From Psococerastis gibbosa (Eukaryota > Arthropoda > Insecta > Psocodea > Psocidae): a stretch of 64,000 nucleotides of DNA. The notes below the pieces were generated by a model. It made no database searches, was not told the origin of the DNA, and worked only from the letters and a program-made list of their open reading frames with translations. The stretch covers positions 12,326,151-12,390,150 of the forward strand of contig OZ020492.1 in NCBI GenBank assembly GCA_963971405.1, in the 5' to 3' direction. Positions within the stretch are counted from its first letter, which is position 1. Each line of letters opens with the position of its first letter. Positions 1 to 64,000 of this stretch are shown here, one piece after another. The position numbers and the translations under genes were made by a program.

Positions 1-351
1 TAGAAGTTATGTTCTTCAAATCTTTTTATACTCGTACAGTGTGTGGCCGTCACAAGCAGTGATTGGGCACAGTTATGAAACTTCTTTAACCGGGTTCCCC
101 ACGCTTTCCGTTTTGTTTTTGATTTTTTTAAACTAGTCAAGTTCCATAACTGGTAGTAAATGTTAGTGGTGGCCACATAGTCACATACTATGCATCAAAA
201 TGTAGAGGAACAGTCCTTTTAAAGGACGTGACCTAAAATAGCATTGTATACGGGTTTCCCCTTCCATTGTCACTTAATCTCTACAGCCACAGCCGTCACC
301 ATGTGCGGTTGGTACAAGGTTATTTTCCATAGTTTCCACCCACCAAGCAGC
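1..351. other. non-coding, weak dispersed repeat
   Basis: No coding ORF is visible. Phrases here, including a GTGGCCGTCAC word, a CATAACTG word and a TGGCCACA word followed by CATCAAAATGTAGAGG, recur in looser form near 5200-5350, 11575-11620 and 27415-27450. This suggests an old dispersed repeat without clear ends. Confidence 0.35.
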
Positions 352-983
352 ATTAGGAAAAGAACCGGTTCGAGTAATGCCGTACATGCTTTCCTATTTA
401 TGAATTAGTATTGTTACCGAGATAGATAATATGTTCCATGGTTAGGAAAAGAACCGGTACGAGTGAAGCCGTACATGCTTTCTTATTTATGAATTAGTAT
501 AGTTACCGAGATAGATAATATGTTCCATGGTTAGGAAAAGAACCGGTACGAGTGAAGCCGTACATGCTTTCTTATTTATGAATTAGTATAGTTACCGAAA
601 TAGATAATATGTTCCATGGTTAGGAAAAGAACCGGTACGAGTGAAGCCGTACATGCTTTCCTATTTATGAATTAGTATAGTTACCGAAATAGATAATATG
701 TTCCATGGTTAGGAAAAGAACCGGTACTAGTGAAGCCGTACATGCTTTCTTATTTATGAATTGGTATAGTTACCGAAATAGATAATATGCTCCATGGTTA
801 GGAAAAGAACCGGTTCGAGTGAAGCCGTACATGCTTTCTTATTTATGAATTATTATAGTTACCGACATAGATAATATGTTCCATGGCTAGGAAAAGAACC
901 GGTACGAGTGAAGCCGTACATGCTTTCCTATTTATGAATTAGTATAGTTACCGAGATAGATAATATATTCCATAGTAAATAAT
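352..983. repeat. 89-bp tandem array, 7 copies
   Basis: The word AGAACCGGT starts at 361, 450, 539, 628, 717, 806 and 895, an exact 89-bp period. Units differ by a few substitutions only (for example GGTTCG versus GGTACG). Each carries AGAACCGG, GCCGTACATGCTTTC, TATTTATGAATTAG, GATAGATAATATGTTCCATGG. The unit is the terminal segment of Family A, found once per element elsewhere (for example 8305-8390). The last unit runs straight into the Family A body at 984, so the array seems to have grown inside a resident element. Confidence 0.93.
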
Positions 984-1400
984 TGCCCTAGGGTTACATT
1001 TCGGTAAACATAATAGTCTCCTTAGTAACTTTGTAAAACTTGCTGTCACTCATTGTTAAAATTTACTTCGTATAGTCTTACATTTCGGTTGCTAAAATTT
1101 CCTTATCCCAAAGCACGGAATTTGTCTATGGGTCTACAGTAATAATGACAGGGTACACAATGTATGGGCGCGTGAATTAACCATTATGGGTTAGTTCTAA
1201 GAGTGGGCCGAAAGGCCCAAAATTCGCCCATATGGAAAATAAAGACAATCTTCTTTCATTCTTCTTTTTTAATTTCTTCAAGAATTATTTTTTGTTCAAA
1301 ACCCAAAATTTTGTTTGGAAAAGCTACCCATTACTCTATTTAACACCTAAAACATACCTGAAGTCAGAAACCATCGTTAGAAAGATTCGGTCGGCTTGAC
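984..1400 (-). mobile_element. Family A element body (copy 1)
   Basis: Continues the ACCGGTT-end array into diverged Family A sequence: a TAAATAATT...CCTAGGGTTA stretch, a TAATAATGACAGGG word, an AACACCTAAAACAT word, then the TCAGAAACCATCG segment. It resembles the copies at 8290-9165 and 38222-39105. The copy stops near 1400 and the TTGCTTTCC end is missing. A LINE tail is inserted at about 1188-1262. Minus means the ACCGGTTC end comes first on the top strand. No coding potential is seen; the short ORF on the minus strand here looks spurious. Confidence 0.6.
1188..1262 (+). mobile_element. LINE 3' tail with GGGCC hairpin
   Basis: A short block with a GTGGGCC-GAAA-GGCCCA hairpin followed by GCCCATATGGAAAATAAAGACAAT. 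The same block is at 17150-17235 (plus) and, as reverse complement, at 9415-9455 and 29086-29180. The pattern, a hairpin before a short simple tail, suits the 3' end of a non-LTR retrotransposon. This copy sits inside Family A. Confidence 0.55.
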
Positions 1401-1569
1401 ACCAGCTTCCGAAATCGTCGAGAAATCGAAATAAATCTTCTGCTAGCCCTATGGCTACAATGAAAAAGACGTCGGCAAATTGAGACAGGGAGAATCGCCC
1501 GCTTGTATAGGGCCAAAACTTCAACCGTGGATTAAGTGAACCCTAATTTCAGTGCCATGCAAAATCGGT

Positions 1570-1735
1570 TTCGTTGGCAAAGTAGTAGCATGCTGCTTGT
1601 ACTTGTGCGAGTCTCTACGCACCATATGATCGGACGCGTGTCGTTACTCAACACGGGTACACCTACAGAGGTGACTGAAGGGATCAATTGGATAGGATAC
1701 ATTCATTAAATTGTTTGTGTGTGATTAACCTTAAA
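1570..1735 (+). mobile_element. SINE-2 copy (diverged)
   Basis: A roughly 165-bp retroposon found about ten times in the window. Its order is: TGGC..AGTGGTAGC-like start, CTTGTACTTGTGCGAGTCTCTAC, an ATGCGATCGGAGACGTGTCG-like core, CAACACGGGTAC, a GAGGCGACTGAAG..ATCGGATACATTCATTAAATTG segment, and an A-rich tail. The start resembles a tRNA box A; a canonical box B is not evident. This copy is diverged at its 5' end. Confidence 0.65.
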
Positions 1736-1739
1736 AAAC

Positions 1740-3410
1740 ATTTTCGATTGTTTAAATTTACCACCGAGAATCCCATGCTCAATTATTTAAAACATAGTTT
1801 AGCCTGCTAATTACGGATAGTGAATCACCCTATTATATACAACAACTCTCAACATAAACGTGGCCTCACACCCTAAATGAAAAAAAAAATGTTACTAATA
1901 AAATTAAAAGTTATTTGTTTTGGGCAATATAAGCGGTTACGGCATATTGTAATCGTCAAGTGACAGATAAAACTCGAACAGGTAATTAGAACAATTTTAT
2001 TAACGTAATAAAACATAACAATTAACTTTATTACTACACATTAAGGTGCAGCTAAAAAGGATGAATTGTTGATAAAGATTACATGATTTAGCAGCTGCTT
2101 CTTTTACTTATATAATCTATACATAGTCGCTCAATAAACCTTAGACCTTAGGGCTTAATATCGCCAAAAGGAAAAGAAGCACCTGCACTGCTTATATGTT
2201 GGGCTACCATCGATAGCGCACTCGCCTTTCTGATTACCTTTCAATGCTCACCAATCCGTATTTTAATTTGTCACCCCGTTTGTCTGACATATGAACAATT
2301 ACAGTAGTATAGGTCACTTTCTCCACCTTAGCTTACCTGGCCTGAAGACGGTGTCTGCAAATATGTTGATACATCGGGCTCTACCATACAACTGCGCAGA
2401 GTGTCAGGGATGAACATGTTCTACTAGCAGAACCGGCTCGGCAGCACAACTTCACTAATAGTCAGCAACGCCATAACGCCACATCACTAGTTATCGCAAT
2501 TTACACATTTTCCACACTAAATAAAGACACCATCACAGTACTTCAAATTAACCAATTGAACTCAGTCTATTTCAATATATAAAAGTATCTAGAAAAAAAA
2601 TTATAAAAGTCAAGATTTTCCTGATATAACTAGTTATGGATTCGGGCCGAAACAAAAGGAACTAGTAGCTCCCCAGTAGTAGGTAATTACTAGAACAGAT
2701 TTTATAAAATTAATTAATCTCGACAATAAAAATTACATATTACTTATTTCAGCTAATTTATTAACTGTAGTCAGTAATTGTCATGTCTGGACCGGACCCA
2801 TCACTAGATCTTTTTTTCGTTATCCTTTTCCCCAGATAGTTAGATACTAGAATACAATAATTAAAAAAAAATCGTCCGAATCGCAAAGCTTTTGTTTGTT
2901 TGGGAAATGGAAGACTCAACAGTGCTGCATTAAGTCTAACTCATAATTATTATCTCAATTATGTAAAATACGTAAATGGTTCACAATCATAATTGAAACA
3001 TAAGAGAGCCATTCTTGTAGCAGCGGAAAACAATTGCAAAATATACCATAAATTTTTTTAAGTATATTAGTGTAAATATCATTTTACCAACTGTGTTTTA
3101 TAACTTATTATTTATTTTAATAATAATAATAAAAATTGGCAAAACCTTGTATTTTTACTTGAAACATGTAATGAAAAAAAATACACAAGTTCAAGATTAA
3201 TTCAGCAATGTAGGTGGTACATTAGGAATAAATCAAATAGGGGAAGCTGATTTTTCCCCTCCCCTCATAGGGTGGTACAACAATTCAGGCGTTACTTGGC
3301 AACTAGAGTTAATGAAAATTGAGATATATACTGTAACGTGCGGATGTTCTCTTAGTGTCGATTGTGAACCAATATTTTCATTTTTTATTCTTTTAGCCTA
3401 CATTAATTCA
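1740..3410. other. no gene seen; AT-rich spacer
   Basis: About 1.7 kb with stops in all frames at short intervals. No reliable repeat family was recognised beyond A/T runs and a short TAATAATAATAAT microsatellite near 3118-3133. Confidence 0.5.
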
Positions 3411-3414
3411 GTTA

Positions 3415-3655
3415 ATGCACAATTATTCTCTATTAACGTTTAAATTTTTTTATATATTTATTTATTTATTACTTGTACTAATTTTCACTTGTGCTAATTT
3501 TTCACTTGTACTTTTAAAGGGGGGCCCAGCACGGGACCTTTCCTTTGGGCCCCTCCTCCATTTCTTTTTTAATATTGTAAATGTTGTTTTGATTTGATTT
3601 AATAAATTTGATTTGATTTGATTTGATTTGATTTGATTTGTTTCATAGCAACGTC
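3415..3655 (+). mobile_element. LINE 3' UTR with TTTGA-type tail
   Basis: A GC-rich hairpin block (GGGGGGCCC...GGGCCCC, about 3519-3552) is followed by AATATTGTAAATGTTG and an array of TTTGA pentamers (about 3589-3640). A hairpin plus a short-motif tandem tail is typical of jockey/CR1/R1-like non-LTR 3' ends. No pol coding sequence is attached. Confidence 0.55.
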
Positions 3656-3778
3656 CATAAACGATAAACCAAGTTATCAAAAATAATCAGTGCCGGCTAA
3701 AAAAAATAGCAAAACTACTCGGACTTTCGCAGGGCAAGGTTTTAATAAATAAATAAATAATAAATAAGGATTTTTTTG

Positions 3779-3975
3779 TTCTATTACCAAGCCAACCTAG
3801 CGGACTTAGGGCTATAAAGCCCTCTCTTTCACTCAACTAGGAAGGCCCGGGACCGCCTGCTTCACATGCCCTCCGAAACATGGCCAGAAAATGTAGGAAG
3901 TGTAGGACTCGAACCAGCAACCATTCGGGTGAAAGTCAGAGTCTGTACCACTAATCTACGTGTCTTGACAAGGCA
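3779..3975 (-). mobile_element. tRNA-derived SINE (reverse orientation)
   Basis: On the minus strand this reads a box-A-like TAG..TAGTGGTAC, a box B GGTTCGAGTCC-like word, then CATTTTCTGGCCATG, CGGAGGGCATGTGAAGCAGGCGGTCC, an internal AGGGCTTTATAGCCCT palindrome, and a GTTGGCTTGGTAATAGAA tail. The same order occurs at 35332-35519 (full) and 33425-33568 (5'-truncated). Positions of boxes A and B and the shared non-tRNA body support a tRNA-derived SINE rather than a tRNA gene. Confidence 0.82.
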
Positions 3976-4484
3976 AGGTTTTATGGGCCCATACAACTAG
4001 GCTTGCTTCCCAAAAAAGCTCTTCAATAACTACCCACCGCTATTGCCACCATGTTATTTTTCAAAAATTTGGAATGATTAACCTTAATCCAAGTCAAACA
4101 TCATGGATTTCTGAATTTAAAACTGCTGATAAACCTGGTTTTTAATATATGGGGGTTAGTCACCTGGTTTAGTACAATATGGCGCTGGGGCAAGTGCCAT
4201 AACCGCATCCCGTTTAATAGAGCCACACCATAACGCAGCCAGATCTTGCTAATATTTTTGCATGAAGAGCCTCGTTAAGGGGACACTCTGATGAGGATGA
4301 CCGCTTTACAAGCTGATACCGAAGGAAAAAGTCTTGCGAGCCGCTAGATTTCCTCGGACCAGGGGCGCCTTCAGCTTTTCTAAAACACCTCTTCCCTCTT
4401 CCCACGAATGGTTCCATTGAACTTATTTTCATTATTGTTATTATTGTTAGATAATGCTTGAGACTCCGGCCTTGTAATGGTGAT

Positions 4485-4556
4485 GACAATGGATCTGAAA
4501 GAGTATTTCCAAACGTTTCGCCAACATTTGCTGTCGACAACTTCAGTGGTAATACG
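4485..4556. repeat. foldback family, single diverged arm
   Basis: Contains the arm signature of the foldback elements at 27187-27404 and 27576-27798 (CCAAACGTTTCG, CAACAT.TGC, GTCGAC..CTTCAGTGG) with several substitutions and only one arm. Confidence 0.6.
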
Positions 4557-4599
4557 AAAATCTGTAAGACAGATGTCACTGAGCATAAGACATACAATC

Positions 4600-6120
4600 T
4601 TTGTCTGCTAAATAGCTACCCCACTGAAAAAGTGCAATCAAAGCCGGACTTATTTACGCTAGACGCAAAACCGATCTCATTATTGAATTCTAACTGATGA
4701 TTAGCCTAGTGCATATCACTCAATACCTAAAAGTCCCCCTAAATTCCACGAAAGTAACCAAAGAAACTCTTAAAAAAGAAGACTAAATATTTGCGTTTTA
4801 CTGTATCATGAAGAAACGGACAAAAAATTAATGGCTGGAAAACGGGGAGATGCGATAAGGAGAGAAAATGGGGAGGGGAGAGTCTAGGGCAGTAGTAAAC
4901 AGGGGTGGAAACTGCGGGGATTTCCCAATGTTGGGAAAACCCATTCAGATACGCCGTCTGCCTGGGGCTGCCTTGGCCCTGCAAAATTTCCCCCTACGGA
5001 ACAGACTGATCAAGGCTTGCACAATGTTTAAATTTTAACTATACGATATAATCTCTATTGCATGGGCTCATGGCTAACATTATGGGACCTTATGGGTGCG
5101 CCAAAATAAATTTCAATATAAATATCTATAGTAGAGACAACTTTGAGAAATACGAGTAGCTAGTATAAGTACGGAGAAAATTTGTTTCTCTACATTTTTT
5201 CATGGAGCACAATAGTATTAGTAGTAGTAATGGAACTTGATTTGTGTAAAAAAGGGATAGTGGCCGAGTTCATAGAAGGAGTTTCATAACTGTGACCAAT
5301 CTCTGCTAAAGTGACGGCCACATATAACACATCAAAACGTATAGATTCTTTCTAAAAATTTCAAAATGATAAACCTCTAAGATAGATATTTCCTGTGCAA
5401 TTTGGCTTAAGGCAAAAAAATCAGTATTGGCGTGTCATATAGGCAGGATTGTAAGGAATTTTAATACCAAGGAATAACAATAATAATGCAATACTAAGGA
5501 ATAAACAGGAATACACGGCACCGCAATGCTCTAGTACTGGGTGATACATTCCTTACCGTGCAATCCATAAAGTTTACCGGTAAATTTTAGGGAAACTTTG
5601 AATCTCGTGGGAAAAACGAGGGAAATCATGGGAAATAGAAAGGCATGTGGAAAAACTGACTCTAGTGTCCCTTTTTTGGTGCATTCTAATTGCAATTCTG
5701 TTCGTGTATGAATTCAAGATCGAGATCGCTTATTAATATTTTGAATCGTTTCCCCTTGTAAGGTAGACTTTCCGTCACGCCTTCTCATCGCTAAGAACTT
5801 GAAGCTTGCTGACCTTGAAAAATTCTCATTACCATGCGTCTTATAAATTAACAGCTCTAATTGAATCAGGTTGGTGTCGCATATGCAAGTAGATTTTTAT
5901 CGTAAACAATATCGAGATTTAAAAAAAAAACCTATACATTGGTAAGTAACAATTACGTAGAAATAAACAATGTAGAACTCGGCAATAAGTGACCAAGAAG
6001 CAAAGCTGGAAGTTCTCTAGTAACCGAGGTGTTTTAATAAAAGAAATTCATCCCGCATGAAGCTTCGTCCTGATATAAATTTCATTTTAAACCTGGTTTT
6101 ACTCTTATCCCAGTCTTTAC
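4600..6120. other. no gene seen
   Basis: No coding region is supported. A stretch at 5200-5350 shares words with position 1-250 (ATAACTGTGACCA, GTGACGGCCACAT, CATCAAAACGTATAGA) and is probably an old dispersed repeat. The short minus-strand ORF near 4739-4984 has no family features. Confidence 0.45.
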
Positions 6121-6179
6121 TAACATTATTATATAATAATGACATGGTATCTAACGAATGATTATAAATCTATATGCTA

Positions 6180-6182
6180 TAC

Positions 6183-6216
<34 letters not shown>

Positions 6217-6380
6217 TTTTATTATTATTATTATAAAGCGCCAGACCCGTGTGGGTAAACGCGCTTTCTGGTTTGTAGTTGCCGGTGTTGTTGTCTGTAT
6301 TGTGTGTGTATGGTATTAGTTGGTGGTGATTATACTATATATTGTTTTGTAGAGATTGGAAATAAATCATTCATTCATTC
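6180..6380. repeat. TA/T/TTA microsatellite plus LINE-like tail
   Basis: A TATATA run, an uninterrupted T run of about 22 and a TTA run (6183-6234) adjoin a GC-rich hairpin-like block (AAGCGCCAGACCCGTGTGGGTAAACGCGCTT) and a segment ending AATAAATCATTCATTCATTCA. This resembles a retroposon 3' end with an ATTC tail; I cannot assign a family. Confidence 0.5.
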
Positions 6381-6388
6381 AGTCATGA

Positions 6389-6688
6389 TATAGGACAGGG
6401 GTTCCCAATTTTTTTTGTCCGGGACCACCATGACTGTGACAGGAAAATCGTCAAATTCTAGGACCAAGATCAAGCAGTTTGTGCGTACAAATAGGCTACG
6501 TGCTAATATTTGATCAAATGTTTAGGACTGGTATCGGTTGGATTTTATAGTTCAGTGCCAAAACTTACTGTATATTTTACTTCAAATTTTCAATAACTCA
6601 GATGTTTTATTTTCTTATTTCTTACTTTGGTCCGTGGACCACCCGATATATACCTGTGGACCACAGTTTGGGAATCACTGATATAGGG
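6389..6688. mobile_element. hAT-like MITE with 8-bp TSD
   Basis: The element spans 6397-6680 (284 bp). Its ends are CAGGGGTTCCCAAT and, inverted, GTTTGGGAATCACTG, the CAGNGGTTCCCAA type of end known from hAT transposons. It is flanked by ATATAGGA (6389-6396) and ATATAGGG (6681-6688), an 8-bp duplication matching at 7 of 8 positions, as hAT insertion predicts. There is no coding capacity, so it is non-autonomous. Confidence 0.88.
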
Positions 6689-6702
6689 GAATTAGTTCAA
6701 AA

Positions 6703-7096
6703 GGCGCGGTTTCCACCGACCGGCTAGGGCTAAATACAAATACGGTGACGTGGTAAAAGACATTCAAGACTTAGGCGGTGTTTCCACCGACCACGCATTG
6801 CAGAATGCAAATGACATTGACGGAAATGTTTGTTTTTCTTTTTATAGAAATCTATTAAAATGTTTGTAATTAACATATCCCATACGCCATTTTTTAATTT
6901 TAGTTAGTTTGTTTGTGATTTTACTCTATGATCATTGATCAATTTTAGCTATGGCATAGAGTAAAACAAATAATTCCGTCAATGCCACTTGTATTCTGCA
7001 ATGCGAGGTCGGTGGAAACCCCGCCTAAGTCTTGAATGTCTGCTACCACGTCTCCGTTCTTGTATTTAGCCCTAGCCGGTCGGTGGAAACCCCGCC
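6703..7096. mobile_element. Harbinger-like MITE
   Basis: A 394-bp element with long inverted arms (about 120-130 bp). Outer ends read GGCG.GGTTTCCACCGACCGG and its inverse; inner arms share GACATTCAAGACTTAGGCGG and GCATTGCAGAATGC. The flanks give AAA on both sides. A second copy at 42905-43288 is flanked by TTA, so a 3-bp duplication as in PIF/Harbinger is likely. No ORF is present. Confidence 0.8.
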
Positions 7097-7329
7097 AAAC
7101 ACCATTTTTTCTTCTTACCCGAAACTGCGTCAGAAAGCAATCAAATGGGGCTTGAAACTCCATTCCATACCACTAATTGATACACTTCCCGACTAAGTTA
7201 TTTTTTAGTCATTTTCCGAGAACATGGAGCCGATTTTCACATTTTGCCCCATAACCAAAAGAGGTAAAGCGAAAGAGCGATGCTGTTTACATCAATGATG
7301 GCCACAAGATAATATGTCAATTTCAACAC

Positions 7330-7640
7330 CGACGCCGAAATGAGGACATAAGGTTGGAGATGAAAACTGCTGATGTCGCACTGAAACTGAGGGAAAGAAG
7401 ACTCAGCTGGTGGGGCCACGTCCAGAGGAGAGAGGAAACATCCCTCCTAAAGCGTATACAGAACATGACACTCCCTGGACCCCACCCCCGGGGAAGACCG
7501 AAAATGACACTCCCCAGAAAAATCGAAGAAGACATAAGGACTCTCGCTCTGAACAAGGAAGACGCTCTAAACAGAGTTGTTTGGAAACGCCGCCGCCGAC
7601 CCTCCCTGAGGACAAAGGCGATGTAAAAGTAAAAGTAAAG
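7330..7640 (+). pseudogene. LINE pol C-terminal remnant
   Basis: The frame at 7354-7626 (90 aa) ends in a pattern typical of the pol C-terminus of RTE/jockey-type non-LTR retrotransposons: a RLSWWGHVQRRE segment, a RGRPKMTL segment, then KIEEDI..L.L..EDALNR. Known members carry this tail after the reverse transcriptase domain. Here the reverse transcriptase and endonuclease are gone, and a GTAAAA/GTAAAG-rich simple tail follows the stop. It is a 5'-truncated dead insertion. The ATG near 7354 is incidental. Confidence 0.78.
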
Positions 7641-7644
7641 TAAA

Positions 7645-8270
7645 GAAAATTGGGACCCTTTTTGAGAATGCGTCCGTACCACTACTCTGCATTTAAAATT
7701 CACACCAAGGCCACTCATATAACCTATGAAACGATAAAAACCTATAATACAAAACGCGGCTTCCAGGCATCCTGCTGACAACAAAATTTCAATTGAATTA
7801 ATGGCGATGAAGGTCGAAACTCACTATGGGTTGCGATGCTACGGTCCTTCTTTTAGAACGCAAACTGAGGCCGCCCACATAACCTAATAAACAGTTAGGG
7901 TAACAACTAACAATGCAATTCAGTAATTAAATGAACATACAGTGTCAATTAACTTTCTGGCAACGCACACATTCGAGAAAATTTGATTTTAGTTTGTCTT
8001 TTTACGACTGGTATAACTGTGCATGCTTATAGCTGTGTATAAAATATGATTACTTTGATGCAGTTAAAAAGAGTGACCATGCCAACTCGTTTGTTTGAAC
8101 TTTAATAGCCACCTCAAAATATCCACATAACTGCTGCTGTACAGTAGTAAGTGAAAAGGTTAAAGGGAAATAATTAGAATAACCCGTAACCAAGCAGACT
8201 AACTTAAACGTTTTTTAGTATAATTTTTTTTTACAGTTATTTTGGAGTTTTATGGAGGTAAAACCCTCCA
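7645..8270. other. no gene seen
   Basis: AT-rich sequence with no supported coding region. Two similar segments at about 7676-7720 and 7850-7890 (ATTT..AATTCACACCAAGGCC.C versus GAACGCAAACTGAGGCCGCCCACATAACCTA) hint at a short degenerate repeat. Confidence 0.35.
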
Positions 8271-8289
8271 AAATGGAGTTACCATCAAA

Positions 8290-9165
8290 ATTCAAATATA
8301 ACAGAACCGGTCCGAGTTTACTCGAACATGCTTTCCAATTTATCAATGAGTAGATAGAGAAAATGAGTAATTTCATGGTAAATAATTTTGCTATGGTTAA
8401 ACATCGGATATCTCAGGGGGGGGGGGGGGTTGTCCACCTGACGTCACTGAAAATGAGGTAAATTCTAGATTGGTCAGACCAACACATTACCACACAGTAA
8501 TAATGGCAGGGCAAGCAATGCATTTGACTGTGAATTTTTTATCATTTTTTCAAAAAAACGTTTTTTCCACAAAACTAAATAGTTTTTTGCGAAAGAAACC
8601 TGGCCCGTTTCGTCACTCAATTTAACTCCTACAACATGCCTGAAGGTAGAAATCATCGATCGAAAGGTTTTTAATTAATTTTTATTCATTTTTCATTAAA
8701 ATTTAGTTATTTCTATTTTTTTACCCCCAGAAGCAAACTATCAAGGGGCAAGCGACCCCCCGCATTTTATTAACATTAATTACAGCTACAATATATGTGA
8801 ATTTAAAAGAAATCGTTGCAGCCGTTTTTGAGAAATAATTCTTTTTAAACGTTTATTTTTTTGCGTATAAAGTCCCCCAAATTGAGTTAGCCCAAAATAA
8901 AAATAAAATGTCTCGAGGTATGATTTTTGTAAACCTACATGCTAAATTTCATCAAAATCGACCGAGTTGTTTGCCCGGAAATCCATGAACCGATAGACAG
9001 ACAGACAGAGCGAGAGACAGACAGACAGACAGACAGACAGAGCGACTGACAGACAGACAGAGCTACAGACAGACATTTTGTAAAAACCACTTTTTTGGGT
9101 TCCTGGGACCTCAAAACGTGTAAATCCGTTGAAAACTTGGAATCGAAAATTTCGACCATCACAAA
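8290..9165 (-). mobile_element. Family A element, near full length
   Basis: The best reference copy, about 870 bp. It starts AGAACCGGTCCGAGTTTACTC and ATGCTTTCCAATTTAT, then has a G13 run (8416-8428), a TAATAATGGCAGGG segment, AAGCAAACTATCAAGGGGCAAGCGACCC, a GACA-rich microsatellite (8997-9075), ACCACTTTTTTGGGTTCC and a final ATAAATTGGAAAGCA. The two ends carry inverted TGCTTTCCAATTTAT. It lacks any transposase. The leucine/cysteine/serine ORFs across it are translations of the GACA repeat. Most likely a non-autonomous DNA transposon; no TSD could be fixed. Confidence 0.82.
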
Positions 9166-9204
9166 GCTTTCCTAATACTACGTATAAATTGGAAAGCAAA
9201 AAAA

Positions 9205-9535
9205 TATTTCTCATGAATAATTTTTGTGAACGTACGACGTACGTAAATGAACGAATTTCATCAAAATCCATCGAGTTGATTACCCACAAATCGATGCAGA
9301 GACTGACTGGAATAGGAAAAAACTTTTTTTTTGGGGGGGGGGGTTCCTGGTACTTCAAAACGGGTAAATTCGATGAAATGTCGAACTTTACAAGTATTTA
9401 TGAACAGAAAGAAAAAATTGTCTTTACTTTCCATATGGGCGAATTTTGAGTCTTTTATTCTTACAGTTAACCCATTTTTGAACGTCATGAAGCTTTCCTT
9501 GTACCACGTATAAAAAGGAATCCAATAATGAATGA
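9205..9535 (-). mobile_element. Family A partial copy with LINE tail inside
   Basis: Directly follows the previous copy in the same orientation. It keeps the GTGAACGTA..AAATGAA.GAATTTCATCAAAATCCA segment, a G10 run at 9341-9350, GGTTCCTGGTACTTCAAAACG and a CTTTCCTTGTACCACGTATAAA end. A reverse-oriented LINE tail (TCTTTACTTTCCATATGGGCGAATTTTG, about 9420-9448) interrupts it. Confidence 0.68.
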
Positions 9536-10016
9536 TTGGTATTTTAAAATTCCCCTCTCGCCCATGCTTCTATTAAGCTAAGACAATCGCAGGAAAGAAC
9601 GTATGTCGAAATAACCACAACTATTGTTGTGAATACTGAACACCATGAAGCATTCTGAACTTGTCCACCCACAAGCTCTGTAGCCCAAGGCCGAAGTAAA
9701 ACCTAACCTAAGAACGATACCCTGTTTACATTATCACTCATTAGAACTTCAACTTGACTTGAAAAGCGCCTCAGGAGTAATAAAAAAATTATACGACAAA
9801 TTAGGCAGGTCTACCCTTTTTTACTGAGCTCTTAAATACGTTGGTTCAATGGCAACTAAGTAATAAAGCAAGATTCGGCGTGTTTCAGGTGCAGGTTTGA
9901 GGAATGTTCCGATGGGTAATGAAATAATTTTGACTGATCAAGGGCAGTACCGTAGTTCAAGTCCACTGACCGCTCTTATCAAAGTTGAAAGATGTTTTAA
10001 ACTGTCTGGTTACATT

Positions 10017-10390
10017 AGAGTTCTATATACGTTGGAGCAAGGCCGTGCCCAGGTTTAGATTTGGGGGGGGGGTCCAAAAAATTTGTTTACGTAATTTATT
10101 AATGAATTAATGGATGAATTCTTCAAACAATACAGGCTTACATATAAAAAAATATTTCGGGGGGGGGGGGGGGGGTCCGGATCCCTTGGACCACCCCCCT
10201 GGGCACGGCCCTGCGCGGGAGAGATGGGACATTCCAGCGCGCAATAAATATTTTTTTGAATCCTGAGGCCGCCTGTTAGGTTTTTTCAATGGCTGGTCAC
10301 AGGAGACGTGCCTTCAGGTAGCCCCAGGATTCAAAAAATATTTTGTGGGCACCCCCAAATGTCCCCTCTCTCATTTTGTAGAACTCTATA
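10017..10390. mobile_element. MITE (TAGAGTTCTA ends) split by hAT MITE
   Basis: Outer ends TAGAGTTCTATATACG and TAGAACTCTATA, with inner GGGAGAGATGGGACATT matched by AAATGTCCCCTCTCTC. Related elements lie at 16318-16462 and 44308-44545. A G-tract hAT MITE is inserted between the outer end and the GAGAGATGGGACA segment. Confidence 0.65.
10038..10213. mobile_element. G-tract hAT MITE (nested)
   Basis: Ends are CAAGGCCGTGCCCAGG and, inverted, CCTGGGCACGGCCCTG, with G runs at 10064-10072 and 10160-10176. The flanks CGTTGGAG and CGCGGGAG match at 6 of 8 positions, consistent with an aged 8-bp hAT duplication. Same family as 39844-40021 and 53126-53240. Confidence 0.72.
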
Positions 10391-11090
10391 AGGGTCTTCA
10401 CAATGTCAGTTAAGTTAACACTCGTGGAACCCGATAATCAAGCTTACCAGCTAGGTTGGCTTAGTAATAGAATATATTTATTTTTATTTTTAAAGTCAAT
10501 ATTAACATCGAAACGCACGTTGGTTAAACCGTGTTATTTAGGTAGCACTGGGATTGACAGTTGTTTGACCACCGCCATATTTGTTTATGCCGGTTGATTT
10601 AAAACATGTGTTAAGAATTTTGTAAGATTTAAATTAATTTGTATTAAGTCAGAAGCAATTACCGTAAACACTTAAAAATAGAATAACCAAAGTAAACAAA
10701 AAATATAAACAATCGTGGCAAGAATAGAGTTCGGCCACTTTCTTTAAAACAGTGCCCCGTTGTTAATTTTGTTAAATATTATCGATTTAGCAAATTAACT
10801 CACCCCGAGGTCCACCAATATGCATAATGGTCTCCTTAGTAACTTTGTTGAATTTTCAAAGTTTATTCGGGAATGGCTGATGGGACGGGAAGAGGTGGAA
10901 TCATTGTTTCAAATTGTGGATTAGACTTAAAGAACTTTTTCATTGTTACTGTGGACCTGTTATTACCACGTAAGTAAATGCTAGTTTTATTTTTCAAGGG
11001 TTAAATTTTTTATATTCAAATTATTTATTTATTTAATTTTACAGTCTGTTATGGGTCATCTGGCCCTACAGGTATTGTATATTGTAGTGT

Positions 11091-11219
11091 AAATTACTTT
11101 GTTAAGTTTTACGTTAGATCATAAAAAAACACACAACTGGTTTCGGCCCACGTCATCGTCAAGTTAAACCGGTTGTGCGTTTTTTATGATATAACGTAAA
11201 AAATGACAAAGTAATTTAT
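11091..11219. mobile_element. foldback hairpin element
   Basis: A 129-bp inverted repeat. Arms of about 53 bp run from AAATTACTTTGTTAAGTTTTACGTTAGATC to the inverse TATAACGTAAAAAATGACAAAGTAATTTA. The loop holds ACTTGACGATGACGTGGGCCGAAACC in the reverse sense. Mismatches between arms are few. A MITE-like foldback with no coding content. Confidence 0.75.
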
Positions 11220-12780
11220 TCACAATGAGTGATCAAGGTCCACTCACGATTGTTTTCAACTGGGATAACACTTCTAACTAGATAACTCGATAACACCGAC
11301 GTTGTGAAGACCCTTTTTGTTACACCTAACTTGCCTATCTCTTCACACGAACAACTATATTAGGTAGAAATTAAGACAAAATCCGAAACTCCTGTCCGTT
11401 TTTGAACGAAATCCAATTTCACAGAAAATATCAATCGTAGAGCTATAAAAATGTGAAACCCCTCAAAAGAAATGTTCCTATACATTTTGATTTACATTAT
11501 TATTTACAACAATTAGCCACAATTTTGGAAATCCTTTGCCTGGGCATGCTCAGCGTTAACGTCTACAAATAAAGCTCAATAACTGTGACCAGTGACGGCC
11601 AAAAGATAGCTTCTAAAGGATTCGACATTTCTTATAGCTTCAATATTTCTCGTAAAATTGGGGTTTTTACGCTTGTACCGGTTTTTCCCTCCGTTTTTTT
11701 TTTTAAACAGGGAGACTTCCCGGTGATCTATCATTTGTAGCCTTCCCCGATTGTTTTACACAATAATTGGAAATACAGCACGAGATCTTTCAATTATATA
11801 CCTTATGATGCCTTAAGCCCACTCTTCAATAAACATCTGCATCAGCAATCAGGCTAAAAGTGTACTTTCAGTGACCCCTTCTTCGTTAAAAGATCAACTG
11901 CGCATGCGTCCCATCCTTTTTATGCATATGAGTATGCTAAATTACTGTACTGTTTACAACTTCAAAAGCCAGATGCCGGAAGACGACAATGGCGTCATTG
12001 ATCTTCCAATGCTATAACTGTTATATATATAACTTTACGACTTCTGCTCCTTTTGAGCACATTGTCCTCAGTCCCCTTAAATAGCACATTATTTTGCAAG
12101 CAGAACAAACGAGCCATTGTGTATATGCGTACATTTAACCATTTATATAGTCTCCAGCTTTGCGAAGCAAATGTCAGAATTAGGCAATGCTTTGACTGTG
12201 TAACTGCACAGACGCGTAACTCAAAACAATTAAAACCCAAGCCTACTGCCCTTATAGGCTCGTAAAACTAAACTCGTAACAGAAAAATAGGCTGGGCATT
12301 TTTATGAGTGCGAGCTTATGAGCAATTAAAGTTCAGAGGGCAGATTTTTTTTAAATTTCTTTTACTTAAATTTTTATTTGATTTCGGAGAATCGTCCAAC
12401 CAAATCATGTTTCACCGGCATGACTATATGTCCAGGCACCATACATTTGAATTTCAGTTGATAAATAAAAATTTAATATTACCTAAAAAATTACTTAAGA
12501 AATGAAGTTGAAAATAAATCGGCTAGCCTAATTCAGGGGCCTCAAATCGGAGGTGAAAATATATTTTTGAGAATTCTAACTCGGAAATTACCCCAGCCCA
12601 AACTCGAACTGAGTCGCGAGGAATCAGATCGGGCGAAAATATCTCCTTTCAATTGAGAAAGGAAAATAAGGAAAAATTGATAGAAACGGGATTGAAACCA
12701 GAGTCTTCACCTCGCCGGGGTTAGTATGCTGGTTTCTACGAAGTTAAATAGATGCTCTGTATTTTTTTTTCTTTTTTTTT
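11220..12780. other. no gene seen
   Basis: AT-rich spacer. Short ORFs near 12000-12500 show no family motifs, transmembrane pattern or splice context that would support them. A fragment of the first dispersed repeat (ACTGTGACCAGTGACGGCC) lies near 11581-11600. Confidence 0.4.
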
Positions 12781-12783
12781 TAA

Positions 12784-12945
12784 GGTCAATCGCATACAAA
12801 CAATTTAATGAATGTATCCGATTGACCTCTTCAGTCGCCTCACTGATAAAATTAATACTTGTGCTGAGTTACGACAGATCTCCAATTGCATTGCGCGTAG
12901 AGACTCACGCAATTAAAAGCACGCTACCACTTTCCCACTGACGTT
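12784..12945 (-). mobile_element. SINE-2 copy
   Basis: Reverse orientation: AGGTCAATCGCATACAAACAATTTAATGAATGTATCCGATTGACCTCTTCAGTCGCCTC, then the GAGTTACGACA core, GCGTAGAGACTC and AAGCACGCTACCACTT. A T-rich run precedes it on the top strand, which is the A tail of the insertion. Confidence 0.82.
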
Positions 12946-12949
12946 TTAT

Positions 12950-15165
12950 GATAACGCAAGATATTAATATTTCCTTTTATGTCGCGTTTCGAACCTTTAC
13001 CCTCCTTTTCATAATCCAGTTCTCTGCCAACTGGATAATGCCAGATAATTCTGGTCTTATTTAAATGCATGGACCAGCATGTCCATGAATTGGGGCCTTC
13101 ACACGTTCTCCCCCCTCCCTAAAATCGTAATAGTGGTTACGCGCCTGCGCGCCTTATCAGAGGTATACTCAGCCTCCGCTTGGGTGCCGGCTGGTACCTA
13201 GGACCGGTTGTCCTTCAGCACGGAATAGTAGCTGTCAAGAGATTTATCAAAGGTGGAATGTCATTGGGCCAGGCCTACTGGCCACCAATGGCCTTCCGCT
13301 GTTTTCTATACTTTGCGATGAGACACAACAAGGGGCAGATCCAGGAATAGGCGTAGGTCACTGCTGCCTGGTGACCCGCCAAACTAGAGGTCACGGTCTA
13401 TGTCAACTGCGTAGTATTATGCACTTTGAAGGCGGAGCCGGAGTCAACAAGCATTTGCGCCATGGGGACATTAGATAGGAGGCAGAAAATGCGTCAGATT
13501 GTAGAACTGTTTAAAGGGAACTTGACATGATACTTTCATAATAATGGGAACGTAAATAAATAAATCATTATTTTAATAAGAAAACTGAGCTTTCCTAGCA
13601 AAGTTAGAACCATCAGGTCCTCCCTTCCACTCTACCAGGCGGTCAGCAACAAAACATCAAGATTCATACAAAGACAGCAGTACAGTATCTTACAATATCT
13701 AAGTACACTATTGGAAATCTAGCTTGAAGTCCTTTAATTTTACGTGTGTGCTTATTCTGAGCCTGCGCTTTAAGTTATACGGGAAATCGCCCTCAACGTT
13801 TCAACGAAGCTAGTTTTTGGACAACCTATTACCAGAATGAGTCCGATGATGCATAACATGTGCCTAATTACTCGCTTACTCGTTGATTCAGCAACTACAT
13901 TCTTTTGAGTGGCTTCAAGGACATTTAAGGCGCAGACTCCAAAACAAAATAGCAAATGAAAGTTTCAAACGTTGACAAAATTTAGGCTTTTCAAACATGA
14001 CAAAATTCTATTGTAACAATTAGTTTCTCAACAACTGCCTTTGCAAAGACTTTTAGGTCTATTACAAGAACACTATCTTGAGTTGCTGGATGGCCAAAAT
14101 TAACACGTCAAATGAAATGTCTCCAAAGATACTTTCCAATGAATTGAAACTTCAGAAAAACCGTCTATGACTCCTTGAACCTTCCCATTCCAATACGTCC
14201 AAGCTGAAACTGCACCTTTCACATAAACATATCACCCCGACTTTTAATGCTCACATTTTTTCTCCTATTTTTTAAATTCTCCATAATAACTATAAGAAAA
14301 ATAAATGATGGGTCTGACTCACCCTGTATAGTACTCTAGCGTGTGTAGCCAATACCATACCTACGATATAAGGAGGCCTCTAAATATCAAACAGTTGCAA
14401 TGGGGACAATAAGTTTCATAGAATTTCCGAATAATATTACAAAATATGATACTAAAATTAGCACACTCTATGTTAATACAATGATATGAACAATAGGAAA
14501 AAAGAAGATGCACAGTAAATTATTATTATTAGTGAAATTAAGCAAATAAAAACTACTTCAGAGTGAACATTTCAAAAGTCGTGTACCAATTTAATGACTA
14601 AGTACCACTTTTAATCCGAAACACTCTGAAGATAATAAATTTATATTGCGAAAATGACATCATCATGAGTAAAACTAACGTATTTTCGTAGTTGTTTACA
14701 TACTTAGTTATTATAAATAAATAGCATTACAACTTTCCAACCATTTACCTTTTATCACAGGATTTGTCATTAGTGCTGAAAAGTTAGCTGAAAATTAATG
14801 AAAAATGAGAGAAAACAGTTTATAACAAACTGACCACAAAACCTCAAGTAGTACAAAAATAATGGAGAAAAGCTCCAAAACTCTAGCAGCTCGTTAATTG
14901 TAGTAATGGTCCATGAATACATGGTGTACTCATTGGTACGGTATCGAAGGCTGGGTTTAAGTCAAGATAGGGCCATTAGGTTGCGATAGGGTGTAATCAC
15001 CGCCTCGTTATTATATCCCACTTTAATCTCATATCATAGCATCGCTTCCAGCTTTAATGACTAGCCAGTCACTCATGTGTAAGCTTTTAATTTATTGATT
15101 TGCTTAAGCTTCAAAACTATAGCGGCGAATATATACTAGTCAGTTTAACCTTAGTTAGTTGTAAT
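12950..15165. other. no gene seen
   Basis: About 2.2 kb with no convincing coding sequence. The stretch at 13080-13460 has higher GC and resembles decayed coding or retroposon sequence, but no frame stays open. A CACCCTGTATAG word at 14322-14333 recalls the CACCCTGTATA word at 63979-63989. Confidence 0.4.
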
Positions 15166-15171
15166 TTTTTT

Positions 15172-15430
15172 TAAGGACTTTTTATGGACCCAGGCCAACC
15201 TATAGCGGCCCACAGGTCCGTTGTCCAATGCCAACGAACGCATGGATTTCGGACAATGTTTGTATTGTTTCCGTATGAATTTTTGGCCATTGGCAAGCTG
15301 GTATACGTTCTTGATGTTAACCTACACCGGCTACAAGCGATAATGGATAAGCTTAGACAAGCTTACCATTGACGCAATGAAACAGGCGAAAGCATGACTT
15401 AACCAAGCACAGTAACGAGTCCTGTTTAAC
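15172..15430 (+). mobile_element. SINE-3 copy
   Basis: A retroposon of about 250 bp with the order GGACTTTTTATGGACCCAGGCC, ATAGCGGCCCACAGGTCC, CATGGATTTCGGACA, GTATGAATTTTTGGCCATTGGCAAGCTGGTATA, CTACAAGCGATAATGGA, TGACGCAATGAAACAGGCGAAAGCATGACTTAACCAAG. Copies lie at 24645-24850, 40855-41125 and 55830-56085 (all reverse), plus a loose one near 46525-46640. The ORF running through it is a repeat translation, not a gene. Confidence 0.8.
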
Positions 15431-15664
15431 CTTACTTCTAAATGTTCTTCACAAGCTTCATATCTCACTGCCCAGGGAGTAATAGGCCTACGCTCGGTTG
15501 CTTAATTTTTATATTATTAATTCAGCTGCACGTGACTACCGCATTTATATTGTATCGTATGAATCTGGAATGATTGACGTGCTGGGGGGTTTCATTCATA
15601 AAGCTTACCCCAGGATGGTTTGATGAAGGAAAAAAAGTAAGATATGTGCAATTGCCTTTGAATG

Positions 15665-15740
15665 AATGAATGATTGAAAAACGTCTTTATAGTGGGCGAG
15701 CGTTAGCCCCGAAGGGCTACTCTACCAAGTAACCTACAAC
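15665..15740 (-). mobile_element. LINE tail fragment with hairpin
   Basis: A TGAATGATTGAAAAACGTCTTTATA start and a GCCCCGAAGGGCT hairpin in a context like other LINE 3' hairpins in the window, in reverse orientation. Confidence 0.4.
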
Positions 15741-16317
15741 AGCCTCTGGAGACAGAATGGAAGAAGTATTGGTTGTGTGATATAAAATTAGTGGGGTTGA
15801 TTTCTTATTTTTAATGGGTTTTTAAATTTTTTCAACTTTTAAGTTTTGAATTACATAGCCTGAGTTAAAGTAAAAATTCATATCCTCCTTCCATCTAAAA
15901 AATAAATGAAATACTCCACCTAAGTCCACCACCAGTAAACAACGTAACCTGACCTGTGAAGGCTATTTTAATTTCAGCGGTCGGCGTGGTGAAAAATGAC
16001 ATAATTTCGGATTTTCCTTCAGCTTTCGTTTGAAGCTATAGTCCCCACTGAAACCTTGTATGATAATCAGTTATGGTAATTTGGAACATTGAGCATTAAT
16101 GACAGTGTTATAACCCCATCCCCTAGACTGAATAGCTCCGCACCCTTACCAACTGCATTAAGTGTCGCCCCCCTGATTTGATTACAAAGTGCCTACTCTA
16201 CTCAATGTTCCCCAGAATGATGACGTCGCCAGCCAGAGATATGGGCATAATTAATGGATAATTCGAGTGTTCCTGCTTAGAAAATTACCACAATGAAGAC
16301 AATTCGAGTGAATACGT

Positions 16318-16462
16318 TTTCTACATAGAAGAGGTGGAACATTCGAGCCCGCAAAAAATATATTTTTTTTACTCCTGTTGCGTCTTTTCATTGACGTGGC
16401 CAGTGGCCCCCGAATTAAATAAAGAAGGGAAAAGGGAGTGTCCCATCTCTCCTATGTAGAAC
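16318..16462. mobile_element. MITE (TTCTACATAG ends)
   Basis: Inverted ends: TTCTACATAGAAGAGGTGGAACATTC at the left and GAGTGTCCCATCTCTCCTATGTAGAACTC at the right, with a few mismatches. Same family as the split element at 10017-10390. Confidence 0.68.
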
Positions 16463-16469
16463 TCTAGAA

Positions 16470-17145
16470 TCAACAATAACTACAGAGAAAATTAGAATTT
16501 AAAAAGTCCCGATTTTGTAACGGCAGGCAAAATAATTGTGAAGTTGCATTGATGGCTCCCTAAAACTAATATTGGTGGCGTCCCTTTTCCACAAATGATC
16601 AGTAATTTTTTTAGGACAGACTGAAAGTAAGATTTGAAACTTGGGCTAAAAATATCACAATGACAGCTATAGGTTCGCCAGCTTGGAATCGGTCAGTAAA
16701 AACCTTTTCCAAAGTTTATGGTTATATTCAAAGTCATAACCTTATTTATGAAATTTTAACATTAAACAGTCGCCTGGAACCGTGCCAAACAACAACTACT
16801 ACTACTAGGTTGAAGAGAAAACCTCATCCGGAAATTATGCCTGGAAAAGAGGATAAAGAAAAATCTGCATTAGAACCAATGATCTATGCCTCTCCGGGCC
16901 ATCGTGTAGACTATCTGTCGAGGACGGAAGCAGGCGGGGGGAGGGGGAGGGGGGAGGGGCTAGCTGCCCCTAACTTTAGTAAGTCTGTTGTAACCCCCCC
17001 CCCCCAATGGATCCGCCCCTGCTATATATTCTTCTCTCTCTCCAGGTGTTTCTAAATCCGCTGTTGTATGGTGCTCATCGACGAAATTCATATATATAGA
17101 AAGGTTAACATAAAAAATGTGGATGTAAAGAGATTTTGTCCTCAA
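16470..17145. other. no gene seen; ORF of 131 aa rejected
   Basis: An open frame at 16660-17055 crosses an ACT microsatellite (about 16793-16809), a G-rich run (16935-16957) and a C11 run (16996-17006). Composition changes along it and no motif is visible, so it is probably chance. The region near 16770-16810 (CGCCTGGAACCGTGCCAAAC then ACT repeats) resembles the end of the retroposon at 21673-21912. Confidence 0.45.
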
Positions 17146-17149
17146 TGGG

Positions 17150-17235
17150 TTAATTGTAAGAGTGGGCCGAAAAGCCCCGAATTTGCCCATATGGAAAATA
17201 AAGACAATGTGTTTGTCTTTCTTTCTTTCTAAATG
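17150..17235 (+). mobile_element. LINE 3' tail with hairpin
   Basis: GGGTTAATTGTAAGAGTGGGCCGAAAAGCCCC, GCCCATATGGAAAATAAAGACAAT and a TTTC-type simple tail. Same family as 1188-1262. Confidence 0.6.
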
Positions 17236-17399
17236 CTGCCTGGTTATATTTTATTATTCGGAATAATTACAGTATTTATTGCTTTTATATTAACACGTGT
17301 GTTCCCAATTGTTCTACATCGTATGGAGGGGTGGACTTTGACACAAGCTATGGCGAACAATAAGTAATAAGTGCATTTGAAATGTGCGCATATCCTGGA

Positions 17400-17620
17400 G
17401 TAATTGTGTCCCTAATGCTGTGGTCTTGAGGCGAATGGATACAGAAACCGAGTTGCTGCTGACGGTTAAGAAACCGAAACGAACATACTTCGGCCATGTG
17501 ATTAGGAACAAAAGAAACGCCTTCTGCATGTAATAAGGGAAGTTAGAAGGACTGAAGGCTCCCGACAGGAGAAGAACATCCTGGTTGAAACACCTGAGGC
17601 TGTGCTTGGTTTAGAATAAA
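17400..17620 (+). pseudogene. LINE pol C-terminal remnant
   Basis: Read with frame breaks, this encodes a KKPKRTYFGHVIRN-like segment and a GSRQEKNILVETPEAVL-like segment. It matches the YFGHV.R and GRR..SWL.NLR layout that ends many RTE/jockey pol proteins. In-frame stops break it (for example TAATAA near 17530). A decayed, truncated retrotransposon. Confidence 0.6.
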
Positions 17621-17639
17621 TGGTTATTTTTAAGATAAT

Positions 17640-19040
17640 TAATGCCCCAATATACTGTTGTCATTGTTGAATTATAATTGTAAATACAATGACCGATATA
17701 CTCAGGAATAACCCCCCCCCCCCCTAAAAAATCTATACCTACATACGTGTCTGTAGACATGGTTATCTTAGAGGCACAGGAATTGAAGTTCAACACCGAA
17801 AAATTCTTTCTTCAATTATTGACAATGGCAAACAGGTACCACTCCAATCTAGAGATTTTTGCAATAAAAAACTAGTGAGAAATAAATAAAATCAAACAAA
17901 AATAAACGAAAAACACGGGAAAAACTTTGGTAACCACTGACGAGTAAAAAAAACTGCATGTGAATTCCCTATGAGTTCTTTGGGAGGTGTAACGAAAGCT
18001 CCGACCGGGCCGCAGCTTCCCGAGGTCCCCCACCCTCTCTATAAATATCTGAGCACATATTGAACTAACACATGGAGAGCAATATCCTGCTATTACTTAA
18101 CCAAGAGAGCGCTGGAACTTCAAAACAAATGGATTATACCAAGCAACATAAGCAACTCCCCACTAATTCCATACAATAGCCAGTCACAATTTTTTTCTCT
18201 CTTCAGAATTCCACAGAAAAGGATTGTTCTGTCTTTCCAGCCAAATCACAGGGGGGACAAATGTGAGTTTTCAACGCGCATTGTGATGATGATGGGTGTA
18301 AAATAATTTGCGATGTACACCATCGATGTATCATGTACAACGATAATTTTTAAGCTATATGAGGGGGGAGGGGGTGACAAGTATATGAAGACCATGTTGT
18401 GCAACATATGGGGCCCGCCATGCAGCTACAGTATATCACATTATCTTTAATCGTGTACATAGACCACATCCAACCCCCACCTCATAAAATCACTAAACAT
18501 TATGTAATTTTTAGGTCAATAAATTTAGTCAGGAAATGTGCAGCATTTTTAGCCAGGAGTTAGGTTCTGTTACAAAAACAAACTGTAATGCCATCCGTAA
18601 CTTGGCATTGCCAGTTAGCCAACTTGACGATTTATAAGGCAGCTTCAGTGTTTAATGCACAAACCGCCAACTTAGGTAATCCTATCCTACAGGCCAAGTT
18701 ACGACAGAAACCATTGTAAAAGTGCATTTATTTCGTTTTTTTCAAGATTTTTTTTATATTTCTTGCCTTTTAATCACAGCCAAAGCCAGGGTTTACATTA
18801 TTAGCCGATCATTTATAACCCTGCATCTTCAAGGAACCAACTATGTATCCGAATCAAATGACTCTGAATCCAATTTGGGTAATCAAATATTAAGATTTTA
18901 GGAGTTTTCCAAAAACGGTATGATTTTGACGAAAAATAGCATTTTTTGTACTATAAGCTTTTTATTAGTTATATATGAGTAGTAGACCAATAATGCACAC
19001 AAAATAAAGTTAAGCTTCAATAATATTCACATAAAGGTAT
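17640..19040. other. no gene seen
   Basis: C14 run near 17710, a G-rich run near 18362-18372, and AT-rich spacer. No supported coding sequence or recognisable repeat boundary. Confidence 0.4.
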
Positions 19041-19043
19041 AAG

Positions 19044-19200
19044 CACTTCGATGGCCAGGTGGTAGGGGGCTGGTACTAGTGCGAGTCTCTACACGCCATG
19101 CGATCGGAGACGTGTCGTAACTCGACACAAGTACCTATTAGGTAACTTAGTGAGGAGACAGAAGAGGTAAATCGAATACATTCATTGCATAAAAAAAAAA
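19044..19200 (+). mobile_element. SINE-2 copy
   Basis: CACTTCGATGGCCAGGTGGTAG, CTGGTACTAGTGCGAGTCTC, ACGCCATGCGATCGGAGACG and a poly-A tail at 19191-19200. The TGGCCAGGTGG word is the box-A-like start. Confidence 0.85.
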
Positions 19201-19231
19201 TGTTTTCAACTGTTTTCGGGCTGTCAGGACT

Positions 19232-19370
19232 CAAGGCCGTAGCCAAGGGGGGGGTTCATGGGGGTTCAACACCCCCCCCCCCTCCCCCGAAATTCAATGG
19301 CTTGATACTAATTTCTGAACAACCCCCCCCCCCCCCGAAAAAATTCTGGCTACGGCCTTGAGTCAGGTAG
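19232..19370. mobile_element. G-tract hAT MITE
   Basis: CAAGGCCGTAGCCAAG at the left and CTGGCTACGGCCTTG at the right, with a G9 run (about 19248-19256) and two long C runs (19272-19282, 19322-19336) inside. TCAGG is present on both sides but the TSD is not clean here. Family assignment follows the copies with clear 8-bp TSDs. Confidence 0.72.
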
Positions 19371-19914
19371 TGCTACTATTTTTTTTTGATTTGGAAAAAT
19401 GGAGACTAGGAGAAACGGAGTTCTAATTTTTACATCTTACATTTTTACATCTACAAATCCTATCCTATATAGGATCCTACTATAGAAGGGATGGCACATT
19501 CACAACTGCCAATGATATTTTTTATTATCTGTACATATTTAGATGCATTTTACATATCTTAAAGTCTGAGGTGTGGGGGACATTTGAACAAAACGGGGAC
19601 ACTCACACCTACAACACGCGGCAAAGGGGAGGCCTTGTAAGCACCATGCACAGCCAAGTGTTAGCGACAGGAATCCTATACTACAAGGATTCGTCTACTA
19701 TAGAAAAATCCTGAAAGAACTGAGAGCGGCGAGAAATGCTACTAACTTCCCTAAATTGCTTAGAGACCATTTATTAGTGAAAGCTTAACACGATACGCTG
19801 TCACTGAGGCACTAACACAATGACAATGACAGAATTACCTGCTTTTGACGATATTTTGACGATTTTACTTTATACTTTCTTGTAGATTACTTGATTGTAT
19901 AATTTAACAAAAAT

Positions 19915-20400
19915 ATATATATTTATTTAAATAATAATGTTATCACACAAGAACAATACAACATTATAGTGGTAATCAGAAGTTGGACAGGGCGAGTTTG
20001 GTGCAGGGGAAAGGCGAACACTAACACTAATAACAGGAATAGTAGTTATTAAAGGGATAAACCAATTAATGACCGAACACCCATGCTAACAGTAAATTGA
20101 AATTGAAAATAAGGTTAAAGTTGAAAATAGAACCAATAAATGTGTTGAGTAGCCTATCGTGATGTACTTCGAACAAATACAATAATTTATTGCTTCACGC
20201 TTTAGAAAAACCAATAAAACGGAGACTATAATAGAACGCTTTGAGGGGGCAAGGCATATGTAAGTATATATTCCTATCGAACAGATGGTGGTCTATGCTT
20301 GGAATTTCATAAGTTAATATACACTGAAGTCCCCTGGCCATTAAAATTGACGGTGTTGTTGCTTTCTTAAACTGCATTAAAAACTTAGCACCTATGTTTA
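19915..20400. repeat. duplicated block, unit 1
   Basis: About 470 bp that recurs at 20645-21135 in the same orientation. Shared words include GTGCAGGGGAAAGGCGAA, ATCGTGATGTACTTC, TTATTGCTTCACGCT and AAAAACCAATAAAA.GGAGACTATAATAGAACGCTTTGAGGGGGC. Divergence is visible, so the duplication is not recent. Confidence 0.8.
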
Positions 20401-20404
20401 GTTA

Positions 20405-20510
20405 TGTACGGGAACAAGGTAGTCGCAAGTCAACACAGGCGTTACCTACAGAAACAACTGAAGAGGTTATTTAGATATATACGAACATAAAAAAAATATT
20501 GAATTGTTTT
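20405..20510 (+). mobile_element. SINE-2 fragment
   Basis: Degenerate 3' half: GTAGTCGCAAGTCAACACAGGCGTTACCTACAGAAACAACTGAAGAGGTTATTTAGATA..CATA then A-rich. It lies between the two duplicated blocks. Confidence 0.5.
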
Positions 20511-20644
20511 TTTTTTATAAATTTTGGCGCAGGACACTTTCGAGCTTTTGCGCCGGTCAGTGTGTGCGGAGGTAATTGGTTATTGTTGATAGTTTCCGTT
20601 TTTAATTCTTTGTATGATTTTAATCTTTCCTAAAAAAAATAGGA

Positions 20645-21135
20645 TAGTAATATGTTATCATGTACAAGCAATACACCATTATAATGGTATAAGACAACAT
20701 GTGCACTCAACCACCGGAAGGTATCAGAAGGTGGACAGGGGGAGTTTGGTGCAGGGGAAAGGCGAATACTAAGGCTAATAACAGAAATTGTAGTTAGCAG
20801 CTATTTACAGGGACAAGCAATAAATGGCCGAACCCCCTAGCACTAAATTTAAATTGAAGTTAAAATTGAAAATATAACCAAGAAATGTGCTAAATGGCCA
20901 ATCGTGATGTACTTCCATCAAATACAGTACTTTATTGCTTCACGCTCTAGAAAAACCAATAAAAAGGAGACTATAATAGAACGCTTTGAGGGGGCTGGGC
21001 ATGTAAGTGAACTACACGATATTTCTATCCAGCTTGGCATTTTAAAAAGTTGTTATACTTGTATGCACGCCCCTTTCTCCTTCAAATTGATAATGTCGTT
21101 GCTTTTTGAAAATTCAATAAAAACGTAGAATCTAT
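20645..21135. repeat. duplicated block, unit 2
   Basis: Second copy of the 19915-20400 block, about 0.7 kb further on. The short ORFs read from each copy have different frames and lengths, so they are not conserved as protein. Confidence 0.8.
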
Positions 21136-21399
21136 ATTTAGTGATGCCCCACCTCTCTATGCAACACGAGACGAACATTTCTACTGACTAAACATATGAG
21201 TATGCAATAGCAAGACGTTATTCAGAATGGTGAGCGATTTCACAAGAGGTGGAAAGGGTTTTAACTGTACAGTTCGAATTCACCCAGTAAGAAAAAAAAA
21301 CTTTAAATATTGGCCAACCCTGGATAACTCCTAAATCTTATTTTTTTTTTGTTTTACTTAATTTCTTATTATTATTAGGAAGAAAATTTAGTAGTGAAA

Positions 21400-21541
21400 G
21401 CTGTAGAAGACTATTAATTTTATACATCATATCATAAGGAAGTTTTAGTTTTTGGGGATATAATTTCACGTGAATTTGAAAATAACCCAAATATTACAAC
21501 TTCCTTATGATATATGATGCATGAAATAGGTTTTCTACAGC
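21400..21541. mobile_element. foldback MITE
   Basis: Arms of about 44 bp: GCTGTAGAAGACTATTAATT...CATAAGGAAGT at the left and ACTTCCTTATGATATATGATGCATGAAATAGG...CTACAGC at the right. Related to the larger element at 34810-35205 and half copies near 24460 and 63320. Confidence 0.72.
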
Positions 21542-21559
21542 ATTCAATAACTATATTTT

Positions 21560-22150
21560 TGCTTCCCTATTTATAACTTAGTATAAGCTTAGTGATGGTT
21601 GAAATTTCCGATATTGAAAGTTCAAGCATTTTCTGAGGGCGCAGGAAATGTCTGTCTGTAGGTCCATCTGCCAGCCGGCCGCCATACCAAGTTGAATCCA
21701 GCGGACCAGAGCAGGTTCAAAGCTGCAGATAACTTGGTCGTGTGCACAGTGCCGGCAGGGAAACATGGTAGGACTTGTTCGGTTACCTCCGAACTAATTG
21801 TGTGACTACACTGTGTTTCCCAAGTGGTTCGGAATCCACTATAATCAGGAGGTCCACTGTCCTATGGGCCCACACCGTGGCCTGGGACTGTGTCCAACCA
21901 TACTACTACTACTAGGTCCATCTGCCTGTTCATTGATTTGTGGACAAACTACTCAGTGGATTTTGACGAAATTGTGGATCACAAAATTGTCATCCATTTA
22001 TTTTGGACTAACTAGCAAAGCCAAAAACAAACAGCCAAGCACATTATTCCCCAAAAACGACTGAAACAATTTGAGTTCAGACATTCTATCCTCTTATTTG
22101 AAAAATCACTGCACCATTACTAAGCTATTCCTTACATAGTTAAGTAAGAA
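21560..22150 (+). mobile_element. Family A partial copy, interrupted
   Basis: TTTGCTTCCCTATTTATAACTTAGTATAAGC, a TGATGGTTGAAATTTCCGATATTGAAAG segment and TGTCTGTCTGTAGG, then a 240-bp insertion, then TTCATTGATTTGTGGACAAACTACTCAG..GATTTTGACGAAATTG. Later sequence is more diverged. Confidence 0.68.
21659..21926 (+). mobile_element. 240-bp retroposon with 14-bp TSD
   Basis: Insert 21673-21912 is flanked by TAGGTCCATCTGCC at 21659-21672 and again at 21913-21926, a perfect 14-bp TSD. It ends in a TAC microsatellite and contains GCAGGTTCAAAGCTGC, which resembles a pol III box B. The insertion splits Family A between its TCTG microsatellite and the GTTCATTGATTTGTGG segment, which fits the uninterrupted copies. 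Most likely a SINE or short LINE-mobilised retroposon. Confidence 0.82.
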
Positions 22151-22206
22151 ACAGCTCTGAGCAAATTTTATTGACATCATTTTTTTTAAACATGCGCAGT
22201 ATGACT

Positions 22207-22370
22207 TCGATGGCCAGATGGTAGCGTGCTTGTACTTATGCAAGTCTCTACATGACATGGGATCGGAGACGTGTCGTAACTCAACAAGGGTACTAACATA
22301 CAGAGGCGACTGACAAGGTCAATCGGATACATTCATTAAATTGTTTGTACATGATTAACCTTTCAAAAAA
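22207..22370 (+). mobile_element. SINE-2 copy
   Basis: ACTTCGATGGCCAGATGGTAGCGTGCTTGTACTTATGCAAGTCTC, GGGATCGGAGACGTGTCGTAACTC, GAGGCGACTGACAAGGTCAATCGGATACATTCATTAAATTG and an A-rich tail. Confidence 0.88.
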
Positions 22371-22379
22371 ATATCTATG

Positions 22380-22980
22380 AAAAATGTTTTAAAAAATATA
22401 TACGTTGAGGCCGGATCTGATGTCTGTGGTTCAGAAATAGATATAAAATATTCTCGAAACTAACTCGCAATAATACAAACCTGCATCAGAATTTAAACAT
22501 GAAACAAATGGAGAAGCAAAAGGGAAGAAGTAACAATTTCAAGGGGAATGTTTGTTTACCTTTTTATTTACAAAACACCGTAGTGAGCCTAAAGGATTTG
22601 GGTCAGAGTTAACAGGATGTAAACACTGTCGGATTTGGCAGCTCTATGCAGAGAAGGGCCCATTTCGGAGCCAACTCTGATGGCAGCGCCCATCCTTTGC
22701 GGAGCCAGTTTCTCACGGCCTTGCTAGCTGTTGCCAGAAGACGGCTTCCAGACTTTTGGCTAAGGTCTTTACACTACAATACTCTCACCCATTCATAGTT
22801 CCACACGCCGACCTTTATAGCCTGCCCACTCTTGTTTTTCAAATTTAGCGAACATTTGGGAACTATCAACCCCCCCCCCCCGCCTCCCCACCGCGCGGCA
22901 TTTCCACTTTGGCTTTAATCCCAGTGTGTTAATTAGTAGTTTGACTGCTGGTCCAGCGAATCTTCCTATAATAATATAAT
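22380..22980. other. no gene seen
   Basis: Unassigned sequence with a C14 run near 22870. The GC-richer stretch at 22600-22770 has no open frame of note. Confidence 0.35.
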
Positions 22981-22999
22981 TACAAATACTTTCACGGCC

Positions 23000-23075
23000 T
23001 AAGTTACATCATTACGGGATGATAGGCCGAGGCGTACGTTCCGTCAATATCTGCGGTCGACATCTTCAGTGGTTG
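23000..23075. repeat. foldback family arm
   Basis: ACGGGATGATAGGCC.., CGTACGTTCCGTCAA, TATCTGCGGTCGACATCTTCAGTGG, one arm of the 27.2/27.6 kb foldback family, joined directly to a LINE fragment. Confidence 0.65.
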
Positions 23076-23275
23076 GCGGAAGGTAGAAGACCCATCGGCA
23101 GACTGAGGACAACCCTCAAGGAAAGGATTGAACAACTCGCAAGAGCAAGAGGGAAAACAATGGCCGAGCTCAAGGCGTTAGCGTCTGACCGGGGTGAGTT
23201 CAAGAAATAGATACGGTGCGACCTCGGACCTCCTCACGCTACACACTAAGAGGGAAGAGGAGGAAGAAGAAGAAA
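23076..23275 (+). pseudogene. LINE pol C-terminus and tail
   Basis: The frame ending at 23210 carries GRRPIGRLRTTLKERIEQLA, then RGKTMAELKALASDRGEFKK and a stop. A GR.R.GR.RTT..ERIE block followed by A..R..FKK is a usual LINE pol C-terminus. The frame only looks longer because it runs back into the unrelated foldback arm. After the stop comes a GAGGAAGAAGAAGAA simple tail. A reverse copy of the same 3' end is at 40975-41102. Confidence 0.7.
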
Positions 23276-23559
23276 TCTTCAGTGGCACAGCTCCGCAGTC
23301 TCTATCTGCAGCTCCAGCGAATCTTTCTATTGTTATTATTGGGCCATTGGTGGTCCGAGCTTTCCTTTGCCGGTTTCATCATGATTTTCCCATCTAGGAT
23401 TTTCCATAAGGTGGGTTTTTTTCTTTCTTGTCAGGTCGAAAGGGGTTGGGTTTGGTAGTCACAGTTACTAGCATATTATAACGGGTTGCAAGTTGTGTAC
23501 CACTGGTTACACCTTTCCTTAGCCCCTGAACTAAGTCCTGTATTTGCATCACTATATGA

Positions 23560-23668
23560 TGAAACAGTAGAATCCGGGATGATAGGCTGTGGTCGTTCCG
23601 AAAGCGTACTTCCAAACGTTTCGTCAACATCTGCGGTCGACATCTTCAGTGGAACTGCGTAGCCTACG
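23560..23668. repeat. foldback family arm
   Basis: TGATGAAACAGTAGAATCCGGGATGATAGGCTGTGGTCGTTCCGAAAGCGTACTTCCAAACG, then TTTCGTCAACATCTGCGGTCGACATCTTCAGTGGAACTGCGTAG; one arm only. Confidence 0.75.
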
Positions 23669-23742
23669 GCCGTGTTGAGTTACGACACGTTTCCGATCGC
23701 ATGGAGTGTAGATACTCGCACTAGTACAAGCACGCTACCAAC
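23668..23742 (-). mobile_element. SINE-2 fragment
   Basis: GCCGTGTTGAGTTACGACACGTTTCCGATCGCATGGAGTGTAGATACTCGCAC..GTACAAGCACGCTACCAAC. It breaks off where the palindrome at 23743 begins. Confidence 0.75.
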
Positions 23743-23857
23743 TGTGTAGGGTAGTAAAATTAAACAAATTTGCACCATTTCCACAAAAATATATTATATA
23801 TAATATATATTTTTGTGGAAATTGTGCAAATTTCTTTAATTTTACTACTCTACACAT
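23743..23857. mobile_element. near-perfect palindromic element, 115 bp
   Basis: Arms of about 52 bp: TGTGTAGGGTAGTAAAATTAAA..AAATTTGCAC.ATTTCCACAAAAATATA and its inverse, around a short TTATATATAA centre. Only a handful of mismatches separate the arms. A minimal foldback MITE next to a truncated SINE-2. Confidence 0.82.
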
Positions 23858-23869
23858 TATGTTTCGTTT

Positions 23870-24645
23870 CCACGAAGTCACGAGAGACACCCTACATTGG
23901 ATATGCTACCAACTTGCTATCGAAGTCGATAACCGGTAGATGATGCTCTCTCTTGAACATTACTCTATTTGTGATGTGGCCAGCCGAAAATTCAGCAGTC
24001 ACGTTACTCCCCTACCGGTGAAAGTAAGATGGACCCAAAAGGTTTCTTTTTCGAAGTTTCGAGTCTCAACCTTCCGGTTGATAGTCAATTCTCTACCAAT
24101 TCTACTTTACAATCAATTCTTTATATAATTATTAATATTTACAATTATACATTTTTTCCCCCTGTAACATCAGAGGACTGTCTCCCCCTGTCTCAAATAT
24201 GCCCCTGCTGTACTGTCATTAATGATAACGACAATAAAATAAAATGAAATAATAAAAAATGGAAGTTTGTTATGATAATATAATATGATGAATTTATGAC
24301 AAATATTATGATGAGTTAGTTAAACCTCATGTGTTGGTGTTACGGCTGCGGAAACAATAGTGACTCTAGTTCTCTAACCTGAGTGTCATTATATTGACCG
24401 ATTGAACATCAGCACACCAAAATTTGCCAATTTTTTTTTTTTATTTATAAAAGTTTTAGTCTATTCATGTTGTAGAAGACAATTTCATACATCATATCAA
24501 AAGGTGATATTGATTGTTGTAATTACTTAATAAAAATTACAGGTAAATAAAATAAAATTCAAAATTCAATTAAAAATAACCAACAAAATAACAAACAACT
24601 TGAACATACTAAATCTCTAATATCTATAATAGACTCGTATCTGTA
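23870..24645. other. no gene seen; half MITE
   Basis: Mostly unassigned. Near 24460-24510 a TTGTAGAAGACAATTTCATACATCATATCAAAAGG segment matches one arm of the 21400 and 34810 MITEs. Confidence 0.4.
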
Positions 24646-24850
24646 CTTGGTTAAGTCATGCTTTCGCCAGTTTCATTGCGTCAATGGTAAGCTTGTCTCA
24701 GCTAGTCTTGTAGCCGGTGTAGGTTGACATTGAGTTGGCCAGTGGCCAAAAATTCATACGAAAATCTATGGGGTCGTTGGCATTAGACATGGGACCTATG
24801 GGCCACTATAAGTAGGCCTGGATCCATAAGAAGTCCTTAAAAATAATCTT
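24645..24850 (-). mobile_element. SINE-3 copy
   Basis: Reverse orientation: CTTGGTTAAGTCATGCTTTCGCC, TCATTGCGTCAATGGTAAGCTTGTC, GGCCAAAAATTCATACG, GGGCCACTATAAGTAGGCCTGGATCCATAA. Like 15172-15430. Confidence 0.82.
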
Positions 24851-25224
24851 TAAATCTCTAATAACTTGCATAGTTAACTAAATAACAAATAAAAACAGAA
24901 TGATTTTTGGGTGATCCAGGGGTGGACAACATTAACGTCCCTTGTCCTTTTAGGACTGCCTTGAAATGAGCATTGAATGTGGCATGAAGGATAAAGATAG
25001 AGGTCAGAAGAGGATACAAGACCACTGAAGCCCGTCATTGTCTCTCAAAATAAAACGCTGCTCAACGTTTTCATAACCTCTGCAGACGCCCCAGCACATC
25101 GCTGACGTCATCAACTGAATTACGCAACCTCACATGTGTCGGTCCAGTCAGTAGAGAAGTCGAATATCCACCCGAGCGCTCTGGGTTCAAATTCATTGTA
25201 TTCAATAAGATGGTAATCGTATTG

Positions 25225-25275
25225 CTGTCCTATTTATCTGCTAGTATAAGGAAAGCTTTGTCATGATCTAAATTT
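25225..25275 (+). mobile_element. Family A end fragment
   Basis: TCCTATTTATCTGCTAGTATAAGGAAAGCTTTGTCATGATC, only the TTGCTTTCC-end 45 bp; the rest is absent. Confidence 0.5.
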
Positions 25276-25351
25276 TGAAGCATGAAATAAATAAAAATTG
25301 GGTATAAACGAAATGTCTGCTCTCAGTCTGTTCATGGAATTTTAATGCATA

Positions 25352-25473
25352 GCAACTAACTAGGAAACCCCGGGACCGCCTGCTTTACATGCCCTCCGAA
25401 GCATGGCCAGGAAATGTAGCAAGTGTGGGACTCGAGCAAGTTAGAGTTTCTACCTCTACTTCACATGTCCTAT
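25352..25473 (-). mobile_element. tRNA-derived SINE, partial
   Basis: CTAGGAAACCCCGGGACCGCCTGC, ATGCCCTCCGAAGCATGGCCAGGAAATGTAGCAAG, then GGACTCGAGC, the box B side. The box B to box A interval is shortened against 35332-35519. Confidence 0.7.
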
Positions 25474-25479
25474 CATTAT

Positions 25480-26445
25480 CGACATCAATCAATCAATCAG
25501 TCAATTAATTTAGCTACTCCGTACCCGACATTGTTCCTCTAAAAATCGTTGTAATTATAAAATACCAACAAAGTATGTTCCCCCAAAAGGTCTTATAGTT
25601 TTAAGAATTGTACGGATATTGGAAATACACGTTTAGAATCCGCTTTACTAACACAAGCACCATTGAGGTTTTTTTTTTAGTTTCAAAAAGGTTAATTGAG
25701 GAGCAAACTTTGAAAACGTCACAAATCCATGAAAATTAAAAATTTATTTTATCATCGATTTTCCATCTTGAAGATGAGTTGAATCAGGATTGCTAATCAA
25801 AACAAAAACAAAAAAAATTTAACCCAGTCTTCTAAAGGGTTAAAATCTAATATTCCCGTTACAATAAAGCCGAAATAAATATGTTTTTCGAGTTTCCTGA
25901 ACATTTTACGAAAATTGATTAGTGCCGGTTTGAAAGTTTGCACCTCAATTGAAATGGCCCTTGACATCGGGTAAAACTCTTTAATTTTTGGCAAAAACAG
26001 TTTGTTACGTATAATCAGCAGTCTTCATCAGCAGGCTATCCCCCCCCCCCCCCACGTTCTGTGACATTTGATTTTTAAAACCCGTAAGGTCCCCTTACTC
26101 TAAAGAATTGTGAAAGAGAGACTATAAAACGGTGTAGTTCTTAGAGCTACCAAGCCAGGATGCATATTTAAAAGCTGTATCGTAAATACATGAACTGCCC
26201 ATATACGGTGCGATTCATCAATAGCGATCTGGCACAGGTTTTTTTTCCCTAAGCGAAATATTACCAGCCTATAGCTGAATTTATAATATCACCTTGGCTG
26301 CCATTATTTCCGTCGGGCGTAATTTAATGCCCGCACCAGTTAAATATTACTCGATAATGAAATGCAAAATGAAATGCATAGGCTGCCACAAGAACCTATT
26401 CACAAACCAGTGTTGAAAAAAAAAACTTCGAAGCTGAAAATCTGT
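25480..26445. other. no gene seen
   Basis: Spacer with CAAT repeats near 25485-25505 and a C14 run near 26041. The 65-codon minus ORF at 25797-25994 lacks any motif. Confidence 0.4.
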
Positions 26446-26449
26446 CGTT

Positions 26450-27010
26450 TTTGCTTTCCAATTTATACGTAGTATAAGGAAAGCTTTGTGACGGTCAAAA
26501 TTTTCGATTCAGAGATTTCATCGGATTTACACGTTTTGAGGTCCCAGGAACCCAAAAAAAGTGGTTTTTACGAAATGTCTGTCTGTCGTTCTGTCTGTCT
26601 GTCTGTGCGTCGATTACCGGGCAAACTACTCGGTCGATCTTGATGAAATTCGGCATGTAGGTTCACAAAAATCATGTTTCGGAATAATTTTTTTTATTTG
26701 GGGCTAACTTAATTTGGGGGGGTTCTATTCTCAAAAAACTCCAAAAAAACGTCTAAAAACATTATTATTTCTCAAAAACGGCTCCAACGATTTCTTTTAA
26801 ATTCACATATATTGTAGTCGTTATTAATATTAACGAAATGCGTGGGGTCGCTTGCCCCTTGATAGGTTGCTTCTGGGGGTAAAAAAAAAAATAACTAAAT
26901 TTTAATGAAAAATGACTAAAAAATAATTTTTCTGCGAAACCTTTCTATCGATGATTTCTAGCTTCAGGCATGTTTTAGGTGTTCAATTGAGTAACGAAAC
27001 CGGACAGGGA
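26450..27010 (+). mobile_element. Family A copy, about two thirds
   Basis: Starts TTGCTTTCCAATTTATACGTAGTATAAGG, then GATTTACACGTTTTGAGGTCCCAGG, a TCTG microsatellite (26578-26608), TGATGAAATTCGGCATGTAGG, GGTCGCTTGCCCCTTGATAGG, CTTTCTATCGATGATTTC and GAGTAACGAAACC. The ACCGGTTC end is missing. Confidence 0.85.
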
Positions 27011-27186
27011 TGGCCAAAATATCTGGAAAAACATAAAAAATACTGAACATTCTCATGTATTATATGTTCTTCTTTCTAACACAGATCGGCCACAATTTAT
27101 GGATATGATTTGTACAAAAAATGATTGGTGTTGTAGTCCAAAAGAAAGAATTCGAAAATATAATTACAAAGACTTAAAGAGTTACA

Positions 27187-27404
27187 TGATGAAGCAGTAG
27201 AATACGGGTGGATAGACCGTGGTTGATTTGGAAGCGTACTTCCAAACGTTTCGTCAACATCTGCGATCCAGATCTTCTGTGGAACTGCGTAGACATATCT
27301 AATTGTATCTAGGAGGCTCAGCAGCAACTGTTAAAAACGTTTGGAAGTACGCTTCAGATCGACAACGGCCTATCATCACGGATTCTACTGCTTCATCACA
27401 TCAA
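27187..27404. mobile_element. foldback element (inverted arms)
   Basis: Left arm 27187-27290 reads TGATGAAGCAGTAGAATACGGG, GGAAGCGTACTTCCAAACG and TTTCGTCAACATCTGCG; the right arm (about 27325-27404) is its inverse, ending GGATTCTACTGCTTCATCA. The centre is about 35 bp. No coding content. Confidence 0.82.
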
Positions 27405-27575
27405 AGAGTTTGAGAACTGTGGCCAATTGGTGATAGTTATGTATCGAAATGTAGAGGAGCATTTCTGCTAATTTAATGGATATTTTCGACAGCTCTACGA
27501 TCGATAATTCCTGTGAAAATCGACATTGTACTCGGTAGATAATTAGTCTACACCTTATATCAAGTAGAAATTTCA

Positions 27576-27798
27576 ATTGAAGAATCAGTAGAATCCGGGC
27601 TGATGGGCCGTGGTCAAAATGAAAGCGAACTTCAAAACGTTTCGTCAACAACTGCGGTTGACATCTTCAGTGATACTATCATAGAAGTCTAAGCAGTTCC
27701 ACTGAAGATGTCGGCCGCAGATGTTGACGAAACGTTTGGAAGTTCGCTTTCATCTCGACCACGGCCCATCAGCCCGGATTCTACTGATTCTTCATTTG
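27576..27798. mobile_element. foldback element, complete arms
   Basis: Arms of about 95 bp (27576-27672 and 27703-27798) with ends GAAGAATCAGTAGAATCCGGG and its inverse, AAAACGTTTCGTCAACAACTGCGG in the left arm and CCGCAGATGTTGACGAAACGTTTGG in the right. The central 30 bp (CTATCATAGAAGTCTAAGCAG) is also at 30704-30719. This is the most complete member of the family. The arms differ from each other at several sites. Confidence 0.86.
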
Positions 27799-27899
27799 AC
27801 TCCGGCCGTGAAAGCCTTTGCTGTTACAGAAATTTCAATGTTTGGAGATCGCGGACAGTGATTTTATTTTTCTCATGATTTTTCACCGTTGCAACAAAT

Positions 27900-29030
27900 A
27901 ATGAAAAATGAGTGGCCCCACCATTAAATTTCTTAATGAAATTATGATGCATGTACATTAGTTATCTATAACGTAAAAAAAAGATTACATTCTTAATAAC
28001 AATCGCAGTAACTTCAATACAAAATTAATGCTATCACATTCTGAATTGTGTCTAGCTACCATGTCTTCTTAAGGCACAAATGGAGATCTGCCGCTTACTT
28101 GCAATTCACCGTCGAGTCAGCATATTTAGCCAGAAAATGTAAAGAAATGAAGATGTGCGTTCTATTCAGCATATCAATAAAGTCAAGTAACCCCCACCTC
28201 CCACACCACCCCCCCCCCCCCAGAAGAAATTGCAATGACACTCCAGGCCCTGTGATGACACTAATTATTTCTAAATCTGCACAATCTGGGAAGAGTGCTG
28301 GGAAGAGACACTGTGACGTCATAGTGACTCCTGAGCATGTTCACGCGGGACATAGGTGGAGCATATAATAATTAACTTATCATTCCCCCATTCTACCTGC
28401 TAAACTAAAAAAAGCTTTAAAAAAAATGGGGGCCTATGCCTCAGGATGGATCCACTCTCTCTCATTTTGCCATGTTGTCAGGGGGTCTGGACCCCCCCCC
28501 CCCTAAAAAAAAACTAAATGAACATACATACATATAATTAATTAAATTAATTATATAATAATAATAATATAATGATATAATTATAATAACTATATATAAT
28601 AATATAATTAAATTAAAAATAATAATGTTTTTTAATGTTATAATCCATTTAATCTGCCCCCCCCCCCCCAAATTGGAGGCAAAATCCGCCCTTGGTATGT
28701 GATTAATTGATTAGTCTCATTTTTAAAAAAACACAGTTCACTTTTAAAAAAAGGAATAATACTGTACCGTGAACTGTGAAGTTCTTTTGTAATCCTAAAG
28801 GGGCGCTTGGCTCTGACGCCTGTTAAAGGAAGTGCCATTTCCTTCATAGGTCGGCTTAAGCATTCTTAAATACCTGCGCCCATTCTGCATATTTTAAGCT
28901 TTTGGAGGAGAGTCTTTTTTTGTTGTAAAGTCTCCCAACTGTTTGCGTTGGGAACAACTAAATCATAGAAGAAGGTATGAAGCAGCGTTGGAAACCATTA
29001 TCACCAAATTATAATTGAATAATGTTTTGG
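27900..29030. other. no gene seen; homopolymers and AT repeat
   Basis: C14 runs near 28208, 28493 and 28657 and a long AT-rich run of ATAATA-type repeats at 28540-28630. Frames here are low-complexity translations. Confidence 0.45.
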
Positions 29031-29034
29031 TTGT

Positions 29035-29650
29035 TGTTGTTTTTTTGCCGCAGAGCTAAACTATCAAGGGGCAAAGCGATTTAGAAAGAAAGAATGAAAA
29101 TTGACTTTATTTTTTTCAATTTTACAGGCGAGCTTTGGGCCGTTAGGCCCACTCCTACAACTAACCCTTTGTACAAAATAATATTATAAAAATAATATTG
29201 TAAAAAATTACATATTAGTAAAAATAAAAATGTATTTACAGTATTTAGTGGGTTTTCTAAACATTTAAACATTAAACATCTAAACAAAAATTCACAGTTA
29301 GTGAATTTTTAAAAAAAGTTTTTTTAGCCGTTTTTTGGAGTTTTCGGGGAGTAAAACTCCTCAAAATTGAGTTAGCCCACAGCGCAACAAATGGTCCCAA
29401 GATTCGATTTTTTTTTATGAATTTACATACCAAATTTCATTGAAATGCGTGAAGTAATTTGTCCACAAATGTGCACAGTGCACAGGCAAACCGACAGATA
29501 GACCGACATTTCTTTTTAAAAAAACATACAAACAAAAAACACTTTTTTGTTTCCTGGGGCCTCCAAACGTGTAATTCCATTAAAATCTCGAAATTTTAAT
29601 ATTTGGCCACCCCAAAGCTTTCATTATACTAACTTATACATAGGAAATCA
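29035..29650 (-). mobile_element. Family A copy with LINE tail inserted
   Basis: AGAGCTAAACTATCAAGGGGCAAAGCGA, then an insertion from about 29086 to 29290, then GCCGTTTTTTGGAGTTTTCGGGG, CTCAAAATTGAGTTAGCCC, AATTTACATACCAAATTTCATTGAAATG and a terminal CTTTCATTATACTAACTTATACATAGG. Diverged but collinear with 8290-9165. Confidence 0.72.
29086..29290 (-). mobile_element. LINE 3' end inserted in Family A
   Basis: Starts AAAGAAAGAATGAAAATTGACTTTA, with the GGGCCGTTAGGCCCAC hairpin near 29138-29153 and CTACAACTAACCC after it. It is the reverse complement of the hairpin tail at 1188 and 17150, with about 130 bp more 3' UTR. Confidence 0.62.
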
Positions 29651-29654
29651 AAAA

Positions 29655-30650
29655 GAAATTGCAGGAAACCCAGCGAACCCGCCTTGTTAGAAAATGACAA
29701 CGTTGTGAAAGGTGAGTACAATATTAGAAAAATAAAGAATTATGCCTTGTTCAACGGATGCTTACGTAGCTTGTCATGAAAAATGTCGAGCACCTCCGAT
29801 ATTAAGATAAAAGCGCAACCCCGTTGCGTCTATAAAATTCGTAAAGAAAATTTTAATATGATTTTGATGAATTTTCATGAAACAAAAAAAAATTTTCTTT
29901 ATAAAGCGAGATACAGCTCTGCTTAGCCTACTTGAACTTATTGGTAGAATTAATTTAATCACAATTTTTCTACAAAATGTTTTATATACTTTTCAGGAGC
30001 AGGGAGCAGGAATTTCGTTATATTCTTTATTAACTGGTAATTACTTACTATGCAATACATAATTCAAACAATAATAATTTAATAATAATCAATAAAATAT
30101 CCAAAAAGGTTGGCTTGGACCACTTGCTTTACATGCCCAGAATTGGTAGAAAATGTGTGGCTCGAACTAACAATTATTCCCGTGAAAGTCTTAACGAATC
30201 CACTACATTTGCTGCCTATTTGACAAATAATTGTTTTTACTTACCAATAAATAAGGAACGTATCTATGATTTTATTTCGTGTGGGGGGAGCCGTCGAGGC
30301 GTCGATCAAAAAATCTACTTTTTAAAAGCACTACTTTTCAGTGCCTCCCTCGTTTTTATCCATTATTTCAAAAAAATCACTCTTTAAATTGCCCCCTTTG
30401 CCCCTGTTTATGACTCTACAATAAAGCTTATTAAGCCCCTAAACAATGCTAAGTAATAATTTTTAATTTTAAAATCGTAGTTTTCTGATAGCCACTACAA
30501 TATGAAATTACTGTCATTTACGGTGTAGTCGTAGTCGACAGATCATGCCACAAAATCTTTGGCAAGTATTATCGACTATGGTGTAATGAAAACCATGACA
30601 ACAAAAGAAAATCAATTGGGCAATTTTTCACTACAATATAATTACAAAGG
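29655..30650. other. no gene; diverged tRNA-SINE at 30108-30235
   Basis: At 30108-30235 a GGTTGGCTTGGACCACTTGCTTTACATGCCC start, AGAAAATGTGTGGCTCGAAC and CCCGTGAAAGTC mark a reverse, worn tRNA-SINE. The plus ORF at 30115-30387 covers it and is rejected as a gene. Confidence 0.5.
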
Positions 30651-30654
30651 CTTT

Positions 30655-30812
30655 AACGGCCGCAGTTATGTGACGAAGCTGAGCCTCTGAGATACAATCT
30701 TAGAAGTCTACGCAGTTCCACTGAAGATGTCAACCGCAGATGTTGACGAAACGTTTGAAAGTACGCTTTCAGAACGACCACGGCCTATCATCCTGGATTC
30801 AACTGCTTAGTC
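30655..30812. repeat. foldback family, one long arm
   Basis: CTTAGAAGTCTACGCAGTTCCACTGAAGATGTC, AACCGCAGATGTTGACGAAACGTTTG, GAACGACCACGGCCTATCATCCTGGATTCAACTGC. One arm plus the family centre. Confidence 0.75.
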
Positions 30813-30982
30813 AATTTTTCACTACTACACCCATAATGGATTAATTCAAAATAAGTCCAGAACCTTCGAGTAGGCTAAAATATTCCGAGTTGGCAAAAAA
30901 AAGGCTACGTTTGAATGTCGCAACTAGGAATTTGACAATTAGCCTACTTTATGGTTTATCGAAATGTAATTATAATAGTTAT

Positions 30983-31125
30983 ATTAATAATAGAATGCAT
31001 CAATAAGACAAATGCAAATGATTTGTCAATTGCACCTACTTTATATTATACTATGTGTCTCAAATACTGCAAACCTTTTCTATTTATTTTTATTTCTGAA
31101 GACATATAGAAAAGCGTCAGCAATA
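30983..31125. repeat. direct repeat flanking LINE copy, left
   Basis: About 143 bp (ATTAATAATAGAATGCATCAATAAGACA to TAGAAAAGCGTCAGCAATA) that recurs at 31688-31825 in the same orientation with scattered differences. The two copies bracket the deleted LINE. Confidence 0.88.
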
Positions 31126-31139
31126 ATAATAATAATAAT

Positions 31140-31635
31140 AATATTTTTTTTTTTTTCACGCTCAAGCTTCCGCTTATCGAGCGATCATAGTGCAGTGGCT
31201 CTGCAAGATATAAATATAATTAATAATAATTAATAATAATAAACCATTATATAGTACTCACTCTAGCTTTCTGCAATGAGTGAGATCCTTCTGAACTCTG
31301 AAGGATGTATTTATCTATATTTATTATTTATACTATTATATATTATTATATATTGATGTAAAATTATATGTATAATGAAATGGCTAATAGTCTGTATTTA
31401 AAATTAAGTATTTTTTGACTGTCTGTATGGCACAACACCCGGACCTCATTTTTTTGTATATACAATCAATTTGATTCTGCCATGTTAGTCTACTGTCCAA
31501 TATTAACCCAAGGTATTTATGCTCCTCCTTAATCTCTATTTCTTCTACACAGTCACAGTTTTTTGAGTTTGTTTGGTGAAGACAGTGATGAGTGTGGAAA
31601 ATAAATTTTTCCCTCTTATAAACCGGTCCCAATAT
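31140..31635 (-). pseudogene. internally deleted LINE copy
   Basis: On the minus strand this begins at GGGACCGGTTTATAAGAGG, the codons for GPVYKR, and matches the reverse transcriptase gene at 49047-50243 from about residue 164. It follows through the YLGLILDSRLTW and CCAIQ segments, then jumps to KKYLILNTDY and the shared 3' UTR (to about 31155). Roughly 460 nt between CCAIQ and KKYL are gone, and about 7 unmatched bases (GACAGTC) sit at the join. All reverse transcriptase catalytic motifs are missing. A T run at 31144-31155 is the A tail. Confidence 0.85.
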
Positions 31636-31687
31636 ATATATATAATATATATATATAATATATATATATAATAATAATAATAATTTT

Positions 31688-31825
31688 ATTAATAATTGAA
31701 AGCATCAATAAGACAATTAATGATTTGTCAATTGCGGCTACTTTATATTCTACAGTGTCTCAAATACTGCTAGCCGTTTTTATTCATTTTTATTTCTGAA
31801 GACATATAGAAAAGCGTCAGCAATA
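31688..31825. repeat. direct repeat flanking LINE copy, right
   Basis: Partner of 30983-31125. TA and ATA microsatellites (31632-31685) separate it from the LINE end. Confidence 0.88.
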
Positions 31826-31829
31826 GTTA

Positions 31830-32340
31830 AATAATTGCACCCAAATTCAAGCAACATTAAAAAAGTTTGGATTCAGTCAAAACCACGAAATAAATTACCA
31901 TGGACTGACTTACGTACAAGTTCAGAAAATATTCTAAATTATTATAAAAAGCAATCACAGTACCACTTGGAAAGAGCACAAGAAAATGTTCGGAAATAAC
32001 ACACAACGGGTACCGAAGGCTTACGTAGGGCAGGCCCGGAGCACCGCGCGCACAGCCTACCTCTACAACTCTCAAAAGCCAACTAGGGAATGAAACGGTC
32101 CCCCACCTAAACGCAGCCCCCCACTCCGGGTTTTCCCCTAAAGTTCACCATTTCCCGGCTACAAAACTACCCTTTCCCATTTATGCAGTGTTAGTGACTA
32201 GCAAAAAAAATTGGGAAGATAGCTAAAGGGTAACTCCGATAGATCGCAGCACTGTTTAAAGGGATCGCTACTGGATACAGTCATAGGAATGAAAATATAG
32301 CCGCCAGTAAAAAGATACAGCAGTGTGACACATAAGCGAC
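31830..32340. other. no gene seen
   Basis: Unassigned spacer; short ORFs only, no repeats recognised. Confidence 0.4.
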
Positions 32341-32364
32341 AAATAATATAGGCAAACAAATGCG

Positions 32365-32450
32365 ACTTAAAAACCAGGTAAGAGTGACCCCGCATTTGCT
32401 TTCCTATTTATTAATTGGTATAGGTACCATATTAGATAATTATGAGTACT
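32365..32450 (-). mobile_element. Family A end fragment
   Basis: GTAAGAGTGACCCCGCATTTGCTTTCCTATTTATTAATTGGTATAGGTACC, an ACCGGTTC-side end only. Confidence 0.45.
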
Positions 32451-32852
32451 GAGTTCAATATTCAATATTTGTACTAGGGTCTCGCTTTTCCTTATCCTGA
32501 CGCGCTGGAATTATCGCTGGCAAGTTTGCATATATAGTGCACAATGGGCAGACATATTTAATTATTCACACTAATAATGGTATGCAGATAGGCAAGGATG
32601 ATCAATTTCTTCAAAAAATAATTTCTTTATTCAAAATCAAAACTTTGGTTGGGAAAACAACCAGTTCGGTTTTATTACTCTATATTTTAGCACCTGAAAT
32701 CATGCTACCATGCAGTGTAAAAAACTTATTGTGGGGTTAAAAATGTCAACAAACCAATTTTAGAACTACTCAAAACTGTTCTATTTACATTTTTATTCCC
32801 AAGTTATACTATTATTGAAGTGAAACTTCTTTATCGACGTAGAGAGAAAATC

Positions 32853-32932
32853 TTATTACGCGCCATCTTGGTTACGTATCTTAGTTACGCATCTTGGTTA
32901 CGCGCCATCATGTTACGCGCCATCCTGATTTC
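32853..32932. repeat. short degenerate tandem repeat
   Basis: Five units of 12-18 bp built on TTACGCGCCATC or TTACG.ATCTT. The unit length varies. Confidence 0.65.
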
Positions 32933-33424
32933 TGTACTCATGGATGACACTCATTTTTGGGCAAATGTAGAAAGCCTATCTAAATTTAAATTATACCCAT
33001 GTCTTCGTCTATTTTTCCTCTTTCAGGCAATGCTATATTTGTTGTGATAGGGCAAAAGGTTCGAATTTGGGGGGAGGAAACGTGAGGAGGTGCACCCAAA
33101 TTTGCAGATTTTCAGCGAAAATAAGCCTTTTTTGGCCGCGTTTTTTGAGGTGTTAATATCAATTTAAAAACTTCAAACTACTTTAGTTCTTTTCCACCTT
33201 TCTTACTCTTTCTAGGCATGTATTCAGTTTTACTATCCGTCTCTTCCTTCAGTCTCAGGTGAGTGTATAAGCCATCCGTGTTTCGGCGGAAAACAGGTTC
33301 AAAGGGCACTCTTCCAATTACATGTATAGAGTAAAAAAACACGAAATCAATTTTTAAGGTCTCATTAGAAGCAGTATGAATCAATGTTTCAAACGAGTAT
33401 AAATACATAGTTTAAAAATGAAGC

Positions 33425-33568
33425 GAATGTTCGAGTCCTACACTTCCTACATTTTCTGGCCATGCTCCGGAGGGCATGTAAAGCAGGCGGTCCCGGGCCT
33501 TCCTAGTTGAGTATAAGAGAGGGCTTTATAGCCCTGACTCCGCTAGGTTGGCTTAGTAATAGAATAAA
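33425..33568 (+). mobile_element. tRNA-derived SINE, 5'-truncated
   Basis: Begins at box B (GTTCGAGTCC, 33429-33438), then ATTTTCTGGCCATGCTCCGGAGGGCATG, AAGCAGGCGGTCCCGGGCC, the GGGCTTTATAGCCC palindrome and GGTTGGCTTAGTAATAGAAT. Confidence 0.84.
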
Positions 33569-33594
33569 AAAGGTTAATATTTATTTAATGTTAT

Positions 33595-33715
33595 TTGCTT
33601 TCATATTTACGTATATACAGCAAATGATATTATGTATAAAATTTTCAAATTCGAGATTTCAGTGGACACATTTTGAGGTTTTTACGAAATAGCCGACTGT
33701 CCGTCTGAAGAAATA
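33595..33715 (+). mobile_element. Family A fragment
   Basis: ATATTATGTATAAAATTTTC, TCGAGATTTCAGTGGACACATTTTGAGG, TTTTTACGAAATAGCCGACTGTCCGTCTG; short part near the TTGCTTTCC end. Confidence 0.5.
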
Positions 33716-33719
33716 AAAA

Positions 33720-34805
33720 AAAATCCGGGTATAACCCACAACGGATCATGCCATTTCTTTTCTCTAAGGCAGTCGGCAACCTGAGGCTCCAAGCTTCGTA
33801 TTTCAAGATGCCTAATAACTTGTAAGGCGTGTCTTAAAAGATTGCTGTTTCACTTTTTGGTTTGTGATATATGGCTCTTCTAACAGATCTAAATCTGGTT
33901 AATTCGAAAATTGGCTCAGCTGCTAAAAAAGGTTATCGACCCCTGCTCTAAGGAATCCTTTAATTAAGGAAAAAGCTACTCATACCACTCCTAAGCTTTT
34001 GAGCCCTAGAAAAAAAGAATTGTAAAAGAGTTATTAGTTTGTTTATTTATTTAAGGTGAGAACGGCGAAAAAGAAGGGCGACGGGGTCCTTGAACCGAGA
34101 GCTCCAGGAAGACACTGCCACAGGAGGGATCGGACAGCACGTGCACGATGATTATAAATCAGATTTTGGTTATTTTTAGCGTAAGGCCACTAGCTGCAAC
34201 GGCGGGAGCCCCCCACCTCAGCGCCCTGGAAACGTCGGGTATTTTGGTCTCGACGGTCATTATTAGACATGTGGCTAGAAAACTATACAGTGGTTCATCA
34301 GTACTCAGAGGCGTCATTTGGTAGGCAGGGGCGTCATTGGGGGGTTCGTCAGAGGGGATATCGTTAATCCCCCCCCCCCAAGGTTTTGAAGGAAAAAATG
34401 CAAATGTGTTCAAAGTGAGTAGGCTATGGGACAGCATGCTGTAGCCACAGTAGGCTTGTGATCATAAGTTTCTCAATAGAATAGAACCTGACCGTATGAT
34501 AAACAAGGCGGATGCTGTAAGCTTAATAGCAACAGTAGAAACATAAGAAAACTGTATCGCACAGTATTTACACACGGGTAGTGTTTACTTGTGGAGTTAG
34601 AACCAAAATACTTCGTCTACAGTGACTAAGTTACCTATATACTAGTATAAGTAATTTATGAAGTGGGAAGCTCGATTTAGCTAAAATGTACCTTAACGTT
34701 AAATACCATATACAATACAACGAGTCAATTGTAGTACCGCCCCTCAGTCGACCATGGCAGTTGGATTGACGCTTCTGTTTGGAGTCCGTTAGAAAAAAAA
34801 TGTAA
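33720..34805. other. no gene seen
   Basis: C10 run near 34370. The minus ORF at 34159-34437 runs through it and has no family pattern. Confidence 0.4.
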
Positions 34806-34809
34806 GTAT

Positions 34810-35205
34810 GCTAAGAGGATATGCTACGTAGAAAATGAGCACCCCAAAATTTGTTGTTTTTATTGTTTATTTATTTTTTTATTTAATTAACAAAGCAAAT
34901 CATTAATGATTTGGCTCATGGAAGTTGTAGAAGACTGCTTCATGCAGTATGTAATAGGAAATATTAAATTTTTGGTACCTTAGTTCTTTCATAAATACCT
35001 GAACGGACTAAAATTACGCGTATTCTGGGATTTTTGGAAGAACTACAAAACCGAAAAGTAAAAATACCCGATTATATGATGCACGAAGTAGTCTTCAACA
35101 ACTAAGATCAGCCAAATTTTTAATAACTTGCTGAGTTAATTAAATAAAAAATGAAAAGTATTTAATTTTGGGGTGCCAATTTTCTAGTGACATATCCTCT
35201 TAAGA
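34810..35205. mobile_element. MITE with long nested inverted repeats
   Basis: Outer arms CTAAGAGGATATG...GCACCCCAAAATT and the inverse AATTTTGGGGTGCC...CATATCCTCTTAAG. Inner arms GTTGTAGAAGACTGCTTCATGCA and GATGCACGAAGTAGTCTTCAACAAC. No coding sequence. Partial relatives are at 21400, 24460 and 63320. Confidence 0.8.
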
Positions 35206-35331
35206 GAGATACCTACATTAAAACAATTTATGAAGTGGGAAGCTCTATTTAGCTAACAATAAAAATAAAAACTTTCAATTACGAATAACTATGACCTAAA
35301 TTATTCATTACATTACATTGTAGTCAGGACA

Positions 35332-35519
35332 TGTAGCGTAGTGGTACGGACTCTGACATTCACCCGAAAGGTAGTTGGTTCGAGTCCCACACTGGCTAAA
35401 TTTTCTGGTCATGCTTCGGAGGGCACGTAAAGCAGGCGGTCCTGGGCCTTCCTAGTTGAGTGTACAAGAGGGCTTTATAGCCCTAACTCCGTCAACGTTG
35501 TCTTAGTAATAGAAACAAT
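35332..35519 (+). mobile_element. tRNA-derived SINE, full length
   Basis: Best copy. The tRNA-like head has ACATGTAGCGTAGTGGTACGG (box A region), ACTCTGACATTCACCCGAAAGG and GGTTCGAGTCCC (box B, about 35377-35388). The body and TTGTCTTAGTAATAGAAACAAT tail match 33425-33568. Pol III would start from the head; the body is unrelated to tRNA. Confidence 0.9.
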
Positions 35520-35529
35520 AAAAAGTCTT

Positions 35530-36290
35530 TATTTATTTATTATGTATTATAGTACACACCTACCCCCTGCCGACCATGAATAAATGGATATTACAACTCC
35601 GTTGGCCGCTTGAGGTCTTGGCCCCCCTCCCCGCCCACCATACGTTACGAAAAAGAGATTTAGGGTATGCTATCTGAAGTATTTCTTCAATGCCTCTTCT
35701 ATCGAAGATCATCATGGCAATTTGTACCCTAGAGACTGGCGCTCTGAAATGGGAAGCTCATGTCAAACCACTAGCGCAGGATTTTCAACCAGGATGTTCT
35801 TTTTCTGCCGACGGAAGTAAGTAACGACATAAATAGAACTAAATAAGAGAGAGGCTCCAACCGGAGTTTTTAATGCTATAGAAACTGAAATTCGAAGAAA
35901 GCCGCCATGCATATGAATATGAAAAAAAATATGGGGACTTCCAACTGATCCACTTCCCGTAGCTATACTAAGGATGGTAAGAGTCACCCTTAGCTGAAAA
36001 GTACCATGAGCATTACAAATCGTTCCTCGGATAGGATCAAGGAAAAGCCAAAAGAAAGATTAATTTTTGTCACTTTCTATAAGGACTAAAGCAGTGGTTC
36101 CCCGCTGGGATAGGAAGGATCCGATGAGTTACGATTGAGGGCGCATGGGTAAGAAGAAATGTTCCTATAATGCACATTTTGATGTACTTTAGCATGCCTG
36201 ACAACATTTGTGGAAGGAGTGCAAAATTCCTTTTAATCCCGCATAACGAACAAGATGTTCAAAGCAAGCATGAAAAGAAGAGTAGACGTC
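35530..36290. other. no gene seen
   Basis: Unassigned spacer containing short frames only. Confidence 0.4.
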
Positions 36291-36294
36291 CTCG

Positions 36295-36447
36295 AAAACG
36301 CTGAAAGGATGAACTAGAAACTGACCTTCGCGAGATGGAAGTCCGTAGATGGTGGAGCGTCGTATAAAGCCAAGACGACTGGAGGAGTGTTGTCGAGCAG
36401 GCCAAAGCTCATCAAGGGCTGTAGAGCCAGAAGAAGAAGAAGAAGTG
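36295..36447 (+). pseudogene. LINE pol C-terminus with GAA tail
   Basis: Encodes, with one in-frame TAA, a KDELETDLREMEVRRWWS-like segment, then QDDWRSVVEQAKAHQGL and a stop, followed by GAAGAAGAAGAAG. The DDWRSVVEQAKAHQGL ending is a recurring LINE pol C-terminus and recurs at 44560-44665 and 56401-56545, so this is a family of 5'-truncated insertions. Confidence 0.78.
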
Positions 36448-36449
36448 CG

Positions 36450-36865
36450 AAATGCCACAAGTTTTTAATCCCGTAATAGGGCATGCAATAGGATATAGAG
36501 TAGGTGAAGGCAAAAACTGTAGCATGGTAAACACTTTAAGGGCGGATTCTAGTACTAGAACGTTATTGTTCGTTTTGTGTAGCCAATTACCGATGTTCTT
36601 CTCTATAACAAATGTCCGATTCGCCAACTTGCCCCATAAACACCCAGCGTACACCACAGCTTATATCGAAGACAAACCGAGTTACGACCACGATTCAGTT
36701 AGTAAATATTAGGAAATAGTAGGAAACAGACCTTCTGTACAATTTGCATGGGTAAACACATGGGTAAACATGAATTTCTTGGGGGAAAAGATTGTGACCA
36801 CAGCTTACACAAAGACGGGTCCAGATATAACTCTTCAAATATCCATTATTCAATTCGTCAAATTA
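36450..36865. other. no gene; overlapping ORFs rejected
   Basis: Frames of 66-86 codons at 36452-36948 overlap one another in different phases; the later ones run into SINE-2. No motif or splice context was found. Confidence 0.4.
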
Positions 36866-36868
36866 ATT

Positions 36869-37045
36869 CGACTTCGATGGCCAGAGGTGGTAACGTGCTT
36901 GCTCTTGTGCGAGTCTTTACACGCCATGCGATCGGAGACGTGTCGTGACTCAACACGGGAACTAACCTACAGAGGCGACTGAAGAGGTCAATCGGATACA
37001 TTCATTAAATTGCTTGTATGCGATTCATCTTTAAAAAAAAAAAAA
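36869..37045 (+). mobile_element. SINE-2 copy
   Basis: GACTTCGATGGCCAGAGGTGG, GCGAGTCTTTACACGCCATGCGATCGGAGACG, GAGGCGACTGAAGAGGTCAATCGGATACATTCATTAAATTG, poly-A at 37033-37046. Confidence 0.88.
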
Positions 37046-37249
37046 AATCCATAAGATACAGTCTCCAGAAATGGGAAATGGCCAATAGGCTACCCAAAAT
37101 TTATATTGAGTGATAGTTTTTCCAATAAATTTAATCGAAATAGGCCTTTTTTATGTATTGTATTTATGTATTTTGCATTGTATTCATTGATTATTCAGTG
37201 CCGTAATGTAGCAGACCCACCCTAAGCCCATAATTATTAAATTAATTTA

Positions 37250-37562
37250 AACAAACGGCGGACGGTTTTTTTGACGAAATTAACTAATTTCTCGATTCAT
37301 GACCCCAAGCAACTAAAACTCTTTTGATGACTTGTTCGAAAATACAAATTGTTCCAGATGCTGACAACTTACACTATGGACTTACTACTATTCTACAAAA
37401 TCATTGAAATACAATCACATTTTTTAGAGTTATATTTCGGGTGAGCAAAACTGGAAAAACTTGAATTTTTTATGAATTTTTCAAAGAAATACTATTCTAA
37501 CAGATTTATGGCTGTGGATCGAGAAATTAATTAATTTTGACAAAAACCTCGTCCACCATTTA
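37250..37562. mobile_element. MITE with 45-bp inverted ends
   Basis: Left GGCGGACGGTTTTTTTGACGAAATTAACTAATTTCTCGATTC; right GATCGAGAAATTAATTAATTTTGACAAAAACCTCGTCCACC. About 310 bp, no ORF. Single copy in the window. Confidence 0.75.
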
Positions 37563-37564
37563 TT

Positions 37565-38150
37565 GCTATCCTATTAATACGTTAGTATAAGGAAAGCTTC
37601 GTGATGAGATTTCTATGGATTAACACGTCTCGAGGCACCAGGAACCCAAAACAGTGGTTTTTACAAAATGTCTGTCTGTCAGTCGGTCTGTTCATCGATT
37701 TGTGGGATAACTGCACGCTGGATTTTGATAAACTTTGACAATTATGTCCAAAAAATGTCTCAGGCAGTTTTTTTATTATTATTTTGGGCTAACTCAATTT
37801 CACGGGGTTCGACAATCCAAAACACCAAAAAGCGGCTAAAAGGATTATTTCTCAAAAAACGGCACCAACGTATTTTTTTGAATTCACATATTATAGTCGT
37901 TACTAAAGTCAAAAAAACCCAAGGGGTCACTTGCTCCTTGAAAGCTTGGTCCGTAAATTAGAATCAATTTTCAGGAAAAATGACTAAAAATAATTGTTTG
38001 CTGAACTGTTCTATCGATGCTTTCTTTTGTCAGGTATTATATAGGTGTTAAATAGAGTAACAAAACCGAACAGGTTGTTTTCCCATGCAAAGTTTCTGTT
38101 TTGAATGAAAAATTATTTTTTCATGAAACTATTGATAATTCATGCCCAAT
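37565..38150 (+). mobile_element. Family A copy
   Basis: CCTATTAATACGTTAGTATAAGGAAAGCTTCGTG, ACGTCTCGAGGCACCAGGAACCC, TGTCTGTCTGTCAGTC, CACTTGCTCCTTG, ATGACTAAAAATAATTG, and a TTCATGCCCAATACATTGCATACCCTGCC end. It faces the next copy head to head. Confidence 0.78.
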
Positions 38151-38221
38151 ACATTGCATACCCTGCCATTATTATTTTTCTTCGGTTCCTAAAAAAAAAA
38201 AATAATAATGCCGACGAATTA

Positions 38222-39105
38222 AAGAACCGGTCCGAGTTCACTCGAACATGCTTTCCAATTTATCAAAATTAGTAGATAGAGAAAATTAGTAATTTTATGG
38301 TAAATATTTTTCCTATGGTTAAATTTCAGATATCTCGAGGGGGGGGGGGGGGGTTGTCCACCTGACGTCATTGGAAGTGAGGTAAATTCCCGATAGGTCA
38401 AACAAACACATTAATTACCACACAGCAATAATGGCAGGGCATGCAATGCATATGAGGGCGAATTCTCATCATTTTTTTCAAAAAATAATTTTTTGGGCAA
38501 AACCAAATATTTTTTTGGGAAAGCAACCTATCCGGTTTCGTTACTCAATTTAACACCTAAAACATGCTTGAAGGTAGAAATCATCGATAGAAAGGTTTCG
38601 CATTTTTTAGTCATTTTTTCATTAAAATTTAGTTATTTTTATTTTTTTACCCCCAGAAGCAAACTATCAAGGGGCAAGCGACCCCCCGCATTTTGTCAAC
38701 ATTAATAACGACTACAATCTACGAGAATTTAAAAGAAATAGTTGGAGCCGTTTTTGAGAAATAATCTTTTTAGACGTTTTTTTGGAGTTTTTTGAAAATA
38801 AACCCCCCCCCCAAATTGAGTTAGCCAAAAAAAAAAATATTCCCGAGGTATGATTTTTGTGAACCTACATGCCAAATTTCACTCAAATCCACTGAGTAGT
38901 TTGCCCGGAAATCGACGAACAGACAGACCGACCGACAGACCGACAGACCGACAGACCGACCGACAGACAGACATTTTGTAAAAACCACTTTTTTGGGTTC
39001 CTGGGACCTCAAAACGTGTAAATCCGTTGAAATCTCGGAATCGAAAATTTCGACCATCACAAAGCTTTCCTTATACTACGTATAAATTGGAAAGCAAAAA
39101 TGAAA
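38222..39105 (-). mobile_element. Family A element, full length
   Basis: AGAACCGGTCCGAGTTCACTC to CGTATAAATTGGAAAGCA, about 880 bp, collinear with 8290-9165. G16 run at 38339-38354, C9 run at 38804-38812, GACC/GACA repeat at 38930-38975. The two full copies differ mostly in these runs and by substitutions. The ORFs at 38219-38401 and 38821-39060 are repeat translations. Confidence 0.88.
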
Positions 39106-39194
39106 TGACAAATCTTTCCTCATACTAGCGAATAAATAAGAAAGCATAAGTAGAGGACCACGATATGGTTGTTAGACAATCCTTCCTAACATCT

Positions 39195-39280
39195 ATATAT
39201 TATATATATATATATATAGTATAATATACTATATATACCTTATATTATATTATTTAAATTAAATTAAATTATATTATAAG
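39195..39280. repeat. AT-rich palindromic microsatellite
   Basis: TATATA and ATTATATTA-type repeats immediately upstream of the LINE remnant. Confidence 0.65.
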
Positions 39281-39690
39281 GTTTTGAATAGTGCAGCTCC
39301 TTCATATCTCTATGACCGCCTAAAGTCATAACACAGCTTTATATAGGAGTTATTTTTTTGTAAATGCCTGCCGCCAGTGGAACTCCCTTGATAAGGAAAT
39401 TAGATCGCAGCCAAAGATTCGTGGGTTCAAAAGCCAGTTACTAAAAAAATTGCTAGTAACAGAATAGATTTAGCATACGATTACTGTCTAGGCCTATAGG
39501 TATTTACTGTATGTCTTTTTAAGACTACGTTTAGAATAAGTTCTTTTTATGCATTGTTAGAATAAGATTGTACAAGTTAAGCGTATATATGTATTTTGGA
39601 AATTGTATTGTTTTTGGACGTGGGTTAGGCAGAAAAAGACTTTCTTGTCTTAAGCCTCGCCCGTAAATATAAGACGTTTATTATTATTAT
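39280..39690 (+). pseudogene. LINE pol C-terminus and complete 3' UTR
   Basis: Frames encode VLNSAAPSYLYDRLKS and, after a break, FFVNACRQWNSLDKEIRSQP and KIRGFKSQLLKKLL. The W(N/D)SL...R....I..FK..L..LL order is the usual end of CR1/jockey/R1-type pol proteins. The 3' UTR ends in AAAAAGACTTTCTTGTCTTAAGCC..GCCCGTAAATATAAGACG and a TTA repeat (39677-39696). Confidence 0.72.
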
Positions 39691-39835
39691 TATTATTATA
39701 AAGAATAGTGGGAAGCTAGCAAAGAAACTCCAACAAACACTTTTTATAATAACCGAGAAACACGTGGTTGTGAAGTATCGCTCCTCACTTACATATCTAC
39801 CTGTATACATACATAATTGATAAGACTTGAGGGCA

Positions 39836-40029
39836 CTTGATATCAAGGCCGCAGCCAAGATTTTTTTTCAGGTGGGGGGGGGGAGGGTTATTTCAGAAAT
39901 TTCATTGGATATTACATAGTAATTTTAATTTTTCCTCTCAAAATCCGATTCTATCTAGTGTCAAGCCATTTCATTTCGAGGGGGGGGGGGGGGGACTTGA
40001 ACCCTCCTGGCTACGGCCTTGCTTGATAT
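39836..40029. mobile_element. G-tract hAT MITE with perfect 8-bp TSD
   Basis: Element 39844-40021 (178 bp). Ends CAAGGCCGCAGCCA and inverted TGGCTACGGCCTTG. CTTGATAT flanks it at 39836-39843 and 40022-40029, an exact 8-bp duplication as in hAT. Inside are G runs at about 39873-39884 and 39980-39994. This copy fixes the superfamily for the others. Confidence 0.92.
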
Positions 40030-40034
40030 GATCC

Positions 40035-40850
40035 AACAAAACAAACGATCCAACGCTGAAATTAGAGAACTACATACTGGACTTCGAATGGGTGGCTTTA
40101 GTATTTTTACAGACAAAATGTTCTGACGGTACCGAATTCACGCCAACAGAGGTTGTATGAACGGAGGGAAAATGTTTCTGGGTGGTTTGCCTGCTATATG
40201 ACAGAGACACGAGCAATTATTATTCATCTCAAAGACATATAAAGTCCATTAATTTGATATTCAGAATAAAGACGATCCCTTCCCCACATCTAAGGAATAT
40301 CAGACGGCATTGGCTGCTAGAATACGGAAGGTTCTAGAAGAACTGTACTAACTTGCTAAAACCAGAATAGGTACCAGAAGACAAAACTAAAAATCCTCGA
40401 TGTGTTTTAAGAAGAAAACGTAGGTGGAAGCCGAACACGCACAACACCCGCACAAAACTAAAAAAAATAAGCGAACAATATTTTTTTACTTTCTCAATAG
40501 GGTACAGATAAAGAGCTGAAAGAGCGGTAGCTAGGCAATCACTGTATGAAAACTGGCCGGTCGGCAGCCGTTCTTTACGAAACCGCTGACGTGCTGGGAT
40601 CCTGTGAGCTTTCCAAAATGTTTGGGAATTCCCCCAGTGGGAAAAGCGTCTGCTATTCGCTGGGTAGGATTGGGGCGGCGCTTTCCCAGTAAGGGGTAAA
40701 CGGGTTGAAAACCCACGTGTACCGATTTCTCTAAAAAATTACACACCTGGAAAACTTCAACAAGATTAATGGTGTTAAGAGAGTCCCTATTATTGGCGCG
40801 AAAGCTAAAGTACTTGGCAGACTCGCGCTCCCTTGGCTAATTCACGTTTA
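40035..40850. other. no gene seen
   Basis: Short frames only. The minus ORF at 40531-40746 has no motif. Confidence 0.4.
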
Positions 40851-40854
40851 CGCG

Positions 40855-41125
40855 TGCTATATCGTGCCAATGGTAAGCGTGTCTCAGCTTGTCCATAATC
40901 GCTTGTAGTCGGTGAGGGTTGACAGCGAGAACGTGTACCAGTTTAACAGCTACCAAAATTTATAATGAAACTTCTTCTTCTTCTTCCCCTTCGTGCCGCG
41001 TGCGCAGCGTGGGGACTGGGGGGGGGGGTCACCTCAAACCCATTTCCTGAACTCCGGTCGGACGTTAACGCCTTGAGCTCGACCATTGTTTTCCCTCTTT
41101 GATTTATACGGAAACAATATAAATA
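40855..41125 (-). mobile_element. SINE-3 split by LINE tail
   Basis: SINE-3 in reverse: GTGCCAATGGTAAGCGTGTCTCAGCTTGTCCATAATCGCTTGTAG, GTACCAGTTTAACAGC, then an insertion at about 40972-41102, then GATTTATACGGAAACAATATA, the expected continuation. Confidence 0.7.
40972..41102 (-). mobile_element. LINE 3' end nested in SINE-3
   Basis: The reverse complement reads GAGGGAAAACAATGGTCGAGCTCAAGGCGTTAACGTCCGACCGG, as at 23150-23200, and ends in a GAAGAAGAAGAAG tail. It also has the C10 run at 41020-41029 on the sense strand. ATTTAT on both sides may be a short TSD. Confidence 0.68.
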
Positions 41126-41374
41126 ATGTGATAAAACTACCCCACCCGGTTACAACAAACGAAATAGACGAAATTCAACTAGTTTGGATTGACATAGTGG
41201 GACCAAAAGGGGTGGAAAAAATGTTCCTTTTGCGTCATATGCAACAATGATAAGCAGTGTTGACAAAAAATTTGCAATTCAATTGATATCCACATCAATT
41301 CCCATAAGTCGATTTACATTCATCGGGGGTTAGTTTAGGATAATTTGCACTTACTCCCAGATAAGTTATTCCTG

Positions 41375-42135
41375 GGTTTGCCGCTCTTTATTTTCGATTC
41401 CGAGATTTACAACGGATTTAAGGCACCAGGAAGACAAAAAAGTGTTTTTTACGAAATGTCTATCTGTCGGTCCATTGATTTCTGGGCAAACTACTGGATG
41501 GATTTTGGTGAACTTTGGTATTTTTGTTAACAAAATATTTACGCCACGGGAATTTTTATTATATTGCATGGGCTAACTCGATTGTGGGGATTTAACCCCT
41601 TATACTAAAAACAAATACGGCTGCAGCGATTTTGTCTAAATTCGTATATTTATTGCAGTCGATATCAATGTAAACAAAACCAACTAGGTCGCTTTCTCCT
41701 TGATAGTTTTGGTTCCGGGGACAATAAAATAAATTGACTCAATTTTCATGAAAAATTACTAAAAAAACAAAAAATTTCCGTGGAAGTTTTCTATCGATGC
41801 ATTCTAACTTCTGGCATATTTCAGGTGCTAAATGGAGTAACAAACCGAATAAATTGCAACAAAGGTTATGGTTTTGAATAAATAATTATTTTTTAAAGAA
41901 ATTATTGATAATTCATGCTCTAATACTTTGAATATCCTGCTATTATTACTGGGTAGTATTATTTTGATTTGCCCGTTCTAGACTGTGCAATCATACCATT
42001 GATCAATTTGGTGCTGTGGGGTAGAGAAAGTCAAGGTAAGGGAACTTTGGCCTCAGGGCAATTATTTGCCGTGGAATTACTCATATTGTCCATCTCGGTG
42101 CCTATAATAATCGATAAATAGGAAATCATGTATGT
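41375..42135 (+). mobile_element. Family A copy, diverged
   Basis: Begins inside the TTGCTTTCC end at TTATTTTCGATTCCGAGATTTACAACGGATTTA and runs through ATGTCTATCTGTCGG, CTGGGCAAACTACTGG, CTTGATAG.TTTGG, TCTATCGATGCATTC, GTAATACTTTGAATATCCTGC-like text to CTATAATAATCGATAAATAGG. No ORF. Confidence 0.72.
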
Positions 42136-42217
42136 ACGCGTTCACCGTATCGATTTTTTCTAGTATATGCTCATTTGTATTTTTCTATTGTACGTGTGAA
42201 CATATACATATTTTATA

Positions 42218-42395
42218 AAAGGTTAATCATATACAAACAATTTAATGAATGTATCCAAATGACCTCTTCAGTAGCTTCTGTAGGTTAGTACCCGTGTTGA
42301 GTTACGACACGTCTCCGATCACATGGCATGTAGACTTTGCACAAGTACAAGCACGCTACCACTTGACCATCGAAGTCGATGCTGATGAACAAGTA
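42218..42395 (-). mobile_element. SINE-2 copy
   Basis: GGTTAATCATATACAAACAATTTAATGAATGTATCC, GTACCCGTGTTGAGTTACGACACGTCTCCGATC, CAAGCACGCTACCACTTGACCATCGAAGTCGAT. One of the better-preserved copies. Confidence 0.88.
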
Positions 42396-42447
42396 TACAT
42401 GTCATAGCCCATAGACTCCAGGACTAGTGCAATTTAGTGCCTTCCTA

Positions 42448-42608
42448 TGTATACGTTAGTATAAGAAAAGCCATGGGATAGGGAAACTAGTAATTTAAAT
42501 CTAAACCTAAATTTAATCCTAGGACTATTAGTTACCAAGGAACAATTGCAGCACCTATACTAATTGTTAAATTGGAAAGCATGTTCGGGTTCCTCGAACC
42601 GATTCTTT
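42448..42608 (+). mobile_element. Family A, internally deleted
   Basis: Both ends are present (CCTATGTATACGTTAGTATAAGAAAAGCC and TTGGAAAGCATGTTCGGGTTCCTCGAACCGATTCTT) but only about 160 bp lie between them. Another short derivative is at 56976-57231. Confidence 0.68.
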
Positions 42609-42615
42609 TTATGGG

Positions 42616-42770
42616 AACGTGCTTGCACTAGTGCGAGTCTTTACACGCCATGCGATCGGAGACCTGTCGTAACTCAACACGGGTACTAACCCACAGAGGC
42701 GACTGAAGAGGTCAATCGGATACATTCATTAAATTGTTTGTATGCGATTATTCTTCTTTAAAAATAAAAA
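42616..42770 (+). mobile_element. SINE-2 copy
   Basis: AACGTGCTTGCACTAGTGCGAGTC, CGCCATGCGATCGGAGACC, GAGGCGACTGAAGAGGTCAATCGG, A-rich tail with AAAAATAAAAAAAAATAAAAA. 5' truncated. Confidence 0.85.
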
Positions 42771-42901
42771 AAAATAAAAATGCAGTAACCCACCCAACTC
42801 TCGCATCTACCCCCACCACTCTCGTTCCGCTGCACCCACCAGACGCCAGTACAGTAGCGGAGCCAGGCGTGCCAGCACGCTTCATTTTTACGTTCGTTCA
42901 C

Positions 42902-43291
42902 TTAGGTGCCCATTCCATTGGCCGGCTAGGGCTATTTCCAACAACGGTGACGTGGCAGCAGACATTCAAGACTTAGGTGGCGTTTCCACCGACCTCGCAT
43001 TGCAGAATTGACGGAAATGTTTATTTTCCTCTATGCCATAGTTAAAATTGATCAATGATCATACAGTAAAATCACAAACAAACAAACTAAAATTAAAAAA
43101 TGGCGTCATGGGATATGTTAAGTACAAACATTTTAATAGATTTCTATAAAAAGAAAAATTCTAATTTGCGTCAATGTCATTTGCATTCTGCAATGCGAGA
43201 TCGGTGGAAACGCAACCTAAGTCTTGAATGTCTGCTACCACGTCACTGTTTTTGAAAATAGCCCTAGCCGGTCAATGGAATGGGCGCCTTA
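42902..43291. mobile_element. Harbinger-like MITE with TTA TSD
   Basis: Element 42905-43288 (384 bp), flanked by TTA at 42902-42904 and 43289-43291. Outer ends GGTGCCCATTCCATTGGCCGGC and inverse; inner arms TGACGTGGCAGCAGACATTCAAGACTTAGG and inverse. Its core (ATTGATCAATGATCAT, AAAAAATGGCGTCATGGG) is the reverse complement of that in 6703-7096. The TTA duplication and paired arms suit PIF/Harbinger. Confidence 0.86.
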
Positions 43292-43294
43292 AGA

Positions 43295-44305
43295 GAACGC
43301 CAGAGCTTTTACCACAACAGTTGTTGCGATCATTCAGGGGGAAATTCAATTCACAATTATATCATGGAATTTTCCAGTACCGCGGGATAGCGAATAGGGT
43401 AGCTAGGAGTATTTAAGAGAGGGAGACTGGGTTTTTTTTTCTGACCAGGGTTGCAACGACGATCTACGGGAAATTGTGTTGACAAAAAGGGGTCGAATAT
43501 CCCAGATAAACGTTATTGGTACGCTTTCCCTAGAATATTCCAATGTTTTAGGCTAAGAAGATGGAAATTAAACCCTTTTGGAATTGAGAAGGGTCGCACC
43601 GGCCATCCATTTTGCCACCGGCGGCAGGTGTAAGAAGAGAGGACCTGTGCAGTAGGTGTGAGCCGCTTGAACATATCTATGAGCATCCCAGAGTAGAAAG
43701 TAGATAGGCCTACCCTGAATGAGGAACAGGACATTGGTCGTCAGGCATATACACCAGCCATGATGGGACCAAAGGCCTAAGGATTCCGCCATCGACAAAT
43801 AGGAAAGCTCATTGGGTTGCACAACGATTGGTTTGGCATGGTAGGTACGTGCCTCCAGCGTGGGACTCCAAACTAATGCAATTGCGACACATACACACAT
43901 CAGGCCTGAGCAGGGTAACAATACCATGGATGCGACCGTGGCAGTCACGCACTGCATACGTTTAAATCGCGGAATACTAAAACCCTAACTGTCGCCTACT
44001 GGGTTTACGTATTAGGTCTGATTTATAGAGAAGTTGGCGTAATGTAGCGCAACAAACCTTAACGCAATATCAAAGTTCACACAACGCCTAGCATAAGAAG
44101 CATGGACCGGGAAAATAGCTGTATCCGTAAAGTAAAAAAGGTTTGCAAGTTTAAAATTTTTATGTGGCAAGATATTGCAATTTCATCATACCAGCTAGCC
44201 ATAGTTAATAAACAAGGTGTATTCGATTCTAGAATCGAACTTGGCGGCTACGGCTTACGGTCTACGTCAAGCGCTGCTTTACGCTATTTTCACTATAAAT
44301 TAGGC
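43295..44305. other. no gene assigned
   Basis: About 1 kb of unassigned, somewhat GC-richer sequence. The minus frame at 43568-43957 (129 aa) is long for this window and has hydrophobic stretches, but no motif, signal peptide start context or splice site supports it. Confidence 0.35.
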
Positions 44306-44307
44306 TA

Positions 44308-44545
44308 GATTTATATAAGGGACAGATGGGACAAAGATATTTTTTGACCTTCCGGTCCCAGCTGCTACGTCTTGTTTGGCCTATCAGAGAACACCATGGA
44401 CACTCCCAAATAAAAACAAATCCCGTCGCGGCTGCAAGGCGTGCTCTGATTGGCCAAAGATGTGGCAGGTAGCGCCACAAATAGAAAAAATAACCTTGGT
44501 GGGACTGTGGGAGCGAATATCTCACATATACAGAACTCTAAATCA
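44308..44545. mobile_element. MITE, diverged (TAGAGTTCT ends)
   Basis: TATATAAGGGACAGATGGGACA at the left and GGTGGGACTGTGGGAGCGAATATCTC..ATATACAGAACTCTAAA at the right, resembling 10017-10390 and 16318-16462. Confidence 0.5.
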
Positions 44546-44559
44546 AGTCTTACTGCGAA

Positions 44560-44665
44560 ACCGCCGTCGTACCGAACGTCGTACAAAATCAAGATGAATG
44601 GAGGAGTGTTGTCCCGCAGGCCAAAACCCATCAAGGGCTGTAGAGCTAGAAGAAGAAGATGTGAA
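44560..44665 (+). pseudogene. LINE pol C-terminus
   Basis: Encodes a VQNQDEWRSVVPQAKTHQGL-like end with GAAGAAGAAGA after the stop. Same LINE family as 36295-36447 and 56401-56545. Confidence 0.68.
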
Positions 44666-44679
44666 CTGGAGATTAACGT

Positions 44680-44945
44680 ACTGGTGAAGAGAAATTGAGG
44701 AATCGGTGGAGAGAATCGCGAGAAAGAGCTTCCAACAGTTCGACCACATAAAAATTGATAACAGCCAGAGGGTATACGACGGAGAGGAAGACCAAGGAAG
44801 AGGTACAGACAATAGATTTTCTACGAGCTCAAGAGGCAGAGACTGAAACCTAAGAAAGTGTTGAATGTTCAGAAGTAGAGGGAACGGAAAGAGTGGACAA
44901 GGTTCATGCGTCAGTGCGTCACATACGGACGGCTAGGTATACGTT
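44680..44945 (+). pseudogene. LINE pol C-terminus, second family
   Basis: The segment GIRRRGRPRKRYRQ is followed, in a frame crossing a stop, by ELKRQRLKPKKVLNVQK and EREWTRFMRQCVT. A RRRGRPRKR block then a short basic stretch and W..FMRQCV is typical of a LINE C-terminus. Several stops make it dead. Confidence 0.55.
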
Positions 44946-44949
44946 CAAT

Positions 44950-45485
44950 ATATTGCAGTATTTGCAGTATTATATATATGGTATTAACACTGACATTGAA
45001 CTAACTTAGGTTGAACTGGGTCCGGGGCGACGGGGGTACGTGGTACTAAGAGGGGAGATGATGAGGAGGAAAAAGAACACATGGAAATCTGTTAGCTTCA
45101 AGTTTTTACTGAATGAGGAACATTTATATTACAACGCATGTTATTAAAGATGTAATCTATCCAAGTTGTCAATGGTGTCTTCTACAATGGTGTTAAGGAG
45201 TCCATCCTGTCTGGTCAGGTGACCCCTCCATTGGCTCTTCTAAAGGATATGGTGGTAATTAGAAGCGTTCCTTCCTTTATTCGTTGAAGTTTCTCTTAGT
45301 TTGCTAAGTGACCTCTCCATGATATTTTAGCTGGGCAATATCGGAAATTCTTAATTTTACTGACGCCTAAGGGATGGCGTGAATTAAAGAGACTTACCGG
45401 ACCCATAGACGGTTCCAGACCCTTGGGTTTGGAAGTTGGTGGTGGGGGTGGTGGTGTACATTCACTTTCCTCAGCAGCATCCACG
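44950..45485. other. no gene seen
   Basis: Unassigned spacer. Words such as TGTTAAGGAGTCCATCCTGTCTGG recall eroded LINE coding sequence in reverse, without a readable frame. Confidence 0.3.
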
Positions 45486-45490
45486 ATGAA

Positions 45491-45630
45491 CAGCTTTCAG
45501 TCCTGAAAAAAGAAAAAGAATGAAATGATAACATCGAGTGCAGCTTTCAGTCTTGAAAATGAAATGATAACACCGAGTACAGCTTTCAGTCCTGAAAATG
45601 AAAAAAAAATGAAATGAAAACACCAAGTAC
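45491..45630. repeat. minisatellite, 3 units of 50/39/50 bp
   Basis: CAGCTTTCAGTC.TGAAAA starts at 45491, 45541 and 45580. Each unit ends GAAATGA.AACA.C.AGTA. The first and third carry an extra A-rich 11 bp. Confidence 0.85.
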
Positions 45631-45899
45631 AAAGTTCTATATTTAAGAAATAAAATTCATCAATAACACATATACTCTTATATGCAGATGCATGCAAGTA
45701 GATCGAGCTGTGACGTACCGCTGCGTCTGAAATAAATTAGTGACTTTGCTTATTAACGCTTGCAAGTTTGATGCATAAATAATAGTTATATGTAGTTAGT
45801 TATTCAGGAATAATAGTAATAGGTCGATTATGTATTTCTTGTTGTGTATGTTAGGGTGTACGTATTTTTGGGACGAACTAACGAACTATGTAAACTACA

Positions 45900-46115
45900 A
45901 GTGAGAGAGTGGCGTAACCGTAGAAATGATGAGCTCTACACGATATCCAAGAACCTACGATAGTAGCCGAAATCAAGAGAGCCCGCATCAGGTGGCTAGG
46001 GCACTTGGAACGAATGCCGGACAATGGGGCACTAAGAGCAGCCCTATACAAGGTGCCCCAAGGGTGAAGTAGAGTAGGACGACCACGGATGCGATGGCTG
46101 GACGACGTCGAGGTG
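45900..46115 (+). pseudogene. LINE pol C-terminus
   Basis: With one or two frame breaks this encodes NDELYTISKNL, then AEIKRARIRWLGHLERMPDN, ALRAALYKVPQG and RVGRPRMRWLDDVEVDM. The IRWLGHLERM..N...GRPR.RW.DDV arrangement is the standard LINE pol C-terminal tail. It stops abruptly where Family A begins at 46118. Confidence 0.78.
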
Positions 46116-46117
46116 GA

Positions 46118-46350
46118 TATGGTATGATTTTTGTGAACCTACATGCTTAATTTTATCAAGGTCGGCCGAGTAGTTTGCCCGGAAATCGATGAACAAACAG
46201 ACAGACAGACAGAGTGACAGACAGACATTTCGTAAAAAACACTTTTTTGGGTTTCTGGGACCTCAAACGTGTAAATCCGTTGAAATCTCGGAATCGAAAA
46301 TTTCGACCATCACAAAGCATTCCTTATACTACGTATAAATTGGAAAGCAA
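46118..46350 (-). mobile_element. Family A end copy
   Basis: GGTATGATTTTTGTGAACCTACATGC, GACAGACAGACAGAGTGACAGACAG, CACTTTTTTGGGTTTCTGGGACC, TACTACGTATAAATTGGAAAGCAA. Truncated on the ACCGGTTC side. Confidence 0.85.
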
Positions 46351-46524
46351 TAATAATATTCAAGGAGTAAAAGGTCTGCAGCAAAAGGTAAAGGTATCAA
46401 ATGACGCGAGCATTTACTTCTTTTCCTATTCACAGCCTGTGCTATCTATTGTATTGTATTGTACCTATTCTTGAAGAGTTTTTTACGGACTTAGTCGAGC
46501 TTGCCATAGCTTAAATTTGCCATT

Positions 46525-46640
46525 GACATTTGGACATTATTGGCGTTATTTCCATATATATGGAAATAACCAAACTGGTGCATGTTGCCGATGTCAACCC
46601 ACACAGGCTACAAGACGGCAATATACAAGCTCAGGCATAC
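46525..46640 (+). mobile_element. SINE-3 fragment, diverged
   Basis: TATTTCC.TATATATGGAAATAACCAAACTGGTGCATGTTGCCGATGTCAACC, CAGGCTACAAGACGGCAATA; only the middle aligns with the other copies. Confidence 0.4.
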
Positions 46641-46644
46641 TTAC

Positions 46645-47225
46645 GATTGGCATATTGTAACGGCTTAACCACGTTCATGTTCGAGTCATTGTATCACCTA
46701 TGTAGGCTACTGAGGCATCTTCTACTCTAGAAAAAAATCTTTAGGAATTGAAACGGAGGTATTTACTTGATAAGTCAGCATTATGGCACAGGTACGTGGT
46801 CACACATCGGACAAGGATTTAAAATTTTAGGCATAAATCGAAACTGCCATAAATTTGCAATGAGAGATGATATGGTAGTTAGGATGCCACTAATGTCATC
46901 GTGAGAGTCCACAGAGGTACCAACAGAATAACCAATAAGCTAACAGTACTACCACACCCAACTGGTGTTCCTGTGTGTATTACACTACAAGACATATTTA
47001 TAGCCGCATGCATAAATGGCACTTACGCCATTTATGCCGCGTTGGACCAATAAAATCAGACGGGAATATGCATAACGCATAAGGAATGCTGGGACGAATT
47101 AAAAGGAAATTTTCATGTTACATTATTAATTATTTTTCAAACCTAGAAGGTCTACGTCTGTGTAAATGTCCACTGATATGACAGGAGGTGCGTCAGAATT
47201 CAGAAGCAGTACCGCACCATAACAC
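46645..47225. other. no gene seen
   Basis: Unassigned spacer. Confidence 0.35.
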
Positions 47226-47239
47226 TAAGCTCGGTGCCA

Positions 47240-47420
47240 ATGGCAGATACATTGGTTCAAATGGGTTGGTGCACATAGGCAGATTCTACTCCAGCAGATA
47301 CGCAGCAGATCTGTAGAGACAAATTGGAGCAGATGGGTTGGTGTACAAAGGCAGAGTCTACTGCACCCATTCAATGCGATATATCTCCACAGATCTCTCA
47401 GCATATCAGGTGCGTAGAAT
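47240..47420. repeat. two diverged repeat units near 80 bp
   Basis: AGATGGGTTGGTG.ACA.AGGCAGA.TCTACT occurs twice (about 47260-47295 and 47330-47362), with a partial third (GTGCGTAGAATCTGCC, inverted). The minus ORF at 47225-47473 repeats the motif CLC.PTHL because of this and is not taken as a gene. Confidence 0.55.
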
Positions 47421-47669
47421 CTGCCTTTTTCAAGGAATCTCCCTGGGCTTAGTGATTTAAAAACCGCCTTCAACTCTAAAACCCCATGATGATGTTACAG
47501 TGAGGCGCTCCGAACAGGTGTGGTACGGCTGCTTGGTGGAAATCGCCCTTCATCCATTTTGGAGTACCTTGAACCAAAATTACAGCACCTGCAAGTAATT
47601 TCAGCGATAAATAATTTTAGAGTTATAGGTAATCATGATGAAACCGAAATAAATGGCTCGTGCAAAAGC

Positions 47670-47738
47670 CTCCCTTGGCATAGTTGGTAGCATGCTCGTA
47701 CTTGTGCGACAAACGATGCGATCGGAGACAAGTCTGTA
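47670..47738 (+). mobile_element. SINE-2 fragment
   Basis: CCTTGGCATAGTTGGTAGCATGCTCGTACTTGTGCGACAAACG, GATGCGATCGGAGACAAG; the head only, cut off by the next Family A copy. Confidence 0.7.
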
Positions 47739-48538
47739 ATTTATTGTCTTCCTATTTAGACGTTAGCATAAGAAAAGCTTTGTGACTCAAATCGAAATTT
47801 TCGATTCCGAGATTTCAACGGATTTACACGTTTTGGCATCCTAGATTTTTACGAAATGTCTGTCAGTCGATTTGTGGGAAAACTACTGAGGGGATTTGGA
47901 TGAAATTTGGCATGTAGGTTCACAAAAATCACATCTCGGGTCAATTTTTTTTTAATTTGGGCTAACTAAATTTTTGGAGGGTTTACCGTCCAAAAAAAAA
48001 CAAATAAAAAATTTTCCTCCAAGTATTTTCTTTAAATTCGCATATATATTGTAGTCGTTATTAATGTAAACACAACCAAATAGGTCTCTTGTCACTTGAT
48101 AGTTTGGTGTAGGGGGCAAATACAATAAATATGGCTTGATTTGAATGAAAAATGACAAAATTAATAATTTTTCTGTCGAACCTTTCAATCGGTGATTGCT
48201 AACCTCAGGTTTGTTTTAGATGTTAAACAGTAAAAAAAAAAACAGCATGTTGCTTTCCTAAGTAAAGATTTGGTTTTCAATATAAAAATATTTTTTGAAG
48301 AAATTTAAGGATAATTCAACACATTACATACCATACCCTGCCAATATTACTGTGTTGTAATATATTGGTCTGCCCGTTCTAGACTATACAATCGTCCCAT
48401 CGATCAATTCAGTGCTTTGGGATAGGGAAAGTCGAGGCAACCGCGAAATTTAACCCCAGGAAAATTAGTTACCTTGGTACTATTACGGTACCTATTTTAA
48501 TTGAAAATAGGAAATGGGTTTGCTTGTACCGGTTCTTC
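47735..48538 (+). mobile_element. Family A element, full length but diverged
   Basis: About 800 bp from ATTTATTGTCTTCCTATTTAGACG to TTGCTTGTACCGGTTCTT. It includes TCGAAATTTTCGATTCCGAG, TTGTAGTCGTTATTAATG, ACCTTTCAATCGGTGATTGC, CATACCCTGCCAATATTACTG and TCGTCCCATCGATCAATTCAG. It ends about 40 bp before the long-TIR element. Confidence 0.82.
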
Positions 48539-48580
48539 ATTTTTAATTTAATTGAAAGCTATAAAAAAAAAGTTGTGACT

Positions 48581-48936
48581 GTAGTCCGGTCAAATCAGAC
48601 CAAATTAGAAGAGTAAAGCTACATAAATTCACAGCAAGCTGAAAGTGCGTGTAATTGTTTAAAACATAATTAAAAATAACATGTGAAAGTTCCTCATCAT
48701 TACGATGACTGGAAAACATTTTATTCGAGGTCAAAGGTCAAAAATCTCGAAAAAAAAATGGTTTTTCGCGATTTTCAGCGAAACGGTAAGTTTTATCGTA
48801 AAATTATGTCAGATAAAAATTGTAAATTATAAAATTTTGTATAAAAAATGCATCAATACTTTTTTTTCTTAGAGCTACCATTTCTGAGATATAAAGAGTC
48901 AAAGAATAGAAAAAGTAGTAATCGTCAAAATATGCA
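48581..48936 (+). repeat. left terminal inverted repeat
   Basis: About 356 bp, outer end GTAGTCCGGTCAAATC, inner end CAAAATATGCA. It matches the right arm along nearly its whole length, with the weakest match just inside the outer 15 bp (48595-48625). Confidence 0.9.
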
Positions 48937-49046
48937 TAAGTACGCCACGTACATACATTTCTGAAGCAGTAAGCAGTAATATACTAATTAATAATTAATA
49001 ATATTATCAATATTATTATTAATTTAAAAGAAAAAAAAGTGCGGAG

Positions 49047-50243
49047 ATGTGTCTAAGCGATTTTACTGAGCACATTAACAAAGCATTACATTCAAATAAG
49101 CAAGCATTCGTCTTGTTTGTAGATTTTTCGAAGGCCTTTGACGTCCTTCCCCATAATAACATAATTACAAGCTTAAGTGAAATAGGAGTGAAGGGGATTG
49201 AACTCGAATGGTTTCAAGATTATTTAAGAAATGGAAAAGCGACGGTGCGCCTGAATGAAAAAACTGGAAAACTGAAAGCTTGGGAGTCCGGTGTGGCCCA
49301 GGGTAGTAAAATCGGACCCCTATTGTATATACTTACAACCAACTCAATACCAAAACTTCTAGGAGCAGAATTATTTATGTTTGCTGATGACATTGCCATA
49401 GTAATAGTAAATGACAGCGCAGAAGAAGCATCAAAAGAAATGAACAAAATAATAAGAAAACTACAGAAACTAACACACGATGTGGGTGTCACGATAAACT
49501 GCAATAAAACAAAAATTGTTCACATGCGAAACAGGGGACCGGTTTATAAGAGGAAAAAATTTATTTTCCACACTCATCACTGTCTTCACCAAACAAACTC
49601 AAAAAACTGTGACTGTGTAGAAGAAATAGAGATTAAGGAGGAGCATAAATACCTTGGGTTAATATTGGACAGTAGACTAACATGGCAGAATCAAATTGAT
49701 TGTATATACAAAAAAATGAGGTCCGGGTGTTGTGCCATACAAAAATTAAAATATTGCCTTCCGCTAAAAACCCTAAAAATGATTTACCATGCACTAATAG
49801 AATCGGTATTAAATTATGGAATACAAACTTGGGGGAGAGATAACAACAGCTATTTCACAAAAATACAAAAAATGCAAAATAAAATAGTAAAAAACATGCT
49901 ATCTAATAAATTAAACAAAAAATTTAAAAATATAGACGAAAAATACAGATTTCTAGATATACTACCAATAGGAAAACTGTACAAATATCTTATAATAAAG
50001 AATAACTATTTTATGTATTTAAGCAAAATTGTTGGAAACACACAGAATAAGAGGCAACTGAGAAACGTAGACACATTGAGACAAAATATTCCTATAACAC
50101 ATAATAAGTACGGCAGACGCCTCAATGAAACAGTTTTACCAGAGATATTTAACAAATTGCCACTTAAACTAAAAGAATTGAACAAAATAGGGAAAATAAA
50201 AAAAGAATTAAAAAAATACTTAATTTTAAATACAGACTATTAG
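49047..50243 (+). CDS. non-LTR reverse transcriptase, 5'-truncated
   Basis: A 398-aa open frame. Motif A is FVLFVDFSKAFD (residues 21-32, catalytic D26), motif B GVAQGSKIGPLLY (82-94), motif C MFADDIAI (111-118, catalytic D114-D115), and motif D covers VGVTINCNKTKIVHM (about 146-160). A thumb-like YLGLILDSRLTW follows at 203-214. Full LINE proteins are roughly 900-1000 aa with an endonuclease in front; here the endonuclease and the first reverse transcriptase blocks are missing, with an in-frame stop at 49020-49022, so this is a dead insertion although the frame has no internal stop. The ATG at 49047 is simply the first one left. It lies inside the long-TIR element. A shorter relative is at 31140-31635. 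Confidence 0.88.
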   Translation: MCLSDFTEHINKALHSNKQAFVLFVDFSKAFDVLPHNNIITSLSEIGVKGIELEWFQDYLRNGKATVRLNEKTGKLKAWESGVAQGSKIGPLLYILTTNSIPKLLGAELFMFADDIAIVIVNDSAEEASKEMNKIIRKLQKLTHDVGVTINCNKTKIVHMRNRGPVYKRKKFIFHTHHCLHQTNSKNCDCVEEIEIKEEHKYLGLILDSRLTWQNQIDCIYKKMRSGCCAIQKLKYCLPLKTLKMIYHALIESVLNYGIQTWGRDNNSYFTKIQKMQNKIVKNMLSNKLNKKFKNIDEKYRFLDILPIGKLYKYLIIKNNYFMYLSKIVGNTQNKRQLRNVDTLRQNIPITHNKYGRRLNETVLPEIFNKLPLKLKELNKIGKIKKELKKYLILNTDY

Positions 50244-50475
50244 CCATTTCATTATACATATAATTTTACATCAATATATAATAATATATAATAGTATAAA
50301 TAATAAATATAGATAAATACATCCTTCAGAGTTCAGAAGGATCTCACTCATTGCAGAAAGCTAGAGTGAGTACTATATAATGGTTTATTATTATTAATTA
50401 TTATTAATTATATTTATATCTTGCAGAGCCACTGCACTATGATCGCTCGATAAGCGGAAGCTTGAGCGTGATAAT
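50244..50475 (+). mobile_element. LINE 3' UTR
   Basis: From the stop to GCTTGAGCGTG. It contains TCCTTCAGAGTTCAGAAGGA, GCAGAAAGCTAGAGTGAGTAC, TATTATTAATTATTATTAATTATA and GATCGCTCGATAAGCGGAAGC. The inverted copy is at 31155-31384, which gives the exact 3' end, after which that copy has an A run and this one does not. Confidence 0.82.
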
Positions 50476-50668
50476 GCTGATTAATAACAAATTGTTGTTC
50501 TCAATATATGCACCTTGTCCGGGGTTACCGGTCAAGGAAAAAAGTGAAAAGTGAAAAAGTGAATAATTAAAAAACTAAAAATAATTTTCGGTTGCTATTC
50601 ATAACTATAACTATGAGAATATCAGGTAGAATGAAATCTAGTCACTTAATTTTTACGCTAGTGTACCC

Positions 50669-51726
50669 TTGAGACAACATCTGTCTCCCCATTCAATTGT
50701 GTGCGTGGCTCGGGTTGATGCAAGTGACTCACGAGTAAAAAAAGATGATAAAGACATCCGAAAACTATTAGTGTGGTTCTCAACGCATAATCCTTTTCCA
50801 GAGGTAAACAAAATTGTATCTATTGCAAGTGGTGATAATAACATTAATTGTTATAAAGCTCGTGAAGTTGCACTAGCCTCTATGGCAAAAATAACAGGAC
50901 TATCATTCAATAATATAAAATTTAAACGCGCTGATAAAGTTGTTCCTCTTTTAGCGATGAGAAGTACTATAAACGTTCACGAAAAAGTAGTAACTGTTGA
51001 CCCTGTATTGTTATTCCAGCGTATGAGTATTACTGCAGTGTTTCAAGATGAAATAGAAAAATATTTTGAATATGAATTGGCTCCCTACTCTTTATCGTTA
51101 TTTGATGACATCGGGATGCGTAAAACACAGAAGTCTGCTATTTACGATTGTTTTCAACAGGTCAATATTGATATTAACAACACTAATTCGACATACGTCA
51201 TTGACGGAGGATACTTATTACACCGTGTTGTGTGGGATAATGAAGAAACATTCAACAATTCAACATTATTTTGGATAAGTACGTTCAGTACGTACGTCGA
51301 TATTTTGGTACCAAAATTATTGTCGTATTTGACGGCTATGATGATTGCACGAGAAATATTAAAGCTGTAGAACAACGTCGTCGAACTTTGGCAACATCTT
51401 CATCTTCCGATATTTTATTTGATGAACTTACGACAGTTCCTACCAGTCAACAGAAATTTCTCGCAAATACTCACAACAAATCTCGGTTCATTTCAATTTT
51501 AAAGGATAAATTTGTTTCTGAAAATATATTGGTTAAACAGGCTAATAATGATGCCGACGTACTGATAATTGGAACTGCTGTAGAGCAATTCAATTTAACA
51601 AATGCAACTATTGTTGTTGGCGAAGATGTAGAAGAATACGAACAAGACGAAGATCAGGAGGAAGAAGAAGAAGAAAATCAAGAAGAACAGCATGAAGATG
51701 TATTTGAATGTTATGAATCAGATTAA
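50669..51726 (+). pseudogene. PIN/FEN-like nuclease ORF, frameshifted
   Basis: Two overlapping frames, 50669-51370 (233 aa, no true ATG start) and 51271-51726 (151 aa), form one protein broken by a 1-nt shift near 51262-51272. The first holds a WFSTHNPFPEVNKIVSIASG segment (36-55), a DPVLLFQRMSI segment (111-121), an ELAPYSLSLFDD segment (136-147) and YVIDGGYLLHRVVW (176-189). The second holds VVFDGYDD (18-25), NNDADVLIIG (92-101) and VVGEDV (115-120). Acidic residues in DGG, VFDG, DAD and GED match the metal-site layout of PIN/FEN/XPG-fold nucleases. From memory, this layout occurs in uncharacterised multi-copy arthropod proteins. After GEDV it diverts into a Glu/Asp-rich tail of about 30 residues, probably a truncation. 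Its nuclease role is inferred. Confidence 0.68.
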
Positions 51727-51903
51727 TAAATTTCTAGCTTTTTTTTCATTTCCGATACTTATATCATTTCCAACCAATGCAATAGTTTTCAATTAAACAG
51801 AATCACAACAGACATGTGGAATAGGCCTATTGGGGAAACCACGTTAAAAAAAACGCGCTAAGTACACTACCTCATAGGTGGCGTTAGGTTAGGTGGAAAC
51901 GTG

Positions 51904-52246
51904 TGCATATTTTGACGATTACTACTTTTTCTATTCTTTGATTCTTTATATCTCAGAAATGGTAGCTCTAAGAAAAAAGTATTTATACATTTTTATAGAG
52001 AATTTTATAATCTACAATTTTTATCTGGGATAATTTTACGATAAAACTTACCGTTTTGCTGAAAATCGCGAATAATTAATTTTTTTCGAGATTTTTGACC
52101 TTTGACCACGAATAAATTTTTTTCAAGTCATCGCAATGATGAGGAACTTTTACATGTTATTTTTAATTATATTAAAAACAATTACACGCACTTTCAGCTT
52201 GCTGTAAATTTTTGTACCCTCAAATGTCTAGATTGACCGGACTACT
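51904..52246 (-). repeat. right terminal inverted repeat
   Basis: About 343 bp, the inverse of 48581-48936. Inner end TGCATATTTTGACGATTACTAC, outer end GATTGACCGGACTAC. Confidence 0.9.
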
Positions 52247-52284
52247 GATTTACTTTCGAAAATAGTATTGGCTACTTCTGTAAA

Positions 52285-52465
52285 GAACTGGTACGGATGA
52301 ACCCGTACATCTTTTACTATGTCAATTAGTGTATACGTACCGATATGTACATATTATGAATCGTTCCATGGCAAATAATTGTCCCAGGGTTAAATTTTAG
52401 TCCCCTCGACTTGCCATATCCAAAAGCCCTGAATTAATCGATGGGACCATATCATAGTCAGGAAC
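52285..52465 (-). mobile_element. Family A end fragment
   Basis: GTAAAGAACTGGTACGGATGAACCCGTACATC, CATATTATGAATCGTTCCATGGCAAATAATTG, TCGACTTGCCATATCC, AATTAATCGATGGGACC. It is inverted with respect to the copy that ends at 48538. Confidence 0.75.
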
Positions 52466-53120
52466 CAATATATAAATAAATAAATAAATAATTATTTATT
52501 TGCAAACAGACCTAAAAGTCCAATAAAATGCAAATGTTATACAGAGTATTGAGTACATTTTAAATTCCTTCGTGGTACAATTATGTTTTACTAAGTTACG
52601 CAAAACATACAGTAGGCAGTAATCATCAGACTATCGATGCAAAGCTTCCTGCAGGCCATAGATTTATAGGCAATAAAAATGGAATTTAATAAAAAGAAAA
52701 ACATACATAAATACTACATAACACAACACAGTAAATAATGGCACGGTATACAATATATTGGGAATGAATTATCGATTTATAATAATCTATCAATCTCGGT
52801 ACCCATACTAATTAATAAATAGGGAAGCATCTACCGGTTCACTCGTACGGTACCGGTTCTTTAGTTATGATGCAGTGTGTTTTTCATTAAACTCATAGGG
52901 GATGTATCGAATTTTCAAACACCAGAAATTCAAAATACATTATAATATGATTGTGAGTTAGTCTTTAACAACTTGTACATACTATATCTTTTATAATTGC
53001 ATAGTAAGTAAAATAAACAATTACAGTTATTGACAGATTCGGATGTGATGCTGGTAGGCCTATAGGAAATATCTACGGGCAGCATCCTTTCAATCAAACC
53101 AAGGGAAGATTTAATTATTG
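52466..53120. other. AT-rich spacer, LINE-like tail, Family A scrap
   Basis: AATA repeats (52474-52492) with TTTATTTGCAAACAGACC resemble a reverse LINE tail. At 52770-52862 TCTCGGTACCCATACTAATTAATAAATAGGGAAGCATC..GTACCGGTTCTTTAG is a Family A end in plus orientation. Confidence 0.5.
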
Positions 53121-53248
53121 GGAAGCAAGGCCGTAGCCAGAGAGGGGAATTTTTAAATATATTGAGGTTACCTCACCACCAGTGACGTCAGATGGACACC
53201 CCCCCCCCCCCCAAAAAAAAAAAATCTGGCTACGGCTTCGTTGGTAAG
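53118..53248. mobile_element. G-tract hAT MITE with 8-bp TSD
   Basis: Element 53126-53240 (115 bp). Ends CAAGGCCGTAGCCAG and inverted CTGGCTACGGCTTCG. Flanks TTGGGAAG (53118-53125) and TTGGTAAG (53241-53248) match at 7 of 8 positions. C14 run at 53199-53212 followed by an A run. Confidence 0.86.
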
Positions 53249-53249
53249 T

Positions 53250-53650
53250 ATCAAGTACTATACGATTATCAACTGCATTCCATGTTATAATCAATTGATT
53301 GATAGAGTGAATTGAAACACCGAATTGGAAATCGCGGCTACTGTACTGCAATACTAGAATATTATCAGGCATCTTTTAAAAAACACATTCAAGGTTGTTA
53401 ATGCTTTGCCAACGGAAATTAAAATACAGTATCATACTGATAGTTTTCCAAAATTTCGAAGAATCACAAAAAAAAAATTGTTTAGGCTATAATAAGCTAT
53501 TTTCTGAATTGAAAGATATTTTGACTCGATATTCTAAAAAATAAAATAAAATAAAAAATACCTAAACAAAAGATTCAAAGATTTGAAAGTGTATTCGACC
53601 ACTCTCTGATTTATTTATAATTATTGTTTTGTAATGTTTTTGTAATAATT
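53250..53650. other. no gene seen
   Basis: Unassigned spacer. A fragment with TTTGCCAACGGAAATTAAAATACAG may be residual LINE C-terminal coding sequence. Confidence 0.35.
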
Positions 53651-53654
53651 ATAA

Positions 53655-53745
53655 GGGCCCTTCACAGGGTGCACTTTAGTGTGGCCCTTTGATATTTAGT
53701 GATTGTATTATGTTTTTAATTAATTAATTAATTAATACTCAATAC
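53655..53745 (+). mobile_element. LINE 3' tail with ATTA repeat
   Basis: AAGGGCCCTTCACAGGGTGCACTTTAGTGTGGCCCTTTG hairpin, GTATTATG, then four or more TTAA/ATTA units. Confidence 0.58.
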
Positions 53746-53776
53746 CTATTGATTATTATCACAAAAAGTTCGTATT

Positions 53777-54240
53777 TTGCTCACTGTAGACCCCCTTTTT
53801 AAAGCCGTTAGAGTCCTCACTGTTCATGGCCAGTATGTCTTTCATTGTCTAATGGCCGTAAAGATGAATCCTGGATTGCCAGCTCGGAGTACAGTGCACT
53901 CCTATAATACCCGATCGGCAAAAGGGTTTGATATGCCTAGGTGTCGCCTAAACAAGTCGAGGGATTCTTATCCGATACTTGCACACCGGCTTTACAATAA
54001 GCTACTGTTTTTAGTAAGTCAGTTGGATCCAGCTTGTTTCAGAACATACATTAAGAGCAGACTTATTGAGGCCTCACTATATAATTTGGATGAGTACGAC
54101 CCCAGGAGCTGGACTATCTAAGTACCTCCCCTTCTTTCGTACAAAACCCTCTCGGGTGGCTATTTTTGTTTGACACGGTCGATCCGGCTCTGGCTGGTCA
54201 GGGACTCTAATTTTTGTATTGTATTGTATTGATGATGATT
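53777..54240 (+). pseudogene. LINE pol C-terminus and 3' UTR
   Basis: A 114-aa frame with FKAVRVLTVHGQYVFHCL at the front, HSYNTRSAKGF..PRCRLNKS in the middle, LAHRLYNKL and a C-terminal FRTYIKSRLIEASLYNLDEY. The LTV.G.Y.F..L, H.YNTR and YN.L order is the usual jockey/CR1/R1-type pol end. The stop at 54119-54121 is followed by a CCTCTCGGGTGG 3' UTR and a TTGTATTGTATTGTATTG tail (54215-54231). The reverse transcriptase domain is missing. The frame is intact but starts mid-domain. Confidence 0.82.
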
Positions 54241-54244
54241 TAAA

Positions 54245-55525
54245 TAATTTACTACTGAGAAACACGTGGGAAAATCGACTTCACTTTGAATAGTGAACGA
54301 AATGAATCTGGTAGTATTGCAGGTCTAAACTAATAAGTATATTCGGCTACCTAACAATAACAAAAGTCTGTGACATTACAAAGAGCATTCCGTGAAGCTT
54401 ATTTAAATCGATTTTTCAAACAACCTTGCTCTTTTACGTAATTCTCCAGCAATGTTAAATTAATAGCAATCCAATGTTTCGTTGGAGGCACACAACATTC
54501 AATCAGCTGTTGTTTTGGCAGACAGCCTACTGCTCAACTGACAGAAGTCATAATGGCTATAATCGTTTAATAACCGTTGGTTTTCCTTCCTACAAACGAT
54601 TTGCACAAACACATAGCCTCATAATACTCAGGGCTGAGATATTTGATGTAAAAAGCTTACCCATAAATAGAAATAACGAAATTTTCACGAATTATCGTTC
54701 GCAACGCTGAAGGCGATAAGCTAAACACGTTCGACGCATTATTTAATAATTTGCATAAATGTCAACCCATCGAAAACAAGCGAATATCATCACGATTCGC
54801 CAACATTTTGTTACTTTAAAGACTGTATACTTTCAATAAGGGAATGGTGATGCGTATTAACAAATGCAACGTTGTGGTAACTATAAATTAACAATATTTA
54901 ACACACTAAATAACAAGGGTAACATAAACAAATGAAAAGAAAACAAACTCTAGATTATTTAATACCAACATAACAAACTAAATCCCCACCCACACCCGCG
55001 ATGTAAATTTTATTTATTGCGTTGCTATAGAGGATATATAATTATTTTCGCATATATTTATTTTCATTATTTTAAAGTTAATTTCGATATTAACAATGAA
55101 CAAACTATGAATTTACGTTTGAAAATTTGATTATTTTGGTAGTGTTTTACCAAAGGACTAAAATTCATAGACTGCTGCAATGTACAGCGCCTCTACAGGA
55201 GCTGCTCAAAACGAAATTTCAAGCCAATGCCAATGAATGTCTGCATAAATTTAATTATGCAACCTTGTTCGTCCCTCATAAGAATCTTTTGCATGTTTTT
55301 TTCAGTTGTAAATCCATTGAAATCAATTATTATTTATCTCATAACAGGAAAGACCTATCGGATTATGGATTATCAGGTTGTGACGTCAGCGTCGGAACAA
55401 CGTCCAGATAGAAATGATAAGATAAGGCTAATTCAGTTGTCAAGTTAAATAGGCTAATTTTATCAATTGCGTGCCATCGTGATAATAAGTTTTGGTTTCA
55501 ATTTAGTTCGACCTCACCTCTTTGA
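54245..55525. other. no gene assigned
   Basis: Few recognisable repeats, unlike most of the window. Frames at 54474-54710 (78 codons) and 55127-55411 (94 codons) have no family motif. A GATAAGATAAGG word (GATA-factor type) at 55417-55428 and a TTCAGTTG word at 55432-55439 (initiator-like) lie about 90-110 bp before the exon candidate at 55528. Confidence 0.35.
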
Positions 55526-55527
55526 CA

Positions 55528-55582
55528 ATGCGTTTTATAATAATATTGCTATGTATGCTTGCGTTTATAGTGTACACCCACG
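55528..55582 (+). CDS. candidate signal-peptide first exon
   Basis: ATG at 55528 opens MRFIIILLCMLAFIVYTH (18 codons plus one base), a short charged start then a strong hydrophobic core, as in secreted-peptide leaders. It is followed directly by a textbook donor, CACG|GTAAGA, at 55582/55583. A is at -3 of the ATG (GACAATGC), a fair Kozak context. The downstream exon is not certain. One possible acceptor, TTGCACAG at 56188-56195, would give a 32-residue product with a Lys/Arg-rich end, but the site is weak. A secreted peptide is an inference from the leader and donor alone. Confidence 0.42.
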
Positions 55583-55829
55583 GTAAGACTAATATTTATT
55601 CCTTCCCCCTTTCTTACATTACAATCCTGCTGGGCATAGCGCCACTGCCCGGGATAGGCCATAAAAACCTTCTATTTATCTAGATGAATAGGTCCATCAG
55701 ATAAGCCATAGGGTTTCCGCATTTAGCAGGGATGAGAATTCGGAGTTTCTAGTTCTCTACCTTGTCCTCTCTCTAATAGGCCCATTTTGATATTAGGAGG
55801 CAGAAATTTTCGATTGATATAATGCAATA

Positions 55830-56085
55830 ATAGACTCGTATCTGTACTTGGTTAATAAGTCATGCTTTCGCCTGTTTCATTGCGTCAATGGTAAGCTTGT
55901 CCATTATCGCTTGTAGTAAGTGTAGGTGGACACCGAGGATGTATACCAGTTTGCCAATGGCCAAAAATTCATACAGAAACAATAGACGTAATGTCCGAAA
56001 TCCATGGGGTAGTTGGCATCGGACAAGGGACATATCGGCCACTATAAGTAGGCCTAGGTCATAAAAAGTACTTCAGGACACTATT
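55830..56085 (-). mobile_element. SINE-3 copy, near full length
   Basis: AATAGACTCGTATCTGTACTTGGTTAATAAGTCATGCTTTCGCCTG, GCGTCAATGGTAAGCTTGTCC, TTGCCAATGGCCAAAAATTCATAC, CGGCCACTATAAGTAGGCCTAGGTCATAAAAAGTAC. Shares the whole arrangement with 15172-15430. Confidence 0.86.
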
Positions 56086-56089
56086 ACTA

Positions 56090-56395
56090 CTAAGTATAAC
56101 AATAATAAGTATTCATAATTTCTTTAATTGTCAAAGCCGAAAGGTCTGTAGCATATCGGCATTTGTTTGAAAAAAAAGCTTCATTTATTGCACAGACACT
56201 GATTCGAGCAAAGGAATTAAAAAAAAACGCAAGATTTGATTCCCCTCCATCGCCGCTCAGTGGAACGGAGGGTCAAAAGACACACGATTTCTTAAATTGT
56301 ACCTTTTTTACAAGCCCTGTTTTGCTACCACAACCGCCCGTAAACAGCTTGATCACTTTCACTTCTGGTTGAAGGGCAATTAATTATTGCAATAC
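56090..56395. other. no gene assigned
   Basis: A plus frame of 69 codons at 56163-56372 starts in an A run and shows no motif. It contains the weak acceptor discussed with the 55528 exon. Confidence 0.3.
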
Positions 56396-56400
56396 GTGAT

Positions 56401-56545
56401 AAACGCTGAAAGGATGAGTTGGAAACTGACCTTCGCGAGTTGAGAGTCCATAATTGGTGGAGCGTAGTACAAAACCGAGATGACTGGAGGAGTGTTGTCG
56501 AGCAGGCCAAAGCTCATCAAGGGCTGTAGAGCCAGAAGAAGAATG
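56401..56545 (+). pseudogene. LINE pol C-terminus with GAAGAA tail
   Basis: KDELETDLRELRVHNWWS and RDDWRSVVEQAKAHQGL then a stop and AGCCAGAAGAAGAA. It has one in-frame stop or frame change, as at 36295-36447, and is the closest relative of that copy. Confidence 0.8.
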
Positions 56546-56593
56546 CGTGATTAACGCAAGAGGATAAATTATCTCGTTCGAGCCCTTCTTGAA

Positions 56594-56809
56594 CTAATCT
56601 TCGGTCCATGAAAAACTTTCCTCCTTCTGCTTCAGCCAACGCTCGTCAATGGCTGGTAGGCCATTTGACCTTGTGCCGTATAGTAGAGCTGGGCCATTCC
56701 CTTCTGTGTCGAAGTGCGGTTTTGTAAATCTACGCCATTGCAGCTGAATAGGTGATCGGCGTTTTCTTCCCCTTGGAAGGCGGCTATTCCACCGGCAAAT
56801 TTGCTTCAC
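56594..56809 (-). other. 71-codon frame of unknown status
   Basis: A minus frame with a MKQICRWNSRLPRGRKRRSP start and GNGPALLYGTRSNGLPAIDE later. The sequence is less repetitive than its surroundings, but the first codons lie within the end of MITE-B (56779 onward). It could be a real exon run by chance into the element, or coincidence. Confidence 0.2.
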
Positions 56810-57297
56810 TAAAATTCACTTGTGTTCGGAGATTTTCTGTTTGTTTTATTTTAATGAGAATATTATGTAGATCTATTATAAATTAAGTTATAATATTATT
56901 AATGATGTCTGCTACCATATTATAATTTTACGTATAATAGATACGTTAAGTATCTACATAATAGTCTCCTTAAAATAAAAGAACCGGTCCGAGTTTACTC
57001 GAACATGCTTTCCAATTTATCAAAATTAGTAGATATAGAAAATGAGTAATTTCATGGTAAATAATTTTCCTATGGTTAAATTTCCGGTATCTCGGAAAAC
57101 AGACATTTCGTAAAAACCACTTTTTTGGGTTCCTGGGACCTTAAAACGTGTAAATCCGTTGAAATCTCGGAATCGAACATTTCGACCGTCACAAAGCTTT
57201 CCTTATACTACGTATAAATTGGAAAGCAACAAACAAAAAATTTCAAAACACAAGTAAATTTTAGTGAAGCAAATTTGCCGGTGGAATAACCGCCGAA
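56776..57297. mobile_element. MITE-B, split by Family A
   Basis: Ends GGCGGCTATTCCACCGGCAAATTTGC and inverse GCAAATTTGCCGGTGGAATAACCGCC at 56779 and 57294, flanked by GAA on both sides (56776-56778 and 57295-57297). Inner words ATTATGTAGAT and TATTATAAATTAAGTTATAATA are shared with the copy at 58874-59051. A short Family A derivative is inserted at 56976-57231. Confidence 0.8.
56976..57231 (-). mobile_element. Family A, internally deleted, nested
   Basis: AGAACCGGTCCGAGTTTACTCG, TTCATGGTAAATAATTTTCC, then a jump to AGACATTTCGTAAAAACCACTTTTTTGGGTTCC and GTATAAATTGGAAAGCAA. About 620 bp of the middle are missing relative to 8290-9165, including both G run and GACA repeat. Confidence 0.88.
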
Positions 57298-57299
57298 GC

Positions 57300-58595
57300 A
57301 GAGGGGGTGAATCAGCTATGCCTATTCAGTGGAGGTGGCTCTGGAGATAGTCGTGTCCTGTGGTTATTAGGGACGCTGCAACAGCGATGCCCCGGCGCAA
57401 GTTACTAGGGATGGTTTTTGCAAGAAGCGGATCCCATTGCTTGCCAGCTGCTCACACTTTCCAGGCATTCGTGGTCACGCTGTGGGTACCTCGACGCTAT
57501 CATAAAAAAACAGAAAGAGTAGTCACGCTTTAAAGCTGATTTAGAATGGCCAAACTCATCGGTAAAATTATACAAATACAGCTGACGCCAGTTGTAAGCC
57601 TCCTGTTCGGGCGCTTTGGGACAAGGATGATTTTTTTGGCAGTGAAATTAAACTGTTATCTGCTTAGGAGTTTGTTCTTTTAAGAAGAGTGGATACAGTG
57701 CCTTCGCCCAGTTACTGTGAATTTCAATTAGCGTTTGAATGCCATCCTTCCCACCAACCGCGGCAATTTTTCTTTTCTTGCAACTCCAGAATTCTCAATT
57801 CTGTTTCAGCTCATATCTGAAAACACAATTAAAATATGCCTTAATAGCCTATCAGAATATATGTATAATATGTATTAGATGCAATTATTTCAGTATAGAA
57901 ATTGGGATGGTAATCGATAAAGTACGCAGTTGTTTACTGGCAAACGGTATTAATTGTTTTAATTTGCTAATTATAGTAGACCGGTTAACAGTGGAAGAGT
58001 ATTAACATTAAGAGTGTACAGGCCGTAGAATGGTGTTTGGACCTAAAGCAATAGGGCCTTTTAAGCATGTTTAATTAATGCCTTTATTACATATCTACCA
58101 TGATAACAAAGGTAAAGATGTGGGGTATAATATTAACGATTTACAATTTTGATATATTTAGTCACTACGGAGAAAAAAATTGTTAAAAAAGGCCAAAAAA
58201 TAAAACAGAACAGGGAATTTGAGATCTTACCGTTGGTAATGTGGCACTACAACATATATTTAAGGCAACTAAATTACAATATCTAAGAAATTAATGAATC
58301 ACATTTTACTAATTTCCATTAATAGCATAATAAATAAATTATTTATATTATCTGTTTACATTTCAAATAAGATGGCTGAGAACAGAAAGCTCATCTGTTG
58401 TGAAACTAAGCACAATCGACGTGAACAATGTTGTAGGTAATTTCCAGAAGATGTCGCACTGATTTATATGTCGCAGTTTTGGTTTTGTTCTGTTACGTTG
58501 TTAGCATTGCGTTCAGAGCTTGTAAACAAAGTAATTTGTTAACTCTCGCATTATTTCATATTTTATGATTTTGTCCATTGTTTTCTTGGCGTACT
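57300..58595. other. 5' flank of transposase/nuclease gene
   Basis: No supported coding sequence. It ends in TTCTGTTACGTTGTTAGCATTGCGTTCAGAGC (58488-58519) before exon 1; there is no clear TATA box near it. The plus frame at 57739-58005 is not supported. I found no inverse of the 3' flank (62508-62610) here, so no TIR for the gene is proposed. Confidence 0.4.
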
Positions 58596-58599
58596 GAGA

Positions 58600-58706
58600 A
58601 TGGGTAAATTTAAAGGCCAGAAGGAATATGAAAAAAATAGACGGACGCGAGCATATCGGAAAGGGTTTAAAGGCGTAGCACCCCATAAAAAAAAGGAAAT
58701 GGAACG
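58600..58706 (+). CDS. exon 1 of Mutator/YqaJ fusion gene
   Basis: ATG at 58600 (AGAATGG context with A at -3 and G at +4) encodes 35 codons plus two bases, MGKFKGQKEYEKNRRTRAYR followed by KGFKGVAPHKKKEME. It is Lys/Arg-rich, as expected of a nuclear localisation or DNA-binding N-terminus. The donor is ACG|GTTAGT at 58706/58707. Splicing to the acceptor at 59953/59954 completes an Arg codon (CG plus G) and enters the long downstream frame with no stop. Without splicing, the frame reads on to a stop at 58813-58815. The phase match is seen directly; use of this exon is inferred. Confidence 0.72.
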
Positions 58707-59953
58707 GTTAGTACATGTTGTTATAAGAAATGTAGTACGTATCTGTAATTGCTATTTATGTCTAGATAGATCGACAGCCAATTTAAAGAGGATAGTGATC
58801 TTTCGTTCTAAGTGAGATTTGTATGTGGGGACCTCATTTTTATTGTAACCAGTCAGGAGCAACCATGGGCATAGGCGGCTATTGCATTTGTCAATATTCC
58901 CACATTTGTGCATCAATAATTGATGCGATTTTTCTTTGAATGAGACTATTATGTAGATACTTAACTTATCTATTATAAATTAAGTTATAATATGGTAGAG
59001 ACTTATTATTGATGCATAAATGAGGGAATATCGGCAAGTGGAATAGCCGCCATATCATTTATAAACATACATGTATCAATCTTGGGAGACTTTGTGCCTT
59101 GGTTACCTGGTCACAAGCTTTGTTTCGGGGAAAAACCTACTTCCAGACTGATTCTGATGAATTAAGTGTTTTAAAAATTCATTCAATTTTTTTATCCAGA
59201 GAGAAAGAAGTGATTGTTACAGAGTTACAAATTTCGAATTGTTTTCTCTGAAATAGGGCTCTATATTAGACAGGTATTGTCATCCGCCACATTATATCCA
59301 TTATAAGTCTGGTGTATAAGCCAAGCATTGGGTGTTTACCTATTTATTTTTAGAAATTTATCGTTGTTTATTTATTATTATTTAAAAAAACGTGCTACCA
59401 ATTAGGGAAGTGTTTAATAAAAAAATACTAAAACGTGTATTAGTTTTTTCAATATTTCTCAACCTCTTACTTTTCTTACAATACTTACCATATAGGAATT
59501 AGGATACAACATGGCGGATGACAATACCCGGGTATATAGTGCCTTACTCTTAAATTAGCATTTGCATTTGAGCAGTAAATATAGTGAAATTGAAGCAAGT
59601 AGACTAAGTGTTGTTCGTCACTACATTTACGAGTCCTATTATTATATTACGATCGGGCGTACCCCAGGCAATGCAAAGTGGAAATATCTAGCGGCTAATC
59701 CTTCCACCACCGAAAAGAGACCAACGACTTAAACAGTTCAACGACCTTTGGGTCAGCACCGACCATTGCGTCTGATTGGCAGAACACTGGGCCCAGAAAC
59801 TGAGTCTCTACCTCGGAGACGAAAAAATAACTACAATATATACAATGTGTATCCCCAATTGTGATTGCATGAACAGTAGAGTATAATCAAACCATGGTGT
59901 AAGCTTATACAATATTCACTGCTGTTATATTTATGTCTAATACTTTTTTGTAG
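58707..59953 (+). other. predicted intron, 1.25 kb
   Basis: GTTAGT donor, TTTTTTGTAG acceptor preceded by TGTCTAATACTTTTTTG. It contains MITE-B (58874-59051) and otherwise unassigned AT-rich sequence. Confidence 0.65.
58871..59054. mobile_element. MITE-B, intronic copy
   Basis: 178 bp with GGCGGCTATTGCATTTGTC.ATATTCCC ends and inverse GGGAATATCGGCAAGTGGAATAGCCGCC, flanked by ATA on each side (58871-58873 and 59052-59054). Inner arms TGTGCATCAATAAT and TTATTGATGCATAAATG. Confidence 0.84.
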
Positions 59954-62507
59954 GGTTGATAATTATCTTAAAAGAGAAGGTGTTATTTTAACATCCACGC
60001 CAGACGACGTATCTGACAGCCTTAATCTTGCTGGCCCAATTGCTATGGAGGAAGAGGGCCCAGCTGATGAGACAGTCATTAGCAATCAATCCATTGGGGC
60101 CGATGAGCCCAGCCCATTTCTTATGGAGGAAGAGGACCCAGTTAATGAGACTGTTGGCAATCAGTCCATCGGGGCCGATGAGCCCAACACAATTTTGCCA
60201 ACTGGTACTTTACCAGGCAACAGGATTGTTAACTTGGCTCACCTCTTCACCCAATTAAAAAATGACGTGCACAAACCATTCATGTGCACTATTGCTGACA
60301 TGGACTTCATAAGGGAGGTGCCCATAAAAAAGCACAGCATAATGACGGTGCAGTTGCTATTTCAATGCCGCATGTGCAACTCCACTAGAAAATACGCCCT
60401 TCAGCCTAACGATGAAAACATCGAAGGTAATTTGGTGAACGGCGTGATATCTGGTGGTGTGGGCTTTGCAGCCGCTGAACCAATTTTTGCTGCGTTGAAC
60501 ATCCCTTTCATGAGTGAGAGAAAATTTATGAAAGAGGGACTGAAAGTGTCCGAGCGAATTGGAGCTAGCCTTTCTCAGTCCATGGCTGCAGCTGCGGCTG
60601 AAGAAAAACAGTTAGCTTTAGAAGCTGGAGACGTCTTGCCAGATGGCACTCCTTTTATTACAGTTGTGGCTGATGGAATGTGGGCTAAGAGGTCATATAA
60701 GACGAAATATAATTCGTTGTCGGGGATGGCGTCAATTATTGGGTACAGGACAAGGAAAGTTGTTTTTGTGGGCACGCGTAATAAGTTCTGCTCCTTGTGT
60801 TGTAGAGAAAAAAAAACGGGGAAGAAGGCGCCCCACAAATGCTTTAGGAACTGGAAACGTTCCTCAACTGCCATGGAAGCTGATATAATTGTTGAGGGAT
60901 TTCGGCGGAGCATACAGACGCAAGGCATTGCTTACACGAGGCTCATTGGTGATGGGGATTCAAGTGTTATGAAGCGTCTATTAGGGGCACAGCCGTACGG
61001 ATTTACCGTTGCAATAAAAAAAGTGGAATGCCGCAACCATTTACTCAGAAATATGGACGGCCACTTGCGTGGGTTTTTGAAGGCGACTAAGTTCCCCATA
61101 GCAGAGCGAAAAGCCTTAGCATCCAACGTTTTCCGCTTTCGCCAGGCTGTGAGAGGCGCGATTAAGCATTGGAAAAATGCAGCTGGCCTTTCATCAATTC
61201 GTTGTGAGGGATTGCACAAGGACATTTTAAATGCCCCTAAACACATACTTGGTCTTCATCATGATTGCCTGGAGTACTATTGCAAAGAGAAAGGCGTAAA
61301 TGAGTCCAGCTTGTACAATGTGATGACAAAATCTGGCCTAGCTGATGATTTGATAAGATTGATGACCAGGGTCGCACACCATGCTGATTCACTCTTGCTT
61401 GATGTTGACAGCAATCTATGCGAACAACTCAATAGCCTAGCAAATAAATTAATTGGTGGCAAGAGAATTTTTTATGGTGCTCGCGGAAGTTACAACATGA
61501 GAATGGAAGCCGCATGTCTTCAATTTAACGAGGGTGCCTTTTTAGCAGATGTCGCACGGCGTATTTGTAACATTCGAACCCCAGGGAGTAGAACGAAGGG
61601 ATACGTTTCACGGGCAAAATTAAGAACGGAACATAACAGGCGACGGCGAGAACTGTTTAAAAGAAGCAAACCGACTCAGTGGAAAGAAGAAGCAGGTCCA
61701 GATGAAGATTACGGGGACGTTGAGGATATTCCAGATATCCCAGAATCGCAGTTGCGTCAGAGTAAAGAGCGTTTCCTAGAAGAGTTGAGTTCTGTTGATC
61801 CGGAAGAATTACAGTTGAGGACAATGGGTCAAGACCTTTCGGAAGATTGGATGGTGGAAAGGGTGAAACGCCTCACTGCTTCAAATTTTGGTAAAGTGAT
61901 GTGCTTAAGGCCAACGACCTCAACCCGAAACACTGTGAAGTCGATCCTGTACAGTGATATTTCACGGACTCAAGCCGTAAAGTTTGCGAAAACGAACGAG
62001 GATTTGGCCCGGGAAATATTTTGCTGCAAAAACGGCAAGAAAGTGAAAAAATGTGGTCTCTTTGTTGATCCCACGTATCCCTTTCTCGCTGCTTCGCCCG
62101 ACGGATTAGTTTGTGGAGAGGATGCTCTACTGGAGATAAAATGTTTGTGGGCAGCCACAAAAGCTGAGACGACGTCGCTGGCAGATGCTGTCAGGCAGAA
62201 GAAGACTGCAATGTTGAAACTTGGCGAAAAAGGTGTCGTCCAGCTTAAACCAAAAAGTTACTGGCACTACCAGATACAGGGGCAGCTGAACATTTTGAAG
62301 GTGAATAAGTGCTACCTTTTCATATACACGCCTCATTGGCAAGAGGTCATTGAAGTTACCAGGGACCAGAGTCTTTGGCGTTCAGTCATGGTGCCAAAAC
62401 TCGAGAGGTTTTACAAGGAAGCCTTATTATGCGAAATTGTTTCACCACGGTACACCCTTGCAGAGCGGACTAACGACATCAGACAGGCCTTTCTAAGTGT
62501 TTTTTAG
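59954..62507 (+). CDS. Mutator-like transposase fused to YqaJ exonuclease
   Basis: Exon 2 of an 886-aa model; the first in-frame ATG is at 60045, so an unspliced reading gives 820 aa. Residue numbers are for the 886-aa model. Residues 67-115 hold a tandem duplication around MEEE...SNQSIGADEP. A CRMC and a CSLCCREK...HKC cluster suggest zinc binding. A Mutator-type transposase core follows: VVADGMW (D276), LIGDGDSS (D369, D371), the family word VECRNHLLRN, and SNLCEQLNSL (E526) as the likely third acidic residue. A hinge rich in Arg, Glu and Asp follows. The C-terminal third has RLTASNFGKV, FLAASPDGLV (D752), LLEIKC (E763, K765) and YWHYQIQGQLN, the YqaJ-like PD-(D/E)XK exonuclease pattern. 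The frame is open to TAG at 62505. Expected roles are DNA strand transfer and end resection; activity is inferred. Confidence 0.9.
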
Positions 62508-62612
62508 AATTAGTGCTCGCCCATTCTCAGTCCTTCCCTCTCTTTGCCATAACGGCGGTCTTTTAGAATTAACAGCCCGTAGGAAATTGGCAGCCCGATA
62601 TTTAGTACCTTT
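62508..62612. other. 3' flank of fusion gene
   Basis: About 105 bp with no AATAAA and no recognisable terminator, up to the next Family A copy. AGAATTA occurs at 62506-62512 and 62564-62570. Confidence 0.4.
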
Positions 62613-63260
62613 TATTGCTTTCCAATTTATACGTAGCCTAGTATAAGGAAAGCTTTGTGATGGTCGAAATTTTCGATTTCGAGATTTCAACGGATTTACA
62701 CGTTTTGAGGTCTCAGGAACCAAAAAAAATCTTTTTACGAAATGACTGTCTGTAGCTCTGTCTGTCTGTCTGTTCATCGATTTCCGGGCAAACTACTCGG
62801 CCGATTTTGATGATATTTGGTATGTAGGTTTACAAAAATCATACCTCGAGACAATTTTTTTTAAATGGGGCTTACTCAATTTGGGGGGGGGGGGTTATTT
62901 TCAAAAATCTCCAAAAAAACGTCTAACAATTTATTTCTCAAATACGGCTCCAACGATTTCTTCTAAATTCACATACAGTATATTGCAGTCGCCATTAATG
63001 TTTACAATATGGGGGGGGGGGGGGGGTCGCTTGCCCCTTGATAGTTTCTGTCTGGGGGTAAAAAAATAAAAATAACTAAATTTGAATGAAAAATGACTAA
63101 AAAATAATTTCTCTGCGAAACCTTTCTATCGATGATGTCTACCTTCAGGCATGAATTATGTGTTTAATTGAGTAACGAAACCGAGCAGGTTGCTTTCGCA
63201 AAAATCTATTTGGTTTTGTGGAAAAAAGGTTTTTTATTTTTAAATGATAGAAAATTCACG
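62613..63260 (+). mobile_element. Family A copy, about three quarters
   Basis: TTGCTTTCCAATTTATACGTAGCCTAGTATAAGG, CAACGGATTTACACGTTTTGAGG, TCTG repeat (62745-62773), a G12 run (62882-62893), a G18 run (63010-63026), GGTCGCTTGCCCCTTGATAG, CCTTTCTATCGATGATG, TTGAGTAACGAAACCGAGCAGGTTGC. It stops before the ACCGGTTC end. It lies about 105 bp after the fusion gene. Confidence 0.85.
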
Positions 63261-63319
63261 GTGAAACGCATTGCGTATTATAAATTACCGAGAATAAATT
63301 ATTATCGTGTTTATGAAAA

Positions 63320-63445
63320 AACTAGAACTTCAAAAATTAAAAATACTTTATTATACGATGCATGAAGTAGTCTTCTAGAACTTAAGTGGGCCAAATCTTT
63401 ATGAACTTGCTTAGTTAATTAAATAATAAATAAAATGTTAAATTT
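63320..63445. mobile_element. half copy of 34810-type MITE
   Basis: GATGCATGAAGTAGTCTTCTAGAAC, GGGCCAAATCTTTATGAACTTGCTTAGTTAATTAAATAATAAATAAAAT match the right half of 34810-35205. Confidence 0.68.
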
Positions 63446-63544
63446 AATTTCCAATTTCCCTAAGGGCTGTACACTGTTAATGCCTGCTTTGAGCTCTGCT
63501 ATTTCCCGGGATTGATGAAAATTCCCAAATTTTTGAGGGGGGGG

Positions 63545-63775
63545 GCTATAATCCTTAAAAGAGTCCTCAAGGTTCTGGATGAAAAGGATATCCTGCGTCC
63601 AGAACCTTTTGGTATCCGGAAAGGCTGTAGCACACAACAGCAGATTATTAGACTCACTGAGTAGATTAAAAAACAATGGGGCCACAATGCGCCAATTCTT
63701 TGAGGCTATACTCCTTAAAAGAGTCCTAAGGGTTCTGGATGAAAAGGATATCCCTCACAGGGCTTTCATTTGATA
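63545..63775 (+). pseudogene. jockey-like RT debris, duplicated segment
   Basis: A readable frame gives ILRPEPFGIRKGCSTQQQIIRLTE, the (Q/P)FGFR.G.ST..Q..R block that starts many jockey-type reverse transcriptase domains. The preceding ILKRVLKVLDEKDI-like segment recurs, so CTTAAAAGAGTCCT.A.GGTTCTGGATG occurs at about 63555 and 63715. Frames break between the pieces. Confidence 0.68.
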
Positions 63776-64000
63776 TGCAATACGTTATACCTTTGCATTT
63801 GAAAATTCCGAGATACCACCTATGACCCCCTGAAACTCCCCTTTCGGACTCCCCGAAAAAAACATTTGATTGCACCATAAGGTAGTTCAATCTTGACTTT
63901 GTTATCGTAGATTTTTACCGCATTTCAAAATTCCTCGTAATAACCGAGATATAGGGGGTGTCCGGGTGGTCTGGAACACCCTGTATATATTACGAACAAA
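63776..64000. other. unassigned, ends in CACCCTGTATA motif
   Basis: No gene. GAGATATAGGGGGTGTCCGGGTGGTCTGGAACACCCTGTATATAT near the end is a word frequently seen in arthropod retroelement borders (from memory), probably a repeat cut off by the window edge. Confidence 0.35.

Follow-up and report, generated by a model that had tools for sequence, protein, structure and literature searches.

A gene of Psococerastis gibbosa that joins a DDE transposase core to a YqaJ-type exonuclease very probably encodes the transposase-nuclease of an autonomous Kolobok-superfamily DNA transposon and fits the KolobokE lineage. It occupies positions 58,600 to 62,507 of the window, by which we mean the whole 64,000-nucleotide stretch of DNA that was analysed and to which all positions refer. 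The fit to KolobokE, which was judged by published feature definitions (PMC9587614), follows from TTAA duplications, AG...CT termini, a CxxH motif, a CCHC finger after the first catalytic Asp, and a PD-(D/E)XK nuclease that follows the transposase. The find is thus largely an ordinary one, a young member of an already named transposase-exonuclease lineage.

Gene model, domains and catalytic residues

The gene comprises the following features:

58600..58706, + strand: predicted exon 1, an ATG frame of 36 codons including the split one, Lys/Arg-rich
58707..59953, + strand: predicted GT...AG intron, with its splice dinucleotides in 20/20 copies and a length that varies
59954..62507, + strand: exon 2, a Kolobok-type DDE transposase (PF20700) with a C-terminal YqaJ/lambda-type exonuclease
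60045-62507, + strand: open frame, 820 aa from the first ATG and 850 aa from the acceptor, stop-free
60672..60674, + strand: first catalytic Asp, model D276 (sequence, copies and family 2)
60789..60842, + strand: CCHC finger after the first Asp, C315, C318, H330 and C332 (20 copies and family 2)
61422..61424, + strand: catalytic Glu, model E526 (sequence, copies and family 2)
61845..62288, + strand: YqaJ domain by Pfam (aa 601-748 of the 820-aa frame)

The gene had been described as free of stops, and its frame is indeed open throughout. Both parts of the proposed fusion score above their Pfam cut-offs within this single frame: PF20700, named 'Mutator', covers residues 58-413 of the 820 (263.8 bits, cut-off 26.5; E 2.8e-78), and PF09588, YqaJ, covers residues 601-748 (48.1 bits, cut-off 22; E 2e-12), which places the DDE core and the YqaJ exonuclease on one polypeptide, as the original prediction had it. 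The open frame also matches PF01771, Viral_alk_exo (21.9 bits, cut-off 20; E 8e-5). The sole PDB sequence match at E up to 1 is 3syy, named 'Exonuclease' (E 3.9e-7), and it lies over the YqaJ part; at the same threshold the transposase part has no PDB sequence match, and the open frame has no THAP or HTH match in Pfam.

Catalytic residues were compared among 20 copies of the element, which were picked for length and include the window copy, and with a second family of the same genome (family 2), whose protein is 35% identical to that of the window's exon 2. The proposed D...D...E landmarks (D276, D369/D371, E526) and the C-terminal PD-(D/E)XK set (D752, E763, K765) are present as named and invariant in family 2, and all 15 residues checked, among them the triad, the CxxH, the CCHC finger and the nuclease residues, are identical in 20/20 copies. 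The CxxH itself, C395-x2-H398, lies between the second D and the E in every copy and in family 2, and a cluster formed by H466, H471, C474 and C479 is invariant in the two families by residue identity.

The predicted splice joins exon 1 to exon 2 in phase. All 20 copies have an unchanged donor and keep the acceptor AG; one of them (L019) shows a difference 12 bases upstream of this AG. The place and phase of the acceptor recur in a third family (family 3, described below). This part of the proposed Lys/Arg-rich exon stood, but no homologue of exon 1 itself was found in family 2 (best E 3.2) or in family 3 (best E 0.82 when about 2 kb of upstream sequence was searched, 1.9 with about 6 kb), which leaves the splice signals as the sole basis on which exon 1 is predicted.

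Related families and the role of the exonuclease

A search of the genome with PF20700 gave 107 matches, and none was found in any of 14 control genomes. An open frame of 755 or 739 aa occurs at 15 places that belong to family 2, and at 13 of these the score is equal. The family is about 11.85 kb long, carries the same domains as the window element, is flanked by TTAA on either side and has GG...CC termini. Two of its copies, with 20-bp TIRs, have 11.86 kb in common at 99.93%; besides the 755-aa frame, no further stop-to-stop frame of at least 110 aa was found. This KolobokE-like family has an example at about 2277135-2288982 of contig C1 (L051, L035 and L053). Family 3 consists of two loci (L055 and L056) that match in several separate pieces, some of which contain stops, with 52-64% identity in matched stretches of at least 46 residues, one intron-spanning stretch being left out. 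Its 5' parts may be lost, because the two copies have only about 240 bases in common upstream of the acceptor. Pattern searches for relatives gave 34 matches in viral contigs and 137 in prokaryote contigs, none of which was confirmed.

Between the window element and family 2, the YqaJ region is identical at 80/196 positions (40.8%) and the transposase region at 123/348 (35.3%). The exonuclease motif residues are kept and, in this sequence comparison, the domain is conserved no less than the transposase, unlike what would be expected of a decaying passenger. These figures bear on the nearest alternative, a KolobokE element whose exonuclease is a passenger with no role in transposition, which we regard as unlikely. 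In its favor, our search of the literature on Kolobok or KolobokE with YqaJ or exonuclease found no study of the function of the KolobokE nuclease, and the published description of ISL2EU elements calls the function of their additional open reading frames, the YqaJ one included, unknown (PMC4482050). The conservation of the YqaJ region and the invariance of its motif residues argue against it, and so does the presence of YqaJ in ISL2EU, a separate group (PMC4482050).

The coupling of strand transfer to end resection that the original prediction raised may exist, and the following sequence of events may be proposed. The DDE core (D276, D369 or D371, E526) would cut the element out at its TIRs, by the chemistry expected of the superfamily, and the excised element would be inserted at TTAA, giving the 4-bp duplication that is observed. 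The YqaJ/lambda-type exonuclease (D752, E763, K765) would likely resect or trim the DNA ends made in excision, which could help repair of the donor site and thereby lead to copy gain. A more specific version, which we put forward tentatively, is that the exonuclease might be a built-in repair-steering module, the resected ends being directed to homology-directed repair from the sister copy, by which a cut-and-paste element would gain copies, a solution that KolobokE and ISL2EU, members of two separate superfamilies, would have reached independently. With its young family, defined ends, known target and open frames, the element offers material with which the KolobokE exonuclease could be tested at the bench.

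Ends, target sites and copies

The limits of the element were obtained by comparing near-identical copies with different flanks:

58008..64000 in the window, + strand: transposon, about 6.5 kb with its flanking TTAA (limits common to near-identical copies with different flanks)
58008..58028, + strand: left end, TTAA target duplication and TIR AGAGTGTACAGGCCGTAG (end comparison)
64501-64521, 501-521 bases past the window end: right end, reverse complement AGAGTGAACAGCCCGTAG (end comparison)
53901..54205, no strand assigned: paralogue without insertion ('empty site') of the repeat into which copies L012 and L022 went, with one TTAA (flank-pair comparison)

The ends of the element are TTAAGAGTGTACAGGCCGTAG and, for the other end reverse-complemented, TTAAGAGTGAACAGCCCGTAG, with AG...CT termini. 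Compared with the window copy, 17/19 other copies have their left limit at 58001-58009; of the exceptions, L015 starts at 58536, and the piece retrieved for L020 has its start inside the element. The right limit, 64521 in window numbering (locus L029), is that of one copy traced to its far side and is 521 bases beyond the window. The original prediction had found no TIRs; they exist at both ends, the right one outside the window. TTAA flanks both outer ends in 14/20 copies, and the flanks differ except that those of L012 and L022 are the same; in each of the other six copies, at least one end is truncated or altered or lies outside the fetched piece.

The window also contains a long inverted repeat pair at 57099-57233 and 62611-62749, pieces of which are 83-96% complementary. 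A portion of this pair is also present at other places in the window and next to L026, and we rejected the pair as the TIRs of the element, whose true ends are those given above. A reverse transcriptase frame of 398 aa (PF00078, E 4.2e-21) is found at 49047-50243.

Sixteen flank pairs were joined with a single TTAA. Three (L011, L012 and L022) matched an uninterrupted junction, and no empty site was found for the other 13 in the sequence compared. The joined flanks of L012 and L022 match 53901-54205 with 97.4% and 95.7% identity, respectively, and because they meet at one TTAA in this empty paralogue, the duplication is of 4 bp, TTAA. The flanks of L011 match 43133-43291 and 6701-6858, where the paralogue has TCAA. 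L012 (contig C1) and L022 (contig C20) have none of their derived coding variants (six and seven) in common and therefore look like independent insertions, which suggests that the same TTAA was hit in two copies of one host repeat.

The empty sites also bear on the possibility, highly improbable in our view, that the gene belongs to a true Mutator/MULE element to which a YqaJ nuclease is attached. Mutator (MuDR) elements duplicate 8-11 bp of their target, and the 4 bp of the empty-site alignment contradict such an assignment. The Pfam name of the domain does favor it, and the C/DxxH motif is common to MuDR, hAT, P, Kolobok and Dada as these are described in PMC9587614. Kolobok lineages have, however, been described with a CCHC finger past the first D and with a downstream nuclease. 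The 'Mutator-like' label of the original prediction is only the name of the Pfam family; the element duplicates its target as published for Kolobok and has the termini and motifs of that superfamily.

A six-frame search of the 409-Mb genome gave at least 56 matches on many contigs, some being pieces of one copy. Since scoring covered 55 of the 350 first-look candidates, this count is a lower bound. At least 16 matches span the entire 820-aa query, and among the 16 there are 13 that are stop-free. Among the 20 copies, 97 coding variants are private and 4 shared, versus 123 and 17 for non-coding ones (Fisher P 0.036), and private variants have similar densities in the two compartments (1.8 and 2.0 per kb, respectively). 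The pattern is star-like and indicates a recent burst, by which the family spread; the few shared coding variants are a weak sign of constraint on the source lineage. Within the 820-codon frame, private changes comprise 59 replacements, 3 stops and 26 silent changes; replacements and stops thus make up 62/88, a rate ratio of 0.67 (binomial P 0.056, mutation bias uncorrected). The comparison of replacement and silent changes among copies gave a shortage of replacements, but a weak one, not clearly unlike neutral decay, so that once inserted the copies mostly decay near-neutrally. At model residue 714, where the 19 other copies have Gly, the window copy carries a private Gly-to-Ala change, and its YqaJ score in the genome search is 52.0 bits versus 58.6 at 22 other places of the family, so that its open frame is no proof of full activity.

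The original prediction had also considered that the host might have captured the pair of domains. The intact frame and catalytic residues of the window copy would agree with this, but a domesticated gene is expected to be immobile and without TIRs, and the genome examined shows the opposite pattern: many near-identical, young, TIR-bounded copies spread over many contigs, TTAA at both ends of most of those compared, empty target sites and, in the window copy, a private change in the exonuclease domain. Host capture is thus contradicted and highly improbable; a possible claim of a captured gene is removed and the class of the element corrected. Chance resemblance we reject.

The ends of the Kolobok element are shared by short elements. 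With up to one mismatch, its TIR pattern matches the genome 1904 times in forward and 1853 times in reverse orientation (3757 in total), versus 0 and 0 for the reversed pattern used as a control, and many of these matches belong to palindromic MITEs of about 390 bp. The first 100 listed places include 23 facing pairs less than 1 kb apart, of which 19 measure 300-399 bp, and the three pairs that we fetched are TTAA-flanked near-palindromes (MITEs) of 391-397 bp, which differ from one another by 8-13% in the better orientation and match the ends of the element at 20/21 positions. Two related sequences lie in the window:

62562..63480 (pieces 62572-62616 and 63294-63480), no strand assigned: degraded, interrupted related MITE inside the 3' part of the element (MITE comparison)
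34870..35186, no strand assigned: diverged MITE-like sequence, kin of the element's MITE family (MITE comparison)

Judging from the ends in common, the window element may, and probably does, mobilise in trans this family of MITEs of about 390 bp, which has thousands of ends. The same genome adds to the element both a second family and thousands of MITE ends with the same TIRs.

Comparison with known systems

YqaJ genes have been classed in various ways in invertebrate genome papers, being filtered out as TE-related in one account (PMC13289751), listed among transposon genes as recombinases in another (PMC10225492) and listed as endogenous viral elements in a third (PMC7826175). The YqaJ domain studied here is plainly part of a transposon. 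A YqaJ search of the genome gave at least 150 matches (150 of 219 candidates scored); of the 14 control genomes, two were matched as well, those of E. coli and B. subtilis. In P. gibbosa many of the matches lie in short frames of 172 to 260 aa with an identical score and no overlap with a listed PF20700 match (for example, C1:13647390-13647767 and C1:22485406-22485876); they are perhaps second open reading frames of ISL2EU-like elements.

Four known groups invite comparison. Mutator/MULE elements share the Pfam family name and the C/DxxH but differ in target duplication and accessory features. ISL2EU elements are likewise DNA transposons with a YqaJ exonuclease domain, but in their published description YqaJ is a second open reading frame beside a transposase with DDE, HTH and THAP (PMC4482050), whereas the window element has one fused frame with a PF20700 core and no THAP or HTH match, and we did not assign it to this group. 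The Xenopus Kolobok elements (XKol), 6.8 to 13.9 kb long, likewise have TTAA duplications, AG termini and MITE partners (T2-MITE); the word exonuclease is absent from the main text of their description (PMC6004289), whereas the window element has an exonuclease domain.

The closest likeness is with KolobokE. The definitions given by Kojima and Bao (PMC9587614) for Kolobok are a TTAA duplication, 5'-RR...YY-3' termini and C/DxxH between the second D and the E, with a zinc finger between C/DxxH and the last E in almost all lineages; they give a second zinc finger, of CCHC type and located past the first D, for KolobokE and also for KolobokP, KolobokD and Kolobok5, and for KolobokE a lambda-exonuclease-like PD-(D/E)XK nuclease that comes after the transposase. 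The window element shows the 4-bp TTAA duplication (14/20 copies and a single-TTAA empty site), purine-pyrimidine termini (AG...CT here, GG...CC in family 2), C/DxxH as C395-x2-H398 and the CCHC finger of C315, C318, H330 and C332. The expectation that related fusions already exist was therefore right, as a lineage with a downstream lambda-type exonuclease is published (PMC9587614); by that description no difference from the window element is established, and the two have the same TTAA, RR...YY termini, DDE with C/DxxH, CCHC finger and downstream nuclease.
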